Shown here: positions 1-64,000 of the stretch, piece after piece
How positions within the stretch are numbered: the stretch's first letter is position 1
How the letters are laid out: the number at the start of each line of letters is the position of its first letter
Origin: Gimesia fumaroli
GTDB taxonomy: Bacteria; Planctomycetota; Planctomycetia; Planctomycetales; Planctomycetaceae
Direction: 5' to 3'
Assembly: GCF_007754425.1 (NCBI RefSeq)
Contig: NZ_CP037452.1
Coordinates: 2,703,164-2,767,163 of the forward strand
Length of the DNA stretch: 64,000 nucleotides
Notes under the pieces: model-generated
Told to the model about the DNA's origin: nothing
The model's input: the letters and a program-made list of their open reading frames with translations, nothing else
The model's database searches: none
Position numbers and translations under genes: made by a program

Positions 1-2262
1 GGTCTTCAGAAAGAACAGCCACGCTCGATCGTTTATATTGGCGATGGAATGAGTTCTGCCAGGTTAATTTCTCTCCCGGAAATGGCAGCACTCACTCGTC
101 AGCTGGCAACGCAACACATTCCCGTTCACAGTTACGCCGTTGGTCCTCAGAAAGATTTACAACTGTTGGGAACCTTAGGCGTCTACACTGGTGGCGTTGT
201 TCTGACTGACAGAGCAGAGGGTGAACAGGATCGTCCTGTTATTGTTGGAAAAGAACTGGCCAAAGCAATTCAAGCTCCTGTATTCTTCCCAGACTCAATT
301 CAGCTCTCAGATAAAAACTTAGAATTAGACACATCACGTGCTCTGCCTGTTCGGACAGACCGTGAAACCATTTATCTTGCCAGAGGCGATCTCAGTGGTC
401 GACTCAGTGTAGAATTGAGCAGCCGGAATTTGAATGGCGTCTGGAAATTTAATGTTCCGGTGGCACAGGCCGTAAACAGCTTTCTGGCTGTTCCCTGGGC
501 GAATTATGAACAGGGACAGGAACTGGGAGTTGCATTCGCCGGACAGCGAATGATGAATCTGGCTCGGACTACCCATGAAGAGCAGATGGCTCAACTGGAA
601 TTCGCAGGAACACGTGCAATTCGCAGTGGTAACTTTGAGCAGGCTGCCAAATTTGGAAATCTGCTGCAGCAGCTTGATCCCGGAAATTCCCGTGGTGACT
701 CACTGCTGAAATTATCAAATAAATTTAAACAGGATCAGCTGGCACAAGCAGACACCAAGCAGCCAGCTGCTGATGCAAAAACAGAGCCGAAAACCAAGGG
801 AGATCCTCAGCCTCCGATCAGCGACTCCATCAGTAAAGTGGAGCAGTTGCGTCAGATCAAGGGAGCCCAGATGAAGATCGAGGTTTCCAACGCCATCGAA
901 GAGGCACGTCAGACATCTGCAGAAAATCCCAATGGAGCACTTGGTTTATTAAAGCGAACTCTGAATTTTGTTAAATCCACATCGGATATTGATATTGATC
1001 TGCGTCAGCAACTGGAACGTCGCCTGAATAATATGATGGTTGATGTTCGCAGTCAGATGGAAGTTGCTGAAACACGCCGGATTCGCCAACAACAACAGTT
1101 GGCTCAGTTGGAACAGCAAAAACGTCTAGTTGACCAGGTGCTTTTGGAAGACGAAAAACTGGAACAGTTGATCGACCGTGTTCGTTCTCTGATTCAGGAT
1201 GGTAAGCACGGAAACAGTGATGCTTATGAAGAGGCAGAAGCCGTTTCTCGCGTTGCCGTGGATATGGAACCTGGAAACGGGCCCGCGACTGCGGCTCTGT
1301 TTACTTCAGAAGCAGCCGGACAGCTGGATAAAGTATTCCGGATGCGTTCCTTGCGAGCTGACCGCTTCCTGGAAACGCTTTACCAGGTTGAATTGTCACA
1401 CGTACCGTTTCCCGATGAACCTCCTATTCGATGGCCGGCTGCACCTGTCTGGACCGCATTAACAGAACGCCGCAAGCAATGGGCCGCTGTCGACTTGCAT
1501 CGTAACAGTCCAGCCGAGCAGCGTATCTTTGAAGAGTTACAGAAAGAAACAGAAGCGAACTTCCCGGATATCCCACTTTCAGAAGTAATGACTTACTTTG
1601 CAGAATTGCATAACATTACGATTCTGATCAACTCAAACGATCTAGGGGAAGAAGGTTTGACACCGGATGAACCTGTCAACGTTTCCTTGAGTGGGATCAA
1701 ACTGAAGAGTGCGTTGAATATTATTTTGAAGCCGATCGGTTTGACTTACGTCATCGAAGACGAAGTGATGAAAATCACAACGATTCTTAAAGCGGACGAA
1801 ATTTACAGCACTCGTGTTTATCCTGTAGCTGACCTTGTGATTTCCGTATCTGCCCAACAGTCATCAGTCGGAAGCAGCCAGGGTGGCTTTGGTGGACAGC
1901 AAGGTGGTATTGGTGGCCAACAGGGCGGCGGCGGCTTTGGCGGCGGTGGTCAGGGTGGCTTCGGCGGCGGTGGTCAAGGTGGTGGCGGTCAAGGTTTCTT
2001 TAATATCGCACCAGAATTCTTGATGATGAATGGAGCCAACGCTCAACAGAAACAGCCTGCTGTGAAAAAAGTGCAGGCGAAAGCTGATAAAAAAGTGATC
2101 AAGCCGATCAACGATCCGGAAATGAAATCCATTCTGGACGACATTCTGGGAGAGGCTGATTCCAAAGAATCAAAAGCGCAATTTCAGGTCGAAGACAATC
2201 CGTTTCGATTTGATAATCGCACGATTGAACAACTCAAAAAAAAACCGGAAACCGCAAAGTAG
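1..2262 (+). CDS. VWA/TPR/STN-domain protein, 5' end outside window
   Basis: The reading frame is open to the left edge, so the start lies outside. The first visible residues (IVYIGDGMSSA) look like the metal-site strand of a von Willebrand factor A domain. They are followed by a beta-rich part, TPR-like repeats near residues 200-240 and 390-440 (counted from the window edge) and a Gln-rich coiled coil near 330-400. Residues about 530-610 resemble the STN/secretin N-terminal fold (PLSEVMTYFAELHNITILIN... LKSALNIILKPIGLTYVIED). A Gly/Gln-rich low-complexity stretch (about 1880-1995) and a charged tail follow. Such mixtures are typical of large planctomycete envelope proteins; the precise role is unknown. 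The frame ends 18 nt after a run of nine A (2236-2244), and the next gene's frame is open across that run, so the two may form one product. Confidence 0.75.
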   Translation, partial: GLQKEQPRSIVYIGDGMSSARLISLPEMAALTRQLATQHIPVHSYAVGPQKDLQLLGTLGVYTGGVVLTDRAEGEQDRPVIVGKELAKAIQAPVFFPDSIQLSDKNLELDTSRALPVRTDRETIYLARGDLSGRLSVELSSRNLNGVWKFNVPVAQAVNSFLAVPWANYEQGQELGVAFAGQRMMNLARTTHEEQMAQLEFAGTRAIRSGNFEQAAKFGNLLQQLDPGNSRGDSLLKLSNKFKQDQLAQADTKQPAADAKTEPKTKGDPQPPISDSISKVEQLRQIKGAQMKIEVSNAIEEARQTSAENPNGALGLLKRTLNFVKSTSDIDIDLRQQLERRLNNMMVDVRSQMEVAETRRIRQQQQLAQLEQQKRLVDQVLLEDEKLEQLIDRVRSLIQDGKHGNSDAYEEAEAVSRVAVDMEPGNGPATAALFTSEAAGQLDKVFRMRSLRADRFLETLYQVELSHVPFPDEPPIRWPAAPVWTALTERRKQWAAVDLHRNSPAEQRIFEELQKETEANFPDIPLSEVMTYFAELHNITILINSNDLGEEGLTPDEPVNVSLSGIKLKSALNIILKPIGLTYVIEDEVMKITTILKADEIYSTRVYPVADLVISVSAQQSSVGSSQGGFGGQQGGIGGQQGGGGFGGGGQGGFGGGGQGGGGQGFFNIAPEFLMMNGANAQQKQPAVKKVQAKADKKVIKPINDPEMKSILDDILGEADSKESKAQFQVEDNPFRFDNRTIEQLKKKPETAK
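2236..2244 (+). other. A9 homopolymer at frame junction (possible slippage site)
   Basis: Nine consecutive A lie 15 nt before the stop (2260-2262) of the upstream gene. The -1 frame is open from 2229 through this run into the downstream gene (no stop between 2229 and 2286). A one-base slip here would fuse the two proteins. This could be programmed transcriptional slippage, a natural frameshift mutation or a sequencing error. Confidence 0.5.
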
Positions 2263-2285
2263 GCGAGAAATCGTCACTACCTGGT

Positions 2286-3698
2286 GTGCCCGGACAATCT
2301 AAATTAACAGCACGGAGCCGTTCCCAAGGGAAAGGCTCCGTTTCTGTTAAAGGCAAGCCTGAAAAGAAAAACGATTTCAAGGCCCCGCTGACCAATAATA
2401 TCAAAGATCCGACAGCGTTCTGGAGCGATTATTTTTCCAAACGGAAACCAGATCCCGCGCTTGTCAACGATTTGATTTTCAATTTACATCAGGCGGGCAA
2501 GCACGAGCATGTGATTGCCGCCATCAATGCGGCTTTGATTCACAATCAGTCACAACCCTGGATGTATGATGTGCTGGCTTTGTCGATGGAAATCGTCGGA
2601 CGTCCTAAACAGGAAATTCAGCGCGTCTTACTTTCACGCATCGATTTTTCCGCCACGGATGTTCCGAGCATGGTTTATTCGGCGGCTTACCTCTCTCGAT
2701 TTAATGCCGATCAACAGGCACTGCAGTTGTATCAGCAGGCTTCAAAGCTTCAGCCTGCCAGACCTGAGCCTTATGTCATGGGGTTACGATTGGCAGAGAA
2801 ACTGCAGGATACAGAAGCGATTCTGTGGGCAGCGACGGGCATCTTGACTCACGTGTGGGTGAAAGATTATCAGTTATTGCACAAAAAAGCGTTGAATGCG
2901 CTGGCCGATCTGGAGCAGTCATTCAATCAGTCAGGGCGAAAGGCCGAAGCAGCACGAGTCGTCTCCGCCAGAAAACAGGCTTTGGAGCAAGACTTAAAAC
3001 TGGAACTAACCTGGAACGGGGATGGTGATCTGGACTTGATTGTAGAAGAACCCCAGGGAACCGTCTGTTCGTTTGAGACACCATTAACCGCAGGAGGCGG
3101 CGTATTACTGAAGGACGGCTATGGTCCCAAACAGGAAAATTGCAAAGAAGAATATCTGTGTGCAAACGGTTTTCCAGGCACCTATGTTGTTCGCGTGCGA
3201 TATGTCTCGGGAAACATTGTCGGCCAGCGGGCTCGCCTCAAAGTAACACGCTATCGGGGATCAAAACATCCGATGGTGCAATCGAGGATTGTTCCTTTGG
3301 CCAAAGAAGATCAGTTAATCCCCATTGATCTTTCGAAAGGACGACGAAATAAAAAATCCGAGGTTGTACGACCCGCACCCAACTCGCAAAAAACGAGTCA
3401 GTTTCAAAATCGAATGCAGTTGCGTCAACCACTTTCAAAAGGTGCGCGGTCGGCACTCAAAGATTTTCGAGTGTCTCGACAAGTAGGGTTTTCAACTGGC
3501 CGACAGACGCCGTTTGTTACTGGAACCCAGAATGTGGGGGGCGTTGCCAATCAACCTGTGATTAGTGTTATTCCAGAAGGGATCAGCCTCTCGGGCTCGG
3601 CAGTCGTCTCGCCTGACCGCAGATATGTGCGGTTGTCTTTGTCACCTCAATTTACGAATGTGACGGAGATCTTTACATTCAGCTTTTTGCAGCCTTAA
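2286..3698 (+). CDS. TPR-like protein with C-terminal YfaP/DUF2135-like domain
   Basis: Protein of 470 residues if translated from the GTG at 2286. No good Shine-Dalgarno precedes this GTG, and the frame is open upstream to 2229, overlapping the end of the preceding gene. That makes translation as part of a frameshifted fusion plausible. Residues 45-200 are helical and TPR-like (PDPALVNDLIFNLHQAGKHE, SRFNADQQALQLYQQASKLQ). Residues about 235-330 form a beta domain with the signature WNGDGDLDLIVEEPQGT, which recalls YfaP/DUF2135 or bacterial pre-peptidase-like domains that bind at the cell surface. The last 120 residues are basic and of low complexity. It ends 17 nt from the convergent tsaD. 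The function is not known. Confidence 0.75.
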   Translation: MPGQSKLTARSRSQGKGSVSVKGKPEKKNDFKAPLTNNIKDPTAFWSDYFSKRKPDPALVNDLIFNLHQAGKHEHVIAAINAALIHNQSQPWMYDVLALSMEIVGRPKQEIQRVLLSRIDFSATDVPSMVYSAAYLSRFNADQQALQLYQQASKLQPARPEPYVMGLRLAEKLQDTEAILWAATGILTHVWVKDYQLLHKKALNALADLEQSFNQSGRKAEAARVVSARKQALEQDLKLELTWNGDGDLDLIVEEPQGTVCSFETPLTAGGGVLLKDGYGPKQENCKEEYLCANGFPGTYVVRVRYVSGNIVGQRARLKVTRYRGSKHPMVQSRIVPLAKEDQLIPIDLSKGRRNKKSEVVRPAPNSQKTSQFQNRMQLRQPLSKGARSALKDFRVSRQVGFSTGRQTPFVTGTQNVGGVANQPVISVIPEGISLSGSAVVSPDRRYVRLSLSPQFTNVTEIFTFSFLQP

Positions 3699-3715
3699 TT
3701 GATTCGGGCAATTCG

Positions 3716-4747
3716 TCAGCGAACCAGCCCCGGAGTTACATCGAGATCAAGCGAAGCAACCCGCCCCTGATCCAGGTGATGCCAGGCGATCGCCGCCATC
3801 GCGGCATTATCGGTGCATAAGTCGGGAGGGGCGATACTGAAATAAGCGCCTGCTTTGTCGGTCATTTCCGCTAAGCGTTCGCGTAAAAGAGCATTCGCAG
3901 CAACCCCTCCGCCGACACAGAGTGTGGAATAATGATGCTGTTCGAGTGCCTGCCGACATTTTCCAACCAGCACATCCACGACGGTTTCCTGAAAGCTGGC
4001 CGCGAGATCTGCGATGCGGTCTTCGGTGAGTGGTGGTGGTTGCTGTTTTGCGCCCGGATTGCCGAGAGCGGCATACAGTACCGCGGTTTTCAGGCCGCTA
4101 AAGCTGAAACGTAGTTCTGGATCTTTCAGAAACGTACGTGGGAAGGGAAAGGCTTTTGGGTTTCCCTGGGCCGCCGTTTTCTGGATAGAAGGGCCACCAG
4201 GGTAAGGAAGCCCCAATATTTTGGCGACTTTGTCGAAAGCTTCGCCGGCAGCGTCATCAATGGTGGCGCCGATCAATTTGAACTCGAATGATTCGGAACA
4301 ATGATACAAGTTCGTGTGTCCGCCACTCACAACAAGCCCGATCGCCGGGAACAAGGGGCGGGTTTCCTGCATCTGGCAGGCAAACAGATGCCCTTCAATA
4401 TGATTGACGGCAATTAAAGGCAGGTCGAGCGTCATGGCCAGGGTTTTGGCTGCGGTTAAACCGATAAGCAGCGAGCCGACCAGGCCTGGTTCTGTTGCGA
4501 CCGCAATTGCTGTTAACTGATTTAACGTGATGCCCGCCTGTTTTAGAGCATCATCAATAACCGGCAGAATGCGTTCGAGGTGCGCACGAGAAGCAATCTC
4601 CGGAACAACACCTCCAAATTTTTTGTGCAAATCGGTTTGTGATGAGACGACATTGGAAAGGATGCGCATATCACGTGTGATGACGGCTGCCGCTGTTTCA
4701 TCACACGAAGATTCGATTGCCAGCAGGTATTCTTCAGGTTGGTTCAT
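3716..4747 (-). CDS. tsaD: tRNA N6-adenosine threonylcarbamoyltransferase TsaD
   Basis: TsaD (Gcp/Kae1/YgjD family) transfers the threonylcarbamoyl group to A37 of ANN-decoding tRNAs. Visible hallmarks are the ASKHA-fold N-terminus [15 protein letters not shown], the metal-binding His pair in NHIEGH, the GGHTNLY loop, [26 protein letters not shown] and the C-terminal [14 protein letters not shown] with CTDNAAM. From the ATG at 4747 the protein is 343 residues, the usual length. A longer frame to 4783 adds 12 residues that the family lacks, so I prefer the internal ATG, although neither has a strong Shine-Dalgarno. It is convergent with the gene ending at 3698. Confidence 0.95.
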
Positions 4748-4856
4748 GAGGGGCGTGTTGAGTATGAAAATGAAAAGCGACATCCGGAAGAAATCTCAGT
4801 CCGAAAGTCGCTATGTTAAATGAGTGAGCTGATTTCAGTTCCGCAGAATTGATTGA

Positions 4857-6305
4857 TCAGGTTATTTTTATGACAAGTTTTTCTTTCGCGGGCTGAGGAA
4901 GACCGGCTGCTTTTTTGGCTGGCTTAGCGTCTTTTTCTGCCGGTTTTTTTTCCGGTTTCTTCGCTTCCTCTTTGTTTGCTGCTTCTTTATCGGTCGGCTT
5001 AATTTTGCCGCTTAATGAGTCTTTAATGTACTTCAATGCCAGTTCGAGTTGTTTGTCTTTAAACTCATCGTCGAGCTTGGCACTATGGTCCAGAATGTCA
5101 CGACTGCGGCGATAGACACCCAATGCTTCCAGTTCATCATCGGTCAGACGTAACCGGTAGTTTTCATCGGGGGTCACACCCCAGACATCGCTATCCTTGG
5201 CGCCCGGGAAACGGTGGATATTTTTTCCACTGGGACGATGGTAGCTGGCGGTGGTCAGCTTTAAGGCACTATCGCCTTCTTCCAGCTCAATTACATTCTG
5301 GACGCTACCTTTTCCCCAGGTCCGTTCGCCGACAATGACAGCCCGTTTATGGTCCTGCAGGCAGGCAGACAGAATTTCGCTGGCAGAAGCGGAGTAGCGG
5401 TTGACGATGATTGCCATAGGAAAGCCGGAATAGGTGCCTTCTTTGGTGGCTTCCCATTTTCGGTTGCGACTGTTGCGACCTTTGGTGCTGACGATTTTTC
5501 CCGACTCAATAAACATATCAGAAATTTCTGTGGCTTGAGAAAGTAAGCCACCCGGATTGAATCTTAAATCGAGCACCAGGCCTTTCATGCCCTGTTTTTT
5601 CAGATCCTCAATTGCTTCCCGCAATTCTTCAGAACTATGACGACTGAAGTGTGTCAGCCGAATATAGCCGATCTTGTCTTTTTTATTGAGCATGAAGTCC
5701 CAGGAATCGTCGGACTTGTATGTGTCTCCCAGAACGGTGGCAACGTGGATGATTTCACGTTTGATGGTCAGCGGCTCTGCCTTTTTGGTCCCTTTATGAA
5801 TCACTGACATATTGACTTTTTCACCGGCCCGGCCTTTGAGTATTTTAATTGCCTGCGGGAGGGTGAAGCCTTTGGTTGTTTTGCCTTCAATCGAATCAAT
5901 GATATCACCGGCCCGAATTCCTGCTTTATAAGCGGGCGTCCCTGGCAGTGGCGTCATTACGGTCAATCTGCCGTTATCGTCGTCGATATGAACCTGAATT
6001 CCGATGCCTCCGAATTCCTGTTCCACAACCTGGTTAAAACGGGAGAGATCTTTCGGACTGATGTAGTTTGAGTATTGGTCCAGTTCTTTGACCATGCCCC
6101 GAATCGCTGCTTCGAGTAACACCCGCCGATCAATGTCTTTTACATAATTCCGTTCAATCTGTTCGTAGGTATCTGCGAACAGTTTCATCATCTGGTAGTA
6201 GTCATCATCTTTTTCTTGTTCATCCGCATAGATCGATTGAGTGAGCGGTGCGGAAATCATCAGAGTGAGTATGAATAACGAACTGATCAAGCGGAATTTT
6301 TGCAT
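4857..6305 (-). CDS. C-terminal processing protease, S41 family (Prc/CtpA), exported
   Basis: An exported serine protease of the Prc/CtpA family, which trims C-termini of envelope proteins. The ATG at 6305 is preceded by AAGGAATC, a good ribosome site, and starts a signal peptide (MQKFRLISSLFILTLMISAP). The frame continues about 100 codons upstream but that part is not protein-like. After the N-terminal helical region comes a PDZ domain (about residues 85-165, GGIGIQVHIDDD...PGTPAYKAGIRAGDII). Then comes the S41 core with LVLDLRFNPGGLL, the catalytic Ser in SASASE (about residue 310) and the Lys in WGKGSVQ (about 330). The C-terminus is a Lys/Ala/Pro-rich tail, unusual for the family, which may bind the envelope or nucleic acid. 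Confidence 0.93.
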   Translation of the reverse strand: MQKFRLISSLFILTLMISAPLTQSIYADEQEKDDDYYQMMKLFADTYEQIERNYVKDIDRRVLLEAAIRGMVKELDQYSNYISPKDLSRFNQVVEQEFGGIGIQVHIDDDNGRLTVMTPLPGTPAYKAGIRAGDIIDSIEGKTTKGFTLPQAIKILKGRAGEKVNMSVIHKGTKKAEPLTIKREIIHVATVLGDTYKSDDSWDFMLNKKDKIGYIRLTHFSRHSSEELREAIEDLKKQGMKGLVLDLRFNPGGLLSQATEISDMFIESGKIVSTKGRNSRNRKWEATKEGTYSGFPMAIIVNRYSASASEILSACLQDHKRAVIVGERTWGKGSVQNVIELEEGDSALKLTTASYHRPSGKNIHRFPGAKDSDVWGVTPDENYRLRLTDDELEALGVYRRSRDILDHSAKLDDEFKDKQLELALKYIKDSLSGKIKPTDKEAANKEEAKKPEKKPAEKDAKPAKKAAGLPQPAKEKLVIKIT

Positions 6306-6593
6306 GGATGATTCCTTATGAGATATATACAGAACACAATTCAAACTTACCAGAATTAAAACTTCAAAACGTTGAAATGTGCTTTGTCTGGCATTGAAAC
6401 TCGGAAGAGCTCCATTTTCTATTCTATTAGTGTAGGCGATCGGCAAAGCAGTGGCAAGATTTGCTCTGTAACCAAAATGCCTAAAACAGGTTAATCTTAG
6501 AAATACCTCTGAAATTGAATTCTGACGCGCTGCCGGATACAGTTCATTCTGGATCCGTTTTATTGGACTTTTTCCTTGATCGAGCAACCACAA

Positions 6594-9500
6594 ATGCAGC
6601 CTGAAGTTCAAATATTGATTGGTACAGCAGGTTCCGGGAAAACAGAACAGCTACTGGATCGGTACCGGGGGGCATTACAGACAGGGCTGTCGCGGCATTG
6701 TCCCGGAACGACACTCTGGATTTCTCCGACAATCCGATCACGGCGGCAGGTTCTGGATCAGTTACTTTGTGAGGAGATGCCGGTCTGTTTTGCACCAAAT
6801 GTTTATACATTTGAAGCGTTTGCCGAGACAATTCTTAAGTCTTTGGATGAACCGATCCAGACCTTACCCGAAATTTCCAAACGATATCTGCTACGGACAA
6901 TAGTGGATGATTGCATTGCCGCCGGACAGATTCAGTATTTCAGTTCGATAGCGGGCACGACTGGCTTTCTGGATCTGGTATCGAGTTTTATTTCCGAATT
7001 AAAAAGAGAAGAGATCTGGCCGGAACAGTTTTCGAAGGCTTGTGACCTACTTAATTCCGATTCGCGACACAAGGACCAGGAACTGGCTCTAATTTATGAC
7101 CGGTATCAAGTTGCCTTGCATGAGATGCGACGTTATGACTCAGAAGGTCGTTTCTGGTCTGCGAGAACAGCTTTGCAGGAAGGCAAGTGGGGGCCCTTTG
7201 GACAATTTGATCTGGTTGTACTGGATGGCTTCGCCGACTTTACACACACGCAGTACGAGATACTGGAACTGCTGGCACGTCGAACGGGACAACTTTTAAT
7301 TTCACTTCCGCTGGAAACCGAGATGCGGCGGAACGATCTGTTTGCAAAATCAGTTGTTGCTAAAGGGGCCCTGGAGTCGCGTTTACCTGGCACAATTAAA
7401 ACGATCTGTTGTACTCCGAACGATTCTCAGACATCACTATGGCAAATCAGTCATTCCTTGTTTGATAACCCACGCTCTATTAAGCCTCTGCGGACCGCTG
7501 ATCAGATCAAGGTACTGGCTGTCGCAGGACAGCGCAATGAAGTTGAAGTGCTGGCATCGGAAGTCAAGCAGTTGCTACTTCAGGGCATTCTGCCTGAAGA
7601 AATTACCGTCGCGTTTCGTTCGACGCAGGAGTATGGCGATCTGATTGAGGAAACGTTGACGGCAGCCGGGATTCCTTATTTTCTTGGTCTAGAGCAGGAG
7701 TTTTCCCGGTTTCCAGTCGTGCGCGCGGTCTTTGCCTTTCTGCAGATTGAACTGGATCACTGGTCTTTCGACAGCATGATGTCGATTCTGGACTCGAATT
7801 ATTTCTGCCCGGACTGGCCCGAATATCGGGAAGGATCTGCTGTTCGATGCTTATCGCGTGCGTTACGGCAACTCAAGATTGATTCTGGTAAATCGGATCT
7901 TCTGAATGCACTGGAAAAAGAAAGTCAGAAGTCATTGGAACTGTGTGCCCGCTATCCGGGTCAGGCAAAGTGGGAATCCCTTCGGCAAGAGACTCAAGCC
8001 GCAAACCAGCTTGCCAGGCGGCTTGCCGAGGCAACACAGCGGTTGAGAGGAAAAGCGCCGTTCGTGACCTGGATTGAAATATTGATTTCACTGGCGAATG
8101 AATTTGGTTTGCCGAAGGCCTGGGAGGGGGCGGATACCGAGCAGGACCTTCTTGCTAGGCGGGATCAATTCGTCTGGGAACGATTTCAGCAACTTTTATT
8201 TCATGCGGTATCGCAGGTCGAACAGATTGAAGAGTTTCATCAACGGGCAGCGACGCCACTCGATTTGATGGAATTTCGGGGACTTCTACTGGATCTGCTG
8301 GAACAGCAGACTCTGTCACTGCAGCCTGAAGAGACGGGACGCATTCGCGTTCTGGATGTCGCACAGCTGAGAAATTTAAGTATTCCCTATTTGCTGATCG
8401 GCGGTTTGAGCGAAGCCAGTTTCCCACGCAGTCATCGTGAAGACTGCTTATACAGTGAAAAAGATCGAGGGGATTTAAATCAGAACGGGCTGTCGCTCAA
8501 AGTGCATGCGAACCAGCAGCAGGAGGAAATGCTGCTGTTTTATGAAGTGATGACCCGATTTTCAAAACAGCTCATTCTGAGTTATCCGGCAATCAGTTCA
8601 ACCGGACAGCCGCTGTTTCCGAGCCCTTATCTGTCCGCATTGATTGATCTGTTCGAACCTGCGGTACTGACGGTTCAACATGTGGGCGAATTGAATCCGC
8701 TGCCACGCCAGGAGCAGACATTATCCACTCGTGATTTACGTGTGCTGTCGACCAATCTGTTGAAGCAGGGGCAAACCGGAATCTTTCTCAGTATGTTGAA
8801 TGAACCCTTATTGAAAGAGACAGCCTTCAACATCCTGGCGGCATCTGAAATGGCGGTGGCACGTTTTGAATGTGAGGGATTTACAGAGTATGAAGGGATT
8901 CTGGTGTCGCCTCAAAACCGCCAGGCGATCCGTGAGCGATTTCCGCAGGAATACGAATTCAGCACAACGCAACTGGAGCTGTATTTAGCTTGTCCTTATC
9001 AGTTTTTTACGCAGAGCGTGTTGGGGATTGAGGTCCCGGAACCACCAGAGCTGCGTACAAATCATCTGCAGCGTGGCATTCACGTTCACAGTATTCTGAC
9101 AAAATTATATGAACTCCTGATTCAGCAGGGTGAGACAGACCGGTTTTACGTCGCGGATCAGGTGGAATCGCTCTTTCTGGATTTGCTGGACGAGCGGGTT
9201 TCCGATGAAATTGCGGAAACCAAACTCCAGCAGGTTTTGTTGACGATTGAAAAACAAATTTTGGAAGACTGGGGGACGTTATTTGCGGAACAGTCGGAAA
9301 TGTATGGCAGGCAATTTGATGAACTTTGGGATCAGCCACCGGCAATAGTGGGGCGAGAAGTTCCGTTTGGCAGGGTGCCGACAGAGCCCGATCTCACACA
9401 GGAACACTTTGGGCATCTGACATTAGGAAGCGGGGAACGCGAAACCCGTATTCGAGGTCAGATTGACCGAATCGATGTAGGACGGATGGAAGGAAAAAAA

Positions 9501-9971
9501 TATTTCAACATCATCGACTACAAAACAGGGCGTGCGTTGCCGTCTGCATCAGAGATTCGTGCGGGAAAAAAAATTCAGCTTGCCTTGTATTTGATCGCTG
9601 CCCGGCGGCTGGAAATGATTGACATCGATGCGGAGCCGTTCCATCTAGGGTATTGGAAAGTCCAGGAGTCTGGCTTTGTGATGCCACTGCGTTCGCGGAA
9701 AAAATTGGTGGAGCCGATATCGGGTGAAGATCTGGAGTTGCTGGAAACTACCATGGAAGGTTTGGTTCCCCACTTAGCGCATTTGATTCGCGGCGGGATT
9801 TATCCAGTGCAGGTGGATGAGAAGATTGCACATCTCGATCCAGCGTTTCATTCTGTGTGCCGTTTCTCACAGGTCGAGAGTTACCGTGATTCGCTGAGCA
9901 AACAGATTGACTTATTGAATTATTCAGAAACAGAGTCGGACCTTTCCGAAGAAGATTCACCAGAAGAGTAG
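6594..9971 (+). CDS. addB: AddB-like helicase/exonuclease subunit
   Basis: Second subunit of the AddAB recombination helicase-nuclease, which processes double-strand breaks. The N-terminus has a Walker A (GTAGSGKTEQ) directly after the start, as in AddB. The middle contains UvrD-like motifs of the inactive helicase. The C-terminus is a PD-(D/E)XK nuclease (RGQIDRIDVG... FNIIDYKTGRA). AddB proteins normally hold a 4Fe-4S cluster with four Cys. Here I see the first (LACPYQFF) and the last (HSVCRF), but the two intervening C-terminal Cys positions appear to be His and Pro, so the cluster is probably lost. I chose ATG 6594; a TTG at 6576 is possible. The stop is 9 nt before addA, so the two form an operon. 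Confidence 0.88.
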   Translation: MQPEVQILIGTAGSGKTEQLLDRYRGALQTGLSRHCPGTTLWISPTIRSRRQVLDQLLCEEMPVCFAPNVYTFEAFAETILKSLDEPIQTLPEISKRYLLRTIVDDCIAAGQIQYFSSIAGTTGFLDLVSSFISELKREEIWPEQFSKACDLLNSDSRHKDQELALIYDRYQVALHEMRRYDSEGRFWSARTALQEGKWGPFGQFDLVVLDGFADFTHTQYEILELLARRTGQLLISLPLETEMRRNDLFAKSVVAKGALESRLPGTIKTICCTPNDSQTSLWQISHSLFDNPRSIKPLRTADQIKVLAVAGQRNEVEVLASEVKQLLLQGILPEEITVAFRSTQEYGDLIEETLTAAGIPYFLGLEQEFSRFPVVRAVFAFLQIELDHWSFDSMMSILDSNYFCPDWPEYREGSAVRCLSRALRQLKIDSGKSDLLNALEKESQKSLELCARYPGQAKWESLRQETQAANQLARRLAEATQRLRGKAPFVTWIEILISLANEFGLPKAWEGADTEQDLLARRDQFVWERFQQLLFHAVSQVEQIEEFHQRAATPLDLMEFRGLLLDLLEQQTLSLQPEETGRIRVLDVAQLRNLSIPYLLIGGLSEASFPRSHREDCLYSEKDRGDLNQNGLSLKVHANQQQEEMLLFYEVMTRFSKQLILSYPAISSTGQPLFPSPYLSALIDLFEPAVLTVQHVGELNPLPRQEQTLSTRDLRVLSTNLLKQGQTGIFLSMLNEPLLKETAFNILAASEMAVARFECEGFTEYEGILVSPQNRQAIRERFPQEYEFSTTQLELYLACPYQFFTQSVLGIEVPEPPELRTNHLQRGIHVHSILTKLYELLIQQGETDRFYVADQVESLFLDLLDERVSDEIAETKLQQVLLTIEKQILEDWGTLFAEQSEMYGRQFDELWDQPPAIVGREVPFGRVPTEPDLTQEHFGHLTLGSGERETRIRGQIDRIDVGRMEGKKYFNIIDYKTGRALPSASEIRAGKKIQLALYLIAARRLEMIDIDAEPFHLGYWKVQESGFVMPLRSRKKLVEPISGEDLELLETTMEGLVPHLAHLIRGGIYPVQVDEKIAHLDPAFHSVCRFSQVESYRDSLSKQIDLLNYSETESDLSEEDSPEE

Positions 9972-9980
9972 TATAAATTG

Positions 9981-12900
9981 ATGTCAAACCAACCCACTTA
10001 TACTGATCAACAGGCGGCTGCCATCAGCACGCGTGATGTTTCAATTGCGCTGTCTGCAGGAGCCGGTTGTGGCAAAACTTTTGTGCTGACACAACGGTTT
10101 CTGAAACTGATCGAACCGGGTGCGCCCGCTGATCGGCTGAGTCATATTGTGGCGATTACATTCACAGAGCGTGCTGCACGTGAAATGCGGGATCGAATCC
10201 GTGAGACTTGTCTTTCGCAACTGCGAAACTGCCCTGAGGATGAAGTGGCACATTGGCAGACCGTGATTCGCGGCCTGGATTCTGCGCGGATCAGTACAAT
10301 TCATTCGTTTTGCACATCGATTCTACGAAGTCATGCCGTGAGTGCTCGATTGGATCCCCATTTTGGATTATTAGAGCAGGGGACGAGTGACACATTCCTC
10401 AGAAAAGTCGTTCGCGAGGCGATTCACGAACTTTTAAAACAGGAAAACGCCGACGGTATGCAGATGGTGTACCGCTACGGTCTGGAAAAAACGTACGAGC
10501 TTCTGATTACGCTGGTGCCACAGCAGTTTCGAATTGAATTCGAGCAGTTCGTCGGCATGACCGTTGAACAACTGGCAGGGCGGATGCGCGAATACTGGGA
10601 GTCGACTTTTATTCCGTTGCAGTTGGCGGAAATTGCGAACGCGGAGAGTACGCAGTTTCTGGTCAACCTGATGTCTGCCCATGAGCCCACGCATCCTAAA
10701 ATGCGAGAACGATTTCAAGTGCTGCTCGGACGGCTTCCAGAACTGATTAACGGGTCAGCAAAACTGCGGGGAGAGTTATTAGAGACTTTGATCAGTCATG
10801 CCAAAGTGCAGGGGGCAGGGACAAAAAAAGACTGGGATGATGTGTCTGTTTATGAACAGATCAAAGACGGGTTTTCCACCTTACGGGGATCACTGGGGAA
10901 ACTTTATGAAAGTCTCAAGCCGGATCCTGCACAATTTCAAATGGCGGCGGAATATAGTCTGGTCGTTTTAAGAGTCACCGAGTTTGTGTCAAAATGCTAT
11001 CAACAGAGTAAAGCAGAAAAAGGGCTACTGGACTTCGATGACTTACTGTTACAGACTCGTGACCTGTTCCGCCGCGATCCAAATGCGCGCCAGAGAGCGG
11101 CTGCCGGGATTGAGTTTTTGATGGTGGATGAGTTTCAGGATACCGATCCGGTGCAGAGCGAAATTGTGCGTTCACTGTGTGGTAAGGAACTGTTGACCGG
11201 TAAACTCTTTTTAGTAGGTGATGCGAAGCAGTCGATTTATCGTTTCCGTCGGGCTGATCCGGAAGTCTTTCATCAACTGCGCATGGAAATTCCGGAAGCG
11301 GGACGGCTACCGCTGAGCACGAATTTTCGCAGTCAACCGGCGATCTTAAATTTTACGAACTGCCTGTTTTCCTCGGCGATGGAACACTATTACGAGCCCC
11401 TAACGCCCTTTGATCCGGAACAGCATTCGCCGACGCCGGGGATCGAATTTCTATTTGCCTCTCCGGACGATCCGGATCTGAAAGGGGCGGATGCAGTGCG
11501 GGAGACCGAAGCGGAATGGATCGCGGCTCGAATTCGTCAATTACTGGAGGATGAAACGCCACGGATCTGGTCGAAAAATACGCAGACGGGTGAACGTGAA
11601 TTGCGGCGGGTTGAACCGGGGGATATTTGCATTCTGTTTCGTTCTCTCTCAAGCGTCAGCATTTATGAAAAGGCGTTACAACAGCGGAATCTGGATTATT
11701 ATCTGGTCGGTGGGCGCGCCTTTTATGCTCAACAGGAAATCTATGACCTGAGTAATCTGTGCCAGTATCTGGATAATCCTGATGATGAATTGAGCCTGTT
11801 GGGCGTCTTACGTTCGCCTTTTTTCAGCCTGTCGGATGACACCATTTATTCGATTGTTCGTAATGCAGAGACACTCTCAAAGGCGATGCGGGAGATGCCT
11901 GCTGACGACGATCTGCAGCCGCGGCAGAAACGACAGGTTCTGTATGCACAGCGCGTGTTAGCAGAACTACGTTCGAAAAAGGACCGGCTGTCACTGGTTG
12001 AACTATTGAATCTGGCGCTGGAACGAACGGGCTATGATGCGGCGCTGTTGAATGAGTTTCTGGGCGATCGCAAGATTGCGAACCTGCGCAAACTGATTGA
12101 AATGGCCCGCAATTTTGAGTCATCAGGGTTGTTTACTCTGAAGGACTTTGTGCAGAGGATCAGAGATTCGATTCTGGAAGAAAGTAAAGAAGAACTGGCG
12201 GCGACGCTGCCGGAAACGAGTGATGTGATTCGCTTGATGACGATTCACCAGTCAAAAGGGCTCGAGTTTCCGGTTGTGATCGTGGCGGACCTGGATCGGA
12301 AATCTCAAGGTGCCTCGAAAGATCCGTTTTTGCATCCCGAATGGGGGGCTTTGTTGCCTTTACCTGCGGTGAAGGGGACTGTGCCGGAAAATTATGCGTT
12401 CCATATGCACCGTGTTTTGGAACAGCGGGCCGACGAAGAGGAAACCGTGCGGCTGTTGTATGTCGCCGTTACGCGTGCCGCCGATTATTTGATACTTTCG
12501 GCAGGATTACCTTACAGTCAAAAGTTTCAGTCACCCTGGATGAAACTTCTGGCACGCCATTTCGAATTGTCCACCGGGGCGCCTGCCGTTGATCCTTACC
12601 TGGGGCGGCTTTCACTGGGGGCAATTCCCGCTGATCAGATTCCTGAGATTCGTGTGCATCATCAGAAACCCGAGCCTGTCACGAAGGCAGCGAAGAAACA
12701 GAAAACTTTGAAGCCGAGTCAGTTTTTTGAAGCATTGGAGCAGGGAACGCCGTCAGCATTCCCGATGTCTTTTGGGGAAATTCCTCCGCAACGCGCGGAG
12801 CGGACGCATGTCAGTGTCTCTTCTCTGGAAGTCATTGACGCTGAATTACAACAGTTCCCGATTCATTTTCAGGAGCCAGTAGCAGGTGCCGTGTCTTTGA

Positions 12901-13505
12901 CGTCCGACGAAGCGACACTACTCGGAACACTAACGCATGAAGTCATCGAACGTCTGGATCCACAGCAGCCTGATCAGGCTGCCCGGATTGTGGAGTCTGT
13001 TCTGCTCGAGCAACCGCAACCGATTCAGGAGAAACTTCAGCCTTTGATCACGCAACAAATCTCCGCCTGGTATGAGTCTGATTTGTGTCAAATGCTGCAG
13101 ACTGCCCGGGTGCACTATCGGGAACTTGATTTTCTGTTACATTGGCCAGACCCGAATTCAGGAGGGGGCAGCGATCCAATAACGGTTACCGGGACAATCG
13201 ATGCGATTCTGCAGACAGAGGAGGGGCGATGGGTCGTACTAGATTACAAAACCGGTTCCCGCCTTGCTCAAATGACAGAAGAACAGCTCATTGAAGAGTA
13301 TGAATTTCAGCTGGGAGTGTATACACTGGCGGTGGAGCAACTCATTGGCGGTCAGCCGGAATCGGTCGGTCTGGCTATGGTGCATGATACTATCCGTTTT
13401 GTAGAATTCGATTTGAATCCGAAGCGACTTGATGAAGTTGCCGAGAGACTGTCTCAGGCGGTTTCCCATTTGAATCAACTTATGCCAGCGACAGAAAGTC
13501 GTTAA
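9981..13505 (+). CDS. addA: AddA-like UvrD-family helicase/nuclease
   Basis: ATP-dependent helicase with nuclease domain, partner of AddB in break repair and RecA loading. Superfamily 1 motifs are intact: Walker A SAGAGCGKT (residues 25-33), ITFTERAAREMRDRI, ISTIHSFC, the DEFQDTDPVQ Walker B, VGDAKQSIYRFRRAD, MTIHQSKGLEFP and LLYVAVTRA. The C-terminal nuclease has GTLTHEVIERLD and the catalytic GTIDAIL...WVVLDYKTG. At 1174 residues it is of normal AddA size. The start is ATG 9981; a TTG one codon earlier is less likely. It follows addB by 9 nt and is followed by the methyltransferase gene after 8 nt, suggesting a three-gene transcript. Confidence 0.93.
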   Translation: MSNQPTYTDQQAAAISTRDVSIALSAGAGCGKTFVLTQRFLKLIEPGAPADRLSHIVAITFTERAAREMRDRIRETCLSQLRNCPEDEVAHWQTVIRGLDSARISTIHSFCTSILRSHAVSARLDPHFGLLEQGTSDTFLRKVVREAIHELLKQENADGMQMVYRYGLEKTYELLITLVPQQFRIEFEQFVGMTVEQLAGRMREYWESTFIPLQLAEIANAESTQFLVNLMSAHEPTHPKMRERFQVLLGRLPELINGSAKLRGELLETLISHAKVQGAGTKKDWDDVSVYEQIKDGFSTLRGSLGKLYESLKPDPAQFQMAAEYSLVVLRVTEFVSKCYQQSKAEKGLLDFDDLLLQTRDLFRRDPNARQRAAAGIEFLMVDEFQDTDPVQSEIVRSLCGKELLTGKLFLVGDAKQSIYRFRRADPEVFHQLRMEIPEAGRLPLSTNFRSQPAILNFTNCLFSSAMEHYYEPLTPFDPEQHSPTPGIEFLFASPDDPDLKGADAVRETEAEWIAARIRQLLEDETPRIWSKNTQTGERELRRVEPGDICILFRSLSSVSIYEKALQQRNLDYYLVGGRAFYAQQEIYDLSNLCQYLDNPDDELSLLGVLRSPFFSLSDDTIYSIVRNAETLSKAMREMPADDDLQPRQKRQVLYAQRVLAELRSKKDRLSLVELLNLALERTGYDAALLNEFLGDRKIANLRKLIEMARNFESSGLFTLKDFVQRIRDSILEESKEELAATLPETSDVIRLMTIHQSKGLEFPVVIVADLDRKSQGASKDPFLHPEWGALLPLPAVKGTVPENYAFHMHRVLEQRADEEETVRLLYVAVTRAADYLILSAGLPYSQKFQSPWMKLLARHFELSTGAPAVDPYLGRLSLGAIPADQIPEIRVHHQKPEPVTKAAKKQKTLKPSQFFEALEQGTPSAFPMSFGEIPPQRAERTHVSVSSLEVIDAELQQFPIHFQEPVAGAVSLTSDEATLLGTLTHEVIERLDPQQPDQAARIVESVLLEQPQPIQEKLQPLITQQISAWYESDLCQMLQTARVHYRELDFLLHWPDPNSGGGSDPITVTGTIDAILQTEEGRWVVLDYKTGSRLAQMTEEQLIEEYEFQLGVYTLAVEQLIGGQPESVGLAMVHDTIRFVEFDLNPKRLDEVAERLSQAVSHLNQLMPATESR

Positions 13506-13513
13506 CCAGTCCC

Positions 13514-14686
13514 ATGTCCAGCGAGTCACATTCCGAGCTTGATTGCTTTCGTCAACTGCATAATGCTCCTGAAATCTTTGAACTGATCCAACAGCATTCC
13601 GGATCCGAATTCCAGTTACAGAAACAGTTACGGGAAACCTATTCTCAGGATCTGGTGCGGGCGGCGTTAACGTTATTCGAACTTCGGATACGAGGACGGG
13701 CCAAGTTTTCTAAAGCAGACCAGATGTGGTTTGACCGTAAAAGTCTGGAACAGGCGACCCCCGAACTGGTTTCACAGCACAAAGCAGCCCGCTTTTCCGG
13801 AACCGTTTATGATTTTTGTTGTGGCATGGGAGGCGATCTGATCGCGCTGGCAAAACATGCGCATGTGACGGGCGTTGATCTGGAGCCTGTGTTGTGCCAA
13901 TTTGCACATTGGAATAGCGACGTTTACGGCGTGTCGGATTCAGTGAGTGTGATCAATTCTCGCCTGGAAGAAATTCGGGATCGCGAGGGACGATTGCACA
14001 TAGACCCGGATCGGCGGCCGCATTCCGGGGGGAAAGTGATTCGGATTGAGGATTATCTGCCTGGACTGGAGACACTGTTGGAGTTGATTGAACAGTTTCA
14101 AGGCGGTGCAATCAAGCTCAGTCCTGCCAGTAATTTTGCAGGTAAATTTCCTGGCACCGAGGTAGAACTGATCAGTCTGAATGGAGAATGTAAAGAAGCA
14201 ACGATCTGGTTTGGTGACCTGGCAGGGGACCAGGAATATCGGGCGACGGCCATTTCAAAAACGGGCGAAGTTGACAGTATCGCCGGTCATCCGATGGATG
14301 CCTTTGTGGATCTCACAGAGCCCGGGGCATATGTTTATGATCCCGACCCGGCGGTGGTCCGTTCCGGTTTACTCGATGTGGCAGCAGATCAGTATGGAGT
14401 AAGCCGCCTGGATCCTGAAGAAGAATATCTGACATCTACCGAAGCAGTAGAGTCTCCTTTTTTCAGACGATTTCGTGTTCTGGATGACTTACCCAACAAT
14501 GACCGGGATTTGAAAAAATATTTTCGGTCTGCCGATTTTGGGCAACTGGAAATCAAGTGCCGCCGCATTCCGGTGTCGATTGAAGCATTACGCCGCAAAC
14601 TGTCATTGAAAGGGAATGCGGCGGGAGTGTTGATTATTGCCCGTTTACAGGGAAAATCGCGGGCGCTGATTTGCGAACGCGAATAG
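13514..14686 (+). CDS. Class I SAM methyltransferase with THUMP-like C-terminal domain
   Basis: Predicted S-adenosylmethionine-dependent methyltransferase of 390 residues. The Rossmann SAM site is VYDFCCGMGGDLIALAKHA (about residues 95-113), followed by the acidic VTGVDLEPVL and a catalytic-type DPDRRP motif. The C-terminal half (GAYVYDPDPAVVRSGLL, FRVLDDLP, IKCRRIPV) matches the THUMP-like family associated with these enzymes, which suggests an RNA substrate. The true substrate is unknown. It starts 8 nt after addA, so probably shares its transcript, and ends at a hairpin terminator shared with the convergent gene. Confidence 0.85.
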   Translation: MSSESHSELDCFRQLHNAPEIFELIQQHSGSEFQLQKQLRETYSQDLVRAALTLFELRIRGRAKFSKADQMWFDRKSLEQATPELVSQHKAARFSGTVYDFCCGMGGDLIALAKHAHVTGVDLEPVLCQFAHWNSDVYGVSDSVSVINSRLEEIRDREGRLHIDPDRRPHSGGKVIRIEDYLPGLETLLELIEQFQGGAIKLSPASNFAGKFPGTEVELISLNGECKEATIWFGDLAGDQEYRATAISKTGEVDSIAGHPMDAFVDLTEPGAYVYDPDPAVVRSGLLDVAADQYGVSRLDPEEEYLTSTEAVESPFFRRFRVLDDLPNNDRDLKKYFRSADFGQLEIKCRRIPVSIEALRRKLSLKGNAAGVLIIARLQGKSRALICERE

Positions 14687-14699
14687 TTTCACAGGGTGT

Positions 14700-14735
14700 A
14701 AAAAAACGAGAGCCTGCCAGAGGCTCCCGTTTTAT
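14700..14735. terminator. Bidirectional intrinsic terminator
   Basis: An inverted repeat lies between two convergent genes. Its core is GAGCCT (14710-14715) pairing with AGGCTC (14721-14726) around the loop GCCAG, extended by AACG/CGTT outside one mismatch. It is flanked by seven A on the left (a T7 tract for the minus-strand transcript) and TTTTA on the right. The tract is stronger for the minus-strand gene. Confidence 0.8.
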
Positions 14736-14763
14736 ATTGATTTCATTCAACTCATCAATGGGT

Positions 14764-15318
14764 TTACTGTGCCTGACGGAACTGGAAGCGGTCCATCGGT
14801 AGCAGTTGTTGTGGTGCTGAGGGTGCATTATTAAACACGAAAGAGAATGCATAGCAGACCACCATTCCAGAAGTCATTTCTGCGACATACAATCCGCCTT
14901 CCGCAAACTGGGCACGTCCCTGAGCAGGCAAATTGACATTCCCTGATACAATGACGTAATGAGGTTTTGCAGTCGGGTCAACGTTGAAGTCAGCAGCCAG
15001 ATTTCGAAAATAAGCGTGTGTGAACTTACCCGTTCGTGAGTTCAGGACCGCTCCCTGCAGACGTCCTGTCAGGAAGTCAAGCACGAACACCCCTTCTGCG
15101 TTTCCATTTTTAGTCGGAACGGTTGTAATGGCGAAGCGATCTCCGTCGCGGTCGGTCGCCACGGCGAAGGCTGGTTCGTGTGGCCAGAAATAGGATAAAC
15201 ACATGCCGCAAATGATGCCGACTGCCAGCCATAGGAATCGGCGTTCCCCAATTCGATTTTTCACTACAAATGCCTCCCGGTGTTGTTCTGTTTTCAGGCG
15301 GAGTGCTTTATTGGTCAC
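14764..15318 (-). CDS. Planctomycete membrane-anchored hypothetical protein
   Basis: Protein of 184 residues with one N-terminal transmembrane helix (about 28-48, FLWLAVGIICGMCLSYFW). It is followed by an extracytoplasmic beta-type domain (AVATDRDGDRFAITTVP, VFVLDFLTGRLQGAVLN, HYVIVSGNVNLP, LYVAEMTSGMVVCYAFSF). The pattern of short strands after the helix is one I associate with conserved planctomycete proteins without assigned function. It ends at the shared terminator. The start at 15318 is ATG; no strong ribosome site was identified. Confidence 0.7.
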   Translation of the reverse strand: MTNKALRLKTEQHREAFVVKNRIGERRFLWLAVGIICGMCLSYFWPHEPAFAVATDRDGDRFAITTVPTKNGNAEGVFVLDFLTGRLQGAVLNSRTGKFTHAYFRNLAADFNVDPTAKPHYVIVSGNVNLPAQGRAQFAEGGLYVAEMTSGMVVCYAFSFVFNNAPSAPQQLLPMDRFQFRQAQ

Positions 15319-15634
15319 TCAACCGCGGAATTGAACTTTGAAAATGTTGAAACTGGAATAGCTCTCCTGTGAGAGATCCACTTAACTATTGTACCTAAGA
15401 ATAAAATTCCTCGCCAGAGTTGTTTGCTGGCAAAAACGGAAAGCGGGAGTCCTGGAAAAGGCCTGTTCCTTGCTCCCGATATTTGCCGTTGGTTGTAATT
15501 CCGATCGTGCAAAAGTATGCTGCTTTGTAAGGAACAGTCTTCAGGACTGGTCAGATTCAACATCTCGCTGCTCAACTCTAACTCGTCTCGTGGTACGGGT
15601 ATAGAATGAATCAACAAGAGGAAGGAAGTCAACA
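15319..15634. other. Divergent intergenic region
   Basis: This holds the upstream regions of two divergent genes. A 6-bp inverted repeat CGGGAG (15444-15449)/CTCCCG (15473-15478) is visible; I cannot identify promoters with confidence. A minus-strand open frame here has no family signature and I do not call it. Confidence 0.5.
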
Positions 15635-16834
15635 ATGGAAACAATGAACGGTCAACTCAATCGTAAATTGCGGATGGCACTGGTAGGTGGGGGACAGGGG
15701 TCGTTTATCGGTCGGGTGCATTCCATTGCCGCCTGCCTGGATAATCGGGCCGAGTTGGTGGCAGGGGCTCTGTCGTCCAATCCCGAAAAAGCAAAAGCAT
15801 CAGCGCCCGCTTATGATATTAAGCCAGACCGGGCCTATGGTTCCATTGAAGAACTGGTCGAAAAAGAATCAGCGCTTCCAGAGGATCAGCGGATTGATTT
15901 TGTCAGCATTGCGACGCCCAATTTCACCCATTTTCCGATTGCGAAGACGGCTGTGGAAGCCGGGTTCAATGTGATCTGTGATAAGCCCATGACCTTTGAC
16001 CTGGCACAGGCCGAAGAATTGAAAACACTCGTCGAGAAATCAGGCGTGGTGTTTGCCGTCAGCCATAATTACACCGGGTATCCCCTGGTGCGGATGGCGC
16101 GAGAAATGATTCTGTCGGGAGAACTGGGTGAGATTCAGGCCGTTCGCTCCAATTATATTCAAGGCTGGTTGCGTTCTCGCCTGGAAGAGGAAGAGCAAAA
16201 ACAGGCTGCCTGGCGCACCGATCCTGCAAAATCGGGAGCCGCTGGTGCTTTTGGTGACATCGCCACACACGCTTATAATCTGGGCCGTTATATGACGGGA
16301 CTTTTGCCGGAAGAGATTTCGTGCAACTTGAAGATCTTCGCCCCCGGACGCCAGTTGGATGATTACGGTCATGCCGTAATTCGTTTTCAAAACGGCGCAT
16401 TGGGTACTGTCACCGCCAGCCAGATTTCACATGGTCGGGAAAATGATCTGTTTATCGAGATCGACGGTACCAAAGGCGCGCTGGCCTGGCGACAGGAAGA
16501 ACCGAATCAGATGGTGATCCGTCGCAACGGGCAACCGCATTCGATCTATACACGCGATCCGAATGCGCCGTTTATGAATGAGATGGGAGCGGCTGCCTGC
16601 CGATTGCCTGCAGGACATCCGGAAGCCTTCTATGAAGCGTTTGCCAATATTTACCGCGGAGCATATGACGCGATGATCAGCCGGATAACCGGACAGCCCT
16701 TCGAATCCAAAAATACGATCTACCCTAATGTGTACGATGGGGTGGAAGGGATGTTCTTTATTCAGCAGTCGGTTGCCAGTAGTCATGAAAATGGTGCCTG
16801 GCTGCCGTTTCAGTGTGATAGCGCTCGCAGCTAG
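15635..16834 (+). CDS. Gfo/Idh/MocA family NAD(P)-dependent oxidoreductase
   Basis: A sugar or cyclitol dehydrogenase-type enzyme. The N-terminal Rossmann fold has MALVGGGQGSFIGRVHSIA, then VSIATPNFTHFPIAKTAVEAG and the family signature CDKPMT, whose Lys is catalytic. The C-terminal alpha/beta domain has GDIATHAYNLGRYMTG with the His expected in active members, and FQNGALGTVTASQ. The GGGQGSFIG variant with an extra residue after the dinucleotide loop is common in planctomycete members. The start at 15635 is preceded by AGGAAGG, a strong ribosome site. The substrate cannot be predicted. Confidence 0.92.
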   Translation: METMNGQLNRKLRMALVGGGQGSFIGRVHSIAACLDNRAELVAGALSSNPEKAKASAPAYDIKPDRAYGSIEELVEKESALPEDQRIDFVSIATPNFTHFPIAKTAVEAGFNVICDKPMTFDLAQAEELKTLVEKSGVVFAVSHNYTGYPLVRMAREMILSGELGEIQAVRSNYIQGWLRSRLEEEEQKQAAWRTDPAKSGAAGAFGDIATHAYNLGRYMTGLLPEEISCNLKIFAPGRQLDDYGHAVIRFQNGALGTVTASQISHGRENDLFIEIDGTKGALAWRQEEPNQMVIRRNGQPHSIYTRDPNAPFMNEMGAAACRLPAGHPEAFYEAFANIYRGAYDAMISRITGQPFESKNTIYPNVYDGVEGMFFIQQSVASSHENGAWLPFQCDSARS

Positions 16835-16947
16835 AATTTGATTGAAAAGTGCTTTGATCAAGTCTGATACGTCTGCAATCTGAGAGGATGGATTGTGGTA
16901 GTTATTTTTACGTACTGTAATAAATAGAATCGGGAAGTTGGTGTTTC

Positions 16948-18519
16948 ATGAAGAACCTTCCACTGCATTATCAAATTTTAATTGCTTTGATCGCAGGGAC
17001 ACTTCTCGGTTTTGTTTTTAACCCTGGTGAAATTTCACTGGAAAAGCTGTCTTTGACGATCACTCCGTCAGATGGCGGTTTCCAGGTTTCACAGGAAAAC
17101 GGGGCGCAGGATAAGGAAGCGTATCAATTCGAAGATCGCGCGGAGTTACTCAAGCGGTATCCTGAATTGAAAGACCTGTTTGCCGAAGGAGAGCTTGAGA
17201 AACCGGTGACGCTGGAAGTCACCGGTCGTTCTATTCACATTGTCGATTCATTCAAGAAAGTCGAATTGACTTACACCCGGACTGTGAATGAGCAGAGCAC
17301 TGTGACTTCGTATTCTGCACCGAGCGGTGAAGCGCTGGTGAAAACCTATCCACAGTGGAAGGTCGATTACGAATTGTTTGGGCTCGGAATTTCTCAGAAA
17401 GTGATGGCGATCTCCAAGTGGGTCGGCGACTTATTTCTGCGGTTACTGAAAATGGTGACGATCCCTCTGATTGTGACCTCGTTGATTACTGGAATTGCCA
17501 GCCTGGGAAATGCGGCCCGATTCGGCGCCATGTTTTCCCGGACATTGCTGTATTATCTTTCGACCAGCCTGCTGGCGATTTTTACTGGAATTTTTGTGGT
17601 GAATCTGATCCGACCCGGGATCGGGGCTGTATTGCCTGGAGGCAATGGGTCTCTCTCTTCCGGGCAGGAATCAATCAGTTCCATTTTTCTGGAGATGATT
17701 GACCGCCTGGTTCCGACGAACATTATTCACTCGTTAGGCGAAGGGGAATTTCTTTCGATCATTTCTTTCAGTATGCTGACCGGGATCTTTATTCTGCTGG
17801 TGGGGGGGAAGCATGGTAAAGTCATGACGGACTTTTTCCAGGCCGGTTTCGAAGTCATGATGCGGATGACGATGTTTATCATCAGTCTGGCACCGATTGG
17901 CGTGCTGGCGTTTATGGTGTATGCCGTTTCGTCTCAGGGGATTGAGATTTTCAAAATACTGAGTTGGTACATGGCGGCTGTCTTTCTCGCGTTATTGATT
18001 CATGCGGTGGTAATTTTACCCTGTCTGCTGAAATTTGTCGCTCAGCGTTCGCCGCTGGAATTTGCCCGCGCCATGAGTCCGGCGTTGATGACAGCATTTT
18101 CGACCGCGTCATCCAATGGGACGCTGCCTTTGACAATGAGTTGTGTGGAAGAAAATGCGGAGATTTCCAACGAAGTCAGTTCGTTTGTACTTCCGTTGGG
18201 CGCGACGATCAATATGGATGGGACGGCGTTATATGAAGCAGTTGCCGTGCTGTTTATTGCACAAGCCTATACGGGAGAAGTGATGCCGCTTTCCCAGCAG
18301 CTTGTGGTGGCGATTACCGCTTTACTGGCGAGTATTGGTGCTGCCGGCATTCCGCACGCGGGTCTGGTGATGATGGCGATTGTCTTGCAGGCAGTGGGGC
18401 TACCGCTCGAGGCACAAGGAGTGATCATCGCTGTGGACCGGGTACTGGATATGTGCCGAACTTCTGTGAACGTCTGGAGTGACTCCTGTGGCTGTGCCGT
18501 CATTGAACGCTATCGCTAA
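16948..18519 (+). CDS. Dicarboxylate/amino acid:cation symporter (DAACS) with inserted domain
   Basis: A secondary transporter of the glutamate/dicarboxylate:cation family (GltP/DctA/SstT-like). The conserved core is present: FSTASSNGTLPLTM (HP1 Ser-rich tip), LPLGATINMDGTALYEAV (TM7 NMDGT motif), ASIGAAGIPHAGLVMM (HP2) and VDRVLDMCRTSVNVWSD (TM8 with the substrate-site Asp and Arg). The oddity is about 110 residues (27-136) between TM1 and the GDLFLRLLKM start of TM2, predicted outside the membrane and not found in typical members of about 420 residues. The substrate is probably an acidic or neutral amino acid or dicarboxylate. Single-gene unit. Confidence 0.92.
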   Translation: MKNLPLHYQILIALIAGTLLGFVFNPGEISLEKLSLTITPSDGGFQVSQENGAQDKEAYQFEDRAELLKRYPELKDLFAEGELEKPVTLEVTGRSIHIVDSFKKVELTYTRTVNEQSTVTSYSAPSGEALVKTYPQWKVDYELFGLGISQKVMAISKWVGDLFLRLLKMVTIPLIVTSLITGIASLGNAARFGAMFSRTLLYYLSTSLLAIFTGIFVVNLIRPGIGAVLPGGNGSLSSGQESISSIFLEMIDRLVPTNIIHSLGEGEFLSIISFSMLTGIFILLVGGKHGKVMTDFFQAGFEVMMRMTMFIISLAPIGVLAFMVYAVSSQGIEIFKILSWYMAAVFLALLIHAVVILPCLLKFVAQRSPLEFARAMSPALMTAFSTASSNGTLPLTMSCVEENAEISNEVSSFVLPLGATINMDGTALYEAVAVLFIAQAYTGEVMPLSQQLVVAITALLASIGAAGIPHAGLVMMAIVLQAVGLPLEAQGVIIAVDRVLDMCRTSVNVWSDSCGCAVIERYR

Positions 18520-18727
18520 GCAGTTGAGGTTCAAGTTGACCGGTGACAAGTTCACTGCAAGCTGCTAAAAACCAGAGTTGGTTGCGATTTCCTGAGAGAA
18601 AACCGATTCAACCGTCATAACCGGCCCCGGGAGTATTTTGCCAGCACCTGCCTGTCGATAGAAGAAAACAGAGCAATCCGCTCAGTTTCTCGCATATTTT
18701 GTATCGGCGCTTCTTGGATCAGGTGAA

Positions 18728-20293
18728 ATGGAACAAACAATCACCCCACCTCTGGAATGGGTTCAAACCATCTGTGACCAGTTTACGGAGATCACCGGCT
18801 GGCCCTTACGGTTTACTCCCGCCAAGCCGGGAGAGCGGAAATCGCTGGAAGCCGAGCTGTGTCAGAGCGAGAAATACTGCTGGTATGAATCGATCGAAGA
18901 TGGTAATCGCTGCCTGGGTTATCTTTATCTGTCGCTTCCCGAAGAGACCGCCAATGATCACCTGTTTGTGACGGCGATCAAATTTGCGGAATTGGTGGGA
19001 AGTCTGGTTTCGCGCATCGAAACAATGAGTTCTTCATTAGAGACGAAGAATAAGGAAGTTTCCACGCTGGTCGATGTCGGACTGTCTGTGACGAAGCAGG
19101 AAGCACTGCAGGATTCGTTGCAGAAACTTCTGGAAGCCGCTTTGCAACTGACAGGCTTTCGCGCTGCGGGCTTCTTTCTGTTGAACTCTGAATCGAATCA
19201 ATTATCGCTACGAGTTCAATATTGTCTCACTGCATTTGAGATTCCCTTTCATCGTCGAAAACTATCAGAATCTCCCCCTGATCTGGAAGCATTTGCCAAA
19301 GAGGGGATGATCATCAATCGGCAGGACACGCCGGAGCTGGCGCACTGGTTACCGCAAGGTTGCCTGACGGGGATCTGTGTTTCGGTGCAGTCTGATTCGG
19401 GACCGTTTGGTACTCTCTGGGCATTCGATCGGCGTGCCCGCCATTTGAATGAGCGCGATATCCATGTATTGAAATCTATTGGGGCACAGGTCAGTACGAT
19501 TCTGGAACGGGCGGTCTTAATTAAAGAGAGCCAGAATCAGCTTCGTCTGAAAAAAGAACTCAAGGTGATCTCGGAATCGTTTCCTGCGGAATTCGCTGAG
19601 GAATCGACGCAGGATCGTGAATTTCAGATTGCCGTCCAGTCGATCAGTCATCATGAAGTCGGGGGCGATTTATGCGAATTTATTTCGCTGGGGCCCCATG
19701 TGACCTGTTTTGCACTGGGTGATGCATCGGGGGATAGTATTCCTGCTGCCGTCGTGATGGCTTCGGTTCGCGGTGCTTTACGCACCTTGACGGAAGGTCC
19801 GATTGAACAGGCGAAAGATACGCGGTTTGTGATTGGGCGGATCAATACTGCCTTGTATCATACATCACTGCCTCATCAATTCATGAGCATGATGTATGGG
19901 GTGATCGATACGCAGAACCGGACGTTTACCTATACCAACGCCGGACATCCCGCGCCCTTCTGGGTGCATAAGGGAAAGATCACGAGTTTGACTTCGCATG
20001 GAATGCTATTGGGAGTCACTGAATCAAACGAGTATGATTATTCCGTGATTCCGATCTGCACGAATGACATTGTCGTTGGTTTCAGTGATGGCATCAGCGA
20101 AGCCATGAGCAGCGAACGCAAAATGTTTCGTTCAGACGGGATTATGAACGTCCTGAAAAATCATACCGAAGATACGGCAGAAGAAGTGATGCTGGGCATT
20201 TGGACTAAATTGCAAAAGCACCTGGAAGGTGGAAACGACGGGGATGACCGGACATTGATGGTCCTGAAATTCGCGCGGTGTACCGAGCAGTAA
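18728..20293 (+). CDS. GAF domain PP2C/SpoIIE-type serine phosphatase
   Basis: Likely a signalling phosphatase of the RsbU/SpoIIE class, which typically acts on anti-sigma-factor antagonists. Residues about 130-275 form a GAF sensor domain. A short coiled segment leads to the phosphatase domain (about 300-515), with GGDLCEFISLG, the metal-binding FALGDASGDSIPAAVVM, TYTNAGHPAPFW and VVGFSDGISEA. All metal-ligand Asp appear to be kept. The ATG at 18728 follows AGGTGA at good spacing. No anti-sigma partner lies next to it, so its target is not evident. The gene is convergent with the GNAT-like gene, with a 26-nt gap. Confidence 0.9.
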   Translation: MEQTITPPLEWVQTICDQFTEITGWPLRFTPAKPGERKSLEAELCQSEKYCWYESIEDGNRCLGYLYLSLPEETANDHLFVTAIKFAELVGSLVSRIETMSSSLETKNKEVSTLVDVGLSVTKQEALQDSLQKLLEAALQLTGFRAAGFFLLNSESNQLSLRVQYCLTAFEIPFHRRKLSESPPDLEAFAKEGMIINRQDTPELAHWLPQGCLTGICVSVQSDSGPFGTLWAFDRRARHLNERDIHVLKSIGAQVSTILERAVLIKESQNQLRLKKELKVISESFPAEFAEESTQDREFQIAVQSISHHEVGGDLCEFISLGPHVTCFALGDASGDSIPAAVVMASVRGALRTLTEGPIEQAKDTRFVIGRINTALYHTSLPHQFMSMMYGVIDTQNRTFTYTNAGHPAPFWVHKGKITSLTSHGMLLGVTESNEYDYSVIPICTNDIVVGFSDGISEAMSSERKMFRSDGIMNVLKNHTEDTAEEVMLGIWTKLQKHLEGGNDGDDRTLMVLKFARCTEQ

Positions 20294-20319
20294 TCCAGAA
20301 GTCCGCAGTCGTCTTTCTG

Positions 20320-21588
20320 TTAACCAACCACTCGAAATCGGCGTTGATCATCATTGGTTTGGGGCTTCTGATGATTATCCCATTCTGCTGGTGCTTCCGC
20401 CGTGATTTCAATGCTGGTGTCTGAGTCAGGCGTCTGCGACAATTTCAGTTCCGGTTTGGCGGATGCGACCAGTTCTGTTCGACTGGGTTTAAGCGGCGGT
20501 TGTTGAATCCAGCGGTTGAGACGTAAGACCTGTGATCGGGGCGCTGCGATGGGGAAATGCGAGCAGCGGTAGCTTTTCTGATCCTGATTTTTCCAGCTGT
20601 TGGCAAACTGCGGGCTGAGCAATGACAGATTCAGCGATGGTTCGTCATCGAGAATGGATTGTTGAATCATACGGGTGATGAGTGTCGTGATCACTTCCGG
20701 GGATGCATTTTGCTGGCGGCCTATAGCGAGGTAATCGGTACCATGTGCATGCTGTAGTCCGTACGCACAGGCAACCAGTGCGTGGTTGATAAACAAGGCA
20801 TCAATTCGTGCGAGCCCCGCACGAACGGCAGGTCCGTGCAAATCGCGGAGAAAAGCTAGTTTCCTGCTACTTGAAAACGAACCGCCGGCAATGGTGCTTT
20901 GGTTTCCGAATGAAAATTCCATCTGTTCAAATTCGGTCCAGAGATCCCAGCGGGGATTCCAGCCGGGGGCGAGCGGATCTTCCAGTTGCGAGCGATAAAA
21001 GGCAACGTGTCCCGTTTTTGAGGTGGTCTGTTCTGCAGAAAAGATCTGTTGTTGTGTGTCTACAGAGCGACTGGAGAGATAGGATGTCCAGTCTGTGTCC
21101 TGGGTTTTCACAAGTGGCAGCTGTCGCCAGACGGACTGGCTTCCTTGAAAACCGACCGACTTGAAAGCGTTCGCAGTTCGTTTGCGATCCAGACCATCCT
21201 GGTCAATATATCGCAGGTCAATCAGATCCCAGTCACGTTTGGAGTTGCGAATATGTCTCATGGCAGTGACCATGGTGGCGGCCGGGTTCTGACCGATCTG
21301 GCTGAAGAATGCGCCCCAGCCATCAAGCGGATAGGTCAGGACGCGCATCGTCCCCATTTTGGTGGGAACCAGTTTCACAACAAGGGGCACAACGCCAATG
21401 ACTTTATTTCCCAATGTGATCATTAACGTGCGCAGTTTGAGTCCTGCGCCGAAATGTCCCCAGTACTGTTCCAGAAACTCAGGAGAATGCGCGAACGTGA
21501 TCCCTTTGGTTTTGCCGAGCAGTGAGCGCCATGCCAGCCGAAAATTGTCGATTCGATCGATGTCGTTGATTTCAGCAACTGTGATCAT
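20320..21588 (-). CDS. GNAT-family (FemAB/BioF2-like) acyltransferase
   Basis: Protein of 422 residues. The fold is suggested by the N-terminal MITVAEINDIDRIDNFRLAWRSLLGKT, then HSPEFLEQYWGHFG and GNKVIGVVPLVVK. The C-terminal half has FLRDLHGPAVRAGLARIDALFINHALVACAYGLQH. This is the pattern of the CelD/BcsL or Acetyltransf_6 group, which transfers acyl or aminoacyl groups, often for exopolysaccharide or cell-surface products. The last 70 residues are polar and probably disordered. The substrate is unknown. Confidence 0.75.
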   Translation of the reverse strand: MITVAEINDIDRIDNFRLAWRSLLGKTKGITFAHSPEFLEQYWGHFGAGLKLRTLMITLGNKVIGVVPLVVKLVPTKMGTMRVLTYPLDGWGAFFSQIGQNPAATMVTAMRHIRNSKRDWDLIDLRYIDQDGLDRKRTANAFKSVGFQGSQSVWRQLPLVKTQDTDWTSYLSSRSVDTQQQIFSAEQTTSKTGHVAFYRSQLEDPLAPGWNPRWDLWTEFEQMEFSFGNQSTIAGGSFSSSRKLAFLRDLHGPAVRAGLARIDALFINHALVACAYGLQHAHGTDYLAIGRQQNASPEVITTLITRMIQQSILDDEPSLNLSLLSPQFANSWKNQDQKSYRCSHFPIAAPRSQVLRLNRWIQQPPLKPSRTELVASAKPELKLSQTPDSDTSIEITAEAPAEWDNHQKPQTNDDQRRFRVVG

Positions 21589-21901
21589 GGTGCGCTCCGG
21601 GTTTGGCTGAGACGAGACGAGTGTTTACATCATTGGTAAAGTCACTTTAACTAGAATCGCAACAATCATGCCACAGTTTCGGTAGAGCTAGTTGCCTTGG
21701 TTGATTTCCGCAGAGAAACTGTCATCCACACAGAATGCACTGATAAAAGGTAAGGAATATGCGGGTTTTCATTGCGCAAACGTTATTCCATTATCAGACA
21801 GCCGAGAAAGCAAGCCGTCGACGCGCGAGATTGACGTTGTTTTTTCTCAACATGACACAAGCTTGTGTTGAGAAAAAACAACGGAATTAATAAACAGAGA
21901 A
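21589..21901. other. Intergenic region with long inverted repeat
   Basis: This stretch lies between two minus-strand genes. Besides the perfect inverted repeat listed separately, it contains a plus-strand 43-codon frame (21759-21890) with an upstream TAAGGA. That frame has no family signature and runs through the repeat, so I do not call it a gene. Confidence 0.4.
21835..21883. repeat. Perfect 18-bp inverted repeat, 13-nt loop
   Basis: The left arm 21835-21852 (cgttgttttttctcaaca) and right arm 21866-21883 are exact reverse complements. The loop contains half of a second palindrome, ACACAAGCTTGTGT. It lies 19 nt beyond the stop of the minus-strand HEAT gene and probably ends or stabilises its mRNA. 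Unlike a standard intrinsic terminator, the T tract is in the 5' arm and the A tract in the 3' arm on both strands. Confidence 0.7.
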
Positions 21902-23980
21902 TCAGCTTCCCAACTTTTTCAGTGCTGCCTCAGCCGCTTTTTTGACGCGTGGGTCTTTATCTTTGGTCGCAGTTTTCAGTGCCTGTTTGATTTCAGGAGT
22001 ATTGATACCAAAATCTCCCAGGCTGATTGCTGCTTCGAAACGGGCATCAGGATTAGGATGTTTGGTTACAAGCTCTGTTAATCCAGGAGCTGCTGCTTTT
22101 GCTCGTTGAGGGCTTGGATCAATTTTGGAGAGTGCCCAAAGAGTGATCGTGTTTTCATCATCACTATTTTTAGTGAGCTCTTTTTCCAGAAGGGGAACTG
22201 CTGATTCAGCTGCTTTCCCAAATCGGGCTAATGCATAAGTAGAAACTACGCGTAACATCTGGTCATCGGAACTCACGTAGGGAGTGATCAATGGGATGGC
22301 AGAAGCGGCCTGTGGCCCAATTTCAGCCAGAGCCGTAATTAGCTCAAAGACGACGGCTTGATTCTGTTCCGTCTTGAGGGCATTCGTTAAATTGGAAGTT
22401 GCTGATTCTGCCAGAGGGCCTGAAAGCGAGATTGCATTGGCTGCTTCTCTACGTAGCAGAGGGTTTTCATCGGCAAGAACCTTAATCAATCCTGGCAAGG
22501 CGGATTTGACGGTAGCGGGATCAGTAGGGTTCGCTCTCAAGAGTGCCCAGGCACAAACCAGGCGAAACCGTTCATCTTCGTTTGTAGATTCAGCATACTT
22601 TTTAATGATCGGCAATACTTTTTTACTGCCGATTTTTGAGAGTGCATAGACGGCAGTATTTCTGGTCTTGCCTTTCGAATCTTCCAAGATTTTCAGAAGT
22701 TCCGGCTCGACGGAGATTGCCGCTGGTCCCATCTCTCCCAGGCTGATAATCGCGGTTTCGCGAATGTCAGCATCAGGAGAATCTGTAAGCTTTAACAGTT
22801 CCGGAATCGCTGCTTTGGAGGCAGCTCCAATCTCACCCAAGACATGAATTGCCAGTAATTTCAAAGGAGAGTCTTTGGCTAACATTTCATTTAAGGCGGG
22901 GACCGATGCTTCGCCAATGGATGCCAGCGCGGAAGCGCCGGTGAGTGTTAATGCAGTTGGTCCTGCCTGCATGGCAGATGAGATTTGTGGGACAGCAGCT
23001 GAGGCATCTGGTCCAATTTCTCCCAAGGCAGTTGTCGCGTCGAGTTTGACATTCAAATCTGAATCGGAGAGTAGTTTGATTAAGTCTGGCACTGCCGATT
23101 TTGCGTCTGCTCCAAAATCCCCAATGGCAATCGCAGCCTGTGCACGTACAATGGGAGAGGAACTAGTCAGTAATTTGGTTAAGGCAGGGACTACTTCCTC
23201 TGGCTTGGCATTGATCGATCCCAATGCATGAGCCGCGCGCCAGACGAGAGCCTGATCTTTCGAGTTCAGTAACTTCAGTAACGTGGGGACCGCTGTTTCG
23301 CCTCGCGATCCCATTTGCGCTAAAACGTCGCAGATCTTTTCACATTCAGAGTGTTGGTCTGCAGCGTGTTCTTTCTGCAATTTTTCCAGCAATGGTTTTA
23401 CTGCCGGTTCTCCGATTTCAGAAAGGGCGACGGCTGCGTCTGACCGGACTTCATTAATCGAAATATTCAGACTGCTGAGTAGTGCCTTGATTACCTGACT
23501 CTGATTATCCTTGTTTTCAGGATCGACAGACCAAAGCGCCCAGGCCGCCGCAACTTTGATGTAGGAATTGTTGCTGTCTAATAGTGGCACGATATTTTTT
23601 GCTGCAGGTTTTGATGCAGGCCCAATGAGTCTTAAGGCTTTCAATGCATTAAACTTGAGTATGACGGAGTGACCTCGCAGGAGCTTTGTCAGTTCAGGAA
23701 TAGCTGGGGCAGCAGCCGGGCCAATATTGCCCAGAGCGATAATGGCTTCACTTCGCGACGAGACTGAACCTTCTTTGACCACACGAATCAGAGCAGGGAT
23801 TGCAGGTTTGGAAACTGGACCAAGTGTACCGAGTTGATGCGCTGCTAATGCCTGCTTCACTTCATTCTCACTATCTAACTCAATAATCAGCGAATTGATG
23901 TCAGGGGTTTGTGCAGAGACGAAATCGGGAGTGAGTAGATAAATTCCTAAAAGAAGTCCTGCTGTTAATAGCTGACGCAT
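21902..23980 (-). CDS. Secreted HEAT-repeat protein
   Basis: Protein of 692 residues with a signal peptide (MRQLLTAGLLLGIYLLTPDFVSA) followed by a superhelix of about 15-17 HEAT/PBS-lyase-type repeats of roughly 37 residues. The repeated unit is a variant of AVPALIKLL...D..VR..AA.ALG.IGP.A, seen from residue 30 to the end. Such proteins act as scaffolds for protein-protein contacts; large exported HEAT proteins are frequent in planctomycetes. No catalytic domain is visible. It is a single-gene unit with a long inverted repeat downstream. Confidence 0.88.
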   Translation of the reverse strand: MRQLLTAGLLLGIYLLTPDFVSAQTPDINSLIIELDSENEVKQALAAHQLGTLGPVSKPAIPALIRVVKEGSVSSRSEAIIALGNIGPAAAPAIPELTKLLRGHSVILKFNALKALRLIGPASKPAAKNIVPLLDSNNSYIKVAAAWALWSVDPENKDNQSQVIKALLSSLNISINEVRSDAAVALSEIGEPAVKPLLEKLQKEHAADQHSECEKICDVLAQMGSRGETAVPTLLKLLNSKDQALVWRAAHALGSINAKPEEVVPALTKLLTSSSPIVRAQAAIAIGDFGADAKSAVPDLIKLLSDSDLNVKLDATTALGEIGPDASAAVPQISSAMQAGPTALTLTGASALASIGEASVPALNEMLAKDSPLKLLAIHVLGEIGAASKAAIPELLKLTDSPDADIRETAIISLGEMGPAAISVEPELLKILEDSKGKTRNTAVYALSKIGSKKVLPIIKKYAESTNEDERFRLVCAWALLRANPTDPATVKSALPGLIKVLADENPLLRREAANAISLSGPLAESATSNLTNALKTEQNQAVVFELITALAEIGPQAASAIPLITPYVSSDDQMLRVVSTYALARFGKAAESAVPLLEKELTKNSDDENTITLWALSKIDPSPQRAKAAAPGLTELVTKHPNPDARFEAAISLGDFGINTPEIKQALKTATKDKDPRVKKAAEAALKKLGS

Positions 23981-24236
23981 GAGTTTAGTTCCTGCTAATC
24001 ATCGTTGCGAATACCAGCTTTTTCGAAAGGAAAAGAATTCAGATAACCTTCACAAGAAAGACTGGCGTAATTGAAAGGAGAACATTAGACTATATTATTA
24101 TAGATATCATGATCTGAGTTCAAAAATCAAGTAATTCTGCTCAGATTCATCAGGAAAACATATAAGCCTTCCTGACAAGAATAGAAAAATTCATGTCGAG
24201 GGTGGTTTCTTGTCAATTTATGCTCAGAGGTGCGAG

Positions 24237-25025
24237 ATGAGAACAGTGATACGCAAATTGACCTTTTTTGGAATGTGTTTGATCATGCTGTTTTCAGCAG
24301 GGCATACGGCAAGCGCTGCTGGCCCATTTTTCCCCCGACAGACTGTTTATAATTTTGGCGGAGGACTCAGCCCCGCTGTCTATTATGGAAATCGCTGGGG
24401 CTACGGCGGTGGTTATTATGGAGGGGGTTATTACGGTGGGAATTGGGGAGATACTCGCTCTGCTCTGATTCGCGCACAAGGACAAGCCGCAGAGTCTCGA
24501 GCAAAAGCGATGGTTAACTACCAGGAAGCCAACAGCAAGTATATTGAAAATCAAAAGAAACTGGCTGAGACTTATGTCGCACGACAAAAGGCACAGCGGG
24601 AGTCGATGCATGAGCAGGCGGCGATCAAAGAAATGCAAGCGCAGCAGCGGCAAGCAGCCATGGAGAAACAGGCTGAGAAAAATCGCAAAATGCGCGAGTC
24701 AGGTTTGAGCCCTTATCTGAATGCATCAGCATCACAAGATAAAGAAACATTGAGTTCCAGCCAGTTGAACCCAGCGACAGGTGAGATTTCCTGGCCTGAA
24801 TCTCTGATGGGTGATGAATACAAAGCATCGCGCGAAAAAATGCAGGAGTTATTTTCTTTGAAAAATTCAACAGGCGTCACTTCCAGCCTCTCTTCAGAGA
24901 TTGAAAGTGAAGCTATTGTCATGAAGAATATTCTCCGCGGTCAAATCCGGAATATGCTTCCCAATGATTATCTGTCTGCACGAGGATTTATTGAAGGTCT
25001 GGCCAACATGGGCAAGACTGCATAA
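24237..25025 (+). CDS. Secreted Gly/Tyr-rich coiled-coil protein
   Basis: I start it at ATG 24237, preceded by AGAGG at good distance; an upstream TTG frame start lacks support. Residues 1-28 form a signal peptide ending in ASAAG. A short Gly/Tyr-rich segment follows (YGGGYYGGGYYGG, about residues 55-75). Next is an Ala/Gln/Lys-rich helical region likely to form a coiled coil (about 85-165). The C-terminus has a conserved-looking domain (ILRGQIRNMLPNDYLSARGFIEGL). I do not recognise a named family; similar small secreted proteins occur in planctomycetes. Function unknown. Confidence 0.7.
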   Translation: MRTVIRKLTFFGMCLIMLFSAGHTASAAGPFFPRQTVYNFGGGLSPAVYYGNRWGYGGGYYGGGYYGGNWGDTRSALIRAQGQAAESRAKAMVNYQEANSKYIENQKKLAETYVARQKAQRESMHEQAAIKEMQAQQRQAAMEKQAEKNRKMRESGLSPYLNASASQDKETLSSSQLNPATGEISWPESLMGDEYKASREKMQELFSLKNSTGVTSSLSSEIESEAIVMKNILRGQIRNMLPNDYLSARGFIEGLANMGKTA

Positions 25026-25052
25026 CGCAGGCTGATAAAGAAACAGTTCCGA

Positions 25053-25874
25053 ATGGCTCTCACGTTTACACTCCAGCAAGCGCTCACAGTTCCTCTTGAA
25101 GTGAGTTCAGTGAATCATCCCTCTGTGAGTGGGCAATCGGTCGATCAGATTCGCAGTCTGCCTGTGTTACAGGGGAATCGTCAGATGACAGTTGGCGATT
25201 TTTTTGACGTGCAACAAACTTCGAGCGACGAAGATTTAATGGTCTGGTCCGGAGATTGTTCGCGCGTGAAATATATTGGTTCCGGTCTGGACAAAGGACG
25301 GATTCGCGTGGAAGGCAACGCAGGAATGCACCTGGGCGCCGAAATGACGGGCGGCGAAATTCTGGTGGAAGGTGATGCCGCGGACTCGATTGCGACCGAA
25401 ATGAAGGGGGGCACAGTCTGCATCAAAGGCAACGCCGGCGATCTGGTGGGTGCTGCCTATCCCGGAAGTAAACGAGGTATGAACGGCGGGACGATTCTGG
25501 TTCATGGTAATATTGGCAATGAAGCAGGCCACCGCATGCGCCGGGGCACGATTGTGGTCGGAGGCACTTCTGGGGAAGCGACAGGTTTTGACATGATTGC
25601 CGGTTCAATTTTCTCATTCGGGAAAATGGGCAGACGATTAGGAGCTGGGATGCGCCGCGGTACTATTGGTCTATTTGGTGAGTCTGATGAGCCGGAACTG
25701 CTGCCGACGTTTCAATATTCGTGTGTGTATCGACCGACGTGGCTTTCTTTTTTTCTGAGAGAGTTGAGAGCCACTGGGTTTCCGGTTTCCGATGATTGTT
25801 TTGAGAGCGAATACCGTCGATACTGTGGAGATTTTCTGGCTCTTGGCAAGGGGGAGATTCTGGTTCGCCAGTGA
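25053..25874 (+). CDS. fhcC: Formylmethanofuran dehydrogenase subunit C (FhcC-like)
   Basis: The GXGXG beta-helix protein homologous to subunit C of formylmethanofuran dehydrogenase and formyltransferase/hydrolase complexes, part of tetrahydromethanopterin-linked C1 oxidation. The repeats are obvious between residues 80 and 210 (IRVEGNAGMHLGAEMTGGEI, LVEGDAADSIATEMKGGTV, CIKGNAGDLVGAAYPGSK, LVHGNIGNEAGHRMRRGTI). The length of 273 residues fits. The catalytic FhcA, FhcB and FhcD partners are not in the window, in line with the scattered C1 genes of planctomycetes. It is followed closely by oleC and may be co-transcribed with it. Confidence 0.88.
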   Translation: MALTFTLQQALTVPLEVSSVNHPSVSGQSVDQIRSLPVLQGNRQMTVGDFFDVQQTSSDEDLMVWSGDCSRVKYIGSGLDKGRIRVEGNAGMHLGAEMTGGEILVEGDAADSIATEMKGGTVCIKGNAGDLVGAAYPGSKRGMNGGTILVHGNIGNEAGHRMRRGTIVVGGTSGEATGFDMIAGSIFSFGKMGRRLGAGMRRGTIGLFGESDEPELLPTFQYSCVYRPTWLSFFLRELRATGFPVSDDCFESEYRRYCGDFLALGKGEILVRQ

Positions 25875-25913
25875 TGAGTGCCGCTCCTTTTGACACACGC
25901 GTTCCTTTTGCTC

Positions 25914-27575
25914 ATGTCTACACAACGTAATATTGCCGACCGGCTCCATCAGTCAGCTCAAGCCTGGCCTCATCAAAAAGCAGTTGTCTTTCCGGCAGGA
26001 AAAGATAAACAGGGGCGTTATGCTTACAGTAGTATGACGTTTCAACAGCTTGATCAGGAGAGTGATCGGCTGGCCCGCGGCTTGATTCAGCTTGGTGTGC
26101 AACCTGGAACGCGGATGGCATTAATGGTGCGTCCCAGCCTGGAATTCATCGCACTTACCTTTGCGTTGTTCAAATCGGGTGCTGTGATTATTCTGATCGA
26201 TCCCGGCATGGGCGGAAAAAATATCATTCGCTGTTTATCGGAAGTCGAACCCGAGGGGTTCGTGGCGATTCCACTGGCGCAGCTGATTCGCAAACTGAAA
26301 CGACGCTCGTTTCCCAAAGCCCGTTTGAATGTGACTATGGGCAAACCGGTTTTGACATCGGGGATTGACTATCAATGGTTACTCGGCGGAAACTGGGAAC
26401 CGTTTGAGATGGTTCAGCGGACGATGACCGACCCGGCTGCAATTATCTTTACCAGTGGGAGTACCGGCCCGCCTAAAGGGGTGGCGTACGAACATGGAAT
26501 GTTCTGGTCGCAGGTCGATCTGTTACGCGATTATTATCAGATTCAGCCAGGCGAAGTCGATCTGCCGGGTTTTCCTCTGTTTGCTTTGTTCAATTCCGCG
26601 ATGGGTGTCACGACGGTTGTTCCCGATATGAATCCGACGAAGCCAGCACAGGTACACCCGGAGAAAATCATTCAGCAGATTAACGATCAGGGGGTGACGC
26701 AGGCCTTTGGTTCACCGGCCATGTGGAACCGGATCGGCCGTTATTGTGAACGGCATCAGATACAACTGCCTTCGTTAAAGCGGGTCCTGTCTGCGGGAGC
26801 GCCAGTTCCCGTGCATGTGATCAAACGCATGCGGAAAACGTTTGTGAATCCGGAAACGGATATCAATACACCTTATGGCGCCACCGAATCGTTGCCGGTC
26901 GCTTCGATTTGCGGAAGTGAGGTATTGGAGGAGACTTCAGCTCAGACCGCCTCCGGTGCCGGGACCTGTGTGGGAACTCCCTTTCCGGGAGTACAGGTGA
27001 AAATTATTGAAATTCACAACGAGCCGATTGCGTGCATCGAACAGGCCAACGAACTTTCCCCAGGGAATATCGGAGAAATCATCGTACAGGGGCCGATGGC
27101 GACGCGCGAATATTTTCAACGACCTGAGGCAACTCAACTGGCGAAAATACCTGATGGCGAGCGATTCTGGCATCGGATGGGAGATGTCGGTTATCGTGAT
27201 GCGGCCGGCAAGCTCTGGTTCTGTGGTCGCAAAGCACATATGGTCCATACTGCAAGCGGGCCGATGTTTACGATTTGCTGTGAAGCGATTTTTAATCAGC
27301 ATCCGCACATCTATCGCAGTGCCCTGGTGGGAGTCGGCGCAGCAGGGGCACAGAAGCCGGTGATCATAGTGGAGCCAGAGCAGGGGGACTTTCCTGAAAG
27401 CCAGTCCGCCCGCGATCAGCTGACACAGGAACTATTGGCGTTAGGGCAGGCCAATCCCTTGACCGAGTCGATTGAAACAATTTTATTTCATCATTCGTTG
27501 CCTGTAGATATTCGGCATAATGTAAAAATCTTCCGTGAAAAACTGGCACCCTGGGCAGAGAAACAGATCCGATGA
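25914..27575 (+). CDS. oleC: OleC-type AMP-dependent acyl synthetase (beta-lactone synthetase family)
   Basis: An ANL-superfamily adenylating enzyme of 553 residues from ATG 25914. The motifs are the P-loop [19 protein letters not shown], the acid core [16 protein letters not shown] and the C-terminal domain entry [22 protein letters not shown]. The pattern, and above all the four-base overlap with a downstream OleD-like reductase, points to OleC, which turns 2-alkyl-3-hydroxy acids into beta-lactones in long-chain olefin synthesis. A generic long-chain acyl-CoA ligase is the alternative. Start choice is uncertain: an alternative GTG at 25878 adds 12 residues, and neither has a clear ribosome site. 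Confidence 0.82.
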
Positions 27576-28573
27576 ACGTACTCGTTACCGGGGGAGGCGG
27601 CTTCCTTGGTCTGTATATTGTGGAGCAACTGGTCGATGCAGGGGAGACGGTCCGCGTCTTCTGCCGTGGTGAGTATCCGCGTCTTCAAGAACTAAACGTG
27701 GAAACGGTCCAGGGAGATATTCGTGATGCGGAAGCTGTCTTGCGGGCCTGTGAAGGAATCGAGACGGTTTATCATACGGCAGCGGTCTCCGGTATCTGGG
27801 GAGCGTGGGATTATTTCTACAGCATCAATACGCAGGGAACACTGAATGTTCTCGAAGCCTGTCAAAAGCAGGGCGTGACTCGCTTGGTTTACACGAGCTC
27901 TCCCAGTGTGGTTTATGACGGAGCCGCGCATGAGAACGCGACGGAAAAATTGCCGTACAGCGAGCATTATCTCTGTCATTATCCGCATACTAAAATGCTT
28001 GCGGAAAAAGCAGTTTTGGCTGCCAACGGAGAACAGGGTCTGGCGACGGTGGCGCTTCGACCGCATTTAATCTGGGGGCCTCGCGATAATCATTTGATTC
28101 CCCGATTAATTCAACGCGCCAAATCCGGTCGCTTGCGACAGGTGGGAGACGGGACCAATCTGATTTCGATGAGCTACGTAGAGAACGCCGCCGCTGCGCA
28201 CTTACAGGCGGCGGCCCGGTTGTTTGCTGATTCTCCTGTGGGTGGGCAGGCTTATTTTATCAATGAGCCGGAACCGGTTTTAATCTGGGAGTGGATTAAT
28301 CAGCTGTTGAGTCTGGCAGGATTGCCGCCGGTACAAAAAAAGATTTCCGTGAAAGCGGCCCAGCGGATTGGTGGCGTTCTGGAATTTGTGTACCGTATGC
28401 TGCATCTGCCTGGTGAACCGCCGATGACGCGATTTCTGGCATCACAATTGAGCAGTTCGCATTATTACGATATCAGTCGCGCCCGGCATGATTTTGGTTA
28501 TCAGCCCATTGTCGATTTTGAAGAAGCGATGCGGCGCATGGAGCCGGAATTGAAGCGTCTCGCTGCACAATAG
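27572..28573 (+). CDS. oleD: OleD-type NAD(P)-dependent 2-alkyl-3-oxoacid reductase
   Basis: An extended short-chain dehydrogenase of 333 residues. The N-terminal dinucleotide site is [20 protein letters not shown], then DIRDAEAV and [12 protein letters not shown]. The catalytic Ser/Tyr/Lys set is visible as [12 protein letters not shown] and [13 protein letters not shown]. Its ATG overlaps the oleC stop (ATGA), so the two are translationally coupled. In the Ole pathway OleD reduces the 2-alkyl-3-ketoacid made by OleA before OleC acts. OleA and OleB are not beside it. A sterol- or nucleotide-sugar-type epimerase is the less likely alternative. Confidence 0.82.
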
Positions 28574-28759
28574 TTCTGGAAGATTTCCCTCACAAATGCT
28601 TTCAAGAAATTGGACACAAAGGTGGGAATCTCTCTTGGTGAAAATGCTGATAGAGATTAAACTTGCGGCGAATTGCACCGATCAGTGGCTTTTCTGAATC
28701 CAGCGCGCTCAGGGTGCGGAAGGTCTCATTAATTTCAATAACGTGAATGGAGTGGCAAA

Positions 28760-30346
28760 ATGGAGTCGTTCGATCTGTCCGAGCATGGAATCAATGTGGA
28801 TTGGGTGATGCGAAATCCCGATCCCTCGATGCTGTATGAAGAAGCAATTCGTTTTGAACCTGGTGCTTCCATTTCAGATACGGGCGCCTTGATTGCTTAC
28901 TCTGGTGAAAAGACAGGCCGTTCTCCTAAAGATAAACGCGTCGTCAAACATAAAAGCTCGGAAGAAGATATCTGGTGGGGCGATGTGAATTACCCCCTTG
29001 ATCAGCATGCCTTTTATTGCAACCGGGAACGGGCCACCGATTATTTGAATATCTGCCCGCACTTGTATGTGATTGACGCCTTCGCCGGCTGGGACCCTGA
29101 ATATCAGATTAAGGTGCGTGTGATCTGCTCGCGTCCCTATCACGCGTTGTTTATGCATAACATGCTGATTCGTCCGACCGAAGAACAACTGAAAGATTTC
29201 GGTAAACCTGACTATGTGATTTATAACGCGGGCACGTTTCCCGCCAACCGTTTCACAACCGGCATGACGTCCAAAACCAGCGTGGACCTGAGTATTGAAG
29301 ACGGCGAGATTGTGATTCTCGGAACCGAATACGCGGGGGAGATGAAGAAGGGTATTTTCACAGTGATGAATTACCTGATGCCCAAACGCGGGATTCTATC
29401 GATGCACTGCTCGGCGACTGCTGATAAGCAGACGGGGCGTTCTTCGGTTCTATTTGGTCTGTCAGGTACCGGAAAAACAACGCTCTCTGCTGATCCGAAA
29501 CGATATCTGATTGGCGACGACGAACATTGCTGGACTGATAACGGCGTATTCAATATTGAAGGTGGCTGTTACGCGAAAGCCATTTATCTTTCGCGGGAAA
29601 ATGAGCCGGAAATCTTCCAGGCACTGCGTTACGGTTCGGTATTAGAAAACGTGGTGTATGATGAATCGCACCATCACGTCGATTTCAACGATACCAGCTT
29701 CACACAAAATACACGCGGCGCGTATCCGATTGAGTATATGCCCAGTGCCAAAATTCCGTGTGTTTCCGACCATCCGACTGATGTGATTTTCCTCACCTGT
29801 GATGCATTTGGGGTTTTGCCCCCGGTCAGCAAGCTGACCCCAGCGCAAGCCATGTATCATTTTATCAGCGGTTACACTGCGAAGGTCGCAGGCACAGAAA
29901 TGGGTGTGAACGAACCCGAGGCGACGTTCTCTCCCTGTTTTGGCGGGCCGTTCCTGGTCTGGCATCCGGGAAAATATGCGGATCTGTTGGCAGAAAAGAT
30001 TACGAAGTACAACGCGAATGTCTGGCTGGTCAATACCGGCTGGAACGGCGGCGCGTACGGCGTGGGGAATCGGATCAGTCTGCAGCACACGCGGGCGATT
30101 ATCGACGCCATTCATTCGGGAACGCTGAATCACGCGCCAACCGAAGTCGACCCGATTTTTGGAACGGCGACAGTGACGAAGTGTCCTGATGTTGATTCCA
30201 AGATGCTGGTGCCTCATAATTCCTGGGCAGATCAAAGTGCCTACAAAGCGACCGCAATTAAACTGGCAACCAAGTTTAACGAGAATTTCATGAAATACGC
30301 GTCCGGTGTTTCGGAAGAAGTTCTCGCTGCGGCGCCGCGGGTTTAG
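28760..30346 (+). CDS. pckA: Phosphoenolpyruvate carboxykinase (ATP)
   Basis: Converts oxaloacetate and ATP to phosphoenolpyruvate, CO2 and ADP, the entry to gluconeogenesis. It has the N-terminal YSGEKTGRSPKDKRVV substrate loop, the kinase-1a P-loop FGLSGTGKTTLSAD (about residues 230-243), kinase-2 LIGDDEHCW and the NTGWNGGAYGVGNR adenine-binding region. The ATP-type spacing is normal, and the length of 528 residues fits. Single gene, followed by a hairpin. Confidence 0.97.
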   Translation: MESFDLSEHGINVDWVMRNPDPSMLYEEAIRFEPGASISDTGALIAYSGEKTGRSPKDKRVVKHKSSEEDIWWGDVNYPLDQHAFYCNRERATDYLNICPHLYVIDAFAGWDPEYQIKVRVICSRPYHALFMHNMLIRPTEEQLKDFGKPDYVIYNAGTFPANRFTTGMTSKTSVDLSIEDGEIVILGTEYAGEMKKGIFTVMNYLMPKRGILSMHCSATADKQTGRSSVLFGLSGTGKTTLSADPKRYLIGDDEHCWTDNGVFNIEGGCYAKAIYLSRENEPEIFQALRYGSVLENVVYDESHHHVDFNDTSFTQNTRGAYPIEYMPSAKIPCVSDHPTDVIFLTCDAFGVLPPVSKLTPAQAMYHFISGYTAKVAGTEMGVNEPEATFSPCFGGPFLVWHPGKYADLLAEKITKYNANVWLVNTGWNGGAYGVGNRISLQHTRAIIDAIHSGTLNHAPTEVDPIFGTATVTKCPDVDSKMLVPHNSWADQSAYKATAIKLATKFNENFMKYASGVSEEVLAAAPRV

Positions 30347-30362
30347 TTTCCGCAGGGAGATC

Positions 30363-30391
30363 ACCTGACAGGAACGTGTTGCCTGTCAGGT
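30363..30391 (+). terminator. Hairpin downstream of pckA
   Basis: A perfect 10-bp inverted repeat ACCTGACAGG (30363-30372)/CCTGTCAGGT (30382-30391) with a 9-nt loop, 17 nt after the pckA stop. There is no T run directly after it, so it could be a Rho-type or mRNA-protecting hairpin instead of a classical terminator. Confidence 0.55.
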
Positions 30392-30577
30392 AGTATCTGA
30401 TCGGCTCTGTTTTTGCGACTTGTTTCTCTCTGTTGCGTGGTGATGAAATGCGGATTACGGTACGATTTCTATTGACTGCGATCTGAATCAAACCGGCGTG
30501 CATGCTTGACATTTATACAATGACTTGTTCGAATTCGAAAAACAAAATCGATTAAAACAAGAAGAAGGAAATGTAGA

Positions 30578-31327
30578 ATGTCAAAACTCAATCAAATCAT
30601 TGCCGTTGCTAACGGCAAGAAAACTAAGACCACGCGCGAGATCACGGAATCCTACAAGAAAGTTCAGAAGTCTGCCCTGTTTGAAGGAATCTCGCGGACT
30701 TATCAGCCCATTGATGACGAGGGGGAAACGTTCCCGCCGGAAAAGAAAAACATCCAGTATTCTGTTCCGAAAGCCATTGAAGAGGTCTCGAAATCTCTGG
30801 CTGGTTTATTTGATATTGTGGCGACGCAGGATTGGGCGAATACCCAGGCCAAGGCCGATATTGTCGTTGATGAGCAGACTATTCTGAGCGATGTGCCTGT
30901 GACTTATATGCTGTTCCTGGAGAAGCAGTTACAGGACGTACAAACTTTTGTTTCGTCACTCCCCGTGCTTGATCCTGCTGAAAACTGGCAGTGGTCGGAC
31001 GCCGCAAACTGCTATGGCAGCGAAGTCACGCAAACCAACAAGACTAAAAAGGTCTTGCGAAACCATGTGAAAGCGGAAGCGACCGAACACCATCCCGCGC
31101 AGGTGGAGACCTACAGCGAAGATGTTGTGGTTGGAAAATGGAACACAATCAAATTTTCGGGCGCGGTGCCGGCGACTGAAAAGAACTCGATGCTGGAACG
31201 CGTGGGGCGGTTGATTGATGCGGTCAAATTTGCACGCGAGACGGCCAACATGACGGAGGTGACCTCGGTCGATGTATCGCGGCCAATCTTCAACTATCTG
31301 TTCCAGACGACGATCTCGGCTGAATAA
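30578..31327 (+). CDS. Conserved protein of unknown function (DUF7873-like)
   Basis: Protein of 249 residues, soluble, without signal peptide or membrane helix. The start at 30578 follows AAGAAGGAA. Motif-like stretches are LNQIIAVANGKK, GISRTYQPIDDEGETFPPE, FDIVATQDWANTQAKADIV, VTYMLFLEKQLQD, RNHVKAEATEHHPAQVE and KFSGAVPA. I recall very similar proteins in actinobacteria and planctomycetes that have no known role. The many charged and conserved residues suggest an enzyme or nucleic-acid binder, but nothing proves it. It ends 9 nt upstream of the -35 box of the RNA locus. Confidence 0.75.
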   Translation: MSKLNQIIAVANGKKTKTTREITESYKKVQKSALFEGISRTYQPIDDEGETFPPEKKNIQYSVPKAIEEVSKSLAGLFDIVATQDWANTQAKADIVVDEQTILSDVPVTYMLFLEKQLQDVQTFVSSLPVLDPAENWQWSDAANCYGSEVTQTNKTKKVLRNHVKAEATEHHPAQVETYSEDVVVGKWNTIKFSGAVPATEKNSMLERVGRLIDAVKFARETANMTEVTSVDVSRPIFNYLFQTTISAE

Positions 31328-31335
31328 GCCGCGGA

Positions 31336-31363
31336 TTGCAAACGTTTCTGTATCTGGTATGAT
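31336..31363 (+). promoter_or_regulatory. Sigma70-type promoter of the RNA locus
   Basis: The -35 is TTGCAA (31336-31341), the spacer 16 nt, and the -10 TATGAT (31358-31363) is preceded by TGG (an extended -10). The start of transcription would be near 31370. No ribosome site or long frame follows; what follows is structured RNA. Confidence 0.75.
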
Positions 31364-31426
31364 ACGTTTTAAGAGTCGCACTCACAATCGTAGAGTGCAA
31401 GATTTAGTATCAGGCTCAAACTGATC

Positions 31427-31526
31427 TGTTCGCAGCATTGAGTTGCAGGTTCGAGTCCTGCCCTCGCCACATTGAGAATGTTTTTCTGGCGAGGTAGCCC
31501 AATGGCAGAGGTAGATGTCGCGAACA
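31427..31526 (+). tRNA. Circularly permuted tRNA-like module A
   Basis: The canonical tRNA parts are present in swapped order. First half: anticodon-stem strand GCATT (31435-31439), 5-nt variable loop, T stem GCAGG/CCTGC with loop TTCGAGT (31445-31461), acceptor strand CCTCGCC (31462-31468) and discriminator A (31469). Second half: acceptor strand GGCGAGG (31488-31494), T8 A9, D arm with GCC (31497-31499)/GGT (31510-31512) and the GG pair at 31504-31505, position 26 A, and anticodon-stem strand GATGT (31514-31518). Acceptor pairing is 7 of 7. In place of an anticodon loop, TGTTCGC (31427-31433) pairs with GCGAACA (31520-31526). CCA is not encoded. All segment lengths are those of a standard tRNA. 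Confidence 0.6.
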
Positions 31527-31596
31527 CAAATGAAGTTTAGATTATCACTCTAGACTCATTTGCACTGGTTGTTGTCTCGACTGCCGGAAGTAACTA

Positions 31597-31706
31597 CTCG
31601 AAAATGCGAGTTCGATTCTCGCCCCCTTCACTTATGTGTGCTAATCAAGCGTGTAATTGACGTTTGAAATCTTGAAGGGGTGGACTTAATGGTAAGGTCG
31701 TTCGAG
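31597..31706 (+). tRNA. Circularly permuted tRNA-like module B
   Basis: First half: strand CTCGAA (31597-31602), short variable region, T stem GCGAG/CTCGC with loop TTCGATT (31606-31622), acceptor strand CCCCTTC (31623-31629) and discriminator A (31630). Second half: acceptor strand GAAGGGG (31674-31680), then a D arm with GACT/GGTC or ACTT/AGGT pairing and the GG pair at 31691-31692, and strand TTCGAG (31701-31706), which pairs with CTCGAA. Acceptor pairing is 7 of 7 and the T stem 5 of 5. The variable region is only 3 nt and one extra base precedes the D stem, so it is a little less canonical than module A. No anticodon loop and no encoded CCA. Confidence 0.55.
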
Positions 31707-31773
31707 CGATAGATTAAACGAAGGCTTAAACGGATACTGTCAACGACCAACGACTGAAAGTCAGTGCATCCAC

Positions 31774-31815
31774 GCCCACCACGGCAAGGTTAGACCTGTG
31801 GTGGGCACTTTTTTT
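31774..31815 (+). terminator. Strong intrinsic terminator of the RNA locus
   Basis: The 9-bp stem GCCCACCAC (31774-31782)/GTGGTGGGC (31798-31806), with an inner AGGT/ACCT helix, is followed by AC and seven T (31809-31815). It ends 8 nt before the convergent endonuclease V stop. Confidence 0.92.
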
Positions 31816-31823
31816 ACAGCCAC

Positions 31824-32342
31824 TCAGGTTTCAGTTATTTCGTCGTCTGCTCTACAGATCTGGTCAACACGTTTGAGCAGCGTGGGGAAACGAAACGCTC
31901 CGTGCATCGTGGTGATTTTGCATTTTGCCTCGGAGAGTGAAATGCCGAGAGAAGTCACGTAGAGTGGATTCTGACTTTCTCCCCGATAGATGCGGGTTTC
32001 ATCGGGGGTATTCGCGAAACGAGATTTGGCGACACCGATGACAGGAATTTGCTCGTTCAGCTGGTGAAAGAGGTGCGCTCCCAGGCCGGGCCGTTGGTCC
32101 TGTCCCAGCGTAACGAAGCCGTCGATGACGATGGTTTCCAGAGGATGGTCAATGTCATGAATCAGTTCCAGCAGGCAGGGAAGTTCTCGTTTGAAAAAAC
32201 TGCCGGGTTCGTAAGGAGCGATCTGGGGAATAGTTTTTACCAGAGTTGCTTCAACAGCATCCGATTCCCATTCTTGAAACAAAATGCCAGCTACCTTCGC
32301 GAAATCATCGTCTCGGTAATGTACGTCGAGGACCAGTTTCAA
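31824..32342 (-). CDS. nfi: Endonuclease V-like protein
   Basis: Endonuclease V cuts DNA or RNA next to deaminated bases such as inosine. The family core is visible: LVLDVHYRDDDFAKVAG (first catalytic Asp and the Tyr wedge), YEPGSFFKRELPCLLELI with the catalytic Glu, VIDGFVTLGQDQRPGLGAHLF with the third acidic residue, and PVIGVAKSRF with the conserved Lys. At 172 residues it is shorter than the usual 210-230. The only in-frame start is a TTG at 32342, because a stop lies just upstream. It is convergent with the RNA locus. Confidence 0.83.
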   Translation of the reverse strand: MKLVLDVHYRDDDFAKVAGILFQEWESDAVEATLVKTIPQIAPYEPGSFFKRELPCLLELIHDIDHPLETIVIDGFVTLGQDQRPGLGAHLFHQLNEQIPVIGVAKSRFANTPDETRIYRGESQNPLYVTSLGISLSEAKCKITTMHGAFRFPTLLKRVDQICRADDEITET

Positions 32343-32429
32343 AATATAAGGCTTTCATTAACGGCTATTATAAGTAAGATATGCTGATTTCAGGCAAGCA
32401 TTATCAACTGCTAGAGGAATTGTGATTGA

Positions 32430-32729
32430 ATGCTATCGTTGCTCTTTCCCTTTGGGATTTATATTGGGATACCGTTGTTTGCCTTGATCATCATTCATTG
32501 GGGAAAATCGAAGGCCTTTCTGGTCTTTGTCGCTGCATGGTTTTTGGGTGGTATCTTGGCGTCAGAACGGTTGATTCAGATGGAAGTCCATACACCGGAT
32601 TCTGATCTGGATATTGTGTTTGGTATCTTTCTTTTGAGCCATGGATTTCTGTTAGGCATCTATTATGGGCTGATCATACTGGGATATCATCTGTTTCACA
32701 AATTGATAAAAAAGTTGATTCAGCCATGA
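32430..32729 (+). CDS. Small membrane protein, hypothetical
   Basis: Protein of 99 residues made almost entirely of three predicted membrane helices (about 5-24, 28-46 and 63-90), ending in a basic tail (FHKLIKKLIQP). GAGGAA lies 12 nt upstream of the ATG. It is followed after 16 nt by the DUF6940-like gene and may be co-transcribed. No family is recognised. Confidence 0.55.
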   Translation: MLSLLFPFGIYIGIPLFALIIIHWGKSKAFLVFVAAWFLGGILASERLIQMEVHTPDSDLDIVFGIFLLSHGFLLGIYYGLIILGYHLFHKLIKKLIQP

Positions 32730-32745
32730 AGAGAAGGGGTGATGG

Positions 32746-33348
32746 ATGTGGAATGTTCAAGTCAATCAGCCGACTGACCATCGCATTCTCAGATTCACCG
32801 TTGAGAATGAATCTGATCCCGTCTCGTATGCGGACGTTCTCAATCTCTGGCAGCAGGACACGGAATTTTGCGCCTGGTTCGTCTCTGTGTTAGCAGACGC
32901 TCCTTTTTCTGCTTTTCGCTGGGAGACGCCGCCTGTCTCGACGAAAACTATCGACAGACCCTTTGAATTCGTGCTGATTGACAGCCCGGGGCTGGCAGAA
33001 TATCCGGACGAAAAGACATTCGCGACGCATTTTTGTGATGCTGATGATACCGGGGTCGTTGTTTTTCCGAATCTGAGAAAAGATGCGACTCTGGTGGTGC
33101 CTTGCCCCCTGGTCGCGGCAACGGCCTACGGGCATCTGGCGGCTTTTATTCGCGAGGCTCCTGAACTGCAGAAACGGGAATTGTGGAAAGCCGTTGGTAC
33201 GGCAATGCAGAAGCGGTTCAGTTCAAAACCGGTCTGGCTGAGTACTGCGGGGGCCGGTGTTTCCTGGCTGCATGTTCGGCTCGATGATCGTCCTAAGTAT
33301 TATCACTATCAAGCATATCGAGGGATGGAATCGAATGGATTCAATTAA
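32746..33348 (+). CDS. DUF6940-like protein
   Basis: Protein of 200 residues with a good ribosome site (GAGAAGGGG). Conserved-looking stretches are VSYADVLNLWQQDTEFCAWF, FRWETPP, FEFVLIDSPGLA, FPNLRKDATLVVPCPL, TAYGHLAAFIREAP and WLSTAGAGVSWLHVRLD...YYHYQAYR. This pattern matches an uncharacterised protein family (DUF6940) as far as I can recall. No function is known. It is soluble, without signal peptide. Confidence 0.72.
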   Translation: MWNVQVNQPTDHRILRFTVENESDPVSYADVLNLWQQDTEFCAWFVSVLADAPFSAFRWETPPVSTKTIDRPFEFVLIDSPGLAEYPDEKTFATHFCDADDTGVVVFPNLRKDATLVVPCPLVAATAYGHLAAFIREAPELQKRELWKAVGTAMQKRFSSKPVWLSTAGAGVSWLHVRLDDRPKYYHYQAYRGMESNGFN

Positions 33349-33433
33349 GGCATATCCCTCCACATTTGCCATCTTGAATTATCTCTAACTCGTTGTGGAG
33401 AAATGCGCTATGTTGAATTGGTCTTGACAGAAA

Positions 33434-34813
33434 ATGAAATTCTTTCGTACTCTGCCGCAGCTTTTTCTGACTTCTCTCCCATCTATCTTTCAGGCAATTC
33501 CGATCATGAATTCTGACAAGGGCTCCTCTGTAAAACAACCTGCGACAGCCCCAAAACAGGCACAACGGGTATTGGGAGTTTGTTATGGCGGGGGGCATGT
33601 TTTGATGCTGATTCCAGTATTGGAGCATCTCCGGTCATTGGGCTATGAGGTACATGTGCTTGGGCTGACAGCCGCTGGCATTCCCTTAACAGAGGCCGGT
33701 TTTGAACCGTTGGGCTTTCTGGATTTTTTAAAGGATGACGATACCCGGGCGATTGAACATGGCAAACGGCTGGCGGAGAAAATGCACTGTGATGGTAAGG
33801 TGGTTTCGCTGGAAGAGTCGATTGCGTATCTGGGATTATCCTATGCTGACCTGGAAGATCAACTGGGAGTTGAAGAAGCTGGCGTGGAATTTGAGCGGCT
33901 TGGTCGGCAGGCGTTTTTACCCGTCAGTATTTTGAGACGCGTATTTGATCAGGTACAACCTGATGTGGTGATTACTACCAGTTCCCCCCGTGCGGAGCTG
34001 GCTGCTGTAAAAGTGGCGGCAGAACGGAAAATTCCCTCAGTGGGAATGATTGATCTGTTTGGCGGTCAGGTGATTGGTGGCAGATTGTTGACGGATATTC
34101 TTTCCGATTATGTCTGCGTTCCTTTTGAGGGAACCATTCCGGTTCTGAAAGAATGGAATGTGACGCGCGATCAGATGATGATTACCGGCAATCCCAATTT
34201 GGAATGGGTAACGAAAGTGCCTGCGGTTCAAGATCGAAGCTGGCGTGAACGACATAATCTTAAAGAGACCGATATCCTGGCACTATATGCGATGCAGCCG
34301 GAAACAAGAGACTACTGTGATCTGGTCGAAGACAGTCTGGTTCAGGCCGTCCAACAGAATCCGAATTTGAAAGTGGCGGTTCGTGCGCATCCCTGTCAGC
34401 CGGACTCGGATGCACAGCTGGTTCTGGATCGGTTAGGTGATGCCGGGCTGCCAACGTTTTCGGATTCACTGTCTGAGTTGATCTATGCGTGTGAATTACT
34501 GGTCACGGGAAATTCGACGGTGGCATTGGAAGCGGTTCTGTTGGGACGCAAGGCGGCGTTATTTTATATCAATGAAGATTTGCTGGCACACGGACTGCCG
34601 CTGCATCTGTATTACGACTGGGTTACATTTTCGACCGAAGTCGCACATGGCGCACGTGCGATTTCACAGGTGACCTGCGAAACGATCCAAGATCAACAGC
34701 AACGCAGGGCGAAAGTTTGTAAAGACTGGCACTGTGACGGAAAATCACATATTCGGATAGCGGAGGTGGTTGTGAATGCGATCGAGTCGAAGAAGAATCG
34801 AAATGTTGCTTAG
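33434..34813 (+). CDS. GT-B fold glycosyltransferase/epimerase-like protein
   Basis: The protein opens its Rossmann domain with RVLGVCYGGGHVLMLIPVLEHLRSLGYEVHVLGL, has VVITTSSPRAELAAVKVAAERKIPSVGMIDLFG in the first domain and a second domain with MMITGNPNLEW, VAVRAHPCQPDSD and LLVTGNSTVALEAVLLGRKAALF. This is the layout of GT-B proteins such as UDP-GlcNAc 2-epimerase or lipid-linked glycosyltransferases. The substrate is unknown. The start may be ATG 33434 or the internal ATG 33506; the first 40 residues are not conserved-looking. It is convergent with the next gene, with 12 nt between. Confidence 0.68.
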   Translation: MKFFRTLPQLFLTSLPSIFQAIPIMNSDKGSSVKQPATAPKQAQRVLGVCYGGGHVLMLIPVLEHLRSLGYEVHVLGLTAAGIPLTEAGFEPLGFLDFLKDDDTRAIEHGKRLAEKMHCDGKVVSLEESIAYLGLSYADLEDQLGVEEAGVEFERLGRQAFLPVSILRRVFDQVQPDVVITTSSPRAELAAVKVAAERKIPSVGMIDLFGGQVIGGRLLTDILSDYVCVPFEGTIPVLKEWNVTRDQMMITGNPNLEWVTKVPAVQDRSWRERHNLKETDILALYAMQPETRDYCDLVEDSLVQAVQQNPNLKVAVRAHPCQPDSDAQLVLDRLGDAGLPTFSDSLSELIYACELLVTGNSTVALEAVLLGRKAALFYINEDLLAHGLPLHLYYDWVTFSTEVAHGARAISQVTCETIQDQQQRRAKVCKDWHCDGKSHIRIAEVVVNAIESKKNRNVA

Positions 34814-34825
34814 GTCTTTTGCTGT

Positions 34826-35761
34826 TCAAAATTCTTCAGTGAGTGATGCAAGTGCCTGCCTGACGTCTTCTCTTGTGCCCACAGCGACGAACACACGAAA
34901 GGGATATTCGCCGGCAGGGATTCCCTGTTTGTTATGTACGCGGAAGACGCAGTTCCACTTGACGACCTTAGCTGCTGGAAAACGGAAGCGGCCGTAACCG
35001 GCGTGTTTGAAACCGGGAGAAGGTTGTTCGGGAGAAAAAACGCCCATCGCGTACTGGCCATCTTTGGTACTCAGGATCACTGGCAGGTTTTGTTCACCGG
35101 GACCGTCATCGATGGGGCTCAATTTGCCCGATTTCGGGTTTAAAGTCCAGAACGTTTCAAACTCGGGGGGCATATAGCCGGTGAGTGCTTCAAACTGAGC
35201 AAAGGTGTGTTGCTCGCCGGGAGGAACGGTAAACGTGGTTTTGTATTCGATGACATTATCATGATTCTGATAGCCGATGCGCACCTGTTTGGAAATCAGA
35301 TGATCCGAGAGAACTTTGTCATTCAATGCCGGCCTGTCCGACGATTTCTGGCCGGGGGCTAACCAGAATGCCATACGGGTTGTTGTCTGTAATTCATTTC
35401 CAGCTGCGCGGAGCGAAAGCAGTTTGCTGGACGAGGTGGCCCCGACGCCATCGGAACGGGAGCCGGCTTCGGTCGGGTTAAAGCGTTCTGCCCAGAATTC
35501 GCCGGGCAGGCTGCAATTGAAACTGGCGGCGGACTGCAGTTGCCGACCGTGGTCGAAACTGTCGATGAATTCTTTCCCGTTCCAGGTGAGGGAATGAATG
35601 GCGCCCGCCAGCCGATTCGTGGTGGTGATGACAATTTCAGAGTTACCCGCTTTATAGCGGATAATCGCGTTGCCGTCAGGGGGATTATCTGCGAGTAATA
35701 CTTGAGCGAATCCGATCGCGCAGAACAAAAACAAGGTGGTTTTGAAATAGCGGACGAGCAT
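34826..35761 (-). CDS. Secreted planctomycete protein, unknown
   Basis: Protein of 311 residues with a signal peptide (FKTTLFLFCAIGFAQVLLA). The mature part is beta-rich: IIRYKAGNSEIVITTTNRLAGAIHSLTWNGKEFID, then FNPTEAGSRSDG, then YKTTFTVPPGEQHTFAQFEALTGYMPPEFETFW. The C-terminus is VKWNCVFRVHNKQGIPAGEYPFRVFVAVGT. The overall look is of a carbohydrate-active or galactose-mutarotase-like beta-sandwich, but I cannot name a family or catalytic residues. Monocistronic. Confidence 0.65.
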   Translation of the reverse strand: MLVRYFKTTLFLFCAIGFAQVLLADNPPDGNAIIRYKAGNSEIVITTTNRLAGAIHSLTWNGKEFIDSFDHGRQLQSAASFNCSLPGEFWAERFNPTEAGSRSDGVGATSSSKLLSLRAAGNELQTTTRMAFWLAPGQKSSDRPALNDKVLSDHLISKQVRIGYQNHDNVIEYKTTFTVPPGEQHTFAQFEALTGYMPPEFETFWTLNPKSGKLSPIDDGPGEQNLPVILSTKDGQYAMGVFSPEQPSPGFKHAGYGRFRFPAAKVVKWNCVFRVHNKQGIPAGEYPFRVFVAVGTREDVRQALASLTEEF

Positions 35762-35983
35762 GTTGAATTCCCGTATTCTGAGATGGATGACCTTAAGATC
35801 ATAGATTGTATTTGATCTAAGTGGGATCTGAAATGGTTAGATTGATGTGTATGAGTGAAATATTGGCTCCTGTTCGGCTGATGAAATAGAGAAGCTGGTG
35901 TTTCAGATCTTAATTCAGGATAATTACATGGATAAAAATACAATGCCATTGATGAATTTTCAGTAGATTAGAATGGGGCTGGT

Positions 35984-36370
35984 ATGGTTGGGAGAACGCA
36001 GATTATCAAGGGAGCCTTGATACTGTTTCTGGTTGCTCTAATTTCATCGCTCATCTTACTGGTCGTAATTCTGCAAAACTCATTTCGCGCGATGCGGGAA
36101 TTTTCAGATTTGTGGAATACGTCAGATACCCTGATGCATTATGTGAGACAACAAAAGAAATGGCCGGAGGAGTTCGAAAATCTGAATGAGACGTTCCCAG
36201 TCTACAGGCCAGGGTTTAATGCCGAGGATATGGTGTCGCTCAAAGAACAGGTCGAGGTAAATTTTGACATTGATTTCAGCCAGCCTGCGCGATCGGATGA
36301 GTGGTTTGTGCGTCTCAAAAGTGGCCGTATGCCGCTGGAGCAAAAGAACGCCAATGGATCGCATTCGTGA
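35984..36370 (+). CDS. Small single-TM protein, hypothetical
   Basis: Protein of 128 residues with one N-terminal membrane helix (about 8-32, GALILFLVALISSLILLVVIL) and a soluble C-terminal part. The region near residues 85-112 (VEVNFDIDFSQPARSDEWFVRLKSG) has a decayed copy at 46506-46634, which supports both as a real family. No function is known. Confidence 0.6.
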   Translation: MVGRTQIIKGALILFLVALISSLILLVVILQNSFRAMREFSDLWNTSDTLMHYVRQQKKWPEEFENLNETFPVYRPGFNAEDMVSLKEQVEVNFDIDFSQPARSDEWFVRLKSGRMPLEQKNANGSHS

Positions 36371-36444
36371 CGCTGTGAGCAAGTTGTATGCGGAATAAAC
36401 TGGTTCTCAAGCAGATAAAATATCAATGGCATCCGGTAAACATT

Positions 36445-36576
36445 TTAATAACCAGGTTCGTGGTCTTCCACATTCTTTAGATTTGCCAGTCTCTCCTCGA
36501 TTTGGTCAATTTTAACACAGGCAGTCACACCGAATCCCTAATCTGTGATTGCAATCATCCAGATTAAAAAATTCAT
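36445..36576 (-). pseudogene. Mini-gene interrupted by an in-frame TAG
   Basis: Behind a strong ribosome site (AAGGGGAG at 36582-36589, 5 nt before the ATG) lies a 44-codon frame. It reads MNFLIWMIAITD, then TAG (36538-36540), then GFGVTACVKIDQIEERLANL and a short acidic tail to TAA. A membrane helix followed by a short amphipathic helix is the look of a real small membrane protein. The TAG may be a nonsense mutation, a readthrough site or a base error. The surrounding 36371-36841 shows nothing else. Confidence 0.5.
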
Positions 36577-36841
36577 GTCGACTCCCCTTAAGAAGAGAAT
36601 TTCGAATTCATTGCGTGCGGCAGCATCAATAATGTGGCACTCAATCTTCTGCTGAGTATACTTGCAATTGACTCTATATTAAAGAGGTAAAACAGTGCCG
36701 AGTTCAACAGGTGTAAAGCGAGAGCAGGGCACTAAGAGGACTAAGCTCAGATGAATCCAGCTAATGGTATTGATTGTCGTCTGTTCAAGAGGTTTCATCG
36801 AGCGTTGTTTATGCTGTGTTCATCTCTGGTGGTATTTGGAC

Positions 36842-38140
36842 TTACTCGGCTTTAGACCGTTCGGCAGATCCGCTTTGTGTTTTTTCAACACGTTCTTGTT
36901 CCAGCAACATCTGTTCTAATTCCTCGAACAAAACGTCATCTTCGTTACGTTCCTGTCCACTGGCTGCGTTAGTGCCGTGTTGGTGGCCACCACGATTTCC
37001 TCCAGCGCCGCCTCGACCTCGGTTTCCACCTCTGCCTGGATTCTGTGTAGAGGCTTGTTGTCCATTTCTCCCCCCGGCGGCAGCTGCTCCCGGTCCTCGA
37101 TTTCCGCCGCCCCGGCGGTTTCCAGCAACGGTTAAACTATCGTGCATGCCGATGATAAAAAAGGCGGTAATAGCAAGGCTGGCGATGATAAACCCACCGC
37201 CCAGTAATCGAGTCCGTTTGATCTGCCACCACATAAACAGGCCTGATATTCCCCAAAAGACCATTGAGAGAAACATCATGTCGACCATTAATCCCCAGAG
37301 CGTTTTGAAATTCCAGTGCGGAGAGAATCCACGGCTTAAGTGGAGTCGCTGAAGGAATGACTTGCTGTTCATGGGGAGTTCCGCATCTTCATGCGTGGTT
37401 GCGATAAACCCATTTCCCAGGTTATATACGATGGCAACTGGTTCCCCATCGACTTCTGCTGAGAACGTTAGACTGGCGGCGCGACGCCCGGTATTGGCTT
37501 CGCCCGAAGGAAGGTCTAAATTTTCCAGGACAGCGGGGACCGCGTTTTTTGCTACCAGCAACGGGTTGCTCTCGATCTCGACGCGGCGAATTCCCTGGAG
37601 CGGGTTTGGTGTTTCTACCGGTTGGTCTGCTTCGGGAACTGCTTTAGTCGTTCGAATCTCACCATCACCGGTCACTGGATTAATAGACACGGTATGCGAA
37701 ACCTCTTCTGCGTTGACAGTGTAAGTCAAGTCGCCGCTATAGTGCGGAGTGCGGAGGTCAGTGAGAACAACTTCAGGATCTTGCGTTTCTTTGAGCTGCT
37801 CATTTAATGAAGCAACAATTTTTTCTGCCAGACTGTCGGAGGCTGGTAGTTGTGCCAGTTCATTTTTACTGACTTCAGCGGCTACGAAAGACTGGACGTT
37901 GTCTCCAGTAAACCAACGCGGATGATTAAAGAACATTCCCGTCACACCGTAGAGCAACACCCAGGGAAACATGAACAGACCGGAATAGAGATGGACTCTC
38001 CGGACCAGTTTCATGGTCGTATTCCAACTTTTTGACGCATTGCTTTTGCGTTTCACCGTTGGCTTAGGAGCATCCATGTTTTCTGTCGTTACAGATTGTG
38101 AATCGCTGATCGCGGGATGTTGATTTGTGGTTGTAGACAT
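36842..38140 (-). CDS. PepSY-associated TM protein
   Basis: Protein of 432 residues with four predicted membrane helices: one near 48-70 (VHLYSGLFMFPWVLLYGVTGMFF), two adjacent ones near 285-310, and one near 320-345. PepSY-type extracytoplasmic domains lie between them (VVLTDLRTPHYSGDLTYTVN, VSINPVTGDGEIRTT, LQRLHLSRGFSPHWNFKTLWG). PepSY-TM proteins often accompany iron or siderophore uptake as reductases or stabilisers. The last 90 residues are Gly/Arg/Asn-rich and then acidic, unusual for the family. The start has GAAGG 9 nt upstream. It lies downstream of the DUF1559 gene on the same strand. Confidence 0.85.
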   Translation of the reverse strand: MSTTTNQHPAISDSQSVTTENMDAPKPTVKRKSNASKSWNTTMKLVRRVHLYSGLFMFPWVLLYGVTGMFFNHPRWFTGDNVQSFVAAEVSKNELAQLPASDSLAEKIVASLNEQLKETQDPEVVLTDLRTPHYSGDLTYTVNAEEVSHTVSINPVTGDGEIRTTKAVPEADQPVETPNPLQGIRRVEIESNPLLVAKNAVPAVLENLDLPSGEANTGRRAASLTFSAEVDGEPVAIVYNLGNGFIATTHEDAELPMNSKSFLQRLHLSRGFSPHWNFKTLWGLMVDMMFLSMVFWGISGLFMWWQIKRTRLLGGGFIIASLAITAFFIIGMHDSLTVAGNRRGGGNRGPGAAAAGGRNGQQASTQNPGRGGNRGRGGAGGNRGGHQHGTNAASGQERNEDDVLFEELEQMLLEQERVEKTQSGSAERSKAE

Positions 38141-38208
38141 TTTGATTGCCTTCGTGAATCGCCTGAGTCAAAAATCAAGGAGAAACGTATGTGAAGAAAA
38201 GTAGCGCT

Positions 38209-39246
38209 TTAGAATTCGCCTAATACATTACCGTCATTTCGTGAGAACAGATCATGCATAATTTCGACGTTGATATTCTCGCTGATACCTCGGACACTCC
38301 CATCGCAGAGAGCGACATTTGCAATGCCGGTGTGATTGCTGCGTGGTCCTGAAATCAGATAGGCTCGAATTGATAAATCGGGATAGGGACTGTTAGGCAC
38401 ATACCAGCCATTGATCGCACCGCCACCACTTCCAAAGCCGGAGATCCAGAGACTGCCGCGAGTTCCTTTCCAGTCGCTTACGGAAGCAATAAAGGCGTCA
38501 GGGTTTTCTGTCAGAGTTCGATCACGAAATGCCTGCATATCTGAGAGATTTCGGCCGGAACCTTGTGCCATGAGTTTTTGAACCTGATTTCGATCTGTGA
38601 CTGAGCCGCTGAAATCCTGTCCCGGTCCCATCAGGGTTTCCGCGAAAGCAACGGTATTTGATGTGCCATCCGTGATATCTCGAAATTTGACTTTCGATCC
38701 TGACCAGGCGATTCCATCAGTCGGATCACCATAGCTGGCGTTGTTACCGGTTCCACTACCGACGTTGATGGCGTAGTTGAGTCCGGCGCGAGTGAAAGTT
38801 CCACTGCTGCTGCCTCGGCTGAATGTGACCGGTTTGACCGGCGACACTGTATCACTTGGGCAGGTGAAGAAGGGGATGGGAATTTCCGCGGTGGTATCGT
38901 GGGGCGGATTAAATCCACTATCGGGCCGACCAAGGGGAATGTCAAAGTCGATCAGTCCGTGCAGGTTGGCCTGGTCACAATAGGGGAGAAGCTGAGCCTG
39001 GGCTGAGAAGCCATAACTGATGGAGGCGCCAATGGGAGGAAACGTCGTATGTGTGCTCTCATAGTTGTGCATCGCCAAGGCAATTTGCTTGAGGTTGTTT
39101 TTGCATTGGGCACGTCGGGCTGCTTCACGAGCCTGTTGAACGGCAGGGAGCAGGAGTGCAATCAGAATTGCAATAATGGCGATGACGACAAGTAGTTCAA
39201 TCAGCGTAAAGCCGCGCTGATACCGGCGTGACGCGATGGAGCACAT
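38209..39246 (-). CDS. DUF1559 protein with pilin-like N-terminus
   Basis: A typical planctomycete DUF1559 protein. The type IV pilin/pseudopilin cleavage and helix motif RGFTLIELLVVIAIIAILIA begins near residue 11, followed by LLPAVQQAREAARR. The C-terminal signature is HTGIANVALCDGSVRGISENI. Such proteins are probably processed by a prepilin peptidase and sit in the envelope; their exact role is unknown. I prefer ATG 39246; a TTG nine codons upstream is weaker. Confidence 0.92.
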   Translation of the reverse strand: MCSIASRRYQRGFTLIELLVVIAIIAILIALLLPAVQQAREAARRAQCKNNLKQIALAMHNYESTHTTFPPIGASISYGFSAQAQLLPYCDQANLHGLIDFDIPLGRPDSGFNPPHDTTAEIPIPFFTCPSDTVSPVKPVTFSRGSSSGTFTRAGLNYAINVGSGTGNNASYGDPTDGIAWSGSKVKFRDITDGTSNTVAFAETLMGPGQDFSGSVTDRNQVQKLMAQGSGRNLSDMQAFRDRTLTENPDAFIASVSDWKGTRGSLWISGFGSGGGAINGWYVPNSPYPDLSIRAYLISGPRSNHTGIANVALCDGSVRGISENINVEIMHDLFSRNDGNVLGEF

Positions 39247-39707
39247 GGCAATTCTTTTCGATAAACAGAACAAAACGAAATTTTATCACCCGACACAGGT
39301 GAAAAATGTCCGAGCTTGGCTGGCTACCTGTAAAAAGAATTGCTGGCTACCACAAATGGAGTTGATATTGAGACCCATTCTCAGTAATAGGTTCTTTTTG
39401 TCAAGTTATCCTGCGAAAAATCTATGGGCTTTCCTGTAGCTGATCTAGAAATTACCTTGAGGTGTTTATTGTAAGGTGTAGTTGTTTAATGGTTTATGTT
39501 GTATTTGTGTGTGGTTTTTATTTTTAAAATACCGTAGCTTATCATGTGAATGAGGGAGAAATGATTGAGAAAAATCGCAGGAAAGGGCGGAGATAGTTTC
39601 TTAAATCAAGTATTGCCAACCGGAAAGACTTTATCGTTTGTGCGAGTGAGCCGCTCTATTCCTGCGCGATTCGAATCGGTTTTGGGACTACTCTCCAGTG
39701 GTCTCGT
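39247..39707. other. Intergenic gap inside the minus-strand island
   Basis: AT-rich, no gene seen. On the minus strand a TTGACA box (39404 to 39399) could belong to a promoter for the DUF1559 gene, but the -10 element is poor (AGAATG at 17 nt). Confidence 0.4.
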
Positions 39708-40058
39708 TTATTCGGCTTCGGGCACATAAACAACCTGGCCGGTTTTGAGGCGGTAGGCGGTTCCCAGACGCTGGCCTTCTCCCTGAATTGAGTTCTGGCT
39801 GATGCGGGAGTGTTCGATGACTTTACCTTTACGGCGGATGACTTCCATCTTGGATGTACCCGGGTTTTTGAGGATGGTGACATCCTGAGTTTGTAGCAGG
39901 TCTTCCAGATGGAAATGCGAGACCATCGCCAGAAGTAACGCGACCGCAAAGACCATCGCTACGTCGAACAGATTTGCGACACTACTGAGGGGGTCGTCTT
40001 CCTGTTTTTCCAGCAGGCGGCGGTGGCCAGTCAATTTTCTAGGTTGCTTTAAGGGCAT
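39708..40058 (-). CDS. DUF2149 protein, ExbD-like partner of TolQ homologue
   Basis: Protein of 116 residues with one membrane helix (about 30-47, LFDVAMVFAVALLLAMVSHF). An Asp (residue 32) sits at its start, like the proton-carrying Asp of ExbD/TolR. The rest is extracytoplasmic. DUF2149 genes are known beside MotA/TolQ/ExbB and CobN-like genes in methanogens and some bacteria. It overlaps the end of the preceding channel gene by 20 nt, so the two are translationally linked. Confidence 0.85.
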   Translation of the reverse strand: MPLKQPRKLTGHRRLLEKQEDDPLSSVANLFDVAMVFAVALLLAMVSHFHLEDLLQTQDVTILKNPGTSKMEVIRRKGKVIEHSRISQNSIQGEGQRLGTAYRLKTGQVVYVPEAE

Positions 40059-40719
40059 GCTGGCTGGTCCGTTTTAAAGAAGCTGGACTCGATTCAGTAG
40101 CGGATTCGGATGAAGGTTCCGCCTGAACCAGTTCGTAGAGATATTCGATTTCGTTTAAGTCACGGGCGTACCACTGGCGGCGAAACATCTGCATGGCGTA
40201 GCAGACGCCGCCTACAAAAAGGCCCAGCACAGTGGTGCTGAAGGCGACAACCAGATTCTGGGACAACGCTTCGATATTGCCGTCGGTGAGTCCTTTTAAA
40301 GCGGGGCCCATTGGAATGAGTGTGCCCATCAGCCCCAAAATGGGAGCCGCTCGCACGCCCAGATTGATACGGGCCAGGCGACCGGCGGCTTCGATTTCCA
40401 GTTCGGAAACCAGCTTGGCCAATTGCTTTGGAGAATTCAGAATTAAACGGGCACGGATTGTGAATATAGAAATCAATCCCGGGTAATTTGACTTGTGGAA
40501 GAAATCCGAATTGGAATGAGGGACTTGGGCTCTTTGTTGCCTTATGAATTCTGCCAACGCTGTATCATAAGCGGGTTTGCTGGAAGAACGATGCTGTGAT
40601 TCGCGTAGAAATCCGCCGAGCTCCATCAGGGACCAGACCACAAAACCGAGCAGCAGTAGAATGACTGGAATTAACAGAGCTGTCGAAAGGGTATACAGGA
40701 TTTCGATTAAGAAACTCAT
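40039..40719 (-). CDS. MotA/TolQ/ExbB proton channel family protein
   Basis: Protein of 226 residues with an N-terminal membrane helix (LYTLSTALLIPVILLLLGFVVW). The MotA/TolQ/ExbB domain follows, including PILGLMGTLIPMGPALKGL and the last helix VVAFSTTVLGLFVGGVCYAMQ with the conserved Thr. Such channels use the proton gradient to drive a partner. The partner here should be the overlapping DUF2149 protein. The gene begins 24 nt after the cobN-like gene. Confidence 0.92.
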   Translation of the reverse strand: MSFLIEILYTLSTALLIPVILLLLGFVVWSLMELGGFLRESQHRSSSKPAYDTALAEFIRQQRAQVPHSNSDFFHKSNYPGLISIFTIRARLILNSPKQLAKLVSELEIEAAGRLARINLGVRAAPILGLMGTLIPMGPALKGLTDGNIEALSQNLVVAFSTTVLGLFVGGVCYAMQMFRRQWYARDLNEIEYLYELVQAEPSSESATESSPASLKRTSQHALKAT

Positions 40720-40743
40720 TCGTGTTTCATGTCCTTAGTGTGG

Positions 40744-43700
40744 TTATTTGGAGGGAATACCGCGGCCGGCCCAGAAGCCGACTACGACTAGAGTCCCACA
40801 GGCAAGAATTAACAGCAGTACCCAAGGTAGATATTGCTCGGGGGCTGCCTGTTCCGGTTTCTCTTCAGCCGGCATGAGTTCATTGCCTTCCACCTGTTCT
40901 GTCTGGGATATCTGTTGTTCGATGTTTTGATTTTCTTTTTGTGTTATTTGATTCGGCTTTGGTTCCTGAGTAGTGACGGACTCCCTTGATTTTTTCTGAT
41001 AGGAGGCGAGCAGGGTGTCCAGTTCTTTGCTGCCTGGTGCGCTGAGGACTTTCTCGACAAAGGCTTCCAGTTTTTTATTACCGCCGCCACGCAGGCCTCC
41101 CCCTTCGCCGTGGCGGACGACTGATTTGGCGTATTCGATGGCGACTTCCTGCAAAGTCTCGGGACTCGGCTTCCAGTACTCTTTGCGGGCTGATTCCAGC
41201 AGGATTTCAGTGACTTCCTGATAAGCAAACGGGTTCTCTGATTCGAACCATTCTTTGATATTGAGATTGCGTTTGTCGCGGATATAGGTGTCAACGATTT
41301 CGTTCCAGGTCTCATCGGTGACACTGTTCTCACGCATGATTTTCCAGCCCATTGTATTCGAAACATGGACGGCGATCTGATCGGCTCCCGCGTAGCCTTC
41401 TTTCATCATGCCTTCGATCCATTTGCGGTTGAAGAGTCGGACACGATAGTCCTTGCGAAGTGCATCTTCGGCGTTGACCATGGATGCCTGATCGGGATCG
41501 CGGACATCCGAGAAAAACCACTCCGGTTCTTTGCCGGTCAAATGTTTGATGGCCAGCGAGAGGCTACCCCCTTTGTACCAGTCGTACTTGTTCGAGAGTG
41601 GGCTGCGGGTGCGGTCGGACCAGCTGCGGATTAAGACTTCAGTTCCCTGAATCTGTCTGTTGTAGGTTTCGGGCGCATCCTCGCCCCAGATGCCATCGGT
41701 GTAGACGTGACGGGAAAAACTGAGATAGGTATTCAATAACTCTTCGCGCGTGTCCCATTCCCCCGAACGTTCCACAAGATAATAGTAGCCGGCGGACCCG
41801 AATTGGCCGGGCGGGCTGCCGAAGATGCGGGCTCGTGAAAGACGTTCTGCTTTTTCGGGTTTGACTCCCTGTTGTTCGAGTTCTGCTTTGACCTGCTGGC
41901 TATTTTGGTAAATAATGTTATTGGGTTCGTTTTGGCTGGCGACGAGTCGGATGGCTTTGTCGATCAGTCGCATGCGAGTCGGAAGCATGTCGCGGTAATA
42001 GCCGAGCGCCGAGATAAAAACATCAACACGCGGACGGCCCAGTTCAGCGGCGGGAATCAGTTTGAGCTCAGCGACCAGATTGCGTTCGTCCCAGACGGGC
42101 TCAACCCCCATCAGATACAGAATCTGTGCTTCCATGACGCCATAATCCTGAAAGGTTGCGAAGGAATTTAGAGTGAAGGCAATTTTTTCCGGGTAGTGTC
42201 CTTTATCTTTCAGGTGTTGGGCCAAGAGCTGATCGACGAGTTGTTTGCCTATCTGCCAGGAAGGACGCGAAGGGACTTCTTCGGGATTGACCAGATACAT
42301 ATTGCGGCCTGTCGGAACAACGGCAGGGTTGCGGTCAGGGCTGTTGCCGGGCCCGGGGGAGATGTACTTTCCGTTCAAAGCGGCGAGCAGGTTATCGACT
42401 TCGTTGTGCGTGTGGGTGAAAGCTTCGTCCAGGGTTTGCGTAAGCGCGAGACCTTTGGTGACTTTTTCAGGGAGTATGTCGGTGAGTGGCTTTTCCACGA
42501 CCGATTGTACGGCTTCATGGGGTGAGAATCCCTGATCTAAAAGCAGAGTGACGATCTCCTCAGATTTTTTACGCAGGTATTTTTGTTTATCGCCCGGATT
42601 CAAGGCTTCCTCAGGAGGGACAGTGACGACTTCATTTAAAGCGTCTCGGAATCGCTTACCGAGGCAGGTCACAATCCAGGGCAACATTAGATTTCGGGGC
42701 GGCGCTTCTCCCAGAACATGCAGGCTGACGGGAGTGGTTTCGTTATGAATATCGTGCATATATTCCAGTACTTGTTCGATTTGTTTCGGCGTTAATAACT
42801 GGTTTTCTTCGAGAGGCAGGCGGAGATCCTGGTGCAGATTTGCTTTGAGGAACTGGTCGGTGATGGAAGTACGGAATTTTTCTTTCAGTGCACCCTCTTC
42901 CAGAATGACCCACTTATCAATGTCGTTGTGCAGGTTGAGCAGTTCATCCGAGAGTTCTGCGTTTACAGACGGGGGAACCAGGTGATTGATCAGCGTGGCA
43001 TAAGCACGGCGGCGGACGGGAGAGGATTCGCCGAGGTTGTTGATGATCCAGGGATTGATGTTTGGGATAGCACCCATGATCATATCGGACCAGTCAGATG
43101 AGGACAGTCCCACCGGTTTACCGGGCAGGAGAAATTCAGTGCCATGAGTGCCGAAGTGAATCATGGCGTCGGCGGTGAAACCTTCCTGCAACCAGAAGTA
43201 AGTTGCCAGATAATTATGGGGCGGCGGTACGAGCTTGTTGTGTACGAGTGAGGTGTCGTGGGCCTCTCCGCGTAAGGGTTGAGGTAATAAGATGACGTTA
43301 CCCAGATCAATGCGGGGGACAACGATGAATTTTTCTCCCACATCTTCCCAGACGAGAAACTTACCAGGTGGCGGTCCCCAATGTTTGATGATCGCTTCTC
43401 GCTGTTTGGGAGGGACTTTTTCTTCGAGCCATTTATTATAGGCGGCGACCGGGATTAATACGGCGTTGCCGCTACGCGCGAGACGATCGAGCACACCAGG
43501 AGCCCAGACGCCGATCTGACGCCCCTGTTTTTGCATTAATTCAATCAACTCATCTTCGTCCTGGGGGACTCGAGAAAGAGAATAACCGTCATTTTTCATG
43601 CGGTTCAAGACGTTGATCAGACTACGCGGGCCGTTCATGAACATGCCGGTGGCGCTGCCGCGCATCAACTCTGCTTTGCCCATTTCCCGGTCGTAGTACA

Positions 43701-44844
43701 CGACGGCTATTTTCTTTTCTGCATTGGGTGTGCGGGCGAGTCTGGTCCAGTTGAGCGTGCGGTCTGCGAGATGATTGATACGTTCTTCGATGGGGGTGAA
43801 GGCTTCGGGGCTGCCGCCGCCATGCAGAGTGCCTGAACCAATCTGGGGTTCGATGGCGCCCAGGAGTTCCTGGCTGATGACGTGCAACGCCATTTCGTTA
43901 GCGGCGATGCCTTCGAGATTATTTTGCCATTCCTTGATGGATTGCTTGCGGAAAAAGATCGAGTGCAGGTGCGGGACGCCCAACTTTTCTCGAAATGTCG
44001 TGGATTCACGACTGTGGCAGGTATGAACAACCGCCTCGGGTTTGAACTGAAAAATGTTGGTTTCGAAATCAGGGCCACCATCAATCATAGCAACGGCAAG
44101 GATGCCTTTTTTCTCAAATTGTCGGATTAAGGCATCGACTACTTTAGGTTGTTGAAAGGCTAAGTGTGTGGAGTGGACTGCTATGACCACGCGGGGAGTA
44201 TTATTAATTTCTTTACCCTGCTGCTTGCTCCACTTTAGAAATTCCTGAGTTTCTTTGAACATGCCTTCATGATCAGGATGATACAGGCCTGTTAATCGAT
44301 CAACTGTTTCTGCGGGTAGAACCGTTCCTGACTGCTTGAGATACTTCACATTGACATACAGCAAGAATCGGCGGAGGTTTTCGGGTGAAGAGCCATAATA
44401 ACTTTTCAGCTCTTCATCATGCTCGATGATTCCCTGTTGTGTCAGCAGGGGGAGATGTTTTTCGGCGAGACCAGAGATCGAGATGATCCGTAAGTTCGGA
44501 TTTTGTTTTCGACCTGATGAGATTAACTTGCGGTAATGGTCACGGTCTTGACCGCGGACGTGTTGAAAAAAGACAATTTGATACGGGGTGAAGTCGACGG
44601 TACCACTCGTTAATTGTTCGTCCGTAAAGTAGTCGAGTTGCAATTGGTAGTCGTCTTCGTAACGTTTCAGGATATCGAAGATTCCTCCATGTAAGCCGAT
44701 AAATGCGAGCCTTTGAACGGCGGTTTTGTCGGGTGATGTGGTTTGCGTTTTCTGAGGCGGTTTCAGCGCAGCAGGAGGTGGTTCTGCCTGCAGAGGTGCG
44801 GCAGCAAGAATCAGGCTGAGGTAAATCCAATGAATAAAACGCAC
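40744..44844 (-). CDS. CobN/magnesium-chelatase H family protein, exported and membrane anchored
   Basis: Homologue of the large subunit of cobalto- and magnesium chelatases (CobN/BchH), 1366 residues. The family core is clear: DAMIHFGTHGTEFLLPGKPVGLSSSDW, then GAIPNINPWIINNLGESSPVRRRA, RVDVFISALGYYRDMLP and LTGKEPEWFFSDVRDPD. It differs from true CobN in having a signal peptide at the start (IHWIYLSLILAAAPLQA) and a single membrane helix at the end (PWVLLLILACGTLVVVGFWAG). The catalytic domain should therefore face outside the cytoplasm, where ATP-dependent CobS/CobT could not work. The linked ExbB/DUF2149 pair suggests it is driven by the proton gradient. It may handle a metal or a corrinoid/porphyrin; the substrate is unknown. 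Confidence 0.9.
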   Translation of the reverse strand: MRFIHWIYLSLILAAAPLQAEPPPAALKPPQKTQTTSPDKTAVQRLAFIGLHGGIFDILKRYEDDYQLQLDYFTDEQLTSGTVDFTPYQIVFFQHVRGQDRDHYRKLISSGRKQNPNLRIISISGLAEKHLPLLTQQGIIEHDEELKSYYGSSPENLRRFLLYVNVKYLKQSGTVLPAETVDRLTGLYHPDHEGMFKETQEFLKWSKQQGKEINNTPRVVIAVHSTHLAFQQPKVVDALIRQFEKKGILAVAMIDGGPDFETNIFQFKPEAVVHTCHSRESTTFREKLGVPHLHSIFFRKQSIKEWQNNLEGIAANEMALHVISQELLGAIEPQIGSGTLHGGGSPEAFTPIEERINHLADRTLNWTRLARTPNAEKKIAVVYYDREMGKAELMRGSATGMFMNGPRSLINVLNRMKNDGYSLSRVPQDEDELIELMQKQGRQIGVWAPGVLDRLARSGNAVLIPVAAYNKWLEEKVPPKQREAIIKHWGPPPGKFLVWEDVGEKFIVVPRIDLGNVILLPQPLRGEAHDTSLVHNKLVPPPHNYLATYFWLQEGFTADAMIHFGTHGTEFLLPGKPVGLSSSDWSDMIMGAIPNINPWIINNLGESSPVRRRAYATLINHLVPPSVNAELSDELLNLHNDIDKWVILEEGALKEKFRTSITDQFLKANLHQDLRLPLEENQLLTPKQIEQVLEYMHDIHNETTPVSLHVLGEAPPRNLMLPWIVTCLGKRFRDALNEVVTVPPEEALNPGDKQKYLRKKSEEIVTLLLDQGFSPHEAVQSVVEKPLTDILPEKVTKGLALTQTLDEAFTHTHNEVDNLLAALNGKYISPGPGNSPDRNPAVVPTGRNMYLVNPEEVPSRPSWQIGKQLVDQLLAQHLKDKGHYPEKIAFTLNSFATFQDYGVMEAQILYLMGVEPVWDERNLVAELKLIPAAELGRPRVDVFISALGYYRDMLPTRMRLIDKAIRLVASQNEPNNIIYQNSQQVKAELEQQGVKPEKAERLSRARIFGSPPGQFGSAGYYYLVERSGEWDTREELLNTYLSFSRHVYTDGIWGEDAPETYNRQIQGTEVLIRSWSDRTRSPLSNKYDWYKGGSLSLAIKHLTGKEPEWFFSDVRDPDQASMVNAEDALRKDYRVRLFNRKWIEGMMKEGYAGADQIAVHVSNTMGWKIMRENSVTDETWNEIVDTYIRDKRNLNIKEWFESENPFAYQEVTEILLESARKEYWKPSPETLQEVAIEYAKSVVRHGEGGGLRGGGNKKLEAFVEKVLSAPGSKELDTLLASYQKKSRESVTTQEPKPNQITQKENQNIEQQISQTEQVEGNELMPAEEKPEQAAPEQYLPWVLLLILACGTLVVVGFWAGRGIPSK

Positions 44845-44908
44845 GTAAAGTCCTTCAAGTATTTGAGGATCAGGCTGGTTGAAAAATTAGCGAAACTCTT
44901 CATTTAGC

Positions 44909-45862
44909 TTAGAATTCTCCGACAATTTCACCACCTTGCTTGGTACCCAACGCGTGGTAGACTTCGAGGCTGATATTTTCTGAGAGAAAATGGACCGAAC
45001 CATCACACATCAAAAGGTGTGCGCCGCCGGTGTGTGTGCTCCGGGCAGCATAATTGGTGCAGCCATTATTAGGGGCACGGCAGTCCAGTCGGGGATCGTT
45101 GGGGACACGGTCTGTGCTAAACATGTTGTTCTGGGGATGTCCTCCAAGCCAGATATTTCCCATGTCAGACGCATTGGGTGGCGCGCTCTGGCAGGTATCG
45201 ATATCGGATGCATCAGCGCCGCTGGTGGCAATGTAGTTATCGTTTAAGGTATTCACGTCGAAGTCGCCTTTGAGAATTTCTCCCACCGCGATCGTATTCG
45301 ATGTGCCGTCTGTGATGTCTCTAATTTTTAGATAAGTATTGTGACCGAATACACCAGTACAATCTGCGCTACGACAGGCACATTCGATGCCTTGGTTGGC
45401 GAGGTAGTTTGTGGGAGCCCAGTCGGGATTGACTCGGCCGACCGGATCACTGGGGCAGAGGAAGACAACGATATCGGTACTACCTGCCGGCTGAAAGGCG
45501 GGGTTCTGGCTGGCGGAGAGTGAAAGGTCAATCAAATTGAAGTCGATTAAATTGTAGACGTTGGTCTGATCAATGTAGGGTAGAATATACGTCATCCAGC
45601 TGAATTGATGACGATAGGAGGGGCCGTCGTTTCCGGATTCCATGTGTCCAGGTGGAAACAGTCGATGCGATGCCTCGTAGTTATAGAGCGCAAGTCCCAA
45701 CTGTTTGAGGTTGTTTTTGCACTGGGAACGCCGGGCTGCCTCGCGGGCCTGTTGGACGGCGGGAAGCAAGAGTGCAATCAGAATTGCGATAATGGCGATG
45801 ACAACCAGGAGTTCAATGAGTGTGAAACCATGCTTTTGTTGAGTTGGGTTGACGTGTTTCAT
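44909..45862 (-). CDS. DUF1559 protein with pilin-like N-terminus
   Basis: Second DUF1559 member, 317 residues, with HGFTLIELLVVIAIIAILIA at residue 11 and the C-terminal HTGGAHLLMCDGSVHFLSENI. Unlike the copy at 38209-39246 it is rich in Cys in its middle part (IECACRSADCTG, DTCQSAPP, LDCRAPNNGCTN), which may bind metal or form disulfides. It lies 64 nt upstream of the CobN-like gene on the same strand and is probably in its operon. Confidence 0.92.
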   Translation of the reverse strand: MKHVNPTQQKHGFTLIELLVVIAIIAILIALLLPAVQQAREAARRSQCKNNLKQLGLALYNYEASHRLFPPGHMESGNDGPSYRHQFSWMTYILPYIDQTNVYNLIDFNLIDLSLSASQNPAFQPAGSTDIVVFLCPSDPVGRVNPDWAPTNYLANQGIECACRSADCTGVFGHNTYLKIRDITDGTSNTIAVGEILKGDFDVNTLNDNYIATSGADASDIDTCQSAPPNASDMGNIWLGGHPQNNMFSTDRVPNDPRLDCRAPNNGCTNYAARSTHTGGAHLLMCDGSVHFLSENISLEVYHALGTKQGGEIVGEF

Positions 45863-45927
45863 CTGTAAATTTTTCTTTTGAGTTCGGGTTTTATCGGAGT
45901 CAACAGGAGGCAGGTTTTGCGGCGGCG

Positions 45928-46200
45928 TTACTGACTGGCCAGTTTCTGTTTAAGTTCGTTGGCGCATTTTTTGTTGCAGACGACGTGTTGGATCGCGTTA
46001 TAGGTCATCAGGTTTTCAGCAGTCACATCGTCAATTTTCTGTTTACAGTTATCACAAACGCCCGGTTTGCCGATGGGCGTTTCGACACGAATCTCTTTTT
46101 GAGGAGGGGCCTGTCCACAGCCGGTGATGAAGCAACAGCAAGACAGGAGCAGGAAGCCCAGAGAGAAGTACCACTTTTTGTCTAACAGACGCACTTTCAT
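45928..46200 (-). CDS. Cys-rich lipoprotein with CxxC and CxxxC motifs
   Basis: A protein of 90 residues from ATG 46200, preceded by GAAGAA; the longer frame upstream is not protein-like. It has a lipoprotein signal (WYFSLGFLLLSCCCFITGC, lipobox ITGC). The mature part contains VCDNCKQK and HVVCNKKCANELKQ, similar to small YHS/TRASH-type metal-binding modules. It is first in the minus-strand series leading to the CobN-like gene, so it may bind a metal for it. Confidence 0.75.
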   Translation of the reverse strand: MKVRLLDKKWYFSLGFLLLSCCCFITGCGQAPPQKEIRVETPIGKPGVCDNCKQKIDDVTAENLMTYNAIQHVVCNKKCANELKQKLASQ

Positions 46201-46505
46201 TTCTTCAATTCTTTTACAATGGTTTTTAGATGCTAAGCCGAGTAGGGATGCCGTCAGGTGAGTTTTTGATGACACGTGCAACTGATGTCGCATTTCACAT
46301 GCCATTTTTTAAGGTGAGGACAAAATAGATGAGTTAGAATTGCGACGGAAACGAAATTTGACGGTTGAGTCTCTGTTTTCATTGCAGAACAGGTAAGTGA
46401 GACACCGTTTACGACTAGAGAAAAACGTTTCTTACGAAGGGACCGTTGTGTTCTCTTTTGTAAATAGCGATTGCGACGTGTTGCGCGAACTGACGGGGGA
46501 GTCGG

Positions 46506-46634
46506 GAAATTCGACAGAGTGAGGTCAATCGTGAGAACGATTTCAGTCAACTGGATGAGTGGTTTGTGTGTCTCAAAGGGGCCGCTTTAAAACTTAAGAA
46601 AGCGAGCAAAAAACAGGATGCGCGCCGCGAATGA
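46506..46634 (+). pseudogene. Decayed paralogue of the small single-TM protein
   Basis: The frame reads EIRQSEVNRENDFSQLDEW, continues FVCLKGA, and ends at TGA 46632-46634. It clearly resembles the C-terminal part of the protein at 35984-36370 (EVNFDIDFSQ...DEWFVRLKSG). There is no start and no membrane helix; a stop lies a few codons upstream. It is a remnant of a duplicated gene. Confidence 0.65.
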
Positions 46635-46985
46635 CTCGATCAGTTTCGGGAAAGCGCTTTAGAACCAGTTCAATATCATGTATTTCATGATTGTGGAGTA
46701 CATCAGATTCTCTTTCCCTGGGGAACGGGAATCGACTCGCGCGGCTTTTATGCATTTCATGATAAGACGTTCGTTGAGTGTGAAGACTGGTATTGTTGTT
46801 CCCTGTGTGATGGAGAACGAAGGCCTGATTCCATCGAGTATGAAATTCCCGGTTACTATATTGGCTGGAGAATCTTCCGGTACTTTAGCGCCTTGGGAGT
46901 TTTAATGTCTGTGATTGAATGGAATCCGATTTGGTTGATCTCACGAAACATTACTTATAGCATGAGGAGTGTTCTGTTCAAATGA
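46635..46985 (+). pseudogene. Start-less open frame, probable gene remnant
   Basis: In the same phase, directly after the TGA at 46632-46634, 116 codons stay open to TGA 46983-46985. The translation looks like true protein: ALEPVQYHVFHDCGVHQ, then PWGTGIDSRGFYAFHDKTF, VECEDWYCCSLCDG, YEIPGYYIGWRIFRYF and a hydrophobic end. No ATG, GTG or TTG start lies near its beginning. It may be the rest of a gene whose front was lost, or the second half of one interrupted by the TGA. No family recognised. Confidence 0.5.
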
Positions 46986-47009
46986 ATACATTTTTGGGGC
47001 GAGAAGATT

Positions 47010-47528
47010 ATGAGCTTTGATATTTTTTTTCAAACCTCTCACCTGAGTGATCAGACTGAGGAAGCTGTGAATCCATTCACAGGGGAAGTGGTTCAAAAGC
47101 CGGTTGGAGAAACGGTGACCAGTTCGGAGCGAGAGGCGCTGCAGAAACTGATTGCCTCAGCAGGGGCAGACACTCCAGATGATTTCGGGAGTTACGTGAT
47201 CGATTTTGAGGATGGCCCTGGTTTGGAACTTTTCTTTGATGGACTGGAGGGAAGTGATGAGTTCAGTGGTGGAATGGCGGCCCTCAGATCTTTGACGCCG
47301 GAATTGACGCAGTTTCTGTTCTCAGTAGCGGATAAAGGAAATCTGATTATGCTGGCTGCTATGGAAGAGAGCAGGCCGATCGCGACTTCAGCCGAGACAG
47401 CGGAACGTGTTGTTTCTCGCTGGTCTGATGTGGTCGTAGTTTCTTCTGCAGAAGACCTCCGCGCCCTTCTGGCTACAGGCTTTGACGGCTGGAAGTCATA
47501 CCGGGATCGTGTAGTTGATGATTCATGA
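47010..47528 (+). CDS. Hypothetical protein
   Basis: Acidic soluble protein of 172 residues, no signal peptide. Readable parts are MSFDIFFQTSHLSDQ, FTGEVVQKPVGETVTSSER, YVIDFEDGPGLELFFDGLE, LTPELTQFLFSVADKGN and a C-terminal WSDVVVVSSAEDLRALLATGF. GCGAGA precedes the start. It has the look of the small immunity/SMI1-like or phage-type proteins, but I do not recognise a family. Confidence 0.6.
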   Translation: MSFDIFFQTSHLSDQTEEAVNPFTGEVVQKPVGETVTSSEREALQKLIASAGADTPDDFGSYVIDFEDGPGLELFFDGLEGSDEFSGGMAALRSLTPELTQFLFSVADKGNLIMLAAMEESRPIATSAETAERVVSRWSDVVVVSSAEDLRALLATGFDGWKSYRDRVVDDS

Positions 47529-48000
47529 AAGTGTGTCCGATTTTCATCTGCACTGAAAGATCGCGATCTGATACAATATGACTTGTTGCAATAAGTTTGT
47601 TTTTGAAAAGATCATCATGGGAAATGGCATACCGGCGTCAAGCAGAGAATCATTTTTCGAACGAAATTCAACGCATTCGATCTTCCATGATCATCCTCTA
47701 CATTCCATTGATGTTCCCACGAAGTCAAACGAAAGTGGAATGATGCGAGGGGGTTGTTTGAGTACCAGTTCCTGATGTTCCTGTTGTGATTTGCTGAAAC
47801 AAGGGGCTTTTGTCGTGTTGGAGTCAGCAGGACTTCGGAACATTCAGTGTTTTAGAGCTTTGTCTCGTGCGCGCGACGCTTAGCCCGCAAGTATCTGGAG
47901 TGGCGGGATGATGTCAAGTAGAGAAGTATACCCGTTTTCGGTGGAATTTCACTGGCAGTGATTCGTGTTATTCCCCCCATTTTGTTAACTGGAATTGGAC
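47529..48000. other. Intergenic, nothing identified
   Basis: No convincing gene. A plus-strand frame near 47578-47775 has no ribosome site and no family likeness. Confidence 0.5.
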
Positions 48001-48711
48001 TCAGTCAAAAAAGCCGGGGGGAATGTTGTCTTTGGATTGGAATCGCTCACCGTCGGGGTTGTTTTCGTCGACGACCCAGGGATCGCCGTGATTGTGATAG
48101 CCACAACGTTCCCAGTAGCCGGGGGTGTCTTCAGCTATGAAATCGATTCGCCTGATCCATTTGGCGCTTTTCCAGGCATAGAGCAGGGGGACAATCAAGC
48201 GGAGGGGGCCGCCGTGGTCAGAGTTGAGCGAATCGCCATCATGCTTGTCGCAAAGTAGAACGTCTTCTGCTTCGAAGTCTTTGAGGGGGAGATTGGTGGT
48301 CCAGCCGCCATCGTAACCGGTGGCGATGACGTAATGGGCTTCAGATTGAACGCCGGCTCGTTTCATGATTTCTTGGCCGGAGACGCCTTCCCAGAGATTT
48401 CCAAGTCGCGACCAGCGGGTGACGCAGTGAAAGTCGGCGAAGACTTGCGTGCGGGGGAGTTGCTGGAATTCGTCCCAGGAGAACGAGAGCGGATGTTCGA
48501 CGAGGCCACCAATTTCCAGTTTCCAGGTGTCGAAATCGATTTTGGGGACCGTAGTGGCATGTAGCACGGGCCATTTGCGAGTGCGGGACTGGCCCGCGGG
48601 AATACGGTTTTGGCGGAAGGTATCAGAGCTGATAATGATTTTGGAATCCTGGACAGGAGGAGATGGAGGATCGCCATCCTGGTATTTGTCTGATTCAGGA
48701 CCGTTATACAT
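48001..48711 (-). CDS. Sulfite-oxidase-like molybdopterin oxidoreductase
   Basis: A molybdoenzyme of the sulfite oxidase/YedY fold, 236 residues. Hallmarks are WKLEIGGLVEHPLSFSWDEF, the molybdenum-ligand Cys in FADFHCVTRWSRLGNLWEGV (Cys96), YDGGWTTNLPLKDF, GGPLRLIVPLLYAWKSAKWIRRIDF and the C-terminal GYWERCGYHNHGDPW. There is no signal peptide, so it is of the cytoplasmic or short type. The natural substrate is unknown. Single gene. Confidence 0.9.
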   Translation of the reverse strand: MYNGPESDKYQDGDPPSPPVQDSKIIISSDTFRQNRIPAGQSRTRKWPVLHATTVPKIDFDTWKLEIGGLVEHPLSFSWDEFQQLPRTQVFADFHCVTRWSRLGNLWEGVSGQEIMKRAGVQSEAHYVIATGYDGGWTTNLPLKDFEAEDVLLCDKHDGDSLNSDHGGPLRLIVPLLYAWKSAKWIRRIDFIAEDTPGYWERCGYHNHGDPWVVDENNPDGERFQSKDNIPPGFFD

Positions 48712-49107
48712 CTGTAAGCTCCATAGGGGGTTAAGTCATGTGGCATCAGCCCGATTCTGACCTGAAATATAAGAATTTCTGCTAAATTATCCAGAGGAAG
48801 ATATTACAAATCCCCCAGACTTGGCACATTGGTTGCATTTCAGTATGAGTGAGCCTTATCAAATGTCCGAAGCGATGGTTACTTGCGAGCGAAATACCGC
48901 CATTGACCATATTTTTCAAAATAAATAAACTTCGGAAAGAGAAGAACTTACAGAAATTAAATGTATTCCGGACAGGAAGGGTGCGTTGTTGTTACGCACT
49001 TTGCTTATTCCGGAGCGGAACATGCTTACTGCCAGTATGACAGTCGGGCTCTGATCCGCCTGATCTATATAAAGACTATTTTCGAGAATTCGAGTTCAGG
49101 TTAAAAA
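48712..49107. other. secA upstream region
   Basis: Holds the probable secA leader. Two copies of TATTCCGGA (48964-48972 and 49006-49014) flank a hairpin GTGCG/CGCAC with a 9-nt loop (48981-48999). This may be a regulatory or attenuating element; I see no coding frame I would call. Confidence 0.4.
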
Positions 49108-52100
49108 ATGGAATTCCTTGACAAACTGGGTGAATGGTTAACGACAGTCACGACATGGCTGGAGCGATTTTTGACGGGCCTGTTTGGTTCTTCGAATGAA
49201 CGTCAAATTCGCAAGCTGGGCTTTGTCCGAGATAAAGAGGGCAAAGACGAAATCGTGCCTGGTTCGATGCTGGCGGAGATCGACAGTTTCGAACCGGAGT
49301 TGATGAAGCTCTCCGATGAAGAATTGCGACAGACGACAGCCAAGCTGCGCGCACGCCTGGCGGCTGGGGAAACGCTGGATGATCTTCTCACTTATGCCTT
49401 TGCTGCGGTGCGCGAGTCTGCGCGGCGTAATTTGAATATGCGACATTATCCGGTACAGATGATCGGGGGATACTTTCTGCACAAAGGTATGATTGCCGAA
49501 ATGGTAACTGGGGAAGGGAAAACTCTGGTTTCTTCATTGCCTGCGTATCTGAATGCGTTGGCAGGGAAGGTCCATATTGTGACAGTCAACGACTACCTTG
49601 CACTGCGCGATATGGAGTGGATGGGACCAATTCATATCGCATTGGGGCTGACTGTTGGGGCGATTCAATCCCGTATGGGACCCGAAGAACGTCAGAAGCA
49701 CTATGCCTGCGATATCACGTACGGAACGAATAACGAATTCGGTTTTGATTATCTGCGGGATAATATGAAGCCTGTGAAAGAGCTACAGGTACAAGGGCCT
49801 CTGAATTATGCGGTGGTGGACGAAATCGATAATATTCTCATCGACGAAGCACGAACGCCACTGATCATTTCCGGACCTGCCCAGGATGATCTGACGAAAT
49901 ATTCCAAGGCCAATGCCGTCGCACTCAAACTGACTCCCAACGTGGACTTTGAGGTCAAAGAAAAAGAACATACCTGTCACATGACAGATGCAGGCGTCAA
50001 GCATGCCGAAGAGCTGGCGGGCGTTGAGAGCTTTTATACTGCGGGAAATATGGAGTGGCCGCATTTGATTGATAATTCGCTCAAAGCCCATCATCTGTAT
50101 AAACGTGATGTGAATTACGTGGTGCAGCAGGGCGAAGTGATTATCGTAGATGATCATACCGGCCGATTGATGCCGGGACGTCAGTGGGGCGATGGTCTGC
50201 ATCAGGCTGTGGAAGCCAAAGAAGGTGTGAAGATCAAGGAAGAGTCTCAGACTCTCGCGACAATTACCCTGCAGAACTTCTTTAAGCTGTACGACAAGTT
50301 GGCCGGGATGACCGGTACCGCGATGACGGAAGCGGAAGAATTCTGGAAGATCTATCAGTTGGATGTCGTCAATATTCCAACGAACCGACCGATGCAGCGA
50401 ATTAATTTTCCCGATGTGATTTATCAGACCGAGAAAGAAAAGTGGACCGCCATCGCCGACGAAGTGCGTGAAGTTCACAAAGAGGGGCGTCCAATTCTGG
50501 TCGGTACGGTCTCGATTGAACAATCAGAAATCGTCAGCCATCGTCTGAGCAAATATGGAATTCCCCATAATGTCCTCAACGCTAAGAATCATGAGCGCGA
50601 AGCAGAAATCATTGCGCAGGCAGGGCGAAAAGGGGCTGTGACAATCGCCACGAATATGGCTGGTCGTGGTACCGATATTATTCTGGGGGGAAGTGCCGAG
50701 CATATCGCCTGGGATGAACTGAGTCAGAAATATGAATCCCGTTTAGACGTTCCCAAAGCGGAATGGGACCAGTTGGTCAAAGACATTGAAAAACGGGAAG
50801 GCATGGATGTGGAAGCCGCGGAAGTGATGCAGCTGGGGGGCCTGCATGTGATTGGCTCCGAGCGTCATGATTCTCGCCGAATTGACTTGCAGTTACGTGG
50901 TCGGTCTGGACGTCAGGGGGACCCCGGTTCCAGCCGTTTTTTCCTGTCGCTGGAAGACAAGCTGATGCGAGTGTTTGCTGGCGAGTGGGTGAAAAATATC
51001 CTCGCACGCCTGGGCATGGAAGAGGGGGAAGCCATTGAAAGTGGCATGGTTTCCAAGCGAATTGAAGGCGCCCAGAAGAAAGTTGAAGAACGTCACTTTG
51101 AACAGCGAAAGCATCTGCTGGAATACGATGAAGTGATGGACGAACAGCGTAAGACCGTTTATGGTTACCGTCAGCAGATTCTGGATGGTTGCAATTGTCG
51201 CGACCTGATTCTGGAGATGATCCAACGTCAGGTGGATGAAGAAACCGAGCGTTTGCTCGATAAGAATTATCGTTGGGACACAATCGCTGCCTGGTGTAGC
51301 CAGGAAGCGCATATAGACGTTGATGCCTCGAATATTCGTGACATGACCTACGATCAACTGGTCAGCTATCTGAAAGATGAAGCGACACTACAGGCCGACG
51401 ATTTGATTGCCGAACAGATCAGTGAAAATCTTCCGGAAGAATATGAAGATGACTGGAACTGGCAGGCCCTTTCCAAATGGACGAATGCGCATTTTAATCT
51501 GAATCTGAATGATCGCGAGCTGAAGAAAATTGGCCGCGATGGTTTGCATCAGACACTGTTCGATCATGCTCAGAAAGCAATTGGACGCATTGATTTCACA
51601 CCACTGCAGGCATTTCTGGATGAGGACTGGGGCACCCGTTCTCTGGCAGGATATCTGGATTATCAGTTCGGGATTGAAGCCGATCCGAACGACTTCAAAG
51701 ACCTGAGTGTGTCTGAAGCCAAAGAAAAGATTTTGGAGATCGTGAAAGAGCTCTACCGGGAAAAAGAAGTCTCATTTCCGGTGACCGTCGGGATGTATAA
51801 CTTCCTGGGGAATCAGCAGTCTGGCAATGAAGCAAACAGTCGTGTTGGTCTGGTGAAGTGGGCTAATTCACGATTCCATTCCAATCTGGATCAGGAAGCG
51901 TTAAAAGGGAAGCAACTCAGTGAAATTCAAAACATCCTTTCTGCGGAAAGCGAAAAGGTGTTCGTGAATGGGGAAGCTTCAGCACAAATCGAACAGCTTC
52001 TCTCAAAGGCTTATGCGGGTGAGAGCTCAACCGTTTCAGGCAATGGCGTCCATTCCGGTGAGCATAAGGCGGCTTTGGATGAAATTGCCAATTGGGCCAA

Positions 52101-52656
52101 CGAAGAGTTGGAACTGAATGTCACGACTGAAGAGCTGGAGCCATTAACCGATGATGAAGTTCGAGGCCGATTGTATCAGGCTTATAATAAGCGGTATCGT
52201 CCGGAACTCAGTCAGGCGGAACGCTCGCTGATCCTGGAAGTGCTGGATACTTCCTGGAAAGACCATCTGTATTATATGGATCATCTGCGGTCCGGCATTG
52301 GTCTGGTAGGATATGCCCAAAAAGATCCCAAAGTAGAATACCGTCGTGAAGGTATGAAAGCCTTTGATTCGATGTGGGGGCGAATCGGTCAGCAGGTGAC
52401 CTCGGCAATCTTCCGACTGGAAAAACAGAGTCCTGATTTTGTCGGCTCTTTATGGCAGGTGACTTCAACAGTCCATGAAGAAGTTACAGATGATTACAAC
52501 TACGATGAGCCTGTTGGTGATGAGCAGAGTGCTCCTGAGCCAGCAGAGCAATCTGTCGAGCCAATTGTGAATCAACAACCAAAGGTCGGCAGGAATGACC
52601 CCTGTCCCTGTGGAAGTGGTAAGAAGTTTAAGAAGTGTTGTGGAAAGAACCTGTGA
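49108..52656 (+). CDS. secA: Preprotein translocase ATPase SecA, expanded form
   Basis: The motor of Sec protein export. The motor domains are intact: Walker [78 protein letters not shown] and [20 protein letters not shown]. The C-terminus has [30 protein letters not shown] and a zinc-binding SEC-C motif ([14 protein letters not shown]). At 1182 residues it is about 280 longer than E. coli SecA. The excess lies between residues about 720 and 1040 in the helical scaffold, where a Trp/Phe-centred unit recurs about five times. Upstream lies a long leader; waaA follows. Confidence 0.97.
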
Positions 52657-52703
52657 TTTTCAGAGAATAACGTCGTTCATCTCTACCAGGGGAATGGAAT
52701 CCC

Positions 52704-54047
52704 GTGCGTTTAATTTCATGTATATTGAATCTGGGGTACTGTCTGTTTCTGGCAGTGGTTTCTCCTGTGATTATCTACAGAGTTCTGGTTCTCAAGAAAT
52801 ATCGATCCGGCTGGGATCAAAAGTTTCTGGGAAGTCTGCCTGTACGTGATAGCCCCAAGCCTTGCTTCTGGTTTCATGCCGTAAGTGTGGGAGAGGTTTT
52901 GCAGTTACCGCCCCTGTTGGAAGAACTGGAATCGCAGAATCCCGGTGTCGAATTTGTCATTTCGACGACGACGCATACCGGATATTCAGTTGCGAGTGAG
53001 AAATTTCCCCAGCATACAATCTGTTACTATCCTTTAGATTTTTCCTGGGCAGTGACGCGTGCATTGCAGCGTGTTCGACCGACGGCCGTATTTCTGGTCG
53101 AAATGGAGTTCTGGCCAAATTTTGTCTTGGCTGCGGACCGATTGAAAGTCCCCATTTCAATCATCAACGGCCGCTTGAGTGAAAATAGTTTTCGTGGCTA
53201 TCAGAAGATTCGTCCTTTGATCAGGCCTTTGATCAGCCGACTGCATCTGATCGCCGTCCAGACAAAGACTTATGCCGACCGGTTTGCTGACCTGAGAGGG
53301 AATTCCCAGGGAATTCATGTGACGGGGTCGATTAAGTTTGATGGGATTCAGATTGAACGGAATCATCCCCTTACCGATGAATTGCGAAATACGTTTCAGT
53401 TGAAATCGTCGGAGTCGGTTCTGGTAGTGGGGAGTACTCAGTCACCCGAGGAACGGATCGCGCTGGATGTGTATCTGGAAGCCCGAAAGCGGTATCCCCA
53501 GTTGCGGCTGATTCTTGTTCCCCGACATCAGGAACGTTTTGAAGAAGTCGCCGGTATCGTGAAACGATACGGATTGCCTTTGATTCGTCGCAGTCATCGG
53601 AGCCGGGACGATTTGGGCTCTGTTTTACCCTTTTCTACCAGTGATAAGCCGGCGATTTGCCTGTTGGATACATTGGGAGAGTTGAAAGCCTGCTGGGGTT
53701 TGGCTGAATTCGCATTTGTCGGGGGGAGTCTGACCAAGCGAGGCGGGCAGAATATGATCGAGCCGGCCGGTTTCGGTGCAGCGGTGATGTTCGGGCCGAA
53801 TACGTGGAATTTTAAAGATGTGGTCGATGCCTTAATTCAGCATCGGGCAGCAACGGTCGTGCAGGACCAGGAAGAATTGCTTGACACTTTAACAGGCTGG
53901 CTGGAAGACCCCGAATCTGCCAGAAATCAAGGCAAGCGAGCACAGGAATTTGTATTAAATCAGCGGGGAGCGACAACTCGAACCGTTGAATTGATAGTCC
54001 CTTTAGCTGTATCGAGTAAAGACTCGTCTTGTGATCGGGCTGCCTGA
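52704..54047 (+). CDS. waaA: 3-deoxy-D-manno-octulosonic acid (Kdo) transferase
   Basis: Transfers Kdo to lipid A precursor at the inner membrane, so the organism should make lipopolysaccharide. Visible are the N-terminal membrane anchor (LGYCLFLAVVSPVIIYRVLV), PCFWFHAVSVGEVLQLPPLL with the catalytic Glu, STTTHTGYSVASEKFP, FLVEMEFWPNFV, INGRLSENSFRGYQKIRPLI, GSTQSPEE, PRHQERFEEV and GGSLTKRGGQNMIEPAGFG. At 447 residues the length is normal. The GTG start at 52704 has AGGGGAA upstream. It lies 47 nt after secA and may be co-transcribed. Confidence 0.95.
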   Translation: MRLISCILNLGYCLFLAVVSPVIIYRVLVLKKYRSGWDQKFLGSLPVRDSPKPCFWFHAVSVGEVLQLPPLLEELESQNPGVEFVISTTTHTGYSVASEKFPQHTICYYPLDFSWAVTRALQRVRPTAVFLVEMEFWPNFVLAADRLKVPISIINGRLSENSFRGYQKIRPLIRPLISRLHLIAVQTKTYADRFADLRGNSQGIHVTGSIKFDGIQIERNHPLTDELRNTFQLKSSESVLVVGSTQSPEERIALDVYLEARKRYPQLRLILVPRHQERFEEVAGIVKRYGLPLIRRSHRSRDDLGSVLPFSTSDKPAICLLDTLGELKACWGLAEFAFVGGSLTKRGGQNMIEPAGFGAAVMFGPNTWNFKDVVDALIQHRAATVVQDQEELLDTLTGWLEDPESARNQGKRAQEFVLNQRGATTRTVELIVPLAVSSKDSSCDRAA

Positions 54048-54417
54048 GGCATTCCGTGATTTAACGTTCTGGTTCAATTCAGGGCTCAATTTTGAGAAAC
54101 CTTGTCCAAAAGGGCAAGCAGGGGTAGAGGAACTCTTGTTGAGTTGATTCCGTAGCTCTACAATTATTTTGAAATAGTTCTTGCTGGATCGCATTCCCAA
54201 AGGTGATGCGGTCTCTCATGTTAAGTATCATAGGTTGAAGTGGCTCTCGGGGCATTCGCTTGGAACCAGGTTTTTGGGATTCTCTCCAAAGGCTTTGGGA
54301 CCATAATGACAGCACGGACAACGCTATCATTCAGCAGATACATACTCAAGAGTCGGTCCGGATCGGGCTACACATTTCATGATCACGTAATTAAATGCAA
54401 AAAGGGTGGAGTGACGC
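54048..54417. other. metK upstream region
   Basis: Contains the metK leader. I compared it by eye with SAM-I, SAM-II and SAH riboswitch cores and see no match. No gene called. Confidence 0.5.
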
Positions 54418-55596
54418 ATGGCTAATTTTTCGTTCACAAGTGAATCTGTCAGTATGGGACATCCTGACAAAGTATCTGATCAGGTTTCGGATGGTATTCT
54501 GGATGCATTACTTGCTGGCGATCCTAATTCACGCGTCGCTTGTGAAACTCTGTGTACGACGGACTTTGTAGTTCTGGCGGGTGAGATCAGAAGTGATGCA
54601 CAAGTCGATTACGAACAAATTGCCCGTGATGTGATCCGTGATATTGGTTACACCAGCAATGATATCGGCTTTAATGCAGATACCTGTGAGGTTTTGGTAA
54701 AACTGCATCAACAGAGTGCAGACATTGCCCAGGGGGTCGATGCAGAAGGGGCTGGCGACCAGGGGCTGATGTTTGGTTATGCCTGCAATCAGACCGAAGA
54801 GTATATGCCAGTACCGATTGCACTCTCGCATCGCATTTTAAACAAATTGACGGAAATTCGTCAGAATGGTGAAGTGAACTGGTTATTACCAGACAGCAAA
54901 AGCCAGGTGACGGTGGATTATGAAGACGGAAAGCCGGTTGGTGTTTCCGCAGTGGTGGTTTCGACTCAACATACGGATGATGTGACTCAGGAAGAAATTC
55001 ACAAGTTCATCATTGAAAACGTTGTCAAAGAAGTGATTCCAGCTAACTTCCTGAGTGATGCGACCAAATATCATATCAATCCAACCGGTCGATTCGTGAT
55101 TGGTGGTCCACACGGCGATACTGGTCTGACAGGCCGCAAAATCATTGTGGATACCTATGGAGGCTGGGGGCGTCATGGTGGCGGTGCTTTCAGCGGTAAG
55201 GATGCGACCAAGGTCGACCGCTCCGCTGCATATATGGCACGATATATCGCGAAAAACATCGTCGCCTCCGGATTGGCGACTGAATGTGAAGTTCAGCTTT
55301 CTTATGCCATTGGTGTGGTTGAACCAACCAGTATCTATGTTGATACCAAGGGGACGTCGGTCATTCCTGAAGAGACGATTTCGGAACTGGTTCGAGATCT
55401 TTTCCCATTGAGTCCACAGGGAATTATCAATCATTTACAGTTGCGACGTCCCATTTTCAGAAAAACGACCTGGGGTGGTCATTTTGGCCGCAATGATTCT
55501 GATTTTACCTGGGAAGCAACAGACAAAGCTGCAGAGTTGAGAGATGCTGCCGGTTTGGGAGCAGAAGTTCCTGAACCTCAATTTGCCATCTCCTGA
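54418..55596 (+). CDS. metK: S-adenosylmethionine synthetase
   Basis: Makes S-adenosylmethionine from ATP and methionine. The signatures are present: [21 protein letters not shown] at the start, [55 protein letters not shown] and the final [12 protein letters not shown]. The length of 392 residues is normal. A strong ribosome site (GGGTGGAG) precedes the ATG. Confidence 0.98.
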
Positions 55597-55656
55597 TTTC
55601 AGGGGATGTGTGAGTCTTGAAGTCACTCTCGCCGGGCAGAATGGAGGATGCTCGTC

Positions 55657-56613
55657 ATGAAAACATCAAATCATCGTCAAAATCAGTCCACAGATCGACC
55701 AGTTCAGGGAAAGCCGCCTCGGCTGAGGTGGCTCTTCCCTTTTTTTTTAATTGGCGGCAATCTTGTGTTTGCCAGTCTGCTTTTGCTGATGCGGGGGACA
55801 GGGCTATTTCAAATACAGCAGAGTTTTTTACCTCTGTTGACGATTGGCGGCCTGCTTTCCTGTGTTTCAACGGGGACACTGTTGTTGATCCGCTTGTTAC
55901 GGTTAATGAATCTTTCCAGCCGGCAAAAGCATGGTTTAACATTAGCGCTAGTTTTACCGGTCCTGGCTGGAATGCTTTCGGTTATGCCGCAGGATGGACT
56001 GAACCTGACGGGAATTCTCTTCTTCAGTCTGGCCTATTTTCTGGCTTTCGCCGGCGTATTGGAAGTGCTTGATCGTGAAGGGACAAGCGAGTCGGAATCG
56101 GAATTTCTAGCATTCAGTAAGCCGAACGCCAGGAATCTTATTTCACAGACTCCTGATCTCGCTGATTCGGTTCCCATTCAACCTGAGTCTGAGTTCGAGC
56201 AGCCTACGAGCAGTGAAGAGAGCAACGAAGCCTTGTTTGAGGCATTGCTAGGACAGAGTGATGCTGTTCAGGAAATGACTGAGGCTGATGAACGCAGAGA
56301 AAAGCGTTCACAGTGGATGAATCGGTCCAAAGATCCGGATGGCTGTGAGGTGATTGAAGGCGGGACTCTCGTTCAGTTTGCGAAGAACCAGAAAGCCAGC
56401 GTTGTGCATATCGGACTTTTCCCTCCTGTTGAAGGGACATTGCAGGTTGTCTGTGCCTTTGAATTCGGGATGGCGGTTCGGGCGCGAGTGCTGGAAACAC
56501 GCGGGTATGGCATCAGTGTCGAAGTCAAACGGACTTATGACCTGGCGCACGCGTTCGAGACCGAAATGAATTATCGGATTACGAATCAGGCTTTGAACGA
56601 AGATGTTGCCTGA
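55657..56613 (+). CDS. Membrane protein of unknown function
   Basis: Protein of 318 residues. GGAGG (55643-55647) lies 9 nt before the ATG at 55657, so I start there and not at the ATG at 55648 that touches it. Residues about 25-135 contain four predicted membrane helices. Then comes an acidic disordered linker (about 150-225) and a C-terminal domain (GGTLVQFAKNQKASVVHIGLFP, TLQVVCAFEFGMAVRARVLETRGYGISVEVKRT). No family is recognised. It follows metK by 60 nt and may share its transcript. Confidence 0.72.
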   Translation: MKTSNHRQNQSTDRPVQGKPPRLRWLFPFFLIGGNLVFASLLLLMRGTGLFQIQQSFLPLLTIGGLLSCVSTGTLLLIRLLRLMNLSSRQKHGLTLALVLPVLAGMLSVMPQDGLNLTGILFFSLAYFLAFAGVLEVLDREGTSESESEFLAFSKPNARNLISQTPDLADSVPIQPESEFEQPTSSEESNEALFEALLGQSDAVQEMTEADERREKRSQWMNRSKDPDGCEVIEGGTLVQFAKNQKASVVHIGLFPPVEGTLQVVCAFEFGMAVRARVLETRGYGISVEVKRTYDLAHAFETEMNYRITNQALNEDVA

Positions 56614-57065
56614 AATCGAGGCTTTTTCTGGTCGACCAGCAGTAGCGCCGCTGTGAGAATAGATAAAATGACCATGATATTTGATGTGGAATATGGAAAA
56701 ATAGGTGTTTATGTTTGTTTGCAGGACTGTTAATTTTACCTATATTATACGATAGCTGGAATTTTCTATATTTCGCTAGTTTCCAATTTTATGAATCGCT
56801 ATACTTTGCGGTCATTGTCAGTCACTTAGGAAGTCGTCCTAACTGATCATGACGAGTGGGATTCGAGCATTTCCTTTCTCACAACCAATCTTTATAGCTT
56901 ATTGATTATTAATGCGGGAACGTTTTGGTAATCACTTAGTGCATCTGCATTTATCACAGGCTCTTTAATATGTTAAGATCCTGTCTTGTGTGGAATTGTG
57001 CTGCATCACGATGGGATTCGTGTTGAATGGAGGTTGGACTCTGAACCAAGTTTAGAGTTTGACAA
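56614..57065. other. Long AT-rich upstream region of fabH-like gene
   Basis: No gene seen. A possible sigma70 promoter is TTGCAG (56719-56724), an 18-nt spacer and TATTAT (56743-56748); it would give an mRNA leader of about 310 nt. Confidence 0.4.
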
Positions 57066-58238
57066 ATGCTGAATAAGGATGTCAGGAACATGCACAAGAT
57101 TTCTTTAAAGTATCAATCAAAAAATCAGGTAAAGTCGACTGACCTTGAGTCAGTTCTGGATGCGTCCGGTTTGCTGAATCAGCAGATCAAAGTATCACCT
57201 GAGAATAAAAAAATAGAGAGCAAGCGTGGTCGCCAGGTGATTAGTCAACGAACTAATTCATTGTTGGGAGTACAAATTGTTTCGAGTGGATCTTACGTAC
57301 CAGACAATGTTGTTACGAATCAGGATCTTCAGGAGCGTTTTGGTTTTGACCCGGAATGGATTGAACAACGAACTGGTATCTTGGAACGTCGGCATGCTCC
57401 AGCAGAGATGGCGACAAGTGACTTGTGTTATGAAGCAGCGCAGAAGGCAATTCGCGCTGCCCGCGTGAATCCAGAAGATATTGATTTGCTGATTGTCGGC
57501 ACATTTACTCCCGATTTCCAATGTCCCTCGGTCGCATGTCTGGTGCAGGATCGATTAGGGCTGGATGCTCCCGCGATTGATTTACAGGCTGCTTGTGCCG
57601 GGTTCATGTATGCATTAGTGACGGCAGCCCAATATGTAGCGACAGGGAATAGTAAACTCGCGCTGGTAATTGGTGGGGACTGCAACAGTCGTATCGTCAA
57701 TCCGGAAGACCGACGCGTCGCACCTTTATTTGGAGACGGCGCTGGCGCCGTGCTGCTTTCTAAGGGAGACCCTCATCAGGGGCTGGCCTGCTATCAGACC
57801 GGTTCTGATGGAAGTGGTTGTTCTTTGCTGGATCGCCCTGCAGGTGGAACTCGGAATCCTGCGACCGCAGAAGACATCAAACAAGGACGTCACTTTTTAA
57901 ATATGGATGGTCGCAGCGTTTTCAAATGGGCTGTCCGAACTGTTGCCGATTCAATTGATCTGATGCTGACTAAAACCGGCATGAGCGTACACGACGTGGA
58001 TCTGTTCCTGATGCATCAGGCAAATATCCGGATCATTGACTCCGCTTGTGAGCAACTGGGGATTCCCAAGGACAAAGTATTCAACAACCTGGATCGCTAT
58101 GGGAATACTTCAGGGGGATCGATTCCGATTGTGCTTGATGAAGCATTTAACGCGGGACTGATCAACCGCGGCGATACCATTCTCCTGAGCGGTTTCGGAG
58201 CCGGGTTAGCCTGGGGGACCGGGCTCTTCCGCTGGTAA
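57066..58238 (+). CDS. fabH: Beta-ketoacyl-ACP synthase III (FabH) with N-terminal extension
   Basis: Starts fatty acid synthesis by condensing acetyl-CoA with malonyl-ACP. The thiolase-fold triad is complete: Cys177 in DLQAACAGFMYAL, His317 in LFLMHQANIRI and Asn347 in DRYGNTSGGSIP, with GDGAGAVLL and the terminal LLSGFGAGLAWG. The first 65 residues are polar and not part of FabH, which usually begins at the strand LLGVQIVSSGSYVP. The true start may lie inside: ATG 57090 with AGGA upstream is an alternative. It lacks features pointing to OleA, so I keep FabH. Single gene. Confidence 0.93.
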   Translation: MLNKDVRNMHKISLKYQSKNQVKSTDLESVLDASGLLNQQIKVSPENKKIESKRGRQVISQRTNSLLGVQIVSSGSYVPDNVVTNQDLQERFGFDPEWIEQRTGILERRHAPAEMATSDLCYEAAQKAIRAARVNPEDIDLLIVGTFTPDFQCPSVACLVQDRLGLDAPAIDLQAACAGFMYALVTAAQYVATGNSKLALVIGGDCNSRIVNPEDRRVAPLFGDGAGAVLLSKGDPHQGLACYQTGSDGSGCSLLDRPAGGTRNPATAEDIKQGRHFLNMDGRSVFKWAVRTVADSIDLMLTKTGMSVHDVDLFLMHQANIRIIDSACEQLGIPKDKVFNNLDRYGNTSGGSIPIVLDEAFNAGLINRGDTILLSGFGAGLAWGTGLFRW

Positions 58239-58349
58239 GTTACCAGACGCGACGTTTTTCCGCTCCCGTTTCTTATGCGAAGCTCTCCTTGTTCAGCGGC
58301 GTATTTGCGTCTCCTCACGAATGAGTGGCTCTATAGCAGCAGCTTCATT

Positions 58350-59639
58350 TCAGGATGTTTCTTCTGATTCCTGGTTCAATTGATTTTCCGGCTCGGCGGC
58401 TTCTTTCGGTGTGACAGGTCGTTCGATGACAGGCTCTCCTGCTTTCGCAACCCCTGCCAGTGGCAATTCGTCCGTCGGTTCCTGATCCTCGTCGGCATTG
58501 TAGACATGATCGAGGGGGGTGCCATCATCACATTTCCGCAGCAGAAAATAGATGACCGTATTAGCTGACCAGAAAAAACTGATCACGAATCCGGTAAATA
58601 GAATATTGAGGATCGATCCCCAGCCCATGGAAATGGTCGTGGCGAGTGTATTTTGATTCTGGTGGAATAATTCACTTGCCTGTTTACTGCCCATTCCCCA
58701 ACTCACTCCCCAGAAGGAGAGGTGTGAGACCAGCTGGATCAGTAGTTCTACAAAGAACAGACAGATTGAGGCATAGCAGAGTGTGACGATTACGAGCCAG
58801 AGAAAATACCAGATGCGTCCAAACACATAACTGAAGATGCGGCTCAAACCGTCAAATCCATCGCTGTCTTCCACGCTGATCGTCGTCATCATCAAAGGCC
58901 AGCCTGCGAGTGTGACCAGCAGAATCAGGCTCATCACAAACGCAAACAGGAACGCCAGACCCCAGAGTATGCTGACGATGATTCCGCCTGCATCAGGGAT
59001 ATTACCGAACAGACCGATCAACAGGCATAAGATCCAGAAAAATCCCAACCCCGCAAAAGGGAGCAGGGGGGCGCTGACCAGAGAAAGAATGCGTTTCAGG
59101 GAGAACCGCAGTGCAGCCCGGGTTCCGATGTGATCGTCCTGTGCAAACTGAATGGCGGCGATTCTGGTGATGGCACCACCCAAAACCGCCCAGACGATAA
59201 CGGCCCATAAAAGTTGTGTCGTCGCAAAAGCCAGAGAACTCCAGCTGGCATCGATTCGAAAGAGCGCTGTAACAGGTTCTGTAAAAAAGGACATCGGCTC
59301 GAGCAGTGACGTACCATCACTGAAGAGGCCGAACGCGGAGAAGCTGTTTTCTCTGAGCAAACTGCTGCCAGAAAGCGGTTGTAGCATCTGCTGGGGAGAT
59401 TGCGGTGGGAACAGGATATTTGGTTGAACCTGCTGTATGTTTCCCGGCTGTTGCGGCGGTGCGAAAGGTAGTTTGTTAAACAGATGATTTCCCAGAAGCA
59501 ATAGCAGCAGTCCTGCCGAGGCCAGCAAAATTTTCTGAAAATCGACAGCCAGTCGAAAGATGCGAAAGAGATGCAGCCAGGGAAAAAGAGTTTTATACGG
59601 TATTGGTTCAGATATGAGAGAAGGTTTTTGATTCATCAT
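58350..59639 (-). CDS. Multi-pass membrane protein, unknown
   Basis: Protein of about 429 residues from ATG 59639 (a second ATG follows directly). About six to seven membrane helices are visible: FQKILLASAGLLLLLLGNHLF, then FATTQLLWAVIVWAVLGGAI, APLLPFAGLGFFWILCLLIGLFG, then VSILWGLAFLFAFVMSLILLVTLAG, a further one near FLWLVIVTLCYASICLFFVELL and the last at ILNILFTGFVISFFWSANTVIYFLL. The tail is Glu/Pro-rich. It resembles YIP1-type or ABC-accessory membrane proteins, but I cannot assign a function. Confidence 0.75.
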   Translation of the reverse strand: MMNQKPSLISEPIPYKTLFPWLHLFRIFRLAVDFQKILLASAGLLLLLLGNHLFNKLPFAPPQQPGNIQQVQPNILFPPQSPQQMLQPLSGSSLLRENSFSAFGLFSDGTSLLEPMSFFTEPVTALFRIDASWSSLAFATTQLLWAVIVWAVLGGAITRIAAIQFAQDDHIGTRAALRFSLKRILSLVSAPLLPFAGLGFFWILCLLIGLFGNIPDAGGIIVSILWGLAFLFAFVMSLILLVTLAGWPLMMTTISVEDSDGFDGLSRIFSYVFGRIWYFLWLVIVTLCYASICLFFVELLIQLVSHLSFWGVSWGMGSKQASELFHQNQNTLATTISMGWGSILNILFTGFVISFFWSANTVIYFLLRKCDDGTPLDHVYNADEDQEPTDELPLAGVAKAGEPVIERPVTPKEAAEPENQLNQESEETS

Positions 59640-59801
59640 AATCAGAATGATTATCCAGAGGCCCACAGATGAGATAGATGCTGATCAGATTGCAGTGTGC
59701 AATTTAAGAACCGAAGACGAACTGTCTGGCAATTCTATTGACGCGTATTATAGACACTCTAGTTGATTTGATGCTATCGTAGACCGTGTTTACCAGCAAT
59801 T

Positions 59802-62800
59802 TCAGGTAGATTTTACCTGTTGCGCGAGGAGACCCTCTCCGCCAGTGGTTGACTGAGGTTCCTGCGTTTCTATTTTTACCGTTGATGTACAGGATTGATA
59901 GATTAACGGGATCGCGAGGAGCGTGATGATGGTCCCCGCCAGCAGACCACCCACTACAACACGGGCCATGGGGGCCTGTAATTCGCCTCCTTCGCCCCAG
60001 CCCAGGGCAATCGGGATCATTGCCAGAACTGTGGTGAGGGTGGTCATCAGAATTGGACGAAATCGTCGAGTGGATGCCTGGAGAATCAGGTCGGTGATCG
60101 GCTTTTCTGGAAATCGTCTGCGTAATTGATTGATATAATCAACGAGCACAATGGCGTTGTTTACGACAATTCCCGAGAGGACTACGATACCAATGAAAGA
60201 CTGCACATTCAAAGTCGTGTCAGTGAATACAAAAACCCAGATGACACCAATCATGCCCAGCGGTACGGAAAACAGGATGTAAAACGGGTCTCGCAATGAT
60301 TCATATTGGGATGCCATAACCATATACATCAGAATGATGGCGAGCACAAAACCCTGCTTTAGTGCATTAAAGCTTTTTTGCTGTTCTTCCCAGTCGCCGG
60401 CGACTCGGATGGAATACCCGGACGGAATCTGGATGGAGTTGAGGTGCTGTTCCAGCTCGGGAACGATGCTTCCCAGATCCCTGCCTTCGACATCGGCAAA
60501 AACGCGAAGCACTCGCTGCTGGTTCTGTCGTTCGATGACAACCGGTGCTTCATCGGCATCAAACTGCAGCAGGTTTTTGAGTGGAATCGTCCGGCCGGTG
60601 GCTGTAGTAACGCCGACCTGTTGTACATCTGAAAGATGGTCGCGGTCTTTTTCACGTAGGCGAACGATTACCGGATATTCATCGCCTTCCTCGCGATAGA
60701 GAGTGGCTTCGGTGCCCTGGATCGTGGTTTCGAGGGTTTGTGCGATATCCTGCACACTGATTTGGAGCAGCCCGGCTTTTTTCCGGTCGATCGAAGCAGT
60801 CAGCTCTGGGCGTTTATCTGAGATTTCTGCTTCGACGTTAATTAAGCCGGGAATCTGTTTCATGACTCCCACAACCTGGTCGACAATTTTTTGTGAAAGT
60901 TGCAGGTTGTGACCAGCGACCTGGACAACGAGATCTCCGCTGCCACCGCGGCTGATCATTCGCATCAGCATCATCTCAGTCTGTGCTTTGACTTGAACTT
61001 TCATGCCAGGTATCGGACCGATGGCGTCATCAAGGGACTTCCGAATTTCATCAATACCCCGTTCCCGTTCGCTGCGCGGCGAAAGCTTGATGCGTAACGT
61101 CGTGCGGTTCCAGCGGTCTGCGTCATCAGCACTATCCCCGATAAAGGAAGCGACTGTGACTGCTTCCGGAACGGAACTAATGGTTGCCTCTTCCAGAATC
61201 CGTGTCTGCTGATCGAGCTTTCTCAGTTGAATGCCAGCTGCCATCCGTGAAAACACATTGATGGCTCCTTCGTCTGTTTTGGGGAGAAATTCGGTTTTGA
61301 TGCGCGGGGATAAGCCGAGTGTTGTTGTAAAACAGAGCAATAGCAGAAAACCGGTGATGGTCGCGTGCTTTAAGCTGAAACGTAGGATTCGTCCATAAAG
61401 TCGTTCGAGTAACAACAAAAACTTGTGGTTCATATTATGAAATGCATCAATGACCACAAACCAGGGCCTGAACCAGCGTGCGTGGACCACTTTGGATTCG
61501 TCTGGAATCCAATAAGCACTCATGACGGGGGTCAATGTCAGACTGGCAAACAGGGAGCAGATGAGAGAGAACGAAACCACCCATGCCAGCTGATGCAGCA
61601 GGATTCCGGTCGTCCCCTGAATAAAGACCAGAGGCAGAAAGATAATCAGCGTCGTCAGAGTACTGGCGATGATTGCCGCCGAGACTTCATCAGTACCTTC
61701 AATGGCAGCAGTGATGGGATCGAGCCCCTCTTCCCGCTTACGGAAGATACTTTCCAGAACCACGATAGAATTATCGACCAGCAGACCAACTCCCAATGCG
61801 AGTCCGCCGAATGAGATGATATTCAGCGTAAATCCCTGGAAGTAGATCAGGATAAAGGTTGCCAGCACGGACAGAGGCATACAAGTGCCGATGACGAACA
61901 TGCTGCGGAAACTTCTCAGAAAGAGAATCAGTACCAGAATCGCCAGGCCCATGCCGTAGAGTGCCGCTTCCTGAATATTGGCAATCGACTGCCTGATAAA
62001 CTCGGATTTATCAACACGGATACTCAATTTGACATCGGGAATGGATTTGTTAATTCGTTCCAACTGCTTTTGTACCCGGTCGCTGACACTGATCGTATTT
62101 GCTCCGGATTGTTTATAGACATACAGCAGAATACCCGGTTGTCCGTTCATGCGGGTCAGCTCGGTACGCTCTTGTTCTCCATCCACGACTTCGGCAATAT
62201 CCCGGACATGAACAGTGGCGCCGGAAGCTTCCCGGACGACTGTGTCTTCAATTTGTTCGAGGCTGGTGAATTCTCCCTGACTACGGATATGCAGGTTGAG
62301 GTTGCCTTCCTCATAGTTTCCGGCAGGCTGGTTGATATTTTCTTTCTTTAACGCATTGATGACTTCATTCACACCCATATTCAGTGATTCGAGTTTGCTG
62401 CGATCCAGCTGAATTTGAATTTCACGGATAATGCCGCCCCGCATGCGTAAGCGAGCAACGCCTTCCAACTGCTCAAATTGGGGGATAATTTGATTTTCTG
62501 TCAGCCGCGTCAATGTGATCGGGTCGAGCTCGCTGTTCAGACCAAGATAGATAATCGGGCTGTCCGCCACATCGAAGTGTCGGATATAAGGATCTTCGGC
62601 TCCTTCGGGAAGACTGTTTCTTAGTTTGTTCAGCGCATCACGAACTTCATTAATCGCCAGCGTCAGGTCGGTGCCCCACTGAAACTGCAGTCGTACGGTG
62701 CTGCTGCCTTCCATGCTGCTGCTGAGGATATTTTCGACACCCGAGACAGAGCTGAGTGTCTGTTCGATAGGGCGGGTGATCAGCGTTTCTGCTTCGTTAG

Positions 62801-62966
62801 GGCCGGCGCCCTTGTAGATCGTAATCACACTGACACTGGGGTTCTGGACGTCCGGCATCAGATCCACTGCCAGTTGCGACAGGGAAACACAACCCAGCAT
62901 GACCAGTACCAGAGAGGCCATGAGAGTTGTAATCGGGCGTTGGACTGCCAGTCGGGTCAGGGACAT
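59802..62966 (-). CDS. RND efflux transporter permease
   Basis: Inner-membrane pump of the AcrB/MdtB type, 1054 residues, driven by protons. The order is typical: N-terminal helix, large periplasmic domain (AGPNEAETLITRPIEQTLSS, VEVNGQ-like TRMNGQPGILLYVYKQSGANT), helices including GGLALGVGLLVDNSIVVLES, a second periplasmic domain and the last helices with FIGIVVLSGIVVNNAIVLVDYI and GWGEGGELQAPMARVVVGG. In the proton-relay position the usual Asp-Asp reads Asp-Asn (LLVDNSIVV), as in several non-AcrB members. The substrate is unknown. The adaptor gene lies 62 nt upstream in the same operon. Confidence 0.95.
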   Translation of the reverse strand: MSLTRLAVQRPITTLMASLVLVMLGCVSLSQLAVDLMPDVQNPSVSVITIYKGAGPNEAETLITRPIEQTLSSVSGVENILSSSMEGSSTVRLQFQWGTDLTLAINEVRDALNKLRNSLPEGAEDPYIRHFDVADSPIIYLGLNSELDPITLTRLTENQIIPQFEQLEGVARLRMRGGIIREIQIQLDRSKLESLNMGVNEVINALKKENINQPAGNYEEGNLNLHIRSQGEFTSLEQIEDTVVREASGATVHVRDIAEVVDGEQERTELTRMNGQPGILLYVYKQSGANTISVSDRVQKQLERINKSIPDVKLSIRVDKSEFIRQSIANIQEAALYGMGLAILVLILFLRSFRSMFVIGTCMPLSVLATFILIYFQGFTLNIISFGGLALGVGLLVDNSIVVLESIFRKREEGLDPITAAIEGTDEVSAAIIASTLTTLIIFLPLVFIQGTTGILLHQLAWVVSFSLICSLFASLTLTPVMSAYWIPDESKVVHARWFRPWFVVIDAFHNMNHKFLLLLERLYGRILRFSLKHATITGFLLLLCFTTTLGLSPRIKTEFLPKTDEGAINVFSRMAAGIQLRKLDQQTRILEEATISSVPEAVTVASFIGDSADDADRWNRTTLRIKLSPRSERERGIDEIRKSLDDAIGPIPGMKVQVKAQTEMMLMRMISRGGSGDLVVQVAGHNLQLSQKIVDQVVGVMKQIPGLINVEAEISDKRPELTASIDRKKAGLLQISVQDIAQTLETTIQGTEATLYREEGDEYPVIVRLREKDRDHLSDVQQVGVTTATGRTIPLKNLLQFDADEAPVVIERQNQQRVLRVFADVEGRDLGSIVPELEQHLNSIQIPSGYSIRVAGDWEEQQKSFNALKQGFVLAIILMYMVMASQYESLRDPFYILFSVPLGMIGVIWVFVFTDTTLNVQSFIGIVVLSGIVVNNAIVLVDYINQLRRRFPEKPITDLILQASTRRFRPILMTTLTTVLAMIPIALGWGEGGELQAPMARVVVGGLLAGTIITLLAIPLIYQSCTSTVKIETQEPQSTTGGEGLLAQQVKST

Positions 62967-63028
62967 AAATGATTCTTCAATGATTTAACAGCGGTCATGC
63001 TGTTATACAGAAAATGGGATCCGCCTGA

Positions 63029-64000
63029 TCACAAATTCGTTTTCTGCGGTATGGGTGATGGTGCTTGAAGAACCTCGTCCATGGGGACCTCAATCGGGGT
63101 CACCGTCTGGCCTTCATCAACCAGTCGATTTCCCAGTGTAATAACCAGATCTTCCGCGTTAATTCCGGAGAGAATCTCAACCAGTTCACCGTCATTGATG
63201 CCGACCTCAATGTTCCGTATTTCTGTGATCGGTGGATTTCCCCCGATGATAAAGACAGCTGATCCCGGACCGTCTTTTCGACGGGTCAGGGAAGCGATCG
63301 GCAGGACATTCGTTTTATGACGGTGTTCGAACACGATTTGCACACGGGCGTGCATGCCGGGTTTTAACGAGAAATCACTATTAGGAATTTCAATATGAAC
63401 AGCAGCCGTACGCGTCTGGGGATCGAGCACGGGGGCTTTGCGTTTCACATGTCCGTTAAATGTTCTGCCTGGGAAGGTGTCGACAGTGACGACAGCCTTC
63501 TGTCCGACTTTGACATCTTCATAATCTTTTTCAACGATGTGGACCACAGTCCGGACATGATCCAGATTGACAATTTTCATGAGTGCGACATCGGGCTTTG
63601 CGAGATCGCCGATATCGACCAGGCGTTCCGCCAGAAATCCGTTGGTGGGTGCCAGAATTTTATTTTCCAACAACCGCAGGCGACTTTGTTCAAGGTCTGA
63701 TTCAGCCTGCTCGACACGTGCTTCTTCGAGCTCGGTCTGGGCTTCTTCGATGGCCATGCTGGCGAGTGCCTCTTCCATCTGCTGTTTTGTGCTCACACCT
63801 GATTTTTGCAGCACTAGCAAACGTTGATATGCTTTTTGTGCCAGTTCCTGTGAAGTGACCTGGGCTTTAAGCTGTGCTTTGGCCACAGTGAGTGCCGCCT
63901 GAGACTTACTCACCAGCTCCTGGTTTTCCGAGTCATTCAATTCGAGAATGACTTCACCGGCCTTGATCTGGTCGCCGACATCGAAGGGCATCGATTTTAT
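63029..64000 (-). CDS. RND efflux periplasmic adaptor (HlyD/AcrA family), 5' end outside window
   Basis: Membrane fusion protein that links the pump to the outer membrane. The frame is open to the right edge, so the N-terminus with its signal peptide is missing. Visible are the lipoyl half (MPFDVGDQIKAGEVILELND), a long coiled-coil hairpin (about 25-110), the return lipoyl half (NKILAPTNGFLAERLVDIGDLAKP) and beta-barrel parts (VGQKAVVTVDTFPGRTFNGHVKRKAP, LKPGMHARVQIVFE). It precedes the permease by 62 nt. Confidence 0.95.
   Translation of the reverse strand: MKSMPFDVGDQIKAGEVILELNDSENQELVSKSQAALTVAKAQLKAQVTSQELAQKAYQRLLVLQKSGVSTKQQMEEALASMAIEEAQTELEEARVEQAESDLEQSRLRLLENKILAPTNGFLAERLVDIGDLAKPDVALMKIVNLDHVRTVVHIVEKDYEDVKVGQKAVVTVDTFPGRTFNGHVKRKAPVLDPQTRTAAVHIEIPNSDFSLKPGMHARVQIVFEHRHKTNVLPIASLTRRKDGPGSAVFIIGGNPPITEIRNIEVGINDGELVEILSGINAEDLVITLGNRLVDEGQTVTPIEVPMDEVLQAPSPIPQKTNL

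Follow-up and report, generated by a model that had tools for sequence, protein, structure and literature searches.

Is the DNA between positions 31370 and 31815 of the window (the whole stretch of 64,000 nucleotides of Gimesia fumaroli that was analysed) an RNA gene, and if so, which kind of RNA does it encode? The preliminary description of this DNA had seen two permuted tRNA-like modules in tandem, and two such modules do lie there, at 31445-31512 (module A) and 31606-31699 (module B). Both follow the order T arm, 3' acceptor strand, loop, 5' acceptor strand and D arm (Table 1); in its predicted fold, each module amounts to the elbow half of a tRNA, made up of acceptor, T arm and D arm, in the order of the bacterial Y RNA-like family YrlA. 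The acceptor strands pair at 7 of 7 positions inside each module, as had been claimed, and at 5 of 7 positions across modules when G-U is allowed. The T loops read TTCGAGT and TTCGATT and GG is present in both D loops, in line with the TTCGANT and GG noted earlier. No anticodon arm is found inside either module, and ARAGORN calls neither a tRNA nor a tmRNA in the window. Two covariance models were built, R1 from 22 sequences of module A and R2 from 26 of module B; they score the window modules at 63.9 and 52.9 bits respectively, each window sequence being a training member of its model. Additionally, the predicted fold of the RNA stretch is more stable than those of all 100 dinucleotide shuffles (z = -3.67), and a module finder returned at least two modules in 48 of 72 real stretches, compared with 4 of 360 stretches after dinucleotide shuffling and a single one of 72 minus strands. 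The window RNA measures about 430 bases with its two modules, the family ranging from roughly 350 to 450 bases. A gene for an Endonuclease V-like protein (31824-32342, minus strand) is convergent with it.

Table 1. Positions of the features of the RNA locus and of the gene 5' of it, in window coordinates
Feature	Positions	Strand	Evidence and remarks
DUF7873 protein gene, 249 aa	30578-31327	+	Pfam PF25283, 349 bits; directly 5' of the RNA
Promoter-like site, TTGCAA-16-TATGAT	31336-31363	+	TG precedes the second hexamer; both hexamers also 5' of the RNA in congener L007
5' hairpin, GCACTC/GAGTGC	31378-31398	+	Predicted fold; readable in L007 too
X element, repeat AGxxTxAGxxTxAGxCTxA, 5' of module A	31399-31426	+	Pattern in 61/67 loci versus 11/67 reversed strings
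P1 5' strand, TGTTCGC	31427-31433	+	Encloses module A by pairing with 31520-31526; best flank helix in the window
Module A, T arm and 3' acceptor strand	T arm 31445-31461; CCTCGCC 31462-31468	+	Rfam YrlA match, R1 model, covariation
Module A, acceptor loop	31469-31487	+	Position 73 is A
Module A, 5' acceptor strand and D arm	GGCGAGG 31488-31494; D arm to 31512	+	YrlA match, covariation
P1 3' strand, GCGAACA	31520-31526	+	Flank-helix comparison
Y hairpin with 7-base loop TTATCAC (31542-31548), in the conserved stretch between the modules	31527-31562	+	Predicted fold and alignments
P2 5' strand, TGGTTGTTG	31566-31574	+	Partner 31741-31749
P3 5' strand, CTCGAA	31597-31602	+	Encloses module B with 31701-31706
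Module B, T arm and 3' acceptor strand	T arm 31606-31622; CCCCTTC 31623-31629	+	R2 model, covariation in 16/16 pairs
Module B, acceptor loop, 44 bases	31630-31673	+	
Module B, 5' acceptor strand and D arm	GAAGGGG 31674-31680; D arm to 31699	+	Covariation
P3 3' strand, TTCGAG	31701-31706	+	Flank-helix comparison
Conserved TTAAACG motif	31726-31732	+	TTAAA[CT]G in 53/67 loci versus 1/67 reversed strings
P2 3' strand, CAACGACCA	31741-31749	+	Partner 31566-31574
3' hairpin, inner loop AGGTTAGACC, then a T run	31774-31806	+	Conserved inner loop, of GGN[TA]A type elsewhere

Pairing of the modules is maintained by compensatory change. In the alignment of module A (A5, which leaves out the near copy L017, L024 with its bulged T stem and L028 with a 267-base insert), 99.1% of cells are paired and 12 of 15 pairs show changes on both sides; the covariation score of 0.685, compared with 0.188 after shuffling, is reached by none of 500 shuffles. 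The alignment of module B (A6, which leaves out L017 as well as L005 with its 108-base loop) has 98.1% of cells paired, changes on both sides in 16 of 16 pairs and a score of 0.902 compared with 0.281 (0 of 500 shuffles reaching 0.902). These high pairing values are partly due to construction, because the modules were placed by hand or by a finder that requires pairing, but this bias is answered by the shuffles, by slid registers of both alignments (39-53% of cells paired), by strands taken from other loci and by the search from the protein alone described below. Full 7/7 acceptor pairing is found at 22 of 23 loci for module A and 27 of 27 for module B when both strands come from the same locus, against 24 of 506 and 13 of 702 combinations respectively when strands are swapped between loci. 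A covariance search of relatives, named beforehand as a check, brought compensatory changes in the acceptor, T, D and outer helices. The suspected tRNA mimicry is supported by these results, and 31370-31815 is very probably an RNA gene.

The kind of module is already known, because its order matches that of bacterial Y RNA in the YrlA model alignment. In a scan with all of Rfam, YrlA (Y RNA-like, RF02553) was the best match for 31417-31542 (38.4 bits, E 2.5e-6); this stays well below the family's gathering score of 69, and the Ro-linked modules of the same order of bacteria attain 46.6 at best. As candidates for the whole RNA, known tRNA, tmRNA and Rfam families were rejected, none being found at threshold by ARAGORN or the Rfam scan. 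YrlA is described as combining a stem with a domain that is similar to three arms of tRNA (acceptor, D and T), and as a single module of about 90-150 bases by the size given in the same source (PMC8394870). Both window modules have the T arm, acceptor, D arm and closing flank helix of a YrlA module, and share with YrlA the permuted order and the lack of an anticodon arm, module A having it as its best Rfam match. On the other hand, the window RNA carries two modules in about 430 bases within a larger conserved RNA with other core motifs and a 3' hairpin, its partner gene encodes DUF7873 and not Ro60/Rsr, and the Ro-linked stem motif is absent. We file it as akin to Y RNA in the build of its heads, yet not as a member of YrlA. 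The suggestion that bacteria lack a counterpart is not supported, since YrlA has the same order and the genome itself carries Ro-linked Y RNA-like modules.

Outside the modules, several elements are conserved (Table 1; counts of core motifs, outer helices and NCCA refer to 67 loci, with L017, L082, L110 and L116 dropped). The strands of the outer helices pair better within their own locus than with those of other loci in 49 of 67 cases for P1, 60 of 67 for P3 and 57 of 66 for P2. In the congener L007, P3 (CTTGAA/TTCAAG) and P2 (TGATTGTTG/CAACAATCA) both show compensatory changes; the P2 stretches of the window have a different best ungapped helix (TGCACTGGTT/AGTCAGTGCA) that outscores P2, and for this reason the P2 of the window rests on L007 and on reading by eye. 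The motif [AGT]ATC[GA]A is present in 53 of 67 loci compared with 10 in reversed strings. A 3' hairpin with a GGN[TA]A-type loop occurs in 75 of 95 loci, compared with 3 of 95 mononucleotide-shuffled ones (L181 is missed by the pattern, though its hairpin is readable by eye), and because its inner loop is conserved in relatives the hairpin is more than a terminator. The good promoter and strong terminator seen at first were recovered in part: there is a promoter-like site, the scan giving one further such site on the minus strand and shuffles averaging 0.6, and the 3' hairpin followed by T's is plain, although a consensus scan returned 0 terminators. As read from the aligned loci, the family core is composed of the X repeat, the Y hairpin, P2, module B closed by P3, TTAAACG and the 3' hairpin, and module A is usually present as an insertion between X and Y. 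Loci without module A (L050, L055, L069, L105, L116 and L119, by eye) keep X, Y, module B and the 3' hairpin, so that module B and the core look like the essential unit and module A like a second head open to loss. In two variants that lack module A (L026 and L181), a plain hairpin seems to occupy its place.

The RNA is linked to the DUF7873 gene across distant replicons. In the phylum of the window 19 DUF7873 places were located (6 from a sample of 150 genomes of the order and 13 from 392 genomes of the phylum, the samples overlapping), with two modules at 15 (module A of L024 read by eye, with a bulged T stem), module B alone at L019 and L026, none at the weak match L025, and L027 truncated by a contig end. 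Among the 11 annotated phage or plasmid loci first fetched, both modules lie directly 3' of the gene in 9 (one of them, L033, with an imperfect T stem), L039 has module B alone, and in L038 (Microcoleus phage My-WqHQDG) X, A, Y, B and the 3' hairpin are found 1.85 kb downstream, behind an inserted gene (L038:3684-4961) whose product we take to be HNH-type and IscB-like. Four more distant phages of Vibrio and Rhizobium (L181-L184) have one clear module, B. No RNA was found near DUF7873 in L041, its copy L042 or the weak match L025, and no module was matched in L002, a partial relative from a cyanobacterial bin. In none of the 11 annotated phage records where modules adjoin the gene is an RNA annotated at the modules; 8 of them are blank there, and L033, L181 and L184 have small hypothetical reading frames over part. 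Two further observations concern individual viral loci: in Rhodococcus phage NiceHouse, a Band-7 (SPFH) gene (L031:3874-4746) closely follows the RNA and a single tRNA gene, and the 267-base insert of the viral contig L028 (4002-4268) lies in the acceptor loop of module A, no Rfam match being listed for L028.

An independent test of this linkage used viral sequences chosen by protein. R1 and R2 had been built before this test, and IMG/VR was searched with the DUF7873 protein profile only, which gave 528 candidate stretches with 433 relatives, the best 80 of the 433 being kept. The RNA models were then applied to 78 of these best 80 loci (two copies of a training locus were omitted), counting matches on the plus strand with E<=0.01 and a start within 900 bases of the gene end. 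By this bare count, at least two module matches were found in 63 of 78 loci, one in 13 and none in 2. L093 and L116 were rescored as having one module because their second match falls on ordinary tRNA genes, which gives two modules in 61 of 78, one in 15 and none in 2; without seven repeat loci the figures are 57, 13 and 1 of 71, and one locus of the set (L073) is close to the training phage L030. DUF7873 is, by this linkage, the probable protein partner of the RNA. Among 82 neighbourhoods chosen by DUF7873, no other family of reading frames of at least 90 aa appears in more than 6, frames overlapping DUF7873 aside.

In the genome of the window and in G002 the gene-RNA pair adjoins PEPCK, with DUF7873 86.7% identical and the RNA stretch 79% identical over 485 aligned bases; in ten other congeners PEPCK is present and a DUF7873 match is absent. 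This patchy presence in the genus, together with the abundance in phages, suggests that the pair was spread by phages. For the protein itself, the AlphaFold model (mean pLDDT 85.9, pTM 0.60) gave no match at E 0.001 in a PDB fold search, and the PDB sequence search gave no solved relative (best E 0.48). The defence, PHROGs and NCBIfam libraries gave no match either, and a viral model library gave one, an unnamed phage protein of 275 residues (E 5.7e-4, probability 0.91, TM-scores of about 0.2). A literature search on DUF7873 found no paper. Whether DUF7873 could be a hidden Ro protein was considered and rejected, as Pfam gives DUF7873 only and the PDB fold search no match.

The bases around the acceptor hint at how the heads may be handled. 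Of 67 A and 67 B modules, 29 and 20 respectively encode NCCA immediately behind the 3' acceptor strand, compared with 4 of 43 ordinary tRNA genes on these stretches; it is lacking in most modules (38 of 67 A, 47 of 67 B), and no CCA is found in the acceptor loops of the window (ACAT and ACTT). U(-1) precedes the 5' acceptor strand in 36 of 67 A and 40 of 67 B modules. At position 73, A modules mostly have A (50 of 67) and B modules mostly U (43 of 67). RNase P is described as pairing with RCCA and preferring U(-1) in a passage of PMC9433436. The encoded N73-CCA together with U(-1) suggests handling by tRNA enzymes, perhaps RNase P. To our knowledge, YrlA is not known to be cut. In L093 a complete tRNA-Thr gene (3368-3440) is nested inside the acceptor loop of module A (acceptor strands CCCCACA/TGTGGGG by eye), as if this loop were meant for excision, and in 10 of 95 loci (L055, L057, L067, L082, L090, L095, L105, L116, L119 and L183) ordinary tRNA genes stand between module B and the 3' hairpin. 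In our own comparison, the D arm of head A appears to resemble that of tRNA-Leu.

The whole is best read, with somewhat better than even confidence, as a Ro-independent and mainly phage-borne RNP composed of DUF7873 and a two-headed tRNA-mimic RNA. DUF7873 would bind the conserved non-tRNA core and form a stable RNP in place of Ro60, and the two heads would mimic tRNA and thereby dock to, or occupy, a tRNA-recognising enzyme of the cell. Two less certain steps are that RNase P might open the acceptor loop at the 5' acceptor strand, leaving heads that end in N73-CCA, and that the RNA might function as pieces joined by helices. In phages, tRNA machinery would be redirected or protected during infection. 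A bolder form, put forward tentatively and with the balance against it, would add a further class of tRNA-like effector RNAs to tmRNA and Y RNA, in which a phage-borne and Ro60-independent DUF7873 RNP would, through RNase P and 3' trimming, come to carry two split N73-CCA heads, possibly chargeable, that are shown to the translation or RNA-decay machinery, head A with A73 and a tRNA-Leu-like D arm and head B with U73. It is also quite possible, if short of an even chance, that the heads are never cut and that the RNA is a closed-loop scaffold whose folded mimics tether or gate an enzyme (PNPase, for example) on behalf of DUF7873. The nearest relative is so described, the basal stem of YrlA holding Rsr and its tRNA-like domain binding PNPase (PMC8394870), and acceptor loops are often short (median of 7 bases in A and 15 in B over 71 loci), but the NCCA, U(-1) and A73/U73 biases and the tRNA gene inside one acceptor loop fit cutting better.

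Rather unlikely, though combinable with either a cut or a closed mechanism, is a role as anti-defence decoy, in which the heads would absorb host toxins or defence enzymes that cut or modify tRNA and DUF7873 would stabilise them. A role as competitive inhibitor has been proposed for YrlA in the portion of PMC7790460 that deals with it. The viral setting would suit such a role, as 433 of the 528 IMG/VR candidate stretches encode a DUF7873 relative and 8 of the 12 annotated phage stretches fetched have at least two annotated tRNA genes. However, the modules have no anticodon arm, which is the usual target of tRNA-cutting nucleases, the pair is also found on bacterial chromosomes, and DUF7873 is unmatched in the defence library.

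The position of the RNA, which often starts within about 100 bases of the DUF7873 stop codon and on the same strand, would also be expected of a 3' UTR control element, that is, the tail of the DUF7873 mRNA regulating through DUF7873 or a tRNA-binding protein. This is unlikely in view of the promoter-like site that the window RNA has of its own, the tRNA genes nested inside some loci and the other gene that separates DUF7873 from the RNA in L038.

The Ro-linked Y RNA-like modules of the same order of bacteria allow a direct comparison. The only TROVE (Ro60) match in the genome of the window is at C1:246252, 2.49 Mb off (the window starts at C1:2703164), and Ro-linked YrlA-like modules lie in front of it. 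At least one YrlA-like module was found in 13 of 13 Ro loci (the genome's own and the 12 best of the order sample, where 44 of 150 genomes have a TROVE match). At the genome's own Ro locus (L001:130-555, G000:C1:244881-245306), two clear YrlA-like modules and a weak third precede the Ro gene, each flanked by CGACTGC and TTCGTCG, and a long inverted repeat (L001:629-678) lies between the modules and the gene; in the congener locus L163 four modules are matched. Such Ro-linked clusters (L001, L163 and others of the order) likewise hold several modules in tandem beside the Ro gene, but most of their modules own a Ro-type stem motif, whereas here two modules share one architecture and a DUF7873 gene. 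The stem motif ACTTCGTC is present in 14 of 24 Ro-linked modules (10 of 24 also lack it) and in 0 of 71 DUF7873-linked loci, and TTCGTC in 17 of 24 Ro-linked modules compared with 0 of 71 after module A and 2 of 71 after module B; either flank was scanned for Ro-linked modules, and the downstream flanks of A and B for DUF7873 loci. Of the six DUF7873 genomes in the order sample, three (G002, G114 and G128) do not belong to the group with a TROVE match. It could be argued that the RNA is a Ro60-dependent Y RNA which drifted from the Ro gene and binds a Ro protein encoded elsewhere, DUF7873 being incidental, as its module is of YrlA type and the genome does hold a TROVE gene; the missing stem motif, the three genomes just named and the very frequent linkage to DUF7873 make this very improbable. 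The RNA looks rather like a relative of the bacterial Y RNAs that does without their usual protein. A related system is possibly present in Listeria phages, for which PMC12282133 reports non-coding RNAs of very high abundance close to a gene predicted to be Rsr-like and suggests that they are Y RNAs.

Searches of whole genomes show how the models can be misled, since adjacent ordinary tRNA genes can imitate a module. R1 matched 26 of 392 genomes at E<=1e-7, of which 11 have DUF7873. Among 9 examined of the 15 without it, the matches in L144, L148, L150, L151 and L156 are adjacent ordinary tRNA-Leu genes, L154 corresponds to the Ro locus of G008, a single ordinary tRNA lies nearby in L155, and L146 can be read as a pair of Y RNAs whose stems are YrlA-like. 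Two model matches in the genome of the window (7132443-7132888 and 3790751-3790981) sit in tRNA clusters. That the window RNA itself is a decayed tandem array, the leftover fragments of ordinary tRNA genes side by side, has next to no probability and was rejected even though junctions of adjacent tRNA genes mimic a module and match the models, as covariation of the acceptor strands within modules over distant loci contradicts it, there is a conserved core, and no tRNA is called in the window.

Two other permuted systems are close enough to be compared. Permuted tmRNA has the same local order around the acceptor, and a cut in the acceptor loop of the present modules would likewise yield a two-piece tRNA-like end. 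The two-piece form of tmRNA is treated in parts of PMC10085705 and PMC3978253. The window RNA differs in that the Rfam tmRNA models give 18.4 bits against a threshold of 84 and 7.7 against 47, ARAGORN finds no tag and there are two heads; the combination of a tRNA-like domain with a tag-encoding part that defines permuted tmRNA is absent. Circularly permuted tRNA genes of algae and archaea, from whose transcripts RNase P and tRNase Z are thought to remove the loop according to the relevant part of PMC3978253, also have the 3' half before the 5' half with the acceptor loop in between. They yield a complete tRNA with anticodon after circularisation, whereas the modules here are without an anticodon arm and ARAGORN finds no complete cloverleaf. 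Permuted tRNA genes as closest kin, the view taken at first, are probably the wrong comparison, YrlA being the best match. The window RNA lies 3' of a DUF7873 gene and has module B with the core motifs, as the proposed family is defined.

The DUF7873 partner gene, the distribution in phages and the occasional absence of module A were not part of the preliminary description. No description of the gene-RNA pair was found in the literature searched, which dealt with Y RNAs and with tRNA-like RNAs in tandem or permuted form, though a prior mention is possible; one paper reportedly notes a new tRNA-like RNA associated with Band-7 proteins. As far as we can see, this is a conserved RNA family undescribed as a whole but with a known building block. 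It suggests that tRNA mimicry of the Y RNA type is not bound to Ro60, as the same module is used by another protein family together with a larger RNA that has two heads, and this use spans the phylum of the window, actinomycete replicons and phages of Gordonia, Pseudanabaena, Rhizobium, Klebsiella and Vibrio. DUF7873 gains a first functional lead and annotation a missing RNA family, and the gene-RNA pair offers a testable system for the way in which phages may exploit tRNA-recognising enzymes.
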